Translations under genes and position numbers: made by a program
In this document: piece by piece, positions 1 through 43,846 of the stretch
How the letters are laid out: every line of letters begins with the position of its first letter
Position numbering within the stretch: the stretch's first letter is position 1
Notes under the pieces: model-generated
What the model was told of the DNA's origin: nothing
The model's input: the letters and a program-made list of their open reading frames with translations, nothing else
Databases searched by the model: none
From: Aurantimonas aggregata
Lineage (GTDB): Bacteria; Pseudomonadota; Alphaproteobacteria; Rhizobiales; Rhizobiaceae
Reading direction: 5' to 3'
Assembly (NCBI RefSeq): GCF_010500835.1
Contig: NZ_JAAAMJ010000023.1
Location: 1-43,846 of the forward strand
Length of the DNA stretch: 43,846 nucleotides

Positions 1-44
1 CAGAAAATGTCGAAATCGGCGCGAAGTGGAATGGGCATCGCCAT
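1..44 (-). CDS. IS630-type transposase, N-terminal fragment cut by window edge
   Basis: Only the first 14 codons are inside the window, reading leftward from an ATG at 44: MAMPIPLRADFDIF. Many alphaproteobacterial IS630-type transposases open with a similar short PLR(S/A)DFD stretch, and the copy at the right window edge starts MASAIPLRSDFNG. A GGAGG ribosome binding site sits just upstream, inside a 7+4+7 palindrome. The family call rests on this short similarity and on the matching copy, so it is moderately secure; the state of the rest of the gene is unknown. Confidence 0.55.
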   Translation of the reverse strand, partial: MAMPIPLRADFDIF

Positions 45-62
45 GGCAAACCTCCGTTTGCC
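45..62 (-). promoter_or_regulatory. Palindrome containing the ribosome binding site of the left IS630-type gene
   Basis: On the minus strand the sequence reads GGCAAAC, GGAG, GTTTGCC and is followed at once by ATGG. As mRNA it can fold into a 7-bp stem with the Shine-Dalgarno core in the loop and stem base, next to the start codon. The identical palindrome precedes the transposase start at the right window edge. It may dampen transposase translation or be part of the element end; the sequence alone does not decide. Confidence 0.5.
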
Positions 63-153
63 ACCATGATTCAGATCAGAACGGGATTGGGAATCCCCTA
101 CGAGTCAAAACCCTCGCTCGTTGGTATCAGCCCGCCCAGCCAAGGGTGGCAAA

Positions 154-2055
154 ATGGTAGGTGTATCGGGTGGTGTACAGCGTGGTGTATCGTGCGGTGT
201 ATCGTTGGGCGAAGGCGAGGACGGCTCGCCCAGGCGTTCTTCGTCTCGCGGTCCGGGGCCGCATCTCGTGCGCTGCGGCACGAGCTATCTCTTTCAGATC
301 CGGTTGCCGATCGAGCTCGGCGGTGGTCGTGCCGCACCGCCGATCCGGATCGGCATCGGGGCCCGTCCGGCGGGCGGCGCGCGGCGGATGGCCGACATCC
401 TCGCGGCAGCCGCTCGTACCGAGTTCTCGCGAATCAAGGCACGGCGCATGAGCGGCAACGACGACGCTGATAACGAGCCGCAGGAGGGCTTGGTGTTTCC
501 GGGCGACGATCCGCGCGAAGTCGTGGCGGAGATCCGGGGCTACCTGAAGGGCGTGAAGCTTTTCGTCGACAGGGAACCTCCGGAGCCGTGGGCCGAGCAA
601 GCCGCAGCCTTTGCGGGTCTGCGCGGTCTCGTCGGCATCGCCCGCGAGATCGAGAAGGGTCCGGACGGTAACCCGGTGATCGTCGAGAACGTCGACCTTT
701 TGAAGGGCAAGTATGTTGATCAGTTCGCGGGCACCGCGATGACGCCAGTAGCAAGCGCGGCGCCGACCGTGCCCGCGCCCGCAGCAGCAGCGGAGCCTTC
801 GCTTGCCAGCGTACCACCTGCTGCGGCGCCTGCTGTTTCCTCCAGCTACAGGGTCGAGGTCCTTTCGCGGACCGAGCCGCGGCAGTTCGATCAAGATGGA
901 AAGGTGATCCCGGCCTTCCTGCTCGATCGCCGCATCGTGGTACGCCGCGCCTCCGAGATGCCGCCGTTCAGCGAGGTTTCTGACGAATATCTCGCTGCCC
1001 GGCTGTCGGCATCGCCGTCGAAACACCGAGACATCAGCACCGCGCGTTTCCGTCGCGACCTGTTCATCCAACTCATCGGTGACCATCCGGTCGACACCTA
1101 CAACGCCGCCGATCTCCAAGCCTACATCCATCTCCTCAGCCACTGGCCCGCCGAGGAAGGCGATCGCAGGGGCGACTGGACCGCTCGCCAGATCATCGAG
1201 AACAATCGGGATCTGCATCTGAAGCCGATCGGTCTCTCCACCTTCCGCGATGGCTATGTCGGCACGATCGGGACGATGATGCGTCACAAGATGGCGACAC
1301 TCGGCTATTCCGACCCGTTTGCGGGAGCGAAGATCCGCTATCCCGAAACCGCCACGCCTAAACGCAGCGCCGAACCGCTCGCGTCGGAAAAGATTTCCCG
1401 GCTGTTTCGCACGGGCGTCGAGGGCGGTCTTCTCGACGAGGCGATGCTGCCGCTTCTCGGCCACCTGACCGGGCGGCGGCTGGGGCTATTGATCCATCTT
1501 CAGGGCCGCGACATTCGCGAGAAGTTTCGCAATGTGTATGTCGCCGAAACCTCGGGCATCGTTTTCACGGGCGGGGTGTGGAAGCGCGTTCCCTACAAGA
1601 CCGCTGCAAGCACGAGCTACTTCGTGCTGCACCCGTTCCTGAAGGAGATCGGCTTCGTCGATTGGGCGATGGAGCAAGAGGAGGATTTCCTGTTCCCCGA
1701 GATCATGCGCCTGGTGGATCCCTCCAAAAGCGCCTCCTCGTATATGCAACGCCTGTTTCGCAAGGCGGGTATCGAGAAGAAATCTGGAGAGGTATTTCAT
1801 TCGCTGCGGGGTGGCAGCATCGATGAGATGCGCGACGAAAAGGTCGACGGCAAAATTCGTCGCATCCAGGTCGGCCACACCGTCGGAAGTGACGAGCACG
1901 AAGGGTATGGTCGGCGGTCGCTGAGTGAGAAAGCTTCCCGGCAGCTCAACCTGTTGCCGCTGAACCCCGAGATCGATTTCTCGATGTTCCACGGACTACA
2001 GTTCGACGTCATGGCGAAGCGCAAACGGACGCGAGGGCGGCGACCGAAAAGCTGA
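154..2055 (+). CDS. Tyrosine-type site-specific recombinase (integrase)
   Basis: A 633-residue tyrosine recombinase that would catalyse integration and excision of a mobile element. The catalytic set is complete: Arg442 (in TGRRLG), His549 and Arg552 (HSLR), His575 (GHTVG) and nucleophile Tyr585 (EGYG). Near the N-terminus, RCGTSYLFQIRLP resembles the DUF6538 segment that opens many alphaproteobacterial integrases; residues about 210-240 are an Ala/Pro linker and about 290-400 should be the core-binding domain. I chose ATG 154; an in-frame TTG at 121 is the alternative. The first codons contain four 12-bp repeats that encode GVSx-like units. The C-terminus is strongly basic (KRKRTRGRRPKS). 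No excisionase gene is seen nearby. Confidence 0.9.
   Translation: MVGVSGGVQRGVSCGVSLGEGEDGSPRRSSSRGPGPHLVRCGTSYLFQIRLPIELGGGRAAPPIRIGIGARPAGGARRMADILAAAARTEFSRIKARRMSGNDDADNEPQEGLVFPGDDPREVVAEIRGYLKGVKLFVDREPPEPWAEQAAAFAGLRGLVGIAREIEKGPDGNPVIVENVDLLKGKYVDQFAGTAMTPVASAAPTVPAPAAAAEPSLASVPPAAAPAVSSSYRVEVLSRTEPRQFDQDGKVIPAFLLDRRIVVRRASEMPPFSEVSDEYLAARLSASPSKHRDISTARFRRDLFIQLIGDHPVDTYNAADLQAYIHLLSHWPAEEGDRRGDWTARQIIENNRDLHLKPIGLSTFRDGYVGTIGTMMRHKMATLGYSDPFAGAKIRYPETATPKRSAEPLASEKISRLFRTGVEGGLLDEAMLPLLGHLTGRRLGLLIHLQGRDIREKFRNVYVAETSGIVFTGGVWKRVPYKTAASTSYFVLHPFLKEIGFVDWAMEQEEDFLFPEIMRLVDPSKSASSYMQRLFRKAGIEKKSGEVFHSLRGGSIDEMRDEKVDGKIRRIQVGHTVGSDEHEGYGRRSLSEKASRQLNLLPLNPEIDFSMFHGLQFDVMAKRKRTRGRRPKS
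160..207 (+). repeat. Four tandem 12-bp repeats at the 5' end of the integrase gene
   Basis: The word GGTGTATCG (once GGTGTACAG) starts at 160, 172, 184 and 196, an exact 12-bp period. It lies within the first 18 codons of the integrase and encodes GVSG, GVQR, GVSC, GVSL. The repeats could be a protein binding site, such as for the integrase itself, or simple slippage. Confidence 0.7.
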
Positions 2056-2885
2056 AGCTCCGAGAGTAGTCGGAACCTGACGGCTAGCCAGATGGCGGGC
2101 ATTTCTCTGTGCTCAATGTTGGTTTCAGCTCCAGCCACGCGCCGGGCGTCACTTCGGTGCCCTGGTTAGGGGCCGACCTCAACGCGAGGGGAGGCCCTGA
2201 CTCGTCGACTAGATGCTGCTCTTGGAAATGATTTCTGGCTTCGAGAGCCAAGACGCCGAAGCGTGCTTCCAAAGCTTCGTTTGGTTGAACTCACCGAAGA
2301 CTGATCGCATGGGGCAAGCTTGAGTGGCCGCGATCAGCGCACTTCGGGGGGATTTCAAGTGTCCGGGCTTGCTCGGCGCGGTGAGGGAGCCCTTCATTAA
2401 CCATATCGGCGCCGAGTTCCTGCCAGCGCCTTGCGATCGGTGGTTGAAGGGCTCAGTTTCCGTTTTGTGCTCGGGATCACCCTGAGCCGACACGAGACGG
2501 CCCCCGCTGGTGTTTGCCGCACCGAACGAGGGCCTGACCCGCAACCTGCTGAGAGGTCTTGGGCTATGACGAGCCATAATCACTTCGTCCCTTCGAGGAA
2601 AGCTTCGGAAACGGCGACTGCTGGGCTGATAGGATCGAGCGGACCCTGCCGCGTGATGTCGCGGCTGTCGCAGGCGCCCCGCGCTTAACGAGCGCCGGAC
2701 GCCAGTCGCTTTCCGTTTCCAATCGAGATGATCACCAACCGCTGACGAACAGGATGGGGCGAATGCCTTGTTCGTGCCGACGGTTCCCGTCCGCCTGACG
2801 CGCCTGATCCATCAGAGCGCGGACGGATGCTGACGGCCGCCGCCAACGGTTTGTGCCGATCATCTCCCTGTCCAAGGGACTTTCC
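2056..2885. other. 830-base stretch without a recognisable gene
   Basis: No open reading frame here has a recognisable product. Short frames of up to 124 codons exist on both strands but show no start site with ribosome binding site and no motif. The stretch holds the 15-bp word TGGAAATGATTTCTG (2223-2237), which recurs inverted near 10,638. It may be decayed coding DNA or a junction between integrase and cargo. Confidence 0.5.
2223..2237 (+). repeat. Copy 1 of the GGAAATGATTTC word
   Basis: TGGAAATGATTTCTG, 168 bases after the integrase stop codon. The same 15 bases occur on the opposite strand at 10631-10645, and a 13-base version at 12462-12474. The core GAAATNATTTC is a perfect palindrome around one central base. 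Confidence 0.7.
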
Positions 2886-3905
2886 ATGCTTCGTTCTTCG
2901 AAGGGTGTCGCCTCGGCTTTTGCCGAGCGTGCCCGCTATTCCTGCCGCATCCGGTTCTCCGATATCGAGACCGAACTCGACGCGCTGATCGAGAGAGCCG
3001 TTGCCGCCATCGTTGCCAGCACCCCGGCGCCGGACGCGATCCTCGGCGACTATGTCGGCCTCGCCTCGCTGATCCGCTCGGTCTCCTTCCACGAGGGCAA
3101 GCTGCTCGAACAGGCGATCATCGCCATCGGCCAGCACAACCCGGACCTCATCGTACTCTGGCAGTCGCTGCGGCTGCCGTTGACCCCGGCGGCGCTGGAG
3201 GCGATCGCCCTCAACCGCGGCGGCACGCTGAAGGGGCTGAGCTTCGACGCCGATGCCAAGACTCGGGCGAGCTACACGCCGGACCTCGTCGTGGTGAACC
3301 GCCGCTATCACAGCGCCACCATCCTCGACGTGAAGCGCTCGATCGCCTCCTATCTCGACACGCACCGCTTGGCCGAACTGAAGACCAAGATGTTGGCCGC
3401 GTCGTTGATCCTGCCCGACTGGCTCTACAAGGAGCACAAGCGGCTGATGATCGACACCGTCGGCATCGCCATCGTCGACGGGGCGAGTGCACCCAGCGAC
3501 CAGGAGAACGGCATCTGGGCGATGACCGAGATCGACGATCTGCTGGAGATCGATGGCGCGGCAGAGGCGATGACGGAACTGCGCCGCCGCTTCGGCGAGA
3601 AGATCCGCGCGCTGCTTGCTGCCGAGGCTCATCGGCTGGTCGAGGCGAATGTCGATAAGGCCCAGCGCACGCGTCCAACTTGCCCTGAGAGGAGCGACTC
3701 GTTTCTCGGCGCCTTCGGCCAGCCCGCTCCGACGGCGTTCGCTCCGGAGGGCCATGAAGACGACGCCGAGGACGCCGCGCGCTCCAGCCCTGCGTCCGGC
3801 GGCGCCATTCCGGCCAGCCGCACCGGAAATAATTTCCGATCCGCCGCACCGCACATACCGCGGACGATCCGCGTCGGCTTCGCCAGAGCACGCCTCGACG
3901 GCTGA
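2886..3905 (+). CDS. Predicted PD-(D/E)XK nuclease-fold protein
   Basis: A 339-residue protein I cannot assign to a named family. Residues 132-150 read PDLVVVN..., ending ILDVK, giving Asp133, then Asp148-Val-Lys150. This is the spacing and hydrophobic setting of the PD-(D/E)XK nuclease active site, with conserved-looking glutamates earlier (FHEGKLLEQ). The nuclease call is inference from this motif; no partner methylase is present. The last ~60 residues are low-complexity and may be disordered. ATG 2886 is supported by AAGGGA six bases upstream. It is the first gene of a plus-strand series that continues with the AAA+/M41 protease, so it may act with it in element maintenance or defence. Confidence 0.6.
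   Translation: MLRSSKGVASAFAERARYSCRIRFSDIETELDALIERAVAAIVASTPAPDAILGDYVGLASLIRSVSFHEGKLLEQAIIAIGQHNPDLIVLWQSLRLPLTPAALEAIALNRGGTLKGLSFDADAKTRASYTPDLVVVNRRYHSATILDVKRSIASYLDTHRLAELKTKMLAASLILPDWLYKEHKRLMIDTVGIAIVDGASAPSDQENGIWAMTEIDDLLEIDGAAEAMTELRRRFGEKIRALLAAEAHRLVEANVDKAQRTRPTCPERSDSFLGAFGQPAPTAFAPEGHEDDAEDAARSSPASGGAIPASRTGNNFRSAAPHIPRTIRVGFARARLDG
3825..3837. repeat. Variant copy of the GGAAATNATTTC palindrome
   Basis: GGAAATAATTTCC is a perfect 13-base palindrome around a central A, inside the 3' low-complexity end of the PD-(D/E)XK-like gene. It differs from the other copies only at the centre. Confidence 0.5.
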
Positions 3906-4017
3906 CCTCGCCACGGCCTGATCCCCATCGATCCCCGGCCGCAGCGTCATCCAACCTCAGATCCAATCATCGCCGCAGCCGCCGAGAGCCGGCGCAGCGC
4001 ACGGGAAAGCTACGTCC

Positions 4018-4488
4018 ATGAACCAGACCACATCGACCTCGACACCGCAGATTGTCCCCCTATCGATGCGCCCGCCGATCCCGACGAAGCTCGCAGGCAG
4101 CACTGCCTTGACATCCGTCGTCGCCGTCGGTTCGATGCCGCCGATCCAGGCCATCCAGGCCATCGAGACGATTGCCCCAGCGACTCTGGCGGCGGACGCC
4201 ATCGCGCCGACCCTCGTGCCGGAGGTCGCCACCTCGCCGGACGATCGCGAGGACACGGCCTTGCTGGTTGGCCTCAGCCTCTGGACCGCCCGCCAGCACG
4301 AGCGCTACCTCGCCCGGGCCCAGGCGGCGGACAATAGCGTCGCTCTGCACCGCTACCCGACCGTACTCGTCGACGCGCTGCGCCGTCACGCCGATGCCGG
4401 TGACCCCACCTGCCGTTTGGTCCTCGACTGGCTCCTCGCCAAGGGCATCGCCGAGACCGGAAGCACCGCGAGCGAGGGAGCCGTCTGA
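4018..4488 (+). CDS. Small protein coupled to the AAA+/M41 protease
   Basis: A 156-residue protein with no recognised family. The first ~75 residues are rich in Pro, Ala, Thr and Ile and probably disordered; residues about 80-150 (DREDTALLVGLSLWTARQHE onward) look like an alpha-helical domain. Its TGA shares a base with the ATG of the next gene (TGATG at 4486-4490), so the two are probably translationally coupled and the product may be a partner or substrate adaptor of the protease. A GGAAAG ribosome binding site lies about ten bases before ATG 4018. Confidence 0.7.
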   Translation: MNQTTSTSTPQIVPLSMRPPIPTKLAGSTALTSVVAVGSMPPIQAIQAIETIAPATLAADAIAPTLVPEVATSPDDREDTALLVGLSLWTARQHERYLARAQAADNSVALHRYPTVLVDALRRHADAGDPTCRLVLDWLLAKGIAETGSTASEGAV

Positions 4489-6986
4489 TGGCTCTCCCCA
4501 AACGCCCGCGCACCAAGCTCCGACTGGACATCCAGCCGGCAGAGCCGGCACCCGCCATCGACGCCACCAGCGGCGAGCACAAGGTCGCCGAGAGCGTTGC
4601 TACCCTGCTGCTCATCGAGCAGGCCCTGCGACGGAACGACATGGATGTCGGACACCTCGTCGACCGCTTCGATCGTCCCGGATCGGTGGTGCTGCTGCTC
4701 GCCCGCGTCGAGGGCTTTGCCGCCGCGGCGCTGCGGGTGCTGGAGGCGGGATCGATCCTGCCCGGTCGCACGCAGACGCTGGACGTCGACTACGTGAAGC
4801 CCGGCGGCTATGCGCGTTTTGCCGACGATGAGGACATCCGCTGGCGCATCGTCACGATGATCGCCGGAGAGCATGACAGCAGGCCGGACGTCGAAGCCGA
4901 CCCCCTCATTCGCATTCACATCACCCACGTCGCCCGCACGCCGTATCCGCTGCTGGTCATCGCCGAGGCGCCGCCGATCCCGTCACTGCTGGCGCTTGCC
5001 GCCGACGTGGTGCTCGACGGCGGCAGCCTCGACGCCGACATCATCGCGGAGACGGCAGCGCGCGTTGTCGGCCATGATCCCGATGCGGTCCGCTCGGTGC
5101 TTGCAGCCGCATTGTTCGACCCACGGCGGCTGTCGGTGGCCGATCTCTCGGTGGCAATCCGCCCCGGCGTGCCGGTCGACCGGATGATCGCCATGCTGAC
5201 GCACCTGGCATCAGGTCCCGGGGAGGATGACGAAGGCGACGCGTCGGGTTCCTCCTCCACGCCGACATTGTCAGAGTTCCTGCTGCGATCGAAAGGCGAC
5301 AGCGACTGGGACCGGCGCGTCGAGAGCCTGCCTGCCGACGCCAAGGGTCGCCACCATCGCAAGTCCGGCACCGGGTCTCAGCGACCGGGCAAGTCGGGCA
5401 ATAAGGAAGCCGCCTCCAAAAGCGGGTCGGAGGTGATCCTGCCGGAGGCGTCGGGCGATCCCTTCCGGCTGAGTGTCGAGACACTGGCAGGCTTCGGTGA
5501 GGCGCGCGGCTGGGCGCTCGACCTCAAGGCCGATCTGGCGCTGTGGCGGGCGGGCAGCCTGCCATGGGACCAGATCAGCTCGCGGCTGCTGCTGTCGGGC
5601 CCGCCCGGCACGGGCAAGACCACCTATGCCAAGGCGCTCTGCAACAGCCTCGACCTGCCCCTTCACGTCTCGTCGGTGTCTACCTGGCTGGAGGCGAGCT
5701 ATCTCGGCAACGTCATCGCGCGGATGAACGCCGCCTTCGCGGAAGCCCGGCAGAACGCCCCGTCGATCCTGTTCATCGACGAGTGCGATGGCATCGGCAA
5801 GCGACAGCCACAGGACCGGGACTTTGCCGACTACTGGAACGCCCTTGTCAATAAGCTGCTGGAACTGCTGGATGGCGCGGCGAAGGCGGAAGGGGTGATC
5901 ATCGTCGGCGCGACGAACCGACCGGAGGCGATGGACGAGGCGCTCAAGCGCTCCGGCCGCTGGGAGAAGCAGATCGCCATCCCGATGCCCGACCGAGAGG
6001 CGCTCAAGGGGATCCTGGCGCATCACGTCGGACCCGAACTCGCTGGCCTTGTCGCGGCCGCACATCCCGACGCACCGATGCCGCACCAGCGGGAGCCGGT
6101 CGCCGCCGTGCTGACACAGCTTGCTCGGCAGGCGAACGGCCGCAGCGGCGCCGATATCGAGCGGCTGGTGCGCGAGGCGCGCGGCAAGGCCCGCCGCGAG
6201 GGTCGCGGCCTCACCCATGCCGACCTGACGGCGCGGCTTGCGAATGGTCGTCCGGCCCGGCCGCAGGACCTGCGCTATCGCATGGCCGTCCATGAGGCGG
6301 GCCACGCCGTGGTCCGCCGGGCGCTGAATGTCGGCAGCGAGCTCAGCCTGTCGATCGAGGCGGCCGAGGGCGGCTATGCGGAATCGATGCTCGACCTGAA
6401 TGTCGTCCAGTCCGAGGCGTGGGTCATGGCGATCATCGCCGCCTACCTTGCCGGACGTGCCGCCGAGACGATGGTGTTCGGCAACGTCACTGTCGGCTCG
6501 GGCGGCGAACGCACGAGCGATCTCGCCAGTGCCACACGGCTCGCGCTGTCGCTGGAGATCGAGCTCGGCTTCGGAGAGCGACCGCTACTGCACCGTCCGA
6601 TGCAGCATGCCGAACTCCTGCTGCTGCGCGACGACCCGCTGAGCCATGCCGTTCATGCCCGGCTGGAGGCGGCACTGGCTCTGGCCACCCGCACGCTCGA
6701 GGCCGACCGCGCCATGCTGCTGCTGTTGGCCGACGCGCTGTGCGCAGCGGGCAGCATGGATACGGCCGAGGTCGAAGCCGTCCTCGCAGCCGGTGACGGC
6801 GGTGCTTCAGCGGATGCCACGGCGGAGGCGAGGTCGGGAGCGAAGGCGAAGGGCGCGGCAACGGCGGTGCCAAAGGTGGACCGTCCGACAGCGTCTGCCG
6901 GACGCACGACGTCGAACTGTGCCCCCGCCGATCGCAGGCTCGCCAACGGGGCATCCCAGGCCAAGCCGCCCGAGCCGCCGAGCTGA
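4488..6986 (+). CDS. Soluble FtsH-like AAA+ ATPase / M41 zinc metalloprotease
   Basis: An 832-residue ATP-dependent protease architecture. The Walker A motif is GPPGTGKT (Lys377), Walker B is ILFIDE (Asp431, Glu432), and the second region of homology is near LKRSGRWEKQ. The peptidase zinc motif is HEAGH (His602, Glu603, His606), with Asp678 in SDLASATRLA placed as the third ligand. Unlike FtsH it has no N-terminal membrane helices; instead there is a ~330-residue extension with no recognised fold, probably for substrate choice. The last ~60 residues are low-complexity. It overlaps the preceding gene by one base. All catalytic residues are intact, so it is likely active. Its substrate is unknown; by context it may act on proteins of the mobile element or its rivals. 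Confidence 0.88.
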   Translation: MALPKRPRTKLRLDIQPAEPAPAIDATSGEHKVAESVATLLLIEQALRRNDMDVGHLVDRFDRPGSVVLLLARVEGFAAAALRVLEAGSILPGRTQTLDVDYVKPGGYARFADDEDIRWRIVTMIAGEHDSRPDVEADPLIRIHITHVARTPYPLLVIAEAPPIPSLLALAADVVLDGGSLDADIIAETAARVVGHDPDAVRSVLAAALFDPRRLSVADLSVAIRPGVPVDRMIAMLTHLASGPGEDDEGDASGSSSTPTLSEFLLRSKGDSDWDRRVESLPADAKGRHHRKSGTGSQRPGKSGNKEAASKSGSEVILPEASGDPFRLSVETLAGFGEARGWALDLKADLALWRAGSLPWDQISSRLLLSGPPGTGKTTYAKALCNSLDLPLHVSSVSTWLEASYLGNVIARMNAAFAEARQNAPSILFIDECDGIGKRQPQDRDFADYWNALVNKLLELLDGAAKAEGVIIVGATNRPEAMDEALKRSGRWEKQIAIPMPDREALKGILAHHVGPELAGLVAAAHPDAPMPHQREPVAAVLTQLARQANGRSGADIERLVREARGKARREGRGLTHADLTARLANGRPARPQDLRYRMAVHEAGHAVVRRALNVGSELSLSIEAAEGGYAESMLDLNVVQSEAWVMAIIAAYLAGRAAETMVFGNVTVGSGGERTSDLASATRLALSLEIELGFGERPLLHRPMQHAELLLLRDDPLSHAVHARLEAALALATRTLEADRAMLLLLADALCAAGSMDTAEVEAVLAAGDGGASADATAEARSGAKAKGAATAVPKVDRPTASAGRTTSNCAPADRRLANGASQAKPPEPPS

Positions 6987-7086
6987 GGTCGGCACCGACT
7001 GGCGTCGACCAACACGCATCCACCTGCCGAGACCCCATCCCACCACAACGCAGCCACCTGCGCCGCGAACGAAGGATCGTGCCCGC

Positions 7087-7413
7087 ATGAGCATCATCAT
7101 CCTGCCGAACGGCACCGCCTTGCATATGGACAAGGAACTGCACCTGCTGACCGAGCTTCAGCGTGATATTGCCCGCATCGACGACGGCTGGCACCCCAGC
7201 GAGAGGGATCTGGCTGACGCGCCGGTCCTCGAGCACTGGTCGCTCGGCATGCGCATGCAGCCCTGCTTGACGGGCGAAGTGTACGGCCACCCGAGGCTCC
7301 GCAGCGGCGGAAAGTCCGTTACCTCGCAGCTCCACGTGTTTGCGCCGCATCACGGTTACGCCCGCACCCTCAGCCGCTTCTACCGCCTCGGCCCTCCTGC
7401 AACCGACGGCTGA
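7087..7413 (+). CDS. DUF6634-like protein
   Basis: A 108-residue protein. The pattern ELQRDIARIDDGWHPSERDL, then ADAPVLEHW, then GHPRLRSGG and ARTLSRFYRLG resembles the DUF6634 family as I remember it, small proteins of unknown function on alphaproteobacterial plasmids and islands. ATG 7087 is chosen because similarity begins there, although the frame is open far upstream across the protease gene. It follows the protease on the same strand with a 100-base gap, and precedes the repeat region. Confidence 0.65.
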   Translation: MSIIILPNGTALHMDKELHLLTELQRDIARIDDGWHPSERDLADAPVLEHWSLGMRMQPCLTGEVYGHPRLRSGGKSVTSQLHVFAPHHGYARTLSRFYRLGPPATDG

Positions 7414-7663
7414 GGTCGGGTGCTGCGCCGACCGATCGGTAGCCTCGGCTACGCCGACCACGGTGGGCTGTCAGCCGAGACCGTCGCGAAGTACCGGACG
7501 GCGGCGTCATCTCAATGCGGTGGATCCCGGATGCGTTGTCCTCGCATCGTTGCGCTGCCATCCGAGCCATTGAGCCGCCGTAGGAACGGCCTCAGCGCCG
7601 CGATCCTGATCAACGTGCCGTAACCGATCGCACGTCCCCGGCAACGCAATCCAGGTCAGCTCA

Positions 7664-7760
7664 AATTGCGCATTCCTGTTGCGGAGCTCTGTATCCTCGT
7701 TGCGAGCCGCACGGCAGCGTTGCGAATGTCTGGACGTCCGATTCAGCGCTGCCGAGGCCG
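7664..7760 (+). repeat. Repeat array A, 21-bp spacing
   Basis: Units start at 7678 (GTTGCGGAGCTCTG), 7699 (GTTGCGAGC), 7719 (GTTGCGAATGTCTGG) and 7740 (GATTCAGCGCT), i.e. spacings of 21, 20 and 21. A half unit ATTGCGCATT lies 13 bases before the first. The whole order, including the half unit, is repeated in array B 178 bases downstream. Confidence 0.7.
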
Positions 7761-7841
7761 CCTGGGCCGTGGGCAGCCGAACGCGTTTCCCTTCGACTCA
7801 AAGTCCCTAAACGTCAGGGCGACCTGAGATGACGTGAGACA

Positions 7842-7982
7842 AGTTACGCATTGCCGATTCAAAGCTCTGGACCAGCGTTGCAAGGCTCCAGTTGCGCGTT
7901 GCGAACGTCTGGTTAGGCGTGTCGAAGGTGGGGGTTATCGTTGCGAAGCTCGACACGGGGGATTCGCGACCAAACGTCGTTT
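7842..7982 (+). repeat. Repeat array B, exact 21-bp spacing
   Basis: Units start at 7856 (GATTCAAAGCTCTGG), 7877 (GTTGCAAGGCTCC), 7898 (GTTGCGAACGTCTGG), 7919 (GTGTCGAAGGTGG), 7940 (GTTGCGAAGCTCG) and 7961 (GATTCGCGACC), each exactly 21 bases on. A half unit GTTACGCATT lies 13 bases before the first, as in array A. The approximate consensus is GTTGCGAAGCTCTGG. A 21-bp pitch is two helical turns, putting all units on one face of the DNA, as in iterons and partition sites. Confidence 0.75.
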
Positions 7983-8438
7983 GCACGTGCCTATGCGGAC
8001 ACGCCGCGGCCAGTCTGTCTGACGCCGACCGCAAAACGTTTTTGAGCGGGCCAGTTGCGGCGGCCGCGCCAATGCATGGCGACGACTTTACTGGGCTGAT
8101 CACCGACCCAGGACGACTTCCAGCGGCGGCGCACGGCTCGCACCTGCCTGACGTGGACCTCGCGTCAAGGGTGGCGGGCAGCTCACGAAGACCATCAGCT
8201 CCAGTTTAACTCGCCGCAAATAAATCTCCGGAAAGTAGAAACGGACCTCTATCATGCGATGCGCGAACTAAATCTCTCTATGGGACGGAATATGCCTGAG
8301 TTAATTCACTGTAAAAACAAGTATTGACGAATGAAAGCTCTGACGCCGCCAAATGCAACTCGCTGGATTATGACATAAGAACTGTGCTAATGGTTATGTG
8401 TTGCTGCCAATCACGGCTGCGCAACATCAGGAGAGACC

Positions 8439-9923
8439 ATGACGACCAACGACGACATGCCGGAGAGCTTCCGTGGCGGCCAGGCGCCCGAGGAGAACCC
8501 CGTCCCCGCGAGCGTGCCCTTGCGCGCGGACGCGGACGACGCGGGCGACGCGGGCGCACAGGAGAAGAAGCCGCGGGGCAAGCCGAAGGCGGCCAAGACC
8601 GCCAAGGGCGGGAAGGCGGCGGAGACCGGAAAGGCGACTGTGGCGGCGAAGGCCGAGAGGGTGCGCAGGGAGCCGAAGGAGAAGAAGGAGAGCGGCCGGA
8701 GGCAGGCGAAGGAGAAGTTCGACATCACCTCGCTCCCGGTCGAGCGGCAGGCGAAGGTGATGAAGGGCATCGAGCGGGTGAACGTGCTCGGCCGCAAGAC
8801 CACCGAGAACATGCTCGACCTCGGCGAGACGGTGAACGACCTCGCCGTGGAGGTCGACAACCCCAACCACTGGCGGGACATCATCGAGACCAGCACCAGC
8901 TACGACTACAAGACGGCCGAGAACTGGCTGAAGGTGCACAACAAGTTCGCGTCCCGTCGGGCCGAGATCCTCCGGTGCAGCGTGACGCCGACCGTCCTCA
9001 TCGCCCTGCTCCCGGCGACCGACGAGCAGGTCGACACGGTGCTGGCATCCTTCGACGCGGGCAAGCGCCTCAAGGTGCGCGAGGTCAACGCCCTCGTCCG
9101 CGCCGGGTTGGAGAGCGTCGCCGCCTCGACTGCCCGCGGCGGGTCAAAGGGCCTGCGCAGCCTCGGCGCCGCCAGGCTGGGGCGCCAGCAGAAGACCGTC
9201 ACGGCCGCGCTGAAGGCGATCCGGCAGATGGTCGCCTCGGCGCTCGAGGCCGCCGCAACGAAGCGGCTGGAGAAGGGCAAGCTCGTCAAGGACGTCCTGC
9301 CGGTCGCCCGAGTGGCCCACGCCGAGCTGACCGAGATGGTCTGCGACATCGACCCGCGTTCGCTGTCGGGCAGCGCGTCGCTGCGGCACCTGCCGGTGGA
9401 GGACGAAGCCTGGGCGGAAGTCCTCGAACTCCTCGACACCATGACGACCGCGGAGGACTGGCCGGAGGCGACCGGGCTGAAGGCGTGGCTCAGCGGCAAG
9501 GTCATGAGCTTGCTCGCCTTCGCGCTCGACGGCGTCGAGAGCGGCACGGCCGTCGACGAGGCGATGGTGGAGACCACCGAGACCGAAGCGGCGGCTGAGG
9601 GGGCTTCGACCGGTGCGGTCGAGGTTGCCGTGGCCACGGACGTCGTGACAACGGCCGACGGCGGGTCGACGGACACGCCGATGAAGGAGGGGCCGACGTC
9701 GGATGTCGCCGAGGGCTCGACCAACGTCACCCCCCTGGCGTCGGCCGACAAGACCGCGGTGCCGAAAACGGCAGCGCAGCCGAACCCGGCCGCAGGGAAG
9801 GCCGGGTCGGCGCCCGCGACGATCCACGCGTTCCGCGGCAAGCGGCCCGGCGCGATCATCCCGGGCTTTCTGGCAGCCGAGACGCCCGGCGGCGCACCCG
9901 GCAAGCCCGACAACGCGGTCTGA
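8439..9923 (+). CDS. Predicted DNA-binding protein (DUF3102-like core)
   Basis: A 494-residue protein with a Lys/Ala-rich basic N-terminal tail (~90 residues), a central folded part and an acidic, Thr/Ala-rich C-terminal tail. The central segment LGETVNDLAVEV... NHWRDIIETSTSYDYKTAENWLKVHNKF resembles DUF3102-type modules of phage and plasmid proteins, which look like helix-turn-helix DNA binders; the following ~100 residues are helical. The start is firm: AGGAGA lies five bases before the ATG. Directly upstream are the 21-bp repeats, the obvious candidate target. A role in replication, partition or transcription of the element is inferred from this; it lacks the ParB signature motifs. Confidence 0.6.
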   Translation: MTTNDDMPESFRGGQAPEENPVPASVPLRADADDAGDAGAQEKKPRGKPKAAKTAKGGKAAETGKATVAAKAERVRREPKEKKESGRRQAKEKFDITSLPVERQAKVMKGIERVNVLGRKTTENMLDLGETVNDLAVEVDNPNHWRDIIETSTSYDYKTAENWLKVHNKFASRRAEILRCSVTPTVLIALLPATDEQVDTVLASFDAGKRLKVREVNALVRAGLESVAASTARGGSKGLRSLGAARLGRQQKTVTAALKAIRQMVASALEAAATKRLEKGKLVKDVLPVARVAHAELTEMVCDIDPRSLSGSASLRHLPVEDEAWAEVLELLDTMTTAEDWPEATGLKAWLSGKVMSLLAFALDGVESGTAVDEAMVETTETEAAAEGASTGAVEVAVATDVVTTADGGSTDTPMKEGPTSDVAEGSTNVTPLASADKTAVPKTAAQPNPAAGKAGSAPATIHAFRGKRPGAIIPGFLAAETPGGAPGKPDNAV

Positions 9924-10010
9924 TCTTCGTCATTCGACCATCGGGCCTCGCCGTCGCCGCACGGCGGGGCTCCGGACCCCTTCACCGATCCAACCTCGCA
10001 AGGCAGTCCT

Positions 10011-10409
10011 ATGACCGATCTGACATCGACACCGTCCCGGAAGCCGAAGCCGCCGAAGCGCGCCAAGGTCGACAGCGTGGCGCCAACGCCGCGTTCAGTG
10101 CGGCTTCAGCGCCAGGCCGAGTACCAGCGGGCCTATCGCGCCGAGCAGAAGCGCAGGCGGATCCCTTCGCGCGACGACGCGGCCCGGGTTGCCTTCCACT
10201 GGTTCGTCACCCTCATGTCGGACAAGGGCGACGAGGTCGGGCTTGCCAATATCCATCGCGAGATCGTTCGGCGCCTGGTCGAGCTCGGCTTCGACGAGGG
10301 AGGCGCCGATCGTCGGGTCAGTGATCTGTTCGAGCGCTATGAGAATGGCTGGACCTTCCAGGCGAAGCCGCATTTGCGCTCGGCGCCCAAGTCGGACCCG
10401 CTGTCCTGA
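10011..10409 (+). CDS. Small basic protein of unknown function
   Basis: A 132-residue protein, not recognised. The N-terminal half is very rich in Lys, Arg and Pro (PSRKPKPPKRAK; YRAEQKRRR), typical of nucleic acid contact; residues about 58-120 (DDAARVAFHWFVTLM to SDLFERYENGW) look like a compact helical domain. It follows the DUF3102-like gene by 87 bases on the same strand and probably belongs to the same transcription unit. The ATG at 10011 is preceded by a weak AAGGCAG. Confidence 0.65.
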   Translation: MTDLTSTPSRKPKPPKRAKVDSVAPTPRSVRLQRQAEYQRAYRAEQKRRRIPSRDDAARVAFHWFVTLMSDKGDEVGLANIHREIVRRLVELGFDEGGADRRVSDLFERYENGWTFQAKPHLRSAPKSDPLS

Positions 10410-10584
10410 CCGGGCACGACGGCCACTTCGAAACGGCATCAGCCGCCTGTGGTCCATCCACCCGGTTCACGCCGCCCAGCACGAGGTCAAGCTGTTTATG
10501 GATGGCAGTTGCCGAACAACCCCGGATGCCTAGAGGGGCAAACGCCCCCATAACTTCAGCAAACGCCGTTTGCCGTTGCAACGA

Positions 10585-11394
10585 TCATTCAGACGCCGCA
10601 GCCGCCGTTCGCTCGGCATCGACCGGATCGCAGAAATCATTTCCAGGGGCTGCCTTCAGACCAGTCGGCGATCCGGGTGAGACCGGCATCGACGCCACCC
10701 ACACCGGCTCGCACCGGAACGTCCCGACGAAGCCGCGCTCGCCGGCCTGACTGATCCGCAGCGTTCGGCTGGCCGGCACCCGCACGAGCCAGCCGAGCGC
10801 GAGCGAGCGGTCGAGGAGTGCAGCGCCGAGTTTGCCGGCCAGATGCGCGCGGCGCTCGCTCCAGTCGAGGCAGGTTCGGCAGAGCGGCCGCTTGCTGGCG
10901 TGGAGCGCGCCGACATCGATGCCGAAGTCCGAGAGGAAGCTGCGGCCGTCGTCGGAGACGATGCCGACGCCGTCCTCGATTTGGATGAGGCCTTGCCCCT
11001 GGAGCGCGTCGGCGATGGCGACGCCGAGCCGGCCCGCCAGATGATCGTAGCAGGAGCGCGCCAGCCGCATCGCCGCATCGCGAGGGCCGCGCACGCGGGA
11101 TGATGTGGCACCGCTGGATAGCGCCATCAGCCCTTCCAGCGCCTCGGCGATTTGCGGCGATGCCAAGCGGAAGTATCGGTGCCGTCCCTGCCGCTCGACG
11201 GCGACAAGGCCGCCGTCCCGCAGCCTGGAGAGATGGCCGCTGGCCGTCTGCGGCGTCACGCCGGCATAAGCGGCCAGTTCCCCGGCGGTCAGCGCCTCGC
11301 CGCCCATCAGCGCCGACAGCATGTTGGCGCGGGCGGGATCGCCCATCAGGAAGGCGTTTGCGGCAATGCCGCTGCCGGTCGGTGGATCGATCAT
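10585..11394 (-). CDS. ArsR-type winged-helix transcriptional repressor
   Basis: A 269-residue regulator. The N-terminal third is an ArsR winged helix: LMGDPARANMLSALMGG, then ELAAYAGVTPQTASGHLSRL (recognition helix) and GLVAVERQGRHRYFRL (wing). The longer C-terminal part has CRTCLDWSERRAHLAGKLGAAL, as in the larger ArsR-family proteins found next to transporters. It is divergent from an EamA-type exporter, with a perfect palindrome between them, so it probably represses both. The last ~20 residues (after GLKAAPGNDF) read through the GGAAATGATTTC word and may be an acquired tail. The start is ATG 11394; the frame is open upstream to 11490. Confidence 0.82.
   Translation of the reverse strand: MIDPPTGSGIAANAFLMGDPARANMLSALMGGEALTAGELAAYAGVTPQTASGHLSRLRDGGLVAVERQGRHRYFRLASPQIAEALEGLMALSSGATSSRVRGPRDAAMRLARSCYDHLAGRLGVAIADALQGQGLIQIEDGVGIVSDDGRSFLSDFGIDVGALHASKRPLCRTCLDWSERRAHLAGKLGAALLDRSLALGWLVRVPASRTLRISQAGERGFVGTFRCEPVWVASMPVSPGSPTGLKAAPGNDFCDPVDAERTAAAASE
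10631..10645 (-). repeat. Copy 2 of the GGAAATGATTTC word, inverted
   Basis: Reading on the minus strand, TGGAAATGATTTCTG is identical in all 15 bases to the copy at 2223-2237. It lies inside the 3' end of the arsR-type gene, 222 bases after the last gene of the left block. Confidence 0.7.
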
Positions 11395-11438
11395 GAAAGG
11401 CAGGATAGGTGGCGCGGCGCGGCTTGTCAGGAGGCGAC

Positions 11439-11458
11439 GCTTCGGTGAATACCGAAGC
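11439..11458. promoter_or_regulatory. Probable ArsR operator
   Basis: GCTTCGGTGAATACCGAAGC is a perfect 8+4+8 inverted repeat in the divergent gap between the ArsR-type repressor (ATG 11394) and the EamA exporter (ATG 11527). Position and symmetry are those of a dimeric winged-helix repressor site covering both promoters. Confidence 0.75.
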
Positions 11459-11526
11459 ATCGGGACGGGTGACGTTATAGCTTCCGCCATCGTCGACCCT
11501 CCTCCTCAAGACCTGAAAGATTCCCC

Positions 11527-12432
11527 ATGGCGGACCATCCCCCGCGCCTTGCCATCAGCCTCGTGATGCTGCTCGCCCTCGCCACGCTCTGGGGCGCGTC
11601 CTACACGTTCATCAAGGTGGGCGTCGCCACCATCCCGCCGATCACGCTCATCGCCGTGCGCACGCTGATCGCCGGCCTGTTGTTGCTGCTTATCCTGCGC
11701 ATGCGCGGGCTTCGGCTGCCGACGGACTCCCGAAATATCCAGCGCTTCCTCGTTCAGGCTTGCCTCAACGCCGTGCTGCCTTTCACGCTGATCGCCTGGG
11801 GCGAGCAGTATGTCGATGCCGGGCTGGCCGTGATCCTCAGCTCCCTCAGCCCCGTCTTCGCCTTTCTGATCAATGCCCTGGTGACGCGCCAGGAGGCCGT
11901 AACGGGGCCGAAGATGTTCGGCGTCATGGTCGGCCTCCTCGGTATCGCCCTCATCATCGGCCCTTCCGCGCTCGCCGGCTTCGGTACGGCGCTGGCGGCG
12001 CAGTTGGCGATCGTCCTGGCGACCCTTGCCTATGGCGGCGCGGCGAACTTCGGGCGGACCTTCCGCGATCTCGATCCGATGATGCCGGCGGCGGGATCGC
12101 TGATCTGGGGCGCGGCGATCCTCATCCCGGTCAGCCTCGTCGTCGACCAGCCCTGGACGCTGGCGCCGTCGCAGGAGTCGATCCTCGCGCTGCTGGCCCT
12201 GTCGGTGTTCTCAACGGCGCTGGCCTTCGTCATCTACTTCACCCTGCTCCAGCGTCTCGGGTCGGTGGGCACCACGGCGCAGGCCTATCTGCGGGTGCCG
12301 ATCGGCGTCGGCATCGGCATCGTCTTTCTCGGCGAGGTGCCGCAGCCGAGCGCCTGGCTCGGGCTCGTCTTCGTCGTGGTCAGCGTGGTTGCGATGACGC
12401 TGCCGGCGGGGCGGCGGTTGCGTTCGGCGTGA
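11527..12432 (+). CDS. EamA/DMT-family exporter
   Basis: A 301-residue inner-membrane protein with ten hydrophobic segments in two EamA repeats (about residues 10-140 and 155-295). The opening LALATLWGASYTFIKVG and the later LSSLSPVFAFLINAL are typical of drug/metabolite transporters. It likely exports a small metabolite or toxicant; the substrate cannot be read from sequence. It is transcribed divergently from the ArsR-type gene, whose palindromic site lies 69 bases before the ATG, so expression is probably induced by a ligand of that repressor. Confidence 0.88.
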   Translation: MADHPPRLAISLVMLLALATLWGASYTFIKVGVATIPPITLIAVRTLIAGLLLLLILRMRGLRLPTDSRNIQRFLVQACLNAVLPFTLIAWGEQYVDAGLAVILSSLSPVFAFLINALVTRQEAVTGPKMFGVMVGLLGIALIIGPSALAGFGTALAAQLAIVLATLAYGGAANFGRTFRDLDPMMPAAGSLIWGAAILIPVSLVVDQPWTLAPSQESILALLALSVFSTALAFVIYFTLLQRLGSVGTTAQAYLRVPIGVGIGIVFLGEVPQPSAWLGLVFVVVSVVAMTLPAGRRLRSA

Positions 12433-12461
12433 TGCGGGCCAAAAACGGCTGCCCCATCAGC

Positions 12462-12474
12462 GGAAATGATTTCT
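12462..12474 (+). repeat. Copy 3 of the GGAAATGATTTC word
   Basis: GGAAATGATTTCT, 30 bases after the exporter stop codon and opposite in orientation to copy 2 at 10631-10645. Copies 2 and 3 therefore bracket the ArsR-EamA module. Confidence 0.65.
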
Positions 12475-12660
12475 AAGACAGAGGGAGGTCAGCTTCGCGC
12501 CCATCGCAGACGTTCAGGCAATATTTGCCCTCGCCTAACAGCGGACGTTGCGCCCGAGAGCCTGAAACGCAGGTGAACGTTTGCAAGTCGGTTGTGCGTC
12601 CATCTCCACTGCTAGAAGCAGCAGTATGGCTTGCCGAGGATATTCGAGCGCCATCTCTCA

Positions 12661-13588
12661 GAGCCTGAGCGAAAAGGAGTTGAGCGATATCAGCAGATGT
12701 GATTCCCATTCGTTGTCGAGACGATGAGGAATCGAGATAGCCTGGGATGATACCGCTCGACTTGAGCATAGCCGCAGGTACGTTCGCTACCCAATCGATT
12801 TGACGGTGAGGGAGTGGGCGCTGGTCGCGCCGCTGCTCCCGCCGGCCAAGCTCGGCGGCAGGCCGCGGACGACCTGTCTGAGAGAGGAGCTGAACGCCAT
12901 CCTCTACATCGCGTCGAGTGGTTGCCAGTGGCGGATGCTTCCTGCCGATTTTCCGCCGGCCTCCACGGTTCGCGGCTATTGCTACGAGTGGCGTGACAGC
13001 GCTCTGCTTTCGACGATCAACGGCCTTCTGGTGATCGGTGCTCGTGAACTGGAAGAGCGCCAAGCCAGCCCGACCGCCGGGGTGATCAATAGCCAAAGTG
13101 TCAAACCACTGAAAGCGGCGGGGGATCGCGGTTATGATGCTGGCAAGCAAGTCAAAAGGCGCAAGCGCCACATCGTGACTGACACGTTGGGTCTGCTGCT
13201 GACGGGCGTCATCCATGCCGCCGACATTCAAGATCGCGACGGCGCCACGATCGTGCTGAAGTCCCTGCGTTATCGCTTTCCGTGGCTGCGCCACATCTTC
13301 GCCGATAGCGGCTATGCAGGCGAAAAGCTGCGGCGCTCGCTCCGCGGACACGGAAACTGGACACTCGAGATCATCAAGCGATCAGACACCGCCAAAGGCT
13401 TCGAGGTTCTGCCGCGCCGCTGGGTGGTCGAGAGGACCTTCGCCTGGCTCGGCCGATGCCGCCGTCTCGCCAAGGATTGGGAGCGATCAATCGAAAGCGA
13501 CCGCCTGGCCCCTCGTGGCCAGCATACGCATGCTCACGAGGAGCATCGCAAGATACTGCATCTGCTCGTGAACTTTTGAATCAGGCTC
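12661..13588 (+). mobile_element. Decayed IS5-family insertion sequence
   Basis: The element is bounded by inverted ends starting GAGCCTGA: left at 12661, right as TCAGGCTC ending at 13588. The first 16 bases of the two ends match at 13 positions. About 76 bases separate the left end from the transposase start region. No flanking target duplication is visible (TCTCA against TTAGG), which fits an old insertion. The single transposase gene inside is broken. Confidence 0.7.
12737..13579 (+). pseudogene. IS5-family transposase, inactivated
   Basis: Clear similarity to IS5-family DDE transposases: LTVREWALVAPLLPPAKLGGRPRTT, CQWRMLP, GYDAGK, KRRKRHIVTDTLG, ADSGYAG and RRWVVERTFAWLGRCRRLAKDWE. Three lesions are visible. 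The expected start codon is ATA at 12737 (IAWDDTARLEHSRRY follows in frame). The first catalytic Asp of the usual VIDSQSVK is Asn (VINSQSVK). After WERSIES (about 13,490-13,500) the reading frame shifts; the expected tail (ATAWPLVASIRMLTRSIARYC) continues in another frame to 13571. The second Asp and the Glu are kept. Initiation from TTG 12800 would give a 259-residue product lacking the true ends. Confidence 0.85.
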
Positions 13589-13683
13589 TTAGGCCCCGAC
13601 CGAGTGATTTTTCTAGTATCGCAGTAGGTCCCCTCATTGCGGCATCAGGTGTCGGAAGCGCTCATTGGCCGCAGGGCCGCATA

Positions 13684-13708
13684 GGAACGGCATCTGCCGC
13701 ACCCCGTT
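13684..13708 (+). promoter_or_regulatory. EcfG-type general-stress promoter before the dehydrogenase
   Basis: GGAAC at 13684-13688, a 16-base spacer and CGTT at 13705-13708 fit exactly the -35/-10 pattern (GGAAC-N16/17-CGTT) known for the alphaproteobacterial general stress sigma factor EcfG. It lies 43 bases before the start codon at 13752, between the decayed insertion sequence and the gene. Confidence 0.65.
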
Positions 13709-13751
13709 CGACGGTCCGAGCGCCCGACCCCTGGGCGGAGGGGATCAATCG

Positions 13752-14861
13752 ATGATGAACACCAGATCAGCCGCTTTCGCGACGGCGCCCGACGAGCGGA
13801 TGAACCACGTGAAGGCACCGTTTGGATCCCCTCGTTCGCGAAGGGGCCGATCCGTATCGGCCGCCGGACGTCGACTTGCCGGACAGGTCGTCGTCATAAC
13901 GGGCGCGAGCTCGGGTATCGGGTTGCTGGCGGCCAGGCAGGCGGCGGCGGAGGGAGCGTCGGTCGTCCTTGTGTCCAGGGACGCCGCTGTGCTCGATCGG
14001 ATAGCCGCCGCGATCGGGAGCGACGGCGGCCGGGCTCTGGCGGTCAAGGCTGATGTTTCCGTGGAGAGCGACGTCGAGGCCGTGGTGGCGGCGTCGGTCG
14101 CGCGTTTCGGTCGGATCGACACGTGGGTGAACAATGCCGGAATCGCCGCCTATAGCACGCTCGTCGACCTGCCGATCGAGGTTCACCGCCGCCTGTTCGA
14201 GACCAACTACTGGGGCCTCGTGTACGGCTCGCTCGCGGCCGTCCGGCACTTCCGGAGCCGCCCCGGGGGTGGCCGGCTCATCAACATCGGATCGGTGAAC
14301 TCTGATGTCGCGATCCCCTTCCTGAGCGCCTACTCCGCGACGAAGCACGCGGTAAAGGGTTTCAACGACGCGCTCCGGCGCGAACTGCTTACCTCCGACC
14401 GGGACGTGTCTGTAACGCTGATCAAGCCTTCGGGCATCGCGACGTCGTTTCCCCAGCACGCGAGGAATTTCCTCGACGCCGAGCCGCGGGTCGCGCCGCC
14501 GCTCTATGCGCCGGAGATCGTCGCCGACGCCATCGTCCACGCTGCCGCGCACGGCCCTCGCGAGATCGTCGTCGGCGCCGTCGGGCCGGCGCTTTCGATA
14601 CCGCAGGCGTTGTTCCCGAGGCTCGTCGATCGGCTGCTGGCGATCACGGTGCCGCAGCTCTCGAAGTCCAGCCATCCGCGCACGCTCACCGATAACCTGG
14701 AGTCGCCGTCAGGCGGTGCGGAAACTCACTATCGGTATTTTCCGGGCTTGCCCGTAAGCCCTTACACGGCCGCCCAGAAGCATCCCGTGATGGCCGCCGC
14801 CATTGCGCTGGCCGTCGGAGCGGCGGCGTGGTGGATCGCAGCGGCTCGCAGTCGGCGGTAG
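13752..14861 (+). CDS. Short-chain dehydrogenase/reductase with C-terminal membrane segment
   Basis: A 369-residue classical SDR. It has the dinucleotide motif TGASSGIG (residues 50-57), NNAG (127-130), catalytic Ser181 and YSATK with Tyr194 and Lys198. It should oxidise or reduce an alcohol/ketone with NAD(P); the substrate is unknown. It is longer than the usual ~250 residues: about 40 extra at the N-terminus and a C-terminal extension with a hydrophobic segment (VMAAAIALAVGAAAWWIAA), suggesting membrane anchoring. Two ATGs follow each other at 13752 and 13755. The upstream EcfG-type promoter suggests induction in general stress. Confidence 0.88.
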   Translation: MMNTRSAAFATAPDERMNHVKAPFGSPRSRRGRSVSAAGRRLAGQVVVITGASSGIGLLAARQAAAEGASVVLVSRDAAVLDRIAAAIGSDGGRALAVKADVSVESDVEAVVAASVARFGRIDTWVNNAGIAAYSTLVDLPIEVHRRLFETNYWGLVYGSLAAVRHFRSRPGGGRLINIGSVNSDVAIPFLSAYSATKHAVKGFNDALRRELLTSDRDVSVTLIKPSGIATSFPQHARNFLDAEPRVAPPLYAPEIVADAIVHAAAHGPREIVVGAVGPALSIPQALFPRLVDRLLAITVPQLSKSSHPRTLTDNLESPSGGAETHYRYFPGLPVSPYTAAQKHPVMAAAIALAVGAAAWWIAAARSRR

Positions 14862-15026
14862 CGTCCGCTGCCCCAGAGCCCAGCCGGCGAGGCATGCCGT
14901 GCCGGAGACGGCGATTCGCGGCTGCCACGCGCGTCCTCGATCGGTTGTTCGCGCCGGCCTCGTCGGTGCAGTTTCTGGCGAGCGGACTGATCCCGACGAG
15001 GCTGCCTAAGAGCAGCCGGGGTCTTA

Positions 15027-15344
15027 TCAGCGGAGGTTCGGCGCGCTCCAACCAGTAGCCTCGTCGAGCCAAACCTTCTGGCTTCGCTTGTCGTAGATGC
15101 AGAGCATCTTGCCCTTGGTGCCTTTGAGGGCCCTCTGAGGAAAGACACCGGTGACCAGCGTCGCCACCTTGTTCAGCGTGTCGTCAAAGAGCACCAGCTC
15201 GGACACGTGAGCATGTTTCAGTCCGCTTGCCGCAGCGCATTTCTCGGCGACCGCCAGGTTGAGACTTGCCCAGGCATCGTCGGACGACGCATGCGCGGCA
15301 GTCGTCGCCAGCAGGAATGGAAGGGCGATTGGGATTAGGCGCAT
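15027..15344 (-). CDS. Small secreted protein of unknown function
   Basis: A 105-residue protein with a clear signal peptide (MRLIPIALPFLLATTAAHA, cleavage likely after AHA). The mature part has two cysteines (KCAAAS and MLCIYD) and a pattern LVTGVFPQRALKGTKGKMLCIYDK that I do not recognise. Predicted periplasmic. It is divergent from the GFA-family gene and its start at 15344 lies after a hydrophilic AT-poor leader with no strong ribosome binding site. Confidence 0.7.
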   Translation of the reverse strand: MRLIPIALPFLLATTAAHASSDDAWASLNLAVAEKCAAASGLKHAHVSELVLFDDTLNKVATLVTGVFPQRALKGTKGKMLCIYDKRSQKVWLDEATGWSAPNLR

Positions 15345-15532
15345 CGGTGAATTCCCTGTCGGCGGTTGGCGCAGCCCCCGCGTCGGCCACGAATTGCACT
15401 AAAGTCGTTTGAGCAAACAGCGTGTCGGTCGTATGGCGGAGTTGATGCGGTAGGAGCCACTGCCGACTAAAGGGCACTGGGCGCTTCCAGTCCTTGCTCC
15501 CGTTGCTACCTACTCCGGGGAGGAGAGGTGGC

Positions 15533-15925
15533 ATGACGGTCAGGACAGGTGGTTGCAACTGCGGCGCGGTCCGCCTCGAGATACGCGGCGAGCCGATACG
15601 CGTCGGCCTTTGCCATTGCAGGGTCTGCCGCAAGGAGACGGGAGGCCCCTATCTAGCTTTCGTCGTCTTCGAGGATGCGGCTGTCACCGCCACTGGCGAG
15701 ACCCGGAGCTGGGCCGACGACTTCGTACAGCGCCACTTCTGCTCGAGCTGCGGATCGAGGCTCTTCAGCGTCGAGGGCAACGGCGAGGTCGAGGTGCGAC
15801 TAGGGTGCCTCGACGCCGCGCCCACGGATCTGGCGCCGACCTACGAGAACTGGGTGGTCCATCGGGAGAGCTGGCTTCCGGAGCTGCCGGGAGCCGGACA
15901 AAACGAGCGGGATCGAAACGCCTGA
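15533..15925 (+). CDS. GFA-family zinc-binding protein
   Basis: A 130-residue protein of the GFA family (related to glutathione-dependent formaldehyde-activating enzyme). All expected zinc ligands are present: CNCG (Cys8, Cys10), CHCRVC (Cys27, Cys29, Cys32) and CSSC (Cys70, Cys73). Most family members of this size have no proven reaction, so a formaldehyde role is not implied. The ATG at 15533 is preceded by GGGGAGGAGAG at suitable distance, which is why the longer open frame from 15494 is not used. Confidence 0.85.
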   Translation: MTVRTGGCNCGAVRLEIRGEPIRVGLCHCRVCRKETGGPYLAFVVFEDAAVTATGETRSWADDFVQRHFCSSCGSRLFSVEGNGEVEVRLGCLDAAPTDLAPTYENWVVHRESWLPELPGAGQNERDRNA

Positions 15926-16118
15926 GGGAGATCTCGCACTCAATCCCGAGCGCGCGCGACATTGCCTTGTTCTGGGGGGGGGCGACCAAAGTGCTCGCCA
16001 TAGCCGCACATCCGTCCCCTCGATGCAGTTCGTGGAAGAGCCGAACTGGGAGCCCGTCGTGTAGGCCCCTCTCTATATAGCCACATCGAAACCCTTCGCT
16101 CTCACCTGCCGAAGCGGG

Positions 16119-17261
16119 TCAGACTAACTCTTTGTCTTGGACCGCGGGTATTGCGCGACGAACCGAAATGTCGCCGCCCTCGGAACATTGCTCGGCCGAG
16201 TTACCTGGGGGCGACGACAGGCGAAAGACGTCGGCGCTATCCGCCGTCTCCCGCAACCCCTTGAACGAGGCGTGTCGGAGTTTTCGGTCGCCGGTCCAGC
16301 CGCGATATTCGATCTCGGCGACCAGCTCGGGGCGCGCGATGACGAGCTTGCGTTCCCTCGGCGCGTAGGGCGGGCGTTCGGTTTTCATCGCATCTAGCTG
16401 TTGCTTCAGCTCGCGCACCTGGTCACCTTTGAACCCGGTGCCGACCGAGCCGACATAGACGAGGCCTTCCTCGCTCTGCGCTGCCAGGAGCAGGCTGGCG
16501 ATCGCCCCGTGGACCTTGGTCGAGGGCTCGTAGCCGAAGACAATGAAGCTGTCGCTCTGGATGCACTTAACTTTCAGCCAGTCGCCGCGGCGACCGCTCC
16601 GGTAGGGCGCCTCGCGGTTCTTCGCGATGATCCCTTCAAGCCCGCGCTGGCAGGCACGCCGCAGCAGATCCGCACCCTCAGCCTGAACCTCCTCCGACAG
16701 CCGGATGGTACCCGTCTCGTCCTGGAGCAGATCCTCGAGCAGGTGACGCCGTTCGACGAGCGCCATCCCGGAAATGTCGTGCCCGTCGAAATAGAGCAGG
16801 TCGAAGGCGTAGAAGATGACCTCCTCGCCGGCGATACGCTTGCCGCCGCGTCCGCCGAGCGACTGCTGAAGTGCGGCGAAGTCCGAGCGCCCTTGGTCGT
16901 CCAGGACCACGGCCTCGCCGTCGAGGATGAGGGCAGGGGCGTCGAGTGCGACGGCTGCCCTTGCGATGGCGGGAAAGCGGTGCGACCAGTCATGGCCGCC
17001 GCGGGTGAGAATGCGGGCATGCCCGTCGTCGACATGGACCGCCAACCGATAGCCGTCCCATTTGATCTCGTAGGCCCACTCCGGCCCCGCGGGCGGCTTT
17101 GCCGCCAGCAGCGCAAGGCAGGGCTCGATCCGATCAGGCATGGGATCGAAGGGGAGCTGCGGCTGACGGGGATCGCGCGGTGTCGGCGCCCGGCCGCGGG
17201 CAATGATGTTCGTCTCCTGCTGGAGACCGAGGGATTTTGGGGGCCGGGAGCGCTTTGCCAT
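16119..17261 (-). CDS. ATP-dependent DNA ligase (LigD ligase-domain type)
   Basis: A 380-residue ATP-dependent ligase. The nucleotidyl-lysine motif is EIKWDGYR (Lys67); further motifs are LDGEAVVLD, FDLLYFDG, EGIIAKN and WLKVKC, followed by an OB-fold region to about residue 330. It joins nicks in duplex DNA. It matches the ligase domain of LigD and stand-alone LigC-type enzymes. The polymerase and phosphoesterase domains of full LigD are absent, and no Ku gene is in the window, so end joining would need partners elsewhere. The last ~35 residues after the OB fold look unstructured. Confidence 0.88.
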   Translation of the reverse strand: MAKRSRPPKSLGLQQETNIIARGRAPTPRDPRQPQLPFDPMPDRIEPCLALLAAKPPAGPEWAYEIKWDGYRLAVHVDDGHARILTRGGHDWSHRFPAIARAAVALDAPALILDGEAVVLDDQGRSDFAALQQSLGGRGGKRIAGEEVIFYAFDLLYFDGHDISGMALVERRHLLEDLLQDETGTIRLSEEVQAEGADLLRRACQRGLEGIIAKNREAPYRSGRRGDWLKVKCIQSDSFIVFGYEPSTKVHGAIASLLLAAQSEEGLVYVGSVGTGFKGDQVRELKQQLDAMKTERPPYAPRERKLVIARPELVAEIEYRGWTGDRKLRHASFKGLRETADSADVFRLSSPPGNSAEQCSEGGDISVRRAIPAVQDKELV

Positions 17262-17593
17262 CCGGTCATTGCGCCAGAAAGTGCTTAAGGGTCGGTGAGG
17301 AAGGCGGCTGTGGCGCTCAAGTACGCATGATCGAACGTTAGCCTATGCGATCTCGGACGCCACCACAGCAGTGCCGGAGCATGAGATGCTTCCTCGCCAA
17401 CATCAGGACGAGCCTCTATGGTGGTGCCTAGGGAGAATGTACGCGCGGCCCTGTTCATGGCCTTTGCTCGTGCTCCAAGGTCCATGTTTCCGTCTGAGGA
17501 TGACTGCCGCGTGAAAGCGTTGAGGCCGGTCGCCGTCACGCCCACGGCCCGCGACAGAAATGCGTCGTTGATGAGCGGCCGACTGGTGCAGCC
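17262..17593. other. 332-base stretch without a convincing gene
   Basis: Between the divergent ligase and diguanylate cyclase genes. A minus-strand frame of 86 codons (17285-17545) is open but has codon use unlike its neighbours, no recognised motif and no ribosome binding site. Probably promoter DNA plus relics. Confidence 0.4.
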
Positions 17594-18457
17594 TTGAGCG
17601 AGCGCGGCTTTACGCCCAGGAGACGTCTGAGGCTATCTCCCACTGGCTGGTCGAGGGTGATTCTGACGACGATCGCCGGTACGGTGTTCTGCGTCGCCGC
17701 CGCGCTTTTTGTGGACTCGTTCAACTTCCACAATTTGAGCGACGCTGAGATCCGGCGAGCGGTTCTGGTTGATATCGCACTGCCCACGGGACTCGCGGCA
17801 CCTCTCCTGTTTCTCCTGAGCTACAAGATGCGGGAACTTGCGATTGCCTATGCAGAGCTACTTGTCGTCGCAACGACCGACGGCTTGACGCAGATCCCGA
17901 ACCGGGTCGCGTTCACTACCCGGGCGGAGGTATTCCTCGACAGGGAGAGCGAACGTCCCTGTGCCGGTTCACTCCTCATTGTCGACGCCGACGACTTCAA
18001 GAGCATCAACGACGAACTCGGCCATCAGCGAGGGGATTTGGCGCTTCGCATGATGGCGGACGTCATGAAGGATAACCTGCGCAGTGGGGACATCCTAGGC
18101 CGCATCGGCGGCGAGGAGTTCGGCATCCTGCTGCCCGGGGCGGACATTGCGGAAGCCTCCAGCGCCGCGGAGCGGATGCGAACGGCTATCGGGGATATCG
18201 AGTTCACGACGATGGGTATTGCATGGCCGCTTGCGGTGAGCATTGGCGGCGTGACGTTCGAGGAGTGGGCGTCATATGACAAGCTGTTTGCCGCCGCTGA
18301 CGCCAATCTTTACCTCGCCAAGGCCGGCGGGCGCGACCAGGTCCGGGTGGGAGCCTTCAAAACGCGATCCTCCGGCGATCTTCCCCCATTGCCTTTTCCG
18401 AGAAGACGCCGCCAGCGTGACGACGAATTCCCCGTGACCAGCGAGACGCCGTCATAA
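17594..18457 (+). CDS. Membrane-bound diguanylate cyclase (GGDEF)
   Basis: A 287-residue enzyme that should make cyclic di-GMP from GTP. Two membrane helices lie at about residues 20-42 and 58-78, followed by a GGDEF domain (about 95-255). The active-site signature is GGEEF, an accepted variant, and the inhibitory I-site RxxD is present five residues before it (RSGD). There is no separate sensory domain beyond the short periplasmic loop. The chosen TTG start at 17594 has no clear ribosome binding site; the next in-frame ATG (17828) would remove both helices, so the longer form is preferred. Confidence 0.85.
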   Translation: MSERGFTPRRRLRLSPTGWSRVILTTIAGTVFCVAAALFVDSFNFHNLSDAEIRRAVLVDIALPTGLAAPLLFLLSYKMRELAIAYAELLVVATTDGLTQIPNRVAFTTRAEVFLDRESERPCAGSLLIVDADDFKSINDELGHQRGDLALRMMADVMKDNLRSGDILGRIGGEEFGILLPGADIAEASSAAERMRTAIGDIEFTTMGIAWPLAVSIGGVTFEEWASYDKLFAAADANLYLAKAGGRDQVRVGAFKTRSSGDLPPLPFPRRRRQRDDEFPVTSETPS

Positions 18458-18503
18458 CCGAGTTCGCGGCTGCGACGGCGATCGATTCGTTCACCGGGGG
18501 GCA

Positions 18504-18525
18504 CCCCGCCGTTCAGGCGGCGGGG
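18504..18525 (+). terminator. Stem-loop after the diguanylate cyclase gene
   Basis: CCCCGCCG, six-base loop, CGGCGGGG: a perfect 8-bp GC stem 47 bases after the stop codon. No T-run follows, so it is a weak intrinsic terminator at best and could serve as an mRNA 3' end. Confidence 0.4.
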
Positions 18526-18633
18526 CTCTGAATGCCGGGCGGGGTAATGGCGTCCTTGGCATCCGGATCTTGCCCGCTGAGCCGCTTTAGCATCCCCATG
18601 ATCGGTATGACCGTCAGCCCGGTTGCTGCTCCG

Positions 18634-18658
18634 GGAAACTTCTTCGCCAGCAAGCGTT
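18634..18658 (+). promoter_or_regulatory. EcfG-like promoter before the LOV kinase
   Basis: GGAAA, a 16-base spacer and CGTT (18655-18658) differ at one base from the EcfG pattern GGAAC-N16/17-CGTT. It ends 25 bases before the kinase ATG. If real, the light sensor is itself a general-stress gene. Confidence 0.45.
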
Positions 18659-18683
18659 ACCCGATCAAACTCGGGAGATGTAG

Positions 18684-19712
18684 ATGGACGCGGCGGTCGG
18701 AGCAGCATTCAAGGGAGATGCACCTGCAGCATCACAAGCGGTCGTGCTTCCCGATCGCCGGGAACTGGCCCTGGTCGCCGTTGAGCGGACACGCATGCCG
18801 ATGGTGGTCAGCGATGCGAGGCAGCCGGACTGCCCGATCGTACTAGCCAACCACGCGTTCCTTGCCTTGACGGGGTACTCGGCTGAAGAGGTGATCGGGC
18901 GGAACTGTCGGTTTCTCCAAGGGCCAGACACCGACCCCTCGGACGTCGAAGCCATTCGTCAGGGTTTAAGGGCAAGAACCGAGGATATCGAGGTGGAACT
19001 CCTCAACTACCGCAAAGACGGCAGCGCCTTTTGGAACCAACTCGCCATTAGCCCCGTCACCGATGAGATGGGAGAGGTGATCTACTACTTCGCGTCTCAA
19101 AAAGACGTCTCCGCCCGCAGACGGGCAGAGCAGATGGAGGCGACAGAACGCCTCCTTCTGATGGAAGTGGACCATCGGGCCATGAATGCGCTTGCCCTCG
19201 TTCAGAGCTTCGTCAGCCTCAGCAAGGCCGATACCGCTATTGGCTATGCGACAGCAGTCCGGGAAAGGGTCGAGACGCTCGCTCGTGCGCATCGACTACT
19301 TGGCGAGGCGGGATGGTCGGGGGTTGATCTCGGCCGCCTGCTGGCCGCGGAGACGCCGGAGGAACACACGGGATGCGTCTGCGCAAGCGGGACATCCATC
19401 CAACTTCCCACCCCGTTGGTCCAGCCAATGGCGGTGGTGCTTCACGAGCTCATGACGAACGCGACACGCCACGGATCCCTTCGGCACCTCAGCGGCGCCG
19501 TGGAAGTCGAGTGGCTTCGCCTGTCGCAGTCCCTTCTCATCAAATGGCGCGAGACAGGAGCGCATGACGTCGCTGAGCCGACTGAGGCTGGCGTCGGTAT
19601 TCGGCTGCTTGAGGGTGTCGTGACGCGCCAGCTTGGCGGGGGCGTAAAGTGGTCATGGCCGTGTAGCGGCCTGTGCCTAGAATTAGAAGTGCCGATGGAA
19701 GCTGCCGAATAG
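18684..19712 (+). CDS. Blue-light LOV-domain HWE histidine kinase
   Basis: A 342-residue cytoplasmic sensor kinase. A PAS/LOV domain (about residues 30-145) carries the flavin signature GRNCRFLQG with photoactive Cys75, and Gln139 at the position of the conserved flavin-contacting Gln. The phosphoacceptor is His164 in LMEVDHRAMN, followed by ALVQSF; HELMTNATRHGS is the N-box and KWRETG supplies the W-x-E of the HWE family. No membrane segment. This is the architecture of the alphaproteobacterial LovK-type kinases, which feed the general stress response. A single-domain receiver lies 0.7 kb downstream on the other strand and is the obvious partner. Confidence 0.9.
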   Translation: MDAAVGAAFKGDAPAASQAVVLPDRRELALVAVERTRMPMVVSDARQPDCPIVLANHAFLALTGYSAEEVIGRNCRFLQGPDTDPSDVEAIRQGLRARTEDIEVELLNYRKDGSAFWNQLAISPVTDEMGEVIYYFASQKDVSARRRAEQMEATERLLLMEVDHRAMNALALVQSFVSLSKADTAIGYATAVRERVETLARAHRLLGEAGWSGVDLGRLLAAETPEEHTGCVCASGTSIQLPTPLVQPMAVVLHELMTNATRHGSLRHLSGAVEVEWLRLSQSLLIKWRETGAHDVAEPTEAGVGIRLLEGVVTRQLGGGVKWSWPCSGLCLELEVPMEAAE

Positions 19713-19804
19713 ACTGGACAGGGAGGGACAGCTTCCCCTTCTCTTGAGCCAGGGTTTTCCGGAACGAACCTCGACGGCGTGTTCTGATTTGTGGGAGATG
19801 TTCG

Positions 19805-20311
19805 GTGGTGCGAGATTCAGCCGCTTTTCGTGATGCTAGGTCTGACATTGCGAACAAGGCAGTGAGGGTGGTTGACGTGGATGCTGCTGAGGCAGCCCTT
19901 GTTCCTAAGCTGCTCTCGATCGGCAAATCCATCCGCGCGATGATGGGCCTCAAGCTGGCCGAGCTGGGCCTGCATGTAGGGCAGGACGAACTGCTACTGG
20001 CTCTAGTTCCTGAGGCAACGGTATCGGTTTCCCGCCTGGCTGAGACGTTGGCTGTCCGTCCTTCGACAGTTTCGAAGATGCTGGACCGTCTCGTGATTGC
20101 GGGACTTGTTGAGCGGGCCGAAGATTCACGCGACGCGCGCCGCACCGTTGTCCGGATGACATCCTCCGGAGTGGAGATGCAGGGCCGCATTCGCGAGCTA
20201 TGGCAGGGGGTGGAGAATGAACTCGAGGATTTGCCGGATCGACGCGTGGTGACACACAGTCTTCAGGGACTACAGCAAGTACTCAGCGCCAAGCTCAGGC
20301 GCTTGCGCTGA
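19805..20311 (+). CDS. MarR-family transcriptional regulator
   Basis: A 168-residue winged-helix regulator. VSVSRLAETLAVRPSTVSKMLDRLVIAGLVERAEDSRDARRTVVRMT is a complete MarR core (helix-turn-helix, then the DxRDxR wing). The first 30 residues are an extra tail. GTG 19805 follows GGGAG at about eight bases. The target is unknown; it sits between the LOV kinase and the receiver genes. Confidence 0.85.
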   Translation: MVRDSAAFRDARSDIANKAVRVVDVDAAEAALVPKLLSIGKSIRAMMGLKLAELGLHVGQDELLLALVPEATVSVSRLAETLAVRPSTVSKMLDRLVIAGLVERAEDSRDARRTVVRMTSSGVEMQGRIRELWQGVENELEDLPDRRVVTHSLQGLQQVLSAKLRRLR

Positions 20312-20406
20312 AATATCTGGGCATCTCCCCGCGAGATCGCGAGACGATAGTCGTCGCCGCTGGCTGCGAGACGGAAGATGCACCGGCTTGTGAAAGGATC
20401 TGCTTC

Positions 20407-20796
20407 TTACGTGCGGACACGGCGCCATGTATCGAAGAGCACGCGAACGACGTTTTCTGGATCGTTAGGTTTCTGGTAGACTGGCACGTCCTCCAAGTCG
20501 TCCGGCATGTGCCAGCCGTCGTATCCGGTCACGAAGATTAATGGGACGCCGCTGGACTTGAGCCTTTGCGCGACAGCGATCGAAATTCCGTCGGTAAGGC
20601 GGATATCCAGAATGGCAGCATCAATGGCGCGGCCTGCGCTTATCAGCGCCATCGCCTCCTGGACGCTCGGCACGGGTCCCAAGACGGTCCCGCCTGCCGC
20701 TTCGACCGCTTCCTGCATTTCCATCGCAATGAGAGCTTCGTCCTCGATAATCAGGATGGATCGTCCAGAAAAATCAACGGAGGCTTCAACAAGCAT
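20407..20796 (-). CDS. Single-domain response regulator (LovR-like)
   Basis: A 129-residue stand-alone receiver domain with no output domain. ILIIEDEALIAMEM gives the acidic pair, Asp63 in ILDIRL is the phosphoacceptor, Thr90 in FVTGY the switch residue and Lys109 in YQKPND the conserved lysine. Such receivers next to HWE kinases act as phosphate sinks or phosphorelay partners, as LovR does for LovK in Caulobacter. The open frame continues upstream to 21285 without family similarity; ATG 20796 is the last start that keeps a whole domain. Confidence 0.85.
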   Translation of the reverse strand: MLVEASVDFSGRSILIIEDEALIAMEMQEAVEAAGGTVLGPVPSVQEAMALISAGRAIDAAILDIRLTDGISIAVAQRLKSSGVPLIFVTGYDGWHMPDDLEDVPVYQKPNDPENVVRVLFDTWRRVRT

Positions 20797-20988
20797 GGAT
20801 GACAAGGATGGTCTTAGCTCAGGAGAGATCGGTCCGAAGCTATCATACACCCATTCCTGCTGACGTGGGCCTTGAAACAGGCCTCGACATAATTGAAAGT
20901 CCGTGACTGTGTCAGGTGAAATGGTCGTCGAGTAGTCCGGAAGCGGACAGACCGCTTTCGGCCCCAAGTTCGAGCGCTCTGTGGCTTC

Positions 20989-22557
20989 GAGAGCCGGACC
21001 GAGCCGAACACCTATTCCCGGGCCAACAACCTCTGGGCCCGGCCGCAAGAGCTGCTCGCCAGCATTGGCATCCGCGATGCCATCGCGGAGAAGGCCTACG
21101 CGATCACCAAGGTGAACACCTTCCTGAACGGGCGACCGGTCGACCCGATCGCCATCGCAGAGGTCGCGAGCCCCTTTGCTCCCGTCCTCTACAGCGGTCA
21201 GGACGTGATCGAGACGACATTGGGCGAGCAGATCGAGGCCAACGGCGGTCGGCTGGAGCGCGGGCGCAAGGTCGTCAGCTTCCAACAGGATGAGGAAGGC
21301 GTAACCGTGGATATCGGGTCCGTCGACCGTGACGGGAATGCCTCCGGCGAGCCCGAGCGCCTGCGATGCCGCTATCTCGTCGGCGCAGACGGTGGCGTAG
21401 GGTTCGTGCGGCGCGAGCTCGGCCTCGACTTCGAGCCCGGGAAACTTCCTAACTGCATGAACCGTCAGGTCGATGCCAAGCTGAGCTGGCGACGCTCAAC
21501 CGACTTCGATCATCTCTGGTTCTTCTACTATCCGCGCGGCTTCTGCGGCGTCCTGCCCGTCTGGGGCGGCTACCGTCGCTTGTTCTTCCTCGCCGACGAC
21601 ACCGGCATCCCCGACCGCGACCGTACGCTGGAGGAGATGCAGGCGATCGCCCGAGAGGTGACCGAGGACGAGACCCTGACGCTCACCGATCCGATCTGGC
21701 TGACGCATAGCCGCTTCCAGCACGGCGTCTCGCCGCACTACCGCAAAGATCGTGTTTTCTTGGTCGGAGACGCCGGACACCTGACCCTGCCGACGGGCGG
21801 ACAGGGCGTGAACCGGGGGCTGCACGATGCGGTCGGTCTTGCCTGGCGGCTTGCCACCATCCTTCAGGACCGGGCCGAGCCCATGCTCCTCGAGTCCTAC
21901 GACACGGAGCGCGGCGGCGAGCACCAGCGCCTCGACGAGCAGCAGGTGCAGGGGTTCCAGAACAGTGTCTACCGCGGCCGGCTCAAGGACGCAGCGGTGA
22001 ACATCGCCGCAGCCGTCTGACCCGACGTTGGCTCCCTCCTTCAGGGCACGGACGATCTCCAGCAGCTCACCGTCACCTACCCCACGAGTCCGCTCAACGA
22101 AGACGGCTTCGGCACGCTGCAAGGGCTCTTGCACCGCGACGCTCCCAAGCCCGGCGAGCGCGCGCCCGACGCCCAGGTTATCGCGGCCGAGGGCGCTTCG
22201 ACGATGCTCTTCCAGCACATCTACAATTCGGACGGCCGGACCTTCGGCTGGGCGCTCCTGGTCTTCGACGGGCGGCAGCGCAATGCGCTCCCCGATCTCC
22301 GGCGGGCTGTCGATGAGGTCGGGGGATGGGGCTTGGTGCGCCCGAGGCTGGTCCTTGGTGCGGCGGTCGCCGAGGTGGCGGATACGCTCGCCCTCTCGGA
22401 CCTCGACGGGGAAGCCCATGCCGCCTACGAAGTCGGGTAGTCGCCCGCGCTGGTCCTCATTCAACCCGATGGGCACATCGCGTTCCGGGGCCCGGCCGAT
22501 CGGTCCGAAGCGCTCGGCGGCTATTGCGAAAAGGTCTTCGGCCCGGCCGCCGGCTGA
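20989..22557 (+). pseudogene. FAD-dependent aromatic monooxygenase, remnant
   Basis: In one continuous frame the sequence matches FAD-dependent hydroxylases of the phenol/aromatic type: YSRANNLWARPQELL, RYLVGADGG, DRVFLVGDAGHLTLPTGGQGVNRGLHDA, then a thioredoxin-like C-terminal part with LLVFDGR and LVLIQPDGHIAFRG. The N-terminal ~40 residues with the FAD-binding GxGxxG are missing; homology starts about 20,990. Two in-frame stops, TGA at 22018-22020 and TAG at 22438-22440, break the rest, and the natural stop would be 22555-22557. The piece from GTG 21112 (302 residues) is open but would lack FAD binding. Confidence 0.85.
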
Positions 22558-23221
22558 AGGAGAGGCGGGCGACTGGCGGATTGTTCCTGGCCGAGGACGA
22601 AACGGACACGCTGGTGCTCGGCGCATTCTTAATTCGCGAAATGGCCGATCCAGTGCTCGCCGCGGCGACGCACGCGGCGCGGCCAAGATCATAGCCGGCT
22701 TGCCTCACGGGCGCAGGCCCTGGGCAAGGCGCTGCACTTGATGACGGTCGCGCCGACCGACGCCCCTGCCGCCGCCGCATCCGTGGCGTTCCCGTCAGGC
22801 CGTTTGGAAGCAGGGTATGATCGTCTTCGACTACCGCTATGCCGAAGGCCGCGAGTACCGTCGTTCCCGGTGGCTCACCGCAATCGCCTATATCGAGGAT
22901 GCCGCATCCTTGCGGCCTAGTACGAGACGCGCGCCGACTTCCGCCTCGACCGGCTGTCCGGCATCCCGCTGGTGGACGAGGGATATATCAAACGCTGCCC
23001 CGGTTCCTGAAGCGCTGGCAGGAGCCGGACGCGATGACCGGCCGACGCTCTAACGCTTTCTGACAACGGCAGCTTTTATCCCTAAGTGTGCAGGAAGCTG
23101 ACGGTCCGCTACCGGCCGTAAGGCGCCGGAATTCGCGTTGAAGGACTCTGCAAAGTCGGTGGTAGTCGGATCGAAAACCCCCGCAGAAACGGAAGTTCAC
23201 GCTTTGCGCCTGCCGTGTCGA
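22558..23221. other. 664-base stretch without a recognisable gene
   Basis: Only short frames on both strands. Some stretches have coding-like codon use (for example a plus-strand MIVFDYRYAEGREYRRSRW at about 22,817), interrupted by stops and frame changes. It looks like decayed coding DNA continuing from the monooxygenase remnant, but I cannot name the former genes. Confidence 0.45.
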
Positions 23222-23431
23222 TTACAGGGACTGCAAGTTGACGGCCTTGTCGCCCTTGCCGCGGGTGTCGGGCTCGGTGTCGAACGAAACCTTCTGGTTC
23301 TCGCTCAAAGAAGACATGCCCGAACGCTCCAGAGCGGAGACATGGACGAAAACATCCTTCCCGCCATCATCTGGTGTGATGAACCCGAAGCCCTTATCGG
23401 CATTGAAGAATTTTACGGTACCAGTAGCCAT
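23222..23431 (-). CDS. CspA-family cold-shock protein
   Basis: A 69-residue OB-fold protein that binds single-stranded RNA/DNA. It has RNP1 KGFGFI and RNP2 DVFVHVS, and starts [18 protein letters not shown], the usual family start. The frame is open upstream to 23578 but similarity begins at ATG 23431. The long leader is typical for cold-shock genes, which are often controlled by 5' UTR structure. Not in an operon: the neighbour upstream is a separate small gene. Confidence 0.95.
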
Positions 23432-23710
23432 TGAAGCCTGTCGCATGAGATCATGGGCGACGTTGCCCACGGCGAGCATGGGCCATGCACTACCGGTTGG
23501 CAAACTCTGTACCGTCGCGACATTCGCCTGAACCCTCGACGTCATTGCCATCAGGAACATCGGCAAGCTCCGTAGCAATCAACTGGTGTCGAGATGCAAC
23601 ATGAACGCCACCTCATCCTCAGAAAAGCTTGCTTCGCGGCCGCATCCTGCCGAGCGTGGGAGTCGATCTTGCCTCCCATGTTCTGACAGTTTCGGCACGA
23701 CGGCTCGCAG

Positions 23711-23890
23711 CTACTTCGCTTCGCGGACGCCTTCTACGTCCCTCGCCAACCGCGCGGCCTTGAGGCGAGCGGACTTGTCGCTGTCAGTCTTCATACGCTC
23801 TTCGTTGATCCGCTTTGAAGCTGTGGTTGTCTTCGCATCTCGCACCGTCTTGAAGTGTGCGTCAGCCTGGGATCTTGCGTTTATGTCCAT
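23711..23890 (-). CDS. 59-residue conserved-type small protein
   Basis: MDINARSQADAHFKTVRDAK to the stop at 23711. It is highly charged and helical, with the QADAHFK...RLKAARLARD pattern seen in short alphaproteobacterial proteins of unknown function. It is supported by a good ribosome binding site (AGGAGC, about 11 bases before the ATG at 23890) and by clean codon use compared with the opposite strand. No function is known. Confidence 0.7.
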   Translation of the reverse strand: MDINARSQADAHFKTVRDAKTTTASKRINEERMKTDSDKSARLKAARLARDVEGVREAK

Positions 23891-24093
23891 GGTCGATCGT
23901 AGCTCCTAAAGGGCCTTACGAACGGACCGTATCACAGAGCTAGCTCTCTGCTTCCACTCATGCGGATGGGCCAGCGCGTCGAAGCCAGCCTCGAGCGAAG
24001 ATCGGCGAGGTGCGCATCCGGTACCGCGATCGTGAATGCCTGGCGTCCCTGGCTTACTCCCGTTCGGGCGATCATCTCCGGTTTTTCACCCGC

Positions 24094-25107
24094 TCAGTCA
24101 CCAGCAGGACCAGGTTGGCTGAGACCGCGCTGGGCTTTAAGATGGGATTTGCCGGATCTGCAGCGTTGCCAATGAAGGCGGGCAGCGAGCACAGCCATGA
24201 TGGACAACATCATGGTGACATGTGCTGCCACGCCGCCGGGGGAGAGGGACGGAACAGCCGCCAGGACGAGACCGTCATTGCCGCCGGGGATGGTGCCGAC
24301 GCCGAACCCCATCAGGCCGCCGCCGAGCAGTGTCTTTCCGATGTCCGCAAGTGTTCCCCGCCGCAGGCGCCACGTGCGCCGACGACAGGCTGCAGCGATT
24401 GCACCGGCTACCGTGGCGGTAACGGTCAAGGCGGCGGTTTCGTCAGCCACCGCCATCGGCAAAGGAAGGCTGCGCTGAACAAAATCGGCATAGGTCCATC
24501 CGGGCGCCATCGCGTAGATCGCCCCGCCGGACAGGCCAAGGACGATCATGGCGGTGCCAGGAGACCATTGGCCGGAGGAAGGCTTCGATTGCCTTCTGCC
24601 CGACAGGAACCACAGCGCCAAGACAAGAATGAGGGCGAAGCCGAGCAGCGCCAAGCCTGCCACGACACCGGGCGCAGCGAGGATGCTGACCCCGACAGGA
24701 TGTTGCTCGAACCCCACCGCAGCGACCGCAAGAAAGCCGCCGGCCAGCCCTACCGGCAGTGCCGCGAACCTGATCTCTCCGTTGCCGAGGCGGCCGAGCG
24801 AACCGAGCAGGCAAGCGTCGTTGATGATGGCGCCGATCGCGAACACGACCGCGCCGGAGATCACGGTGACGCCGATGCCGACTGTGGCGGCCAGATTCGC
24901 GTCTGCGAAACCGGACCAAGCGAGTGGCGCTGCGACCAGACCTGCCGCGGCCGAGGCTGCCATGAGTCCGACCAGGCGCCCGCAGCGACGGCGGTGAAGG
25001 ACTTCGTGGACCGCGGCGACCGCGCAGGTGCCGCCCTGATTGATGGAGTAGCCCATCAAGAAGGCGAGTGTGCAGACGATCGCCATCGTGGCGACCAGCT
25101 CATCCAT
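24094..25107 (-). CDS. YeeE/YedE-type (TsuA-like) membrane transporter
   Basis: A 337-residue inner-membrane protein with about nine hydrophobic segments. The motif GYSINQGGTCAVAAVHEVL near the N-terminus and GGGLMGFGVGTIPGGNDGL later are the two repeats of the YeeE/YedE family, whose TsuA members import thiosulfate. The Cys in GGTC and the Cys in INDACLLG are in the expected places for that family. It starts 11 bases after the PaiB-like gene and is probably co-transcribed. Sulfur-compound uptake is inferred from the family and from the sulfite-oxidase-like enzyme nearby. Confidence 0.8.
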   Translation of the reverse strand: MDELVATMAIVCTLAFLMGYSINQGGTCAVAAVHEVLHRRRCGRLVGLMAASAAAGLVAAPLAWSGFADANLAATVGIGVTVISGAVVFAIGAIINDACLLGSLGRLGNGEIRFAALPVGLAGGFLAVAAVGFEQHPVGVSILAAPGVVAGLALLGFALILVLALWFLSGRRQSKPSSGQWSPGTAMIVLGLSGGAIYAMAPGWTYADFVQRSLPLPMAVADETAALTVTATVAGAIAAACRRRTWRLRRGTLADIGKTLLGGGLMGFGVGTIPGGNDGLVLAAVPSLSPGGVAAHVTMMLSIMAVLAARLHWQRCRSGKSHLKAQRGLSQPGPAGD

Positions 25108-25118
25108 CTTCGCGGCGC

Positions 25119-25802
25119 TCAGTTCGACCGCAACGCGCACAGAAGGGACCGAAGTCTGGCGGGCGTCCCGTCATTGCCTTCTACGAGTATCGCCATGTCT
25201 GTGTCGTCAAGGACGGCGCGGCTGCGCAGGCCTGCCACCACGCCGGGCCGGTCGCCCGGCGAGTCCCCATCACTCAGCTTCGCCGTCAGGTCGAAGCTGT
25301 CGATCTCGATCCGATATAACCGGATCGTTCGGCGCCACGCCTCCCAAAGCCTTGGGTCCAGCTCTTCGATGCGCCAGCCAAAGTCGGGTTCGTGCGCCCG
25401 GACGAGATCCTTGATCTGCGTCTGCAACGCCTCGTCCGGCATGTGCAACAGGCGACCGCGCATATGGAGGCTGAGGTAGTTGTATGTTGGTGCTGTCTGG
25501 CTGCGGTCGGGCGTAGGCCCGCCGTAGCTCGCGGTGAACCAATTCGGCGAAATCGCGGCGCCCGGCCCTTGGACTGAAACGAGGACGGGAATATTCGGCG
25601 TCATCGCTTCAGTAATCGGGTTGATCAGCGCGAGGTGGAATTCAACGGCTCCGGCGGGGTTACGGCCCGTCCGGAAGGTGAGCGGCGCCTGCGCGACCAG
25701 CGGTCCGGCGTTTCCACTCACGAGGATCATCGCGAACGGGAAAGTCTCAACCATGTCGCGCACGAGCGAGGGGTCGGCGTGCTTGTATTGCGCGTAGTGC
25801 AT
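25119..25802 (-). CDS. PaiB-like FMN-binding protein
   Basis: A 227-residue protein of the PaiB family (annotated as FMN-binding negative transcriptional regulators). Typical are the start MHYAQYKHADPSLV, AQAPLTFRTG, LVSVQGPGAAISPNWF and YNYLSLHMRGRLLHM, together a split-barrel flavin fold. The direct reaction or DNA target is not established for most members. It lies 11 bases upstream of the YeeE-type transporter gene on the same strand. Full length for the family. Confidence 0.85.
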   Translation of the reverse strand: MHYAQYKHADPSLVRDMVETFPFAMILVSGNAGPLVAQAPLTFRTGRNPAGAVEFHLALINPITEAMTPNIPVLVSVQGPGAAISPNWFTASYGGPTPDRSQTAPTYNYLSLHMRGRLLHMPDEALQTQIKDLVRAHEPDFGWRIEELDPRLWEAWRRTIRLYRIEIDSFDLTAKLSDGDSPGDRPGVVAGLRSRAVLDDTDMAILVEGNDGTPARLRSLLCALRSN

Positions 25803-25996
25803 CTGTGTTGCCTTGGATCTTTCGAGTCAGAGCTGGGCGTTCGCTGCCCTTGGTTTCGACGATAACTATTGTGTGCGTGCGTTCATGGGTTCGACGAATT
25901 CGCAGTGGTCAGCGACGCTGAGGCGTACTCCAAGCTGCTCGGCAGGGAGCGTCAGCCAAGATGATGCGGCGCGGGTTTCGGTCCGGGCGCGCGCCA

Positions 25997-26746
25997 CTAC
26001 CCACCATACCGTTCCGTCCAGATCGTCTGCGAGTTCAGGCCACCATCGAGTAGATGACCCGTAACGGTTTCGACGAACGGATTCGACCCACACACGAACG
26101 TCCAGCGCGGCGGATCTTTGAGCTTTGCCAGCACAGTCCGGACCAGCTCGGCATCGACCCTGCGGCCAGCATCCTGGGGCCGCCGTGCGTGATCCCGGGA
26201 CAGGCTCAGGATCAGATCGAAATTCGCTTCGGCCAGATCACGCGCGAGCAATTCGTCGCGGAAGATGACGTCGTCGAAGGTGCGTGCTGCCTGCAGAAGC
26301 ACGCCGCGCACATCGCCGGCGGCGGCTGCGCGGTGGCGCACGATCGACATCAGCGGCGCGATCCCCGACCCGCCGCCGATGAGGAGCAGGGGCCCACCGT
26401 CCTTCGCATTCCACGCGAAGTGGCCGCCGAACGGGCCGCGGACTTCGAAAGTCGTGCCAAGTTCCGCGACGTCGTGGAAGAACGGCGAGACCTCGCCGTC
26501 CTCGAGGTGCTCGACAACGATTTCGTAGACTCCCGCCAGTTCGGGCGCCGACGCGATCGAATAGCTCCGCTGCGCCTGGTAACCGTCCGGCGCGGTGAGA
26601 CGAATGTCGAGATGCTGGCCTGCCCGGAAGGAACGCCATTGCAGCGGGCGGAGGCGGAAGCTCTTCACCGTCGGCGTCTGGCCGTCCACGCGCTCGACGA
26701 CAGCCGTCTGCCAAGGATAGGCCGCTTCGCCAGCCGTCGTCGTCAC
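25997..26746 (-). CDS. FAD/NAD(P) reductase of the ferredoxin-reductase type
   Basis: A 249-residue flavoprotein that passes electrons from NAD(P)H to a partner. It shows RSYSIAS (FAD), GGGSGIAPLMSIVRH (NAD(P)) and CGSNPFVE with an almost C-terminal aromatic region ERYGG. There is no 2Fe-2S domain. The GTG start at 26746 is chosen; it lies seven bases past the end of the molybdopterin oxidoreductase gene, so the two form an operon and the reductase probably serves that enzyme. Confidence 0.85.
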   Translation of the reverse strand: MTTTAGEAAYPWQTAVVERVDGQTPTVKSFRLRPLQWRSFRAGQHLDIRLTAPDGYQAQRSYSIASAPELAGVYEIVVEHLEDGEVSPFFHDVAELGTTFEVRGPFGGHFAWNAKDGGPLLLIGGGSGIAPLMSIVRHRAAAAGDVRGVLLQAARTFDDVIFRDELLARDLAEANFDLILSLSRDHARRPQDAGRRVDAELVRTVLAKLKDPPRWTFVCGSNPFVETVTGHLLDGGLNSQTIWTERYGG

Positions 26747-26753
26747 GACTCGC

Positions 26754-27353
26754 TCACGAGAAGCGCTGCTCACGCCACGGATCGCCATAGATGTGGTAGC
26801 CGCGCAGTTCCCAGAATCCGGCTTCGTCGCGCTCGGTGAACTGAAGGCCGTTGACCCACTTCGCCGACTTCCAAAAATAGAGGTGCGGCACCAGAAGCCT
26901 CGCCGGGCCGCCATGCTGCGGGCTGAGCGGCTGGCCGTCGAAGTGCGTCGCGACCAAAGCCTTGCCGTCGATCAGGTCCGCCACGGGCACGTTGGTCGAA
27001 TAGCCGTCGGTGGAGTGTGCCAGCGTGAAGGACGTCGGCGGCGCCAACCCGGCATCGGCCAGGAGATCGTCGACGAGGACGCCGCTCCACGCCGTGTTCA
27101 GCTTCGACTACTTAGTGACGCAGTGAATGTCCCGGGTCATCCGCGTCTGCGGCAGGGCGGCCAACTCCGCGAACGTCCACCGCTTCACCTGGCGGGGGCC
27201 CACCTTCAGCGTGAACATCCAGTCGGCTGGCGTGATGCGCGGCGTGGGCCCGGCGGACAGCACCGGAAACCCGTCGGTGACGTATTGTCCCGGCGGGATG
27301 CGATCAGCGAGTTCGGGAGGAGGCCGCCGGCCGGTGAAGCCCTTCGTCGCCAT
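26754..27353 (-). pseudogene. Sulfite-oxidase-like molybdopterin oxidoreductase with an amber stop
   Basis: A 199-codon frame of the small molybdopterin (sulfite oxidase/MsrP-like) family. The molybdenum-binding Cys78 is in DIHCVTK, and the C-terminal half has GLAPPTSFTLAHSTDGYSTNVPV, HGGPARLLVPHLYFWKSAKWV and GYHIYGDPW. Codon 82, right after HCVTK, is TAG (27108-27110) where relatives have Trp (CVTxWSKLD), a one-base change from TGG. The rest of the frame is undamaged. It is therefore a recent pseudogene, a sequencing error, or needs suppression. It is followed by its reductase gene. Confidence 0.85.
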
Positions 27354-27453
27354 GATGATGCTCCTTACTGATGCGGTACAATCGTCGTAAATTTAACGCC
27401 TCGGCACACTTTCGCGGACACGATGAGCGCATTTCTTCGGGCAGCCTTCTGGC

Positions 27454-27978
27454 CTAAAGCAGATCGCTGTGTCCGCCTCCCGGCGCTTTCCGAAGCCTGT
27501 CAAGGCTCCAGCCGAGAATGGTGAGGCTCACGCCGAGCAGCGCCACGTCCTTGATCAGGAATGAGCCAAGAGCGTTCAGCCACGGAAAGCCACCCGATCC
27601 CTGCTCCCAGATCGGCAGGGCGAGCATGGTCGAGCAGGTCGTTGCGAAGATAGCCGAGCCCACGGCGCCCGCGACGACACCGGCACGGGCCGACCAAGGA
27701 GAGGCGACAAGGAGTAAGGCGGTGACGACTTCAACTACCCCCAGAAGATAGGACGTGCCCGCTTCACCGAGAACCGGGTAGAGCCACGCAAGCCACGGCG
27801 TTCCGCCGATGATCGGCTTCAGAGCCTCGACCTCGATCTGCGTGAATTTGAGAGCGCCGATCATCAGAAGCGGCAGGACGACACCAGCCAGCGCGATGAC
27901 CCGCCCGGCGTTCGTGAGCGTCGCTATGGGATCGGGAGCCGACACGAAGGTGTCGACGCGATGAGAAGGTCTTTCCAC
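27454..27978 (-). CDS. RclC/YkgB-type (DUF417) membrane protein
   Basis: A 174-residue inner-membrane protein with four hydrophobic segments. LMIGALKFTQIEVEALKPIIGGTPWLAWLYPVLGE and CSTMLALPIWEQGSGGFPWLNALGSFLIKDVALL match the DUF417 family, which includes RclC of the E. coli reactive-chlorine response. GTG 27978 is chosen because TGGAG lies six bases before it; an in-frame ATG at 28089 would add 37 residues with no family similarity. It lies next to the relic of a GlxA-type regulator gene that reads the other way. Confidence 0.78.
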   Translation of the reverse strand: MERPSHRVDTFVSAPDPIATLTNAGRVIALAGVVLPLLMIGALKFTQIEVEALKPIIGGTPWLAWLYPVLGEAGTSYLLGVVEVVTALLLVASPWSARAGVVAGAVGSAIFATTCSTMLALPIWEQGSGGFPWLNALGSFLIKDVALLGVSLTILGWSLDRLRKAPGGGHSDLL

Positions 27979-28100
27979 AGTTGCTCCATCAAAATCGACG
28001 CGAAAACGCACATTTTCAGCCGGAGGACGAAATTCATCGGGAGCATCCGGCAGCGCCTGATCAATTTGCGGATGCGAGATCCACTCCATGAAGTGATATT

Positions 28101-28345
28101 GTGCCGCAAGGACTGGTCGACGGGGATTGGCGCATTCGACATAGTACGTGCTGAAAACGACAAGATGCGAAGGAACGCCAACTGGTCGGGGGGGGAGTCC
28201 ATTGGCGCGCATTCGGGATCTCACATGCCACATGCGGAGGTTGGGCTCCTCACCTACACACGTTGCCATATGGCAATGGTCCATGGGATGACCGACCTGC
28301 GACATGCCTCCCGGACATTCTCCAGCCGGGCGGTCCGGAAGCGGG
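28101..28345 (+). pseudogene. Relic of a GlxA-type regulator gene (promoter and 5' end)
   Basis: This stretch aligns base by base with 30616-30860, the promoter and first ~45 codons of the intact GlxA-type gene. Shared words include ACGGGGATTGGCGCATTCGA, GTACGTGCTGAAAACGACA, CGCATTCGGGATCTCACA and GACCGACCTG. After the TTG start an extra GC (TTGGCGCGCATTC against TTGGCGCATTC) shifts the frame, and homology fades near 28,345. It is a truncated duplicate, divergent from the RclC-like gene just as the intact gene is divergent from the cytochrome P460 gene. Confidence 0.8.
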
Positions 28346-28712
28346 AGGCACGTCAAAGTCAACAATGCATTAGACGTGAGCCGATCTATCTGAGGCGGGC
28401 GGATAAGATCCTGTTAGGGAACCGCTAACCGTTTTGCGCCTTCTTAAATGCAGGCCAAAAGCCCGCGAATGGGCGCCTGGTTTCGAAGAGAACGCCCAAA
28501 GCCACAACGGTCGCCCAAAAAGGCGGCTTTGGCGAAGAGTCCTTCGAGTGAGGCCACCACGCCCTCCCATTTCAAGCCGCGTGCACGAGGGCGAGGAGTG
28601 TGGCGGCTGGGACAAGATACGCTCTCCCGGAGATAAGGAGTCTATCTCTCTGGCCCTACTTTTGCGCTGCCACAAGCCGGCCCACCCGCGGTAAAAACTC
28701 GGTCACCGCCCC
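28346..28712. other. 367-base stretch without a gene
   Basis: Lies after the regulator relic and before the stop codon of the metallo-beta-lactamase-fold gene. Only short frames on both strands, none recognised. The end of the duplicated segment lies at its left edge. Confidence 0.4.
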
Positions 28713-29687
28713 TCAGTAGCTGGCACGATAGACCAATGGGACCCAGTCGTAGTTTGTCTCGTCACGGCGGACATGGCCGATACCAGGGAAGGCGTGGTGG
28801 GCTCCGGCTATCAAATACTTTTCGTCTGCTGCTTCTGCAAAGGCTATCGCGCGAGTTGCCGCAGCCGTTTCTTGGTCCACGTCAAAATCGACAGTCACCT
28901 CCGGGCGATCATATTGAAGCACGTCGCCATGAGCGATGTCGCCCCAGAAGACGATCTTCTCTCCACCGCTTTCGACAATGATGCCGCTATGCCCAGGCGT
29001 ATGGCCGGGCCGTAGAACCGATCCGAAGCCGGGTATCGGCGCCGCATTGTCATCGAACGTTTCGAACATTTGCGCTTCGACATAAGGACCGACGCATTTT
29101 TCGGCCTGAGCAATCTGTGGCCCCAGAACGTCGTCTGCCCTCGCCTCAGCGCTTGGCTTCAGCCAGAAGTCTGCCTCGCGATAATTGACGTGAAGCATCG
29201 CGTTTTCAAACAGGCGGCGGTTGTCGGCGACAAGACCGCCAGAATGGTCAGCATGGATGTGGGTTAGGATCACGTGGTCGATCTGTGATGGCTTGTAACC
29301 CGCTGCCTGGATATTGGAGATAAGCTTCCCGAGTGAAGGCCCCAGCAAATCGCCAGTGCCTGCGTCAATGAGGACGAGACGTTCGCCCGTGTTGACCAGG
29401 AACGCGTTGACGGAAATTTCTGCCGAGCCGGCCTGGAAATGCCCTTGAAGGTAGGCTTCCGCTTCGTCTTCCGCGATGTTCTTGTAGATTTTCGACATCG
29501 GTAGTTGCGCCGTGCCGTCTGATAGCGCGGTGATTTCGTAATCGCCCAGCTTCAGCCGGTAGAAGCTGGGCGCCTGGGTTCCGACGATGGCTGCTTTTGC
29601 GAAAGCGGCTGACGGCGCAGCGCTGATAGCACCTGCGGCAAGAGCCATGCCTGCGGTGTTAATAAAAAACGAACGGCGGGTTTGCAT
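28713..29687 (-). CDS. Exported metallo-beta-lactamase-fold hydrolase
   Basis: A 324-residue MBL-fold metalloenzyme. The zinc motif is HIHADH (His143, His145, Asp147, His148), with further ligands in RPGHTPGHSG, FWGDIAHGD and GAHHAFPG. The N-terminus TRRSFFINTAGMALAAGAIS is a twin-arginine signal, so the folded protein is exported to the periplasm. It resembles the lactonase/hydrolase branch of the fold; the substrate is unknown. It follows the cytochrome P460 gene by 43 bases on the same strand, making a two-gene operon controlled from the gap shared with the GlxA-type regulator. Confidence 0.85.
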   Translation of the reverse strand: MQTRRSFFINTAGMALAAGAISAAPSAAFAKAAIVGTQAPSFYRLKLGDYEITALSDGTAQLPMSKIYKNIAEDEAEAYLQGHFQAGSAEISVNAFLVNTGERLVLIDAGTGDLLGPSLGKLISNIQAAGYKPSQIDHVILTHIHADHSGGLVADNRRLFENAMLHVNYREADFWLKPSAEARADDVLGPQIAQAEKCVGPYVEAQMFETFDDNAAPIPGFGSVLRPGHTPGHSGIIVESGGEKIVFWGDIAHGDVLQYDRPEVTVDFDVDQETAAATRAIAFAEAADEKYLIAGAHHAFPGIGHVRRDETNYDWVPLVYRASY

Positions 29688-29730
29688 GGTTAATTCCAGT
29701 CTGGGGTTTGTTGGGCAAACACTGCCATGA

Positions 29731-30420
29731 CTACTCCGCCAGGCCAGCTTCGAGGTTGAGCTTCACGTTGTCGCCGTCCCGGCGGAAGCCAGGTTGGTTC
29801 AACTTCACGGACCAGACATAGTCGTCCTTGGGTCCGACGTGGTCGATGTGACACTGGGCGCACTGGGCGCGGTCGCGTGCGGGAGAGAACTTCTCATAGG
29901 GAGGCGCCTGATGACCGAAGCTGAAATAGACCCAGCCGCCCGCCTCCTCAGCATATCGCTCGTTGTCCTTCAGCATGACGGCAACCCCGGTACGCTCTTG
30001 GGGAAAGATGACCGTGTCGGTCCCCAGCTTGCAGGTGTAAGCCGGAGGGCCGCTGCATTCATTCGGGTCGGTGTTGGTTGTGCTGAATTCCTTGACCATC
30101 AGCGAACCTTCCGGCCACTCCCCCGTCGTCATGAAAATCCGATAGGTGTTAGGCTCGACGTAGACGCTGTGTAGCTCAGGCGTCTTTGTCACCTTGCCGT
30201 CGAGAAAGCTGGTCGCGATGGTCTCCCACGCGGTGTAGGTGTGCACCCAGCTTCGGTATCCTTTTGGAAGCGCGGCTTGGCCCTCCTCGTTGAAGACGAG
30301 GCTCACCCCCGGCGCCGGCAGTCCGGAGCGGACAGTTTCCCCGTTATCCTCCGCAGCGGCGTAACCAGCAACCAGTGCGGTTGCAGCGATCAGGCAAGCA
30401 TAGGAAATCAAGCGGGCCAT
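29731..30420 (-). CDS. Cytochrome P460-family protein
   Basis: A 229-residue periplasmic haem protein. A signal peptide (to about AAA23) is followed by the P460 fold: WETIATSFLDGKVTKTPELHSVYVEP, YRIFMTTGEWPEGSLMVKEF, and the haem motif CAQCH (Cys187, Cys190, His191) with HIDHVG. Family members oxidise hydroxylamine or nitric oxide in ammonia oxidisers; in other bacteria the role is unclear and may be detoxification. ATG 30420 has a good GGAGG site. It is the first gene of an operon with the exported MBL-fold enzyme. Confidence 0.85.
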   Translation of the reverse strand: MARLISYACLIAATALVAGYAAAEDNGETVRSGLPAPGVSLVFNEEGQAALPKGYRSWVHTYTAWETIATSFLDGKVTKTPELHSVYVEPNTYRIFMTTGEWPEGSLMVKEFSTTNTDPNECSGPPAYTCKLGTDTVIFPQERTGVAVMLKDNERYAEEAGGWVYFSFGHQAPPYEKFSPARDRAQCAQCHIDHVGPKDDYVWSVKLNQPGFRRDGDNVKLNLEAGLAE

Positions 30421-30718
30421 AGATCCTCCGAGGGTTGCGCCGAGGCACAGACGTTCGTCCTGTTGCTCGACAGTCAGTCGCGCACGGTTACAGCGCGCCC
30501 TGCACCAAGCCGCCGAGGAAATTCGCACGGTATATTCTACTTTAACGCCAGATCTTAGGTGACTACTCAGTACCGGGCCCGAGATTCCTATGAATTTCGA
30601 GTTGGGATGCAGACTGTGCCACAAAGTTGCGTCAACGGGGATTGGCGCATTCGACAAAGTACGTGCTGAAAACGACACAACGCGGTATAACGGATCAACT
30701 CGTCGGGAAGGTGGTACA

Positions 30719-31723
30719 TTGGCGCATTCGGGATCTCACACGCCGCGCGCGGAGGTCGGGCTCCTCCTCTATCCGCAGTGCCATATGGCGATGGTCCACG
30801 GGTTGACCGACCTGCTGCAGGTCGCCAGTCGCTTTTCGATCGCCCGAGGGGGGCAGCCGCTTCGAATCACCCACTGGCGCATGGATAGGGACGGCGCGAT
30901 CGTCCGCTGCCATGACACGCACCCGGGCGACGAGCGTCTGCCCGACGTCGTGATTGCTCCCGCTTTCGCTCTGGACCAGCCGCCAGGACCGGTCGACGCA
31001 AGCGAGGCGGCGCCTTTCGCTGCGTGGCTGGCGGAACGGCACTCAAGCGGCGCGACTCTGGCCTCCACCGGCTGCGGCGTGTTCATGTTGGCAGCGACCG
31101 GGCTGCTTTCGGGGCGGACTGCGACTACCCACTGGCTGCACGCCGACAGGCTCCGAGCAAACTTTCCCGACGTGAAGATCGACGTGAGCAAGGTCGTCAT
31201 TGAGGACGGCGAGATCCTCACCGCGGGCGGTATGATGGCCTGGACGGACCTCGGCATGCGTCTGATCGACCGGCTCCTCGGCCCGACGGTCATGTTAGAA
31301 GCCGCACAGTTCTGGCTCATCGATCCGGCGGGTCGCGAGCAGCGTCACTACAGCATCTTCGCCCCGCGTCTCACGCATGGCGACGAGGCGATCCTGAGGG
31401 TGCAGCACTGGCTACAAGCCAATCCCACGGATCCGGTCACGGTGTCGGACATGGCTCGCCAAGCCGTGATGGAGAAGCGAACCTTCCTGCGCCGCTTCAA
31501 GGCGGCCACTGCCATAACCCCCACAGGCTATCTCCAGCAGTTACGGATCGGCAAAGCCCGGGAGCTTCTTCAGTTCACCAGACGGCCTGTTGTCGAGGTC
31601 GCGTGGGCGGTAGGCTACAGCGACGCGGCCTCATTCAGCCGCCTCTTTCAGCGGCTTGTCGGTCTCTCCCCGATCGAATATCGGCGACGATTCGAGGCAA
31701 GCCGAGACGCTGTCGCGGCATAG
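30719..31723 (+). CDS. GlxA-type AraC-family transcriptional regulator
   Basis: A 334-residue regulator. The N-terminal DJ-1/PfpI-like domain (about residues 5-185) has VVIAPAFAL and LASTGCGVFMLAATGLLSGRTATTHW, with Cys in the usual elbow position. The C-terminal AraC domain has two helix-turn-helix units: VSDMARQAVMEKRTFLRRFKAAT and VVEVAWAVGYSDAASFSRLFQRLVG. The TTG start at 30719 is chosen because family similarity (PRAEVGLLLYPQ) begins soon after, GGAAGG lies just upstream, and the preceding DNA is the promoter shared with the relic at 28101. It is divergent from the P460-MBL operon and probably controls it. Confidence 0.85.
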   Translation: MAHSGSHTPRAEVGLLLYPQCHMAMVHGLTDLLQVASRFSIARGGQPLRITHWRMDRDGAIVRCHDTHPGDERLPDVVIAPAFALDQPPGPVDASEAAPFAAWLAERHSSGATLASTGCGVFMLAATGLLSGRTATTHWLHADRLRANFPDVKIDVSKVVIEDGEILTAGGMMAWTDLGMRLIDRLLGPTVMLEAAQFWLIDPAGREQRHYSIFAPRLTHGDEAILRVQHWLQANPTDPVTVSDMARQAVMEKRTFLRRFKAATAITPTGYLQQLRIGKARELLQFTRRPVVEVAWAVGYSDAASFSRLFQRLVGLSPIEYRRRFEASRDAVAA

Positions 31724-31917
31724 AGCCTCGGGCAGATGACGATCCGGAGCCATCCAGACACATCACTGTCCGCGCCATCAGCAGTCGAGGTCAGTCAATG
31801 ATCGTGCGTCCGCTCCTGAGGCGGATTCCCCGAAAGCGGCCGGTCCGCTATCGGCCCATAGTTACAACTGCGGGAAGGCTCTGATGGGTGAGACGCGTGA
31901 CGGCTCGGCGTTTTCGC

Positions 31918-32103
31918 TCAGACAACGCCTTCAACGTAGAGCAGGATTGCGCAGACAATTACGGCACAGAAAATCAGAAACCATTTGCCAGCGCCCTTCC
32001 CGAAATGAACTCGCTTGTCGGCAATAGGCATACCATTGGGGAGGCTCGACGGAGCCGTCGGACCAGTCGTGGTGACGGTCTCTGTCTTGCTCTTGTTTGT
32101 CAT
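31918..32103 (-). CDS. Small single-span membrane protein
   Basis: A 61-residue protein with a Thr/Ser-rich soluble start and one C-terminal membrane helix (KWFLIFCAVIVCAILLYV). The start is supported by GAGGA about eight bases upstream. No family recognised. It stands alone between the GlxA-type regulator and the IS110 element. Confidence 0.65.
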   Translation of the reverse strand: MTNKSKTETVTTTGPTAPSSLPNGMPIADKRVHFGKGAGKWFLIFCAVIVCAILLYVEGVV

Positions 32104-32466
32104 TCAATTTCCTCTTGGTCGGGCTGGTTCAGCCCTTCGACCCCATTAGATCTAATGCCGGTCTTTTTGACAGCGATGTTCTTCATTGATCGTTTCCGGA
32201 ATGGCATCTGTGGACGCCCCCTGGGATGCAAGTGGTTTTTGTCGGGTTGGCACGATGTCGGATGCTGCCATCTGTCCGGCCTCCTGATGCAGCCATCAGG
32301 CTGCGGGCCCGTATGATAGTTCGCGGACTGGATCCAAAACAGCTTTTCGCGCTCGGGCACGCTCTGCCATTCCCTGGTTCTTCCAGCCCCGTCTCGCCGA
32401 CTGTTGCGCCATACCCCTCCTTCGACCGACCTCGCGTCCCGACGGCCTCTGACGACGACCTCGGCC
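32104..32466. other. 363-base stretch without a gene
   Basis: Upstream of the small membrane protein and next to the IS110 element. No frame with a recognisable product; part of it may be the left flank of the insertion. Confidence 0.4.
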
Positions 32467-33499
32467 TTAAGCCGCAATCGCCATCGGAGCTCGGTAAGTT
32501 CCGCCCTTCGCCAGAAGGGCCCAGACGATCCTCGCCATCTTATTGGCGAGCGCCACCGTCACCAGCATGCGCGGCTTGCGCGCCAGCATCTGTTCGAGCC
32601 ACGATCCCTTCACCGGTCCGCGTCGGGCGACTTGCTTCATCACGGCGCTTGCTCCGATGATCAGAAGGCGCCGTAGCGTTCGCTCGCCCATCTTCGAGGT
32701 CGCGCCGAGCTTCTGCTTGCCGCCCGTCGAATGTTGCAATGGGGTCAGTCCCAGCCAGGCGGCAAAATCCCGGCCCTTGGCGAATGTCTCGGCGGCCGGC
32801 GCAAGGGCCGTCAGAGCCGTGGCGGTGATCGGTCCGATCCCGGGAATGGTCGTCAGCCTGCGCGCCGTCTCGTCCTCGCGGGCGCGGCGCTCGACCTCAC
32901 GGTCAAGATAAGCGATCCGCTCGTCGAGATCGGCCATGAGGTCCAGCATCACCTTGAACATCGCGACTGCCGCCGGCGGCAGCGAGGCGGCCATCTCCTC
33001 CTCAAGCATGTCGCCGAGCATCGAGACGTAGGACACGCCTTTGGGCGCAACCCAACCATATTCTGTCAGATGCCCGCGAATGGCATTGATGAGCTGGGTG
33101 CGCTGGCGAACGAGGAGGTCCCTGGTCCGGAACACGAGCGCCGACGCCTGCTGCTCCTCACTCTTCACAGCCACAAAGCGCATGGTCGGACGCTGGGCTG
33201 CCTCGCAGATCGCCTCGGCATCCACCGCGTCGTTCTTGTGACGCTTCACGAACGGCTTCACGTAGGCTGGCGGGATCAGCCGAACCTCATGGCCCAGCGC
33301 TGTCAGCTCGCGAGCCCAGTGATGGGCTCCCCCCGCACGCCTCCAACGCCACAGTGCAGCGTGGCTGCGCGGCGAAAAAGGTCAACAGCTTGGCCCGCGT
33401 CAGGCGCTTTGAGAACACACCCCGGCCGCGCTCGTCGGCGCCATGGGCGTGGAACACGGTCTTCGCGATATCCAGGCCGATCGTGGTAACCTCGGACAC
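32467..33499 (-). pseudogene. IS110-family transposase with a one-base frameshift
   Basis: A DEDD-type IS110 transposase in two overlapping frames. The N-terminal piece has VTTIGLDIAKTVFHAHG and VALEACGG; the second has KPFVKRHKNDAVDAEAIC, TIPGIGPITATAL and the serine region HSTGGKQKLGATSKMGERTLRRLL. The break is at a run of six C on the plus strand (33329-33334); removing one restores ACGGAHHWARELTALGHEV and joins the frames. GTG 33499 has a GGAGG site. The rest of the gene is intact, so the lesion is recent or a homopolymer error. IS110 elements lack terminal inverted repeats, so the element ends are not assigned. Confidence 0.85.
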
Positions 33500-33712
33500 G
33501 GACGCCTCCTGTGGATGGTTGTAAACACCCATTCTGGCACAATGATGCCGTCGGGGGCGTCCACCCCATCAGCTTTCCGCTAGCTTTGCCTTAAAGCTGC
33601 TGGTCTCCTTTCGGCCCTGACGATAATCAGAGATCATCACCGCGAAAGCCGCGAGCCCGCATTTAACTCTTCCCTTCTGGGAGCCCGCTATAAGGAAAGC
33701 CGCTGCGAGCAG

Positions 33713-34276
33713 CTAGCGGATCCCGCGGCGCGGTTCCGGATGCTCGTCAGGAGCCTGTCTTCCTCGGGGGACGGTGTGCGCGATGTCTCGTGAGCTGAAC
33801 CGGGCGGCGCGAACGAAGGCTTCATCGTCGTCGCCCCGGAAGGAGATAACGCGGTCGAAGACGAACCTGTTCTCCGCCACGTCGAGCACCACAACGCGGC
33901 CGCCTCCCACAAGCGTGCTCATCTTGTGGACGCCCCCGAACACCAGGAAGTCCACGCCAGCCGCTCGGCTCTCTTCGAGCAGATCGTCGGCGCGCATTGT
34001 CGAGACGGTGCACCCGTTTGCCATGCAGGGAATCGTGGCAGTGGCGAGTGAGGGCTCTTTTCCGAGTTCTGCTTCTAGCGTCTGACGAAAAAGCACGAGA
34101 CGCGCAGCATGCTCCGCCGTTTGGTCTTCCGGTTCTCCGGAGGAGTCGGAGTACTCGAAATCGATAACCGCCACCGTTTCTAGTTCGCTCGCTGCGGCAA
34201 CGCTGCTTGCTGCGACGATCGAAACCATTACGGCTGCGAACGCGAGCGTGGCTCTGAAATGCTTGGCTGATTCCAC
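33713..34276 (-). CDS. DUF2380-family secreted protein
   Basis: A 187-residue protein with a signal peptide (ATLAFAAVMVSIVAASSVAAAS). The mature part ETVAVIDFEYSDSSGEPEDQ, then ATIPCMANGCTVSTM and VDFLVFGGVHKMSTLV matches the DUF2380 family of predicted periplasmic proteins with two cysteines. Function unknown. It follows the DUF3047-like gene on the same strand with an 83-base gap and may be co-transcribed. Confidence 0.72.
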   Translation of the reverse strand: MESAKHFRATLAFAAVMVSIVAASSVAAASELETVAVIDFEYSDSSGEPEDQTAEHAARLVLFRQTLEAELGKEPSLATATIPCMANGCTVSTMRADDLLEESRAAGVDFLVFGGVHKMSTLVGGGRVVVLDVAENRFVFDRVISFRGDDDEAFVRAARFSSRDIAHTVPRGRQAPDEHPEPRRGIR

Positions 34277-34359
34277 TGTTTCCTCCCAGTGTGATGAAGT
34301 TCGTTATCCTGTCGGCAGGTGATCGCTTCCGCTTCAGGATCCGCGGGGCGGATACAGCG

Positions 34360-35454
34360 TCACGCGTGCGGGCCGATCAAGACGTCTCCTGCTGAATCCT
34401 GAATCCGGATGTTGGTGTAGTCGCAGATGCCGGTTCCCCGTTGGAACGGACTTAGTGCAATCAGCCAGACGCCGACGATTCGTGCGGGGGCCTCTCCGCC
34501 GACAGCCTTGCGGTAGTCGGAGAGAATAGGACGGCTCTCCTCGATCCAGCGATGAAGATCCTTGGTTCCCGAACGGACGACGATGTGCGTCTCGTGCTTG
34601 TCCCACCAGGGAAGCGGGCACGGGAAGGAGGTTTCCACCGGAAGGCACGAGCTCCAGAGGTAGGTGAGGTCCCGTCCGTTATCGAACTCGACGGCGATGG
34701 AAAGGTAGTCGTGCGTGATCGCCTGATCTTCGGCCACAACGGAGGGGAGTGCCTCGACAAGCCAGGACCACACGAGTTCGGTGTCCGCGTTCAGAGCGAC
34801 GTCGGTCGGGTACTTGAGGATGCCGGCATCGGCCCGACACCGGCAGGTGATCCGGGGCGGCCCATCGGTGCTTTCCTCGCAAAACATGGACGTTCTTCCA
34901 ACTCGCCATAAGGGAGACCATCCTGTCGGCATTGGCCTTTCCGTTGCCAGGCGATCCTGCTCGGCAGAGACGAGCGCGGTCGTGTCGTGCTCCGAGAGCG
35001 CTGCAAGTCCTTCGGCGCCGCTGCCATTCCAGACGATCACGGCAACCGAAAGGGCACCTTCGGGAAGAACCGATGCAGGGTCGAAGGCGCCATTTTCGTC
35101 CAGCCACTGGCCGGACAGATGGTTGATGAGGAAGAGCGGCCCGCTGCGCTCCGCCATGAAGCTGAACGTGGCAGCGGCGACCTTGGCAATCGGCCCGTCG
35201 CCGATCCTGTACCACAGGGCTAGGTTCGGCTTGACTCCGATGTTAGCCTCTCGCGCAATCCAGAGAACGCCATGTGACAGTAGAGAAACCTCCTGCCCCT
35301 CGAGCAAATCGATGCCGGTCGCCCGCCACTCGCCTTCGGAAGCAAGAAGCCGCACGATGGCGGACGCGCTGAAGGCGTCAGGAGCGGTCTCCAGCATGAG
35401 GGTCAGCCGCGCTTCGACATCCTCATGGTCTTCCGCTTGCCTTGCCGGGTCCAT
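34360..35454 (-). CDS. DUF3047-like protein
   Basis: A 364-residue protein with no signal peptide. The C-terminal ~180 residues (ITCRCRADAGILKYPT, LVWSWLVEALP, HDYLSIAVEFDNG, DLTYLWSS, HIVVRSGTKDLHRWIEESRPILSDYRKAVG) follow the pattern of the DUF3047 family; the N-terminal half is not recognised. Function unknown. The start at 35454 is firm: GGGAGGAAGG lies just before the ATG. It is divergent from an AraC-type regulator, 132 bases away, which is its likely controller. Confidence 0.7.
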   Translation of the reverse strand: MDPARQAEDHEDVEARLTLMLETAPDAFSASAIVRLLASEGEWRATGIDLLEGQEVSLLSHGVLWIAREANIGVKPNLALWYRIGDGPIAKVAAATFSFMAERSGPLFLINHLSGQWLDENGAFDPASVLPEGALSVAVIVWNGSGAEGLAALSEHDTTALVSAEQDRLATERPMPTGWSPLWRVGRTSMFCEESTDGPPRITCRCRADAGILKYPTDVALNADTELVWSWLVEALPSVVAEDQAITHDYLSIAVEFDNGRDLTYLWSSCLPVETSFPCPLPWWDKHETHIVVRSGTKDLHRWIEESRPILSDYRKAVGGEAPARIVGVWLIALSPFQRGTGICDYTNIRIQDSAGDVLIGPHA

Positions 35455-35586
35455 GCACCTTCCTCCCGTACCCTCGAGGTGGCCTTGGCTCCACCGTCTT
35501 CTGGTCCTGGCGCAGACTGAGGTCGGAGCGGCCTTGCTTCTTGCCATTTCGTGCCAAATGCGGCGTTTCCGCCGTGACATCGCAAG

Positions 35587-36615
35587 ATGACGCTGCCGGG
35601 CCTGACGAAGGCGCGATCCATGGGACCGGTGGCGGATGCGGTGGAGCAGGCGGGAGGCAATGTTGCACGCGTCTTTTCCAGTGCTGATCTGTCGCTCAAG
35701 CTCATCGACCAGCCGGAGCGCCTGATTCCGCTACGGGACCAGTTGACATTGCTGGAGTGCGCGGCGCGCGAAATCGCGGATCCCGCGCTGCCGGCCCGTC
35801 TGTCGCTCCAGGCTGGCGTCTCCGGTCTTGGCGCCTATGGCGACTACATCTTGGCCGCCACTCATCTCGAAGCCGCCATCGGGCGTGCCAGCCTCACCAT
35901 GGGCTCTCTGCTTCAATCCTCTACCAGCATGCAGTTCTATGTGCGGGACGGCATGGCTCACTGGTGCTACGTCGTGACCGAGCGCTGTGATGTCGGGCGT
36001 CAGAAGAACGAGATCCTGGCGCTCGGCTACATGATGGACCTCACGCGCCGGTTCCTGGGCCGGACGTGGGTCCCGCAGCAAGCCACCCTGTCAGGTTCTG
36101 AGTTGCAATCGAGGACGCAAGTCGAGACCGCACTCTCGACGGATGTGTCACTTGGAGCCATTGCGGGGCTCGTCTTTCCGGAAGAGGAACTTGCCGCGGC
36201 CAATCCGAAACGATCGGCCTGTTCTGCACGAGAATGTCCGCAGGAGCCGATCGTCGACGATCTCGTCGTTTGCGTGGAGCACTTGATCGCGTTGGCATTG
36301 CTTGAGGGCCGCCCGTCGATAGACTGGGTTGCAGCGCGCGTGGGCATGTCGCGGCGTTCGTTCCAGCGTCGCCTGTCCGAACGCGGCCTGACCTTCGAGA
36401 TGGTACTGAGGACGGTGCTCGAGCGCGAAGCCGAGTACCTCCTTGCGGACCCGAGATGCTCGATCTCACAAGCGGCATACGAGCTGGGGTATGCGGATGC
36501 CGCGCATTTCAGCCGGGCGTTCGTCGGATGGAAAGGCATGTCGCCTCGCACCTGGCGGGCCGCTGCTTATGAGCTAAAGAACGGTAGCTACTCGCGAAGG
36601 CATCCCGGACGCTGA
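35587..36615 (+). CDS. AraC-family regulator (OruR/ArgR-like type)
   Basis: A 342-residue regulator. The N-terminal ~200 residues form the ligand-binding domain found in OruR-type AraC proteins (LRDQLTLLECAAREIADPAL, HWCYVVTE, LALGYMMDLTRRFLG). The C-terminal domain has WVAARVGMSRRSFQRRLSERGLTF and ISQAAYELGYADAAHFSRAFVGWKGMSPRTWR, both helix-turn-helix units. ATG 35587 has no clear ribosome binding site; ATG 35620 has GAAGG nine bases upstream and is a real alternative. It is divergent from the DUF3047-like and DUF2380 genes, its probable targets. Confidence 0.85.
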   Translation: MTLPGLTKARSMGPVADAVEQAGGNVARVFSSADLSLKLIDQPERLIPLRDQLTLLECAAREIADPALPARLSLQAGVSGLGAYGDYILAATHLEAAIGRASLTMGSLLQSSTSMQFYVRDGMAHWCYVVTERCDVGRQKNEILALGYMMDLTRRFLGRTWVPQQATLSGSELQSRTQVETALSTDVSLGAIAGLVFPEEELAAANPKRSACSARECPQEPIVDDLVVCVEHLIALALLEGRPSIDWVAARVGMSRRSFQRRLSERGLTFEMVLRTVLEREAEYLLADPRCSISQAAYELGYADAAHFSRAFVGWKGMSPRTWRAAAYELKNGSYSRRHPGR

Positions 36616-36797
36616 CGTTCTGCTTTCGGCCCGTTCCGGCGCTCGGTCATCAGTTTTGATCTGGCGGATTTGCGAATGGTCCGGTTCCGCCATCATCGCC
36701 GCCGGAGCCGATACTCACGCACGACCGTCCTTGGCCGTGCCAGATTGAAGCTGAAGCCAACAGATTGAGCTCCGTCTGCTAGTTGACGCTCTTCGGG

Positions 36798-37280
36798 TCA
36801 TCCGGCTTTCGCTGCGGCCTCTATCGTCGCGAGGTTGATTTTCCCCATCGTCATCATGGCATCGAAAACACGTTTTGCCTTGCCGCGGTCGGAGCTCGTC
36901 GTCAGCTCGAGCAGCAGCCTCGGCGTGATTTGCCACGAATGACCCCAGCGGTCCTTGCACCAGCCACACGCACTTTCCTGCCCGCCGTTGCCGACGATAG
37001 GATCCCAGTACCGATCGGTTTCCTCCTGGTCTTCGGTGACAACCATGAATGAGATCGACTCGTTCGGCGTGAAGGTCGGGCCCCCGTTGAGGCCGACGAA
37101 CTTGCGGCCGAGCACGGTGAACTCGACGGTCAGATCGTCGCCCTCCTTGCCGCCGGGGTAATCGGAAGCTGCCGCGTTAACCCGCTCGACCTGGCTGTCG
37201 GGAAAGATCGATGCATAGAACGTAGCGGCTTGTTCCGCTTCACCGTGATCAAACCACAGGCAAGTGATGAGTTCGGTCAT
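36798..37280 (-). CDS. PhnB-like VOC-fold protein
   Basis: A 160-residue protein of the VOC superfamily, PhnB/3-demethylubiquinone-methyltransferase-like branch: [61 protein letters not shown]. Despite the historic name it is not a methyltransferase fold. The substrate is unknown. ATG 37280 is preceded by GAGGAG; the longer frame from 37286 is not needed. It lies 44 bases downstream of the DUF1428 gene on the same strand. Confidence 0.85.
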
Positions 37281-37324
37281 AACCAATCTCCTCGTTTTGA
37301 CTTAGTTGCGGTGGTCTTCGAGAC

Positions 37325-38035
37325 CTATCGACTGACGACGTCGAAGCCGCCGAAGATCATCCGCTTGCCGTCGAAGGGCATTGGGTTGTCTGTCATGGCC
37401 CCCTCCATATCCGCGAAGACGGCCTTCTGCCCGGCATCGCGCGTCGCTTTGTCCGGCCACTCGATCCAGGAGAAGCAGACCGTCTCGTCGGGACCGGCCT
37501 TCACGGCCCGAGCGAAATCGGTGACCTTGCCCGCAGGAACATCGAGCCCCCAGCACTCCACATGGCGTGTCGCCCCGTTGCGCAGGAACAGGGGCGCTGC
37601 AGCTCGGCAATGCTGCACGAAGACGTCTTGATTGGCCGTAGGAACAGCGAGGACGAACCCGTCGACATAGCCGAAAGCGCCGCCCGGACCCTCATCGACC
37701 ACCGGCTCGAATCCGCCGAAGATCATGCGTTGGCCGTCGAACGCCATGTCGGACATGTCCATGCGCGGATCGGCCATCATTGCCGTCTCCGCGGCGTCTT
37801 TGGTCGCCTTGTCCGGCCAGGCGATCCAGCCGAATGCAACGAGCTCGTCGTCCCTTGCGGCGACGGAGCGATGGAAGTCGGTCACTTCGCCCTTCGGTAC
37901 GTCGTCGCCGACCGCGTCGATGACGCCCGTAGCGCCGAACTCGCGAAAGAAGGGGGCAGCCTTCTCCGCCTGTTCCACAAAGCGCTCGCGGTTCGATCCC
38001 TCGACGGGGATCACGCATCCCATGACGTATGACAT
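37325..38035 (-). CDS. Tandem DUF1428 protein
   Basis: A 236-residue protein made of two DUF1428 units; the family is normally one unit of about 117 residues. Unit 1 (about 3-113) has YVMGCVIPVEGSNRERFVEQ, DVPKGEVTDFHRSV, AWPDKATKDAAETAMMADPR and FDGQRMIFGGFEPV. Unit 2 (about 121-236) repeats this as YVDGFVLAVPTANQDVFVQH, DVPAGKVTDFARAV, EWPDKATRDAGQKAVFAD and FDGKRMIFGGFDVV. It is thus a fused duplication of a ferredoxin-like-fold protein that usually works as a dimer. Function unknown. ATG 38035 follows AAAGGAG. Confidence 0.88.
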   Translation of the reverse strand: MSYVMGCVIPVEGSNRERFVEQAEKAAPFFREFGATGVIDAVGDDVPKGEVTDFHRSVAARDDELVAFGWIAWPDKATKDAAETAMMADPRMDMSDMAFDGQRMIFGGFEPVVDEGPGGAFGYVDGFVLAVPTANQDVFVQHCRAAAPLFLRNGATRHVECWGLDVPAGKVTDFARAVKAGPDETVCFSWIEWPDKATRDAGQKAVFADMEGAMTDNPMPFDGKRMIFGGFDVVSR

Positions 38036-38342
38036 CGGCGTCTCCTTTGTTCGGACAGTGGGGGCTTGGACGGGTTGCTCAGTGCAGACTTTTTCGAGGC
38101 CCGCACGACGATGAGGGCCGCCGACACTGAGCCCGCGGGTCGTACCTGGCGGTCTGCCCGAAGGGGCGCGCGAAGCTCTCAGGATTGACGTGTTCGGCAA
38201 GCGGAACGAGGTCTGCGTCGCGGGAGAGCTTGCCTGCTCCGACGCCCAGCGAGCCTGAAGTCGCGCACCAAGCCTGCTACAGCGGCGGCCGCCAGTCATC
38301 GGCGGTAACGCGAGCAGGGCCGCGCGGAGATCCCGGGCTTCG

Positions 38343-38747
38343 TCATCCTGACTCCGCCTCGGCGTTCGCCCCGGGCATGTCGTTTATGTGGAGGATGTTG
38401 CCGTCAGGATCCTTGAACCAAACCATCTTCATGCCGTCGGCATGGTGGATACCGTCGCGATAGATGGTGCCGTCCATCTCGTAGCGCTCGAAGGCGACGC
38501 CCTTCTGGGCCATATCCGCGACGATGGCCTCGATGTCGCTGGCAGCGTCGAACACCACTGCATTGGCCCGGTTCGTTCCCGCCTCCTCCGAGCGATAGAC
38601 GACGAGATGCGTCGGCCCTGTGCGGTAGACGACGACGTCGCCGCCATCCTCCACCGCGGAAAGGCCAAGGGTGGCGCCATAGAAGGCGCGGGCCCGGTCA
38701 ATGTCGGACACCGCAAGGATGGCGGACGAGGTCTTGTGCGAAAGCAT
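38343..38747 (-). CDS. VOC-family (glyoxalase-like) protein
   Basis: A 134-residue single-domain VOC protein. SSAILAVSDIDRARAFYGATLGL opens it, and KMVWFKDPDGNILHIND closes it with the usual metal-binding Glu/His-type end. It could be a glyoxalase, dioxygenase or resistance-type binding protein; sequence does not tell. It is divergent from a MarR-type regulator 244 bases away, which probably controls it. Confidence 0.85.
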   Translation of the reverse strand: MLSHKTSSAILAVSDIDRARAFYGATLGLSAVEDGGDVVVYRTGPTHLVVYRSEEAGTNRANAVVFDAASDIEAIVADMAQKGVAFERYEMDGTIYRDGIHHADGMKMVWFKDPDGNILHINDMPGANAEAESG

Positions 38748-38789
38748 AGCAGGTCTCTCTTCCGGCCGATTCCCTGTGCCTCTTTATTC

Positions 38790-38821
38790 AGTTGAAATCA
38801 ACATAAGATGATGTTTGTCAA
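38790..38821. promoter_or_regulatory. Imperfect palindrome between the VOC and MarR genes
   Basis: An AT-rich imperfect inverted repeat, centred near AACATAAGATGATGTT, lies 45-75 bases from the VOC start in otherwise GC-rich DNA. Size and place suit a MarR dimer site. Weakly supported. Confidence 0.35.
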
Positions 38822-38991
38822 ATTGCATGGCGGCTCCTCCTTCAGAGGGGCTAGAAGCAGACGGTCTGCATCGGCCCATCCAAGACGAAAGCCGAACGCC
38901 CGCCGAATGGCTGATGGAGATTCGCAGAGGCAATTCTGAAGCGACGGAGAAAACGTCTTGACCTCGTAAGAGGACTTCCCAATGGTTCGCC

Positions 38992-39414
38992 ATGCCTCTG
39001 CCCAGCGACCTCGCCGACTGTCTCGTCCTGAACACCGTGGCGAGCTCGCGTTCGCTGCTCAAACGGTGGGATGCCAAGCTCAAGCCATACGGCGTGACGG
39101 TCCAGCAGTTCTTTCTCCTGGCGGCTATCCGGTTCCTGCCGGAGCAGCCGGTTATGACTTTGGCCGAGAGCATTGCTCTCGACCGGACCAGCCTGACGCG
39201 CAACCTCGATCTCCTTGAGAAGAAGGGGCTTGTCCAACGCATTCCGGGTTTGGCCAGGAGCCGGCGGGTCTGTGAACTGACATCAGCGGGCGGCCTCCTT
39301 CTCAACCAGCTTCTGGCGGCATGGCCGGAAGCACGCATGAGCTCCTTGGAAGGCATCTCGGAAGAGGAGGCGGAGATTTATCTGCGCGTCGTGCGGCGCC
39401 TGGCTACGCAGTGA
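38992..39414 (+). CDS. MarR-family transcriptional regulator
   Basis: A 140-residue winged-helix regulator. GVTVQQFFLLAAIRFLPEQPVMTLAESIALDRTSLTRNLDLLEKKGLVQRIPG covers the helix-turn-helix; the wing GLARSRRVCELTSAG is a little shortened. Cys residues occur only at 10 and in the wing. It is divergent from the VOC gene and 63 bases upstream of the ketosynthase gene; regulation of either is possible. Confidence 0.85.
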   Translation: MPLPSDLADCLVLNTVASSRSLLKRWDAKLKPYGVTVQQFFLLAAIRFLPEQPVMTLAESIALDRTSLTRNLDLLEKKGLVQRIPGLARSRRVCELTSAGGLLLNQLLAAWPEARMSSLEGISEEEAEIYLRVVRRLATQ

Positions 39415-39477
39415 CGAAAGCGACCTTATTGCGCCCAATTCAGAGTGTGTATATGCACGCTTAGAGTTTGGAACGGG

Positions 39478-40755
39478 ATGCCAGTCATGTCGATACCCAT
39501 CGTTGTAACAGGCCTCGGGGCTGTGTCCCCGTTGGGTGCCAGAGTTGACACGAACTGGCGCCGGCTAATCGCGGGGCGAAGTGGGATCGTCATCAACAAC
39601 CGTTTCGACACCACAGATTGGAGGTGTCGGGTCGCCGGGCTCGTTCCGGCGATCACGGAGGATGCAGAAGGCTTCGACCCGGAGCGGAGCATGGACGCTC
39701 GCGACAGACGCCGGAGCGACCTCTTCATCCAATACGCCATGGCAGCGGCCGTCGAGGCGTTGGATCAAGCCGGCTGGCGGCCGACCAAGCCTGAGGATCA
39801 GGCTCGCACGGCGACCCTTATCGGCACGGGGGTAGGAGGCGTACCCGCGATCACCGACGCGAGCGAGATGGTGCGGGCGGGTGGCGTTCGCCGGCTTTCC
39901 CCCTTCGTTGTTCCCTCGTTCCTCCCCAATCTTGCGGCCGGTCAAGTGTCGATCCGATTCGGCTTCAACGGACCTGCGGGCTCGCCGACGACGGCCTGCG
40001 CCGCCTCCGCCCAGGCGATCGGTGATGCAATGCGCCTGATCCGATCAGGCGAGGCCGATATCGCGCTATGCGGTGGCACGGAAGGTTGTGTCGATCCGGT
40101 AGCGATCGGCGGGTTCACGGCGGCCAAGGCGCTGTCCTTCGGCTTCAACGACGAGCCGCAACGCGCGTCTCGCCCCTTCGATGCGGACCATGAGGGGTTC
40201 GTCTTGTCGGAAGGCGCGGCAATGCTGGTGATCGAACGGCTCGACCATGCCGAGCGGCGGGGCGCTCGGCCCCTGGCGTTCCTGTCGGGCTACGGCACCA
40301 CGACCGACGCCCACCATGTGACGGCCGGGTGGCCGGATGGCCGCGAGGCAGCCCGTGCGATGGAGATCGCAATCGGGATGGCGGGGCTGACGGCCGAGGA
40401 CATTGGTTACGTCAACGCCCATGCCACATCGACGCCTGTAGGCGATGCGGCGGAACTGGCCGCGCTGCGTCGCGTCTTCGGGCCCGCTGGGGGCGGTACG
40501 CCGATCGGTTCCACCAAGTCGGCGACGGGTCACATGCTGGGCGCAGCGGGGGCGATCGAAGCCGTGTTCTCGGTTCTTGCGGTCCAAAACGGGACCTTGC
40601 CGCCGAGCCTGAACATCGATCGCCCTATGCCGGAAGCCGAAGGGTTCGACCTGCTTTCGGATGGCGCCCGATGCTCGGCAGTCGATCATGTCCTTTCCAA
40701 CGCCTTCGGCTTCGGTGGTGTGAACGCCGCGTTGGTGTTCAGTCGGTTCCACTAA
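39478..40755 (+). CDS. Beta-ketoacyl-ACP synthase II (FabF-type)
   Basis: A 425-residue condensing enzyme with the complete Cys-His-His triad: Cys174 (TTACAASAQ), His314 (NAHATSTPVGD) and His352 (SATGHMLGAAG) with Lys347. It extends an acyl chain from malonyl-ACP. It is full length and FabF-like, but no acyl carrier protein, FabG or other fatty-acid gene is nearby, so it may be an accessory copy rather than the housekeeping one. ATG 39478 is used; ATG 39487 (MSIPIVVTG) is equally plausible. Confidence 0.88.
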   Translation: MPVMSIPIVVTGLGAVSPLGARVDTNWRRLIAGRSGIVINNRFDTTDWRCRVAGLVPAITEDAEGFDPERSMDARDRRRSDLFIQYAMAAAVEALDQAGWRPTKPEDQARTATLIGTGVGGVPAITDASEMVRAGGVRRLSPFVVPSFLPNLAAGQVSIRFGFNGPAGSPTTACAASAQAIGDAMRLIRSGEADIALCGGTEGCVDPVAIGGFTAAKALSFGFNDEPQRASRPFDADHEGFVLSEGAAMLVIERLDHAERRGARPLAFLSGYGTTTDAHHVTAGWPDGREAARAMEIAIGMAGLTAEDIGYVNAHATSTPVGDAAELAALRRVFGPAGGGTPIGSTKSATGHMLGAAGAIEAVFSVLAVQNGTLPPSLNIDRPMPEAEGFDLLSDGARCSAVDHVLSNAFGFGGVNAALVFSRFH

Positions 40756-40954
40756 GGCCGCGAAGAAAAGAGGGATGAACGCCATCTCACCCGCGTGAGC
40801 TCCCGGACTTGATGTCCGCTCTCAAACGACGTGCAATGATGGGTGGTCGGTCGCGAAGGGTCGGGAGCAGACAGGTGCCGACGGCCGTATCGGGGGTTAA
40901 CCCGATGGCGCGCAAACGGATGAATTTTAAGTATCCGACTGCTCATGGGGCGAC

Positions 40955-41305
40955 CTAGGCGCCGCTCTTAGTCTTTCTGTCTATCAGCACCGCCTGTTGC
41001 CATCGGCTTGGCGCCTTGTCCGTTCGATGAATGCAGCCTGCCCAGCAGCAGGGCCGCTTCCTTCCCTCGGACAATTCTTCGCAGGTGCGTTGAATGCGAC
41101 GTCGGCGCGTCACGAGCTGCTTTGCATCCTCGACCCAGCAGATGAACTCGTTACGCCCGAGCGGCGTAAGCCCCTTCCACAGTTCGAGCAGCTTAGGATC
41201 TGATCGTACAGCCGCTTCGAGATCGCGGCCTGCCCCATGAACGGTACCTTGGGGAAAAGAGTCCACATGACCTCCCGGCAAGTCTTCCGGCATACGTTCC
41301 GCCAT
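40955..41305 (-). CDS. YdeI/OmdA-like small protein
   Basis: A 116-residue protein. LEAAVRSDPKLLELWKGLTPLGRNEFICWVEDAKQ, TRRRRIQRTCEELSEGRKRPCCWAGCIHR is the hallmark of the bacteriocin-protection/YdeI (OmdA-like) family. Function is not well established. It has basic residues and a CC-x-x-C cluster. The ATG at 41305 has no clear ribosome binding site; a TTG at 41311 is in frame. It stands alone. Confidence 0.75.
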   Translation of the reverse strand: MAERMPEDLPGGHVDSFPQGTVHGAGRDLEAAVRSDPKLLELWKGLTPLGRNEFICWVEDAKQLVTRRRRIQRTCEELSEGRKRPCCWAGCIHRTDKAPSRWQQAVLIDRKTKSGA

Positions 41306-41658
41306 TTTCAATGAACGACTGCTCTCGCAGTTTGGCCGTCGGATCCCTGAATGTCTAGGATAGGTCGTGAGCGACTCGACAATTTATGCTGGCGCGGCGA
41401 GCCGTTTCTCCAGCCCGATCTTCTCCAACTCGGTTTCGAGCACTGTGTCCGATTCGACTTTCCGCCAGACCTCTCGATAGCCAAGGTGCTTGGCAGTCCA
41501 CCAGTCTTAGGAAGACACACTAAGGCGGTGGGCCGCGGGACCATTGCCCGGACGGTCCCCGGCAACCGGTCAGAACGTCCAGTCTTGTAGTTGGCAATGG
41601 AACCCTCAAGGGTTGTGTCCATTGACCCTCTACATCAACACGACCGGAGGACTGACCG
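41306..41658. other. 353-base stretch, upstream region of the PRC-barrel gene
   Basis: No recognised gene; a plus-strand frame of 79 codons (41351-41590) is open but has no match I know. The right end holds a GGAAC-N16-CATT element and the leader of the PRC-barrel gene. Confidence 0.4.
41599..41623 (+). promoter_or_regulatory. EcfG-like promoter before the PRC-barrel gene
   Basis: GGAAC, 16 bases, CATT: one base off the general-stress pattern in the -10 part. It ends 36 bases before the ATG at 41659. Confidence 0.4.
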
Positions 41659-42591
41659 ATGCGTAAGACTCTTCTCCCCATCCTCCTTGCTGGCGTCGTC
41701 ATGCCGTTCGCCGCTTTCGCCCAGGATACGCAGGCGCCGGCCACTGGCACGGCCCCCGCCGCCACAGAGGATTCGGCACCGGCCGGCTCCATGGAGCCTG
41801 CGGCTTCCCCGACCGGCGGTGACGCCGCCACGGCGACCACGACTGCTCCCGCCGGCACGGCCGGCACGGCTGCGACCACGGACATGGAGTCCGACACCGA
41901 TAGCGCCGCGACGACCGACATGGATGCCGACACCGACACCGCGGTGACGACCGACACGGATACCGACGACAGTGTGACGGTGACCACGACCACGCCGAGC
42001 GCGGATATGGGCACCGATTTGGCGTCGTCCAGCGCCGTCGAGGGTCCGTTCGTGACCGTGCCGCCGAGCGGCGCATGGCGTGCGTCCGACCTCGAAGGCA
42101 AGGATGTCTACGACACTACCGGCGAGAACATCGGTTCGATCGGCGACGTGCTCCTGTCGGAGAACGGCGAGGTGATCGCCGTCTTGGTCGGCGTGGGCGG
42201 TTTCCTCGGCATCGGCCGGAAAGATGTGGCGGTTGCGATGGACGCACTGGAGTTCGGACCGACAAAGACCGAGGGCTTGCCGACCGCGGCCGAGGCTCAG
42301 GCGTCGGCTGAGACCGCTGCGCCCGCCTCTGGCGGGATGGCCGCCGATCCGGCGGCTCCGGCCGGCGGCGACATGACCGCCTCCACCACCGAGACGGTGA
42401 CCCCGGTCGTGGGCGAGGACAACCTGCCGGACCGCATCGTGCTCAACGTGACGCGCGAGGAACTCGAGAACGCTGCTGCCTATGGCGAGGCGGAAGATGC
42501 CGACGACATGGGCATGACCGGAGCGGCACCGGCCGAGCCCGCCGGCAGCACCGGCATGGCGCCGGCCAGCGAGACCCCGGTCCAGCAGTAA
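41659..42591 (+). CDS. Secreted PRC-barrel protein with acidic low-complexity region
   Basis: A 310-residue exported protein. A signal peptide (MRKTLLPILLAGVVMPFAAFA) is followed by ~110 residues of Ala/Thr/Asp-rich low-complexity sequence (TATTTAPAGTAGTAATTDMESDTD), then a PRC-barrel at about 139-190 (WRASDLEGKDVYDTTGENIGSIGDVLLSENGEVIAVLVGVGGFLGIGRKDVAV), and another disordered tail. Such proteins are common and often abundant in soil alphaproteobacteria under stress; the barrel binds proteins or surfaces. GACCGGAGG supplies the ribosome binding site. The upstream EcfG-like element fits stress induction. Confidence 0.85.
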   Translation: MRKTLLPILLAGVVMPFAAFAQDTQAPATGTAPAATEDSAPAGSMEPAASPTGGDAATATTTAPAGTAGTAATTDMESDTDSAATTDMDADTDTAVTTDTDTDDSVTVTTTTPSADMGTDLASSSAVEGPFVTVPPSGAWRASDLEGKDVYDTTGENIGSIGDVLLSENGEVIAVLVGVGGFLGIGRKDVAVAMDALEFGPTKTEGLPTAAEAQASAETAAPASGGMAADPAAPAGGDMTASTTETVTPVVGEDNLPDRIVLNVTREELENAAAYGEAEDADDMGMTGAAPAEPAGSTGMAPASETPVQQ

Positions 42592-42638
42592 GTTCTTGGT
42601 TTTCCCGCCGGCTCGCAAGTGCCGGCGGATGCCCGGGA

Positions 42639-42682
42639 AACGACAGAGCCCGTTCCGCCTCGGTGGAGCGGGCTCTGTCGTT
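42639..42682 (+). terminator. Strong terminator of the PRC-barrel gene
   Basis: AACGACAGAGCCCG (42639-42652) pairs perfectly over 14 bases with CGGGCTCTGTCGTT (42669-42682), with a 16-base loop, 48 bases after the stop. TTATTAG follows instead of a pure T-run. A second hairpin, CCGCCGGC...GCCGGCGG, lies just before it (about 42606-42629). Confidence 0.75.
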
Positions 42683-42991
42683 ATTAGACCGCCAGAGGCG
42701 ACTGCCTGTTTGAACGGCGGCTTTCGCCGTCTGCCTTTCCGGAAGCGACGGACGGCTTTCGGCCCAGCCTCGCCGAGCGGCGAATGGCTCGACCGGGTGG
42801 TAAGCGGACGGGCAGCTCTTGGGCAGTGTGCAGCGTGAAGCGGACGCCGCTTGGTGGAACGATCAAGCCGCACTTTTTTGTTCGTGAACTTATCGAGTGA
42901 GAGTTTCAGGAGTGGCCCTAAAAGATCCGAACAGGTTCGCGTTACCGCACCTCGGTGGGCGCTAGCCACCCACGGCAGGCTCACTTGAGGG

Positions 42992-43513
42992 CTAAAAGTC
43001 GCTGCCTTTGCAGAAGTTCGTACGAAAGTATTTCATGGCGTCGTCGACACGAGAACGATCGGTGAATGCGCTGAAATGGGCAGGACAGCCTTTAACCATA
43101 TATGAGTGACCGGAAACCGTGCAGTCGCTCAACTTCGCAAGGTCACTTTTCATTGAAACACGAGCGGAGTGATGATCGTCTAAATACCGGATGCCGGAGG
43201 TTTCAGAAAAATCAGCGGTATATTGCAGGGTTCTGACGGCAGTGGAGAATTTTACTCTATATCGGCAAAGATTGACAGGAAAGACGGCAAACTCCGCAAC
43301 ATACCTTTTGCCGTGCCGGGTAGCGACGATGTTGAACGACGCGGCTGACTCTTCAGTCCGCTCGAACGTGTAGGAACTTTCGGGCGTCTCCATCGTCACG
43401 CCTTCTCTCGCGCCGCTCAGGATGAACGCCACAGTTTCCTCGGCTGTCTGCGCATGGGCTACGCCTGAAAACGACGAGAGGGTCGCAACGAGGAGGAAGC
43501 CAGATCCGTTCAC
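42992..43513 (-). CDS. Secreted protein of unknown function
   Basis: A 173-residue protein with signal peptide MNGSGFLLVATLSSFSGVAHA. The mature part has four cysteines (NLCRYR, LSDCTVSG, KGCPAH, NFCKGS) that could form two disulfides, and no recognised domain. It starts at GTG 43513 near an unremarkable AGGACC. Predicted periplasmic. It stands alone near the right edge. Confidence 0.65.
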   Translation of the reverse strand: MNGSGFLLVATLSSFSGVAHAQTAEETVAFILSGAREGVTMETPESSYTFERTEESAASFNIVATRHGKRYVAEFAVFPVNLCRYRVKFSTAVRTLQYTADFSETSGIRYLDDHHSARVSMKSDLAKLSDCTVSGHSYMVKGCPAHFSAFTDRSRVDDAMKYFRTNFCKGSDF

Positions 43514-43787
43514 CTTAGCGGTCCTAATTCAGCTGGTTCGCGACGAAGCTCCCTACCTGAGAGCACCCTCGAGGCGAAGCATTATCGGAAGGGCAGTATG
43601 AGTAACACATCCGGTGCTGGCTGTAGAAATAAATTTCAGGAAGCTAGGTTTGGCGGTTCGGATAAAAAAAGGTCTCAGTCGTCCTTGAGACAGTCTTCCG
43701 GCGGCATGGCCCAGCGGCATAATACCAACGTGCGCGATAGCTGACTCTGTAGGGGTTCCCAAGGCGGGCGAAGTCTGAATCGATGGA

Positions 43788-43805
43788 GGCAAACGGAGGT
43801 TTGCC
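43788..43805 (+). promoter_or_regulatory. Palindrome containing the ribosome binding site of the right IS630-type gene
   Basis: GGCAAAC, GGAG, GTTTGCC immediately before ATG 43806: the same 18 bases as at 45-62 in opposite orientation. As mRNA the Shine-Dalgarno core would lie in the loop of a 7-bp hairpin. Confidence 0.5.
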
Positions 43806-43846
43806 ATGGCTTCAGCGATCCCGCTTCGTTCCGATTTCAACGGACC
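43806..43846 (+). CDS. IS630-type transposase, N-terminal fragment cut by window edge
   Basis: Thirteen codons, MASAIPLRSDFNG, before the window ends. It resembles the left-edge copy (MAMPIPLRADFDIF) in sequence and in its upstream palindrome, but the coding bases differ at many positions, so these are related rather than identical elements. Family assignment rests on the short PLRSDF-type start. Confidence 0.5.
   Translation, partial: MASAIPLRSDFNG

Follow-up and report, generated by a model that had tools for sequence, protein, structure and literature searches.

Iteron origins of replication carry direct repeats at about two helix turns beside a gene for a Rep initiator, whilst par2 of pB171 is a partition-system centromere with repeats on both sides of its genes. 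Tn7, Mu and IS21 (L1/L2 and R1/R2) have multi-site ends, with a site repeated directly close to the boundary of the element. The direct repeats of IS21 lie 23 bp apart (PMC10122671). The locus described here shares with iteron origins its direct repeats at about two helix turns but differs from them in that no Rep protein is recognised and that, on plasmids, it lies near independent replication genes. As in par2-type centromeres, a small protein gene has direct repeats on its upstream side and a further site on its downstream side; here, however, the downstream site is one or two units, no partition motor is recognised and in Aurantimonas the locus is apparently chromosomal. With multi-site transposon ends it has in common the several direct copies near a boundary and, in many loci, the inverted site, but no transposase is recognised, there is no significant terminal inverted repeat and the step is 21 bp, with slips to 20 bp in one array of the window (array A) and in Rhizobium TH2.

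The window, that is, the stretch of DNA analysed, is the whole of contig C16 (43,846 bp) of the Aurantimonas aggregata genome, which totals 4.86 Mb. We regard as having an even chance of being right the reading that its two repeat arrays are a putative protein-binding element with several phased sites, belonging to a transferable gene cluster of the Rhizobiales, and most likely a platform for a protein of that cluster, with the family of the 8439–9923 gene as best candidate. The features concerned are these:

2387–10727, no strand: block common to the window and A. endophytica, with different flanks; the left limit against a third Aurantimonas (genome G007) is the same base
2685–3950, minus strand: divergent cluster gene, with homologues in the cluster of several relatives
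4018–4488, plus strand: small cluster gene, with homologues ahead of the ATPase gene in some relatives
4488–6986, plus strand: AAA+ ATPase fused to a peptidase M41-like (Zn protease) domain (PF00004, PF01434)
7087–7413, plus strand: DUF6634 gene (PF20339, E 2e-11)
7663–7677, plus strand: leader of array A, AAATTGCGCATTCCT, kept in three Aurantimonas
7678–7744, plus strand: array A, units at 7678, 7699, 7719 and 7740, core mostly of the CGTTGC form
7841–7854, plus strand: leader of array B, AAGTTACGCATTGC
7855–7965, plus strand: array B, five 21-bp units and a closing GATTC
7971–7983, no strand: palindrome CAAACGTCGTTTG, without mismatch, which ends array B at offset 11 of its last unit
8439–9923, plus strand: candidate array binder gene, of a family that co-occurs with arrays
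10011–10409, plus strand: small conserved gene (132 aa; alignment A3), downstream of the arrays
10544–10583, plus strand: right-end motif region, in the three parts that follow
10544–10557, plus strand: right-end motif GCCCCCATAACTTC
10559–10573: right-end palindrome GCAAACGCCGTTTGC
10578–10583: inverted core GCAACG

The original prediction had placed the unit starts of array A at 7678, 7699, 7719 and 7740 (steps of 21, 20 and 21) and those of array B every 21 bp from 7856 to 7961, and all of these were recovered. A ‘half unit’ that it had described 13 bp ahead of unit 1 likewise proved real and conserved; this is the leader. The ‘unit’ at 7961 is the closing half unit fused to the palindrome at 7971–7983. 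Amongst periods of 15–45 in the intergenic region of the window, 21 is the strongest (z 6.6). A 21-bp weight matrix built solely from six units of G007, another Aurantimonas species, had its four top matches on both window strands at 7856, 7877, 7898 and 7940, and a best three-unit sum of 60.4, whereas none of 40 first-order shuffles exceeded 14.6. The bare consensus is not over-represented (13 occurrences with up to three mismatches in the window, against 14.4 expected), so that the evidence for the arrays lies in their phasing and clustering, and GTTGCGAANNTCTGG occurs without mismatch in the whole genome only at 7719 and 7898. The array is missing from the output of Tandem Repeats Finder for the window. 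Both window arrays are real.

A pattern of two GTTGC-form units is present in three of eight Aurantimonas genomes, in all three with the array directly 3′ of the DUF6634 gene, whose assignment had been predicted and holds. The nearest relative having the locus is A. endophytica (G001), relative to which the 20-bp step of array A is the loss of one base. Between the two species, identity in 40-bp steps is 52–80% across 7414–7613 and reaches 93% in array A, 91% in the spacer and 89% in array B, where substitutions fall 6, 3 and 3 by codon position, that is, with no codon phase. From this profile and the lack of codon phase we conclude that the window arrays are constrained non-coding DNA. The intergenic stretch 8046–8193 is also 96% identical to A. 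endophytica, above the coding regions around it.

A 21-base period could in principle be heptad-coding or decayed coding sequence, and one frame of array B does read as stop-free heptads. This reading is scarcely credible: the one-base deletion in array A and the lack of codon-phase bias in array B speak against coding heptads, an in-frame TGA is seen by eye in G007, and outside Aurantimonas the 15 inter-core bases show no conservation. Searched as a peptide, the idealised heptad gave weak matches only, to plasmids and phages. An RNA element was rejected too, with nothing from Rfam in the window and folds of six arrays that are no better than shuffles (z −0.49 to 0.41).

The array at first appeared specific to the genus. 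A model (R1) of six Aurantimonas arrays, run on 385 genomes of the class, scored at best 21 bits outside the genus against 73–78 for its own arrays, and gave no match in the other DUF6634 loci examined, which span about 1.5 kb on each side (the arrays of genomes G045 and G876 lay farther out). A DNA search with the array in 199 genomes of the family found nothing convincing (best E per genome 6e-4). Genus specificity was dropped once a period scan of plasmid loci revealed a CGATTC form. Plasmid relatives of the neighbouring proteins led to 15 loci on 13 Rhizobiales plasmid records; the first six of these were scanned in their intergenic regions, where periods of 21 and 42 were strong in L290 and L294 and, in the remaining four, weak and among other periods. 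The general form of the unit is CGATTC at 21 bp.

A strict scan, requiring three or more cores with no more than one mismatch and permitting one weaker core inside, found 18 arrays in 14 of 18 loci (256,025 bases) and none in the reversed sequence. It missed the window and A. endophytica, whose core is mostly CGTTGC, and L293 (Rhizobium TH2), because of the 20-bp step there; L370 gave no array. Of the nine loci fetched after CGATTC had been recognised (L369–L377), eight carry an array. Arrays usually have 3–9 units, and many loci have two; on two NT-25 plasmids a gene for an IS256-family transposase lies between the two arrays (L291 11340–12536, L292 10859–12181).

We tallied units chosen by hand from the scan output and read in a 21-bp register: 36 rows, 34 arrays and 144 units, with window array A occupying three rows. 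The core is CGATTC in 91 units, CGTTGC in 20, TGATTC in 8 and CGTTTC in 6. Outside Aurantimonas (115 units) the six positions of the core carry the information, the remaining 15 being approximately random; the 29 Aurantimonas units, which are mutually related, are alike outside the core too. Leader-like sequence stands ahead of 28 of the 34 arrays by a loose pattern, and a palindrome near CAAACGNCGTTTG follows 16 of the 34 (up to three mismatches), mostly 11 bases into the last unit. CcrM methylates at GANTC, and the core contains GATTC, so that methylation state after replication would set occupancy if the arrays were a CcrM switch. GANTC is present in 105 of the 144 units, but in just 9 of the 29 from the window, G001 and G007, where the phasing is nonetheless kept, and we consider such a switch very improbable.

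Beyond the plasmids, 347 genomes of the order were scanned for three CGATTC cores with at most one mismatch in total; 18 were positive, and the backward-pattern control gave none among the matches listed. Four of the 18 (G045, G077, G084 and G876) have a relative of the small gene at 10011–10409 downstream, on the same strand and within 2 kb, although the match is weak in two of them (E 5.5e-4 and 2.8e-4) and the gene of G084 seems to be broken; a leader is present in three of the four. The genomes compared are partly close relatives.

The other 14 positive genomes lack the small-gene family, and their CGATTC/TGATTC 21-bp arrays (L295–L313) are mostly leaderless, many being near YGATTCANNNNCTC. 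The surroundings look chromosomal at the 12 loci inspected, where the translations held no transposase, and are the same in L300 and L312, from different genera. The idea that these arrays are IS21 ends finds no support, IS21 repeats being 23 bp apart (PMC10122671). A viral origin was rejected as well: stretches of viral contigs matching the GTTGC form (37 and 5) or CGATTC three times (47), as far as listed, look coding or satellite-like and show no leader.

The product of the small gene is 99–132 aa across loci and belongs to no convincing Pfam or NCBIfam family. Arrays lie upstream of it in the same orientation, in most loci at a short distance; in NT-25 plasmid 2 and Peteryoungia the gap is 1.3–1.8 kb, with other annotated genes between, and in the window and in G045 and G876, which are of another family, a gene of the 8439–9923 family stands between arrays and small gene. 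At L291 there are two arrays, but we could find no small gene; four genomes (G840, G710, G862 and G922) have the small gene without arrays.

At or just past the end of the small gene (L291, with no small gene found, excepted) lies a previously undescribed right-end motif, CCCCCCATTACTTC, in 24 of 26 loci with at most two mismatches, the exceptions being those of A. vaccinii and N. galegae VafX2. At two loci, L370 and G084, the motif sits inside an open frame that continues the small-gene match. In 920 kb of two Aurantimonas contigs the motif occurs in the two clusters and once elsewhere. It is mostly followed by the palindrome. The 26 loci contain 29 copies of the palindrome with at most one mismatch, whereas three first-order shuffle sets averaged 0.33. 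The counts of motif and palindrome are descriptive, since the loci that served to define the two are also those in which they were counted. Each of the two complete Aurantimonas contigs holds the palindrome exactly twice, once at the end of array B and once after the small gene, at 148 bp in A. endophytica and 264 bp in G007.

Outside this palindrome, 14 of 25 aligned rows carry an inverted core, GAATCG with at most one mismatch, at one identical offset. In the window and A. endophytica rows the sequence there is GCAACG, the inverse of their own core CGTTGC; this change from CGATTC to CGTTGC in both the arrays and the inverted site counted for our preferred explanation. Hoeflea has two GAATCG cores 21 bp apart, displaced, and no inverted core was found at the expected offset in G007, two array-bearing Shinella rows and G084. 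The four array-less genomes keep the CCCCCC motif and lack the inverted core. That arrays and inverted core tend to change or be lost together suggests that one protein serves both.

The right-end motif marks one end of a transferable cluster of 8–9 kb, the flanks of which differ between the three Aurantimonas. A pair of Shinella plasmids has a 9.4-kb common block (a 1-kb insertion in one of them) that ends six bases past the right-end palindrome. Its flanks show no similarity on either side (plus strand, E 1e-5), so that in this one pair the sharp ends and unrelated flanks of a mobile element are seen at both ends. The homology limit falls within 20 bp of the motif in four of nine pairs, stopping 12–20 bp past it in G840/G710, G840/G862 and G045/G876. 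It continues for 144 bp past the motif in window/A. endophytica, 386 bp in TCK/NT-25 and about 2 kb in G710/G862, and stops ahead of it in two G007 pairs. The motif is thus often, but not always, the boundary. Contig C22 of the window’s own genome (L401, about 5189–5586) carries a truncated copy of the cluster right end. This copy comprises the final 40 codons of the small gene, which match the A. endophytica query at 97.5% identity, together with the terminal part of the window gene 10585–11490.

Could the arrays and right-end motif serve a new kind of mobile element as its recombination sites, with a cluster protein that is, or recruits, the recombinase, after the manner of the multi-site ends of Mu, Tn7 and IS21? 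The sharp Shinella limits between unrelated flanks, the four close homology stops, the inverted core in 14 rows, the truncated second right end and the differing Aurantimonas flanks all speak for this. We nevertheless hold it to be doubtful. Pfam, NCBIfam and PADLOC recognise no transposase, integrase or recombinase in the six cluster proteins, and Pfam finds neither IstA nor IstB amongst the 29 window ORFs compared with it. The Shinella ends have no significant terminal inverted repeat (scores of 26.0 and 29.5; mean 22.8 and maximum 35.5 in 300 shuffles) and no clear target duplication, the Shinella array lies about 0.6 kb inside the end, and homology runs past the motif in the three pairs named above.

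The original prediction had read the arrays as an iteron origin or partition centromere, and the gene content of the loci went against it. The arrangement of direct repeats ahead of a small gene and a site beyond it does resemble plasmid centromeres of the flanking type, and 15 of the loci fetched are on plasmid records. However, the clusters of A. endophytica and G007 are on contigs of 603 kb and 316 kb (G001:C5 and G007:C4) with three and eight tRNA genes and, in a search with one query set at E 1e-10, no RepA, RepB or RepC homologue; in three plasmid records replication or partition genes already lie near the cluster. Amongst the 29 window ORFs compared with Pfam there is no Rep or partition motor family, and so no recognised Rep initiator gene beside the repeats; Pfam likewise finds no ParA, ParM or TubZ in the six cluster proteins. 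An origin or centromere is accordingly improbable.

Which cluster protein might occupy the arrays? The only Pfam families matched by the six cluster proteins are AAA-type, M41 and DUF6634, and four of the proteins belong to no family recognised. The ATPase and Zn protease are annotated as two genes in several plasmid copies. Like the IetAS-type pairs, the fusion has an AAA+ domain that matches PADLOC IetA models (best E 6.9e-26), but the match is limited to that domain, the protease part is M41-like and all 24 NCBIfam matches, including an anti-phage ATPase model, are under the cut-offs. At the opposite side of the cluster there is a second conserved non-coding motif (2523–2547), located 3′ of the divergent gene (2685–3950); its 25 bases are identical in N. 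galegae (L294), with 22 of the 25 kept in NT-25 (L291) and 19 in Rhizobium TH2 (L293).

The 8439–9923 product matches nothing in Pfam, NCBIfam or PADLOC. It had been called DUF3102-like, which does not hold up: the window protein has no match to DUF3102 (PF11300), and the single weak match, in one of six family members (E 0.057), is below the Pfam cut-off. That arrays lie upstream of its homologues, and that it is their binder, had also been proposed, and here the evidence is divided. In a profile search of 20 genomes the family is present in six of seven with arrays and in none of 13 without a detected array (Fisher’s exact probability about 2e-4, calculated by hand, the genomes not being independent). 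Array absence rests on a pattern requiring a GTTGC unit in five of the 13 (G002–G006) and on the three-core CGATTC scan in the other eight. By profile, G007 has a diverged member. The family is found in seven of 12 array-bearing plasmid records (NGR234, a thirteenth, was left out) and not in the other five, nor in G084; strain NT-25 carries it on its other plasmid. The co-occurrence therefore stands and makes 8439–9923 a fair candidate for the binder, whose identity we infer from co-occurrence alone; its position does not stand, in that arrays are not regularly beside a gene of this type, their regular place being 5′ of a gene of the 10011–10409 type.

Compared with its A. endophytica counterpart, the 8439–9923 gene of the window has a dN/dS of 0.75 with a dS of 0.11, against dN/dS of 0.09–0.29 and dS of 0.24–0.36 for three neighbours, and in codons 121–180 its dN (0.152) exceeds its dS (0.097), a pattern of recombination or diversifying selection.

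On the platform reading, which we prefer, the period has a simple meaning: 21 bp is two helix turns, placing the cores on one face of the DNA. One DNA-binding protein of the cluster, most likely of the 8439–9923 family, would fill the sites cooperatively, and the bound protein could bridge array and inverted core, with the small gene looped out. Such a complex would in the first place control the small gene, in the window as part of an operon at 8439–10409. Since the complex would form at a cluster boundary, it may also take part in moving the cluster; its disassembly could, speculatively, be the work of the AAA+ ATPase and the Zn-protease domain fused to it. Rather doubtful, in our estimate, is the proposal of a new mobile-element family without a recognisable recombinase, in which array, AAACGNCGTTTGC palindromes and CCCCCCATTACTTC would form a right-end recombination complex built by the 8439–9923 and 10011–10409 families and dismantled by the AAA+ Zn protease. 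If this were true, exact junctions would be expected at GCAAACGNCGTTTGC of the right-end motif.

The repeat appears to be a recurring element for which we found no matching published description. Titles and abstract openings in the open-licence literature, searched amongst other things for the string CCCCCCATTACT, gave none, and no paper on DUF6634 was found there; being confined to that literature, the search is weak evidence of novelty.

The locus now has a consensus that can be searched for: on the array side a leader, repeated CGATTC-N15 and a palindrome, and on the far side CCCCCCATTACTTC-nn-AAACGNCGTTTGC-N4-GAATCG. It marks an end of an accessory cluster that these soil bacteria carry on Rhizobiales plasmids and chromosomes, and for two protein families it provides a DNA target that can be tested. 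Should the ends prove to be recombination sites, they would point to movement of DNA that present annotation misses.
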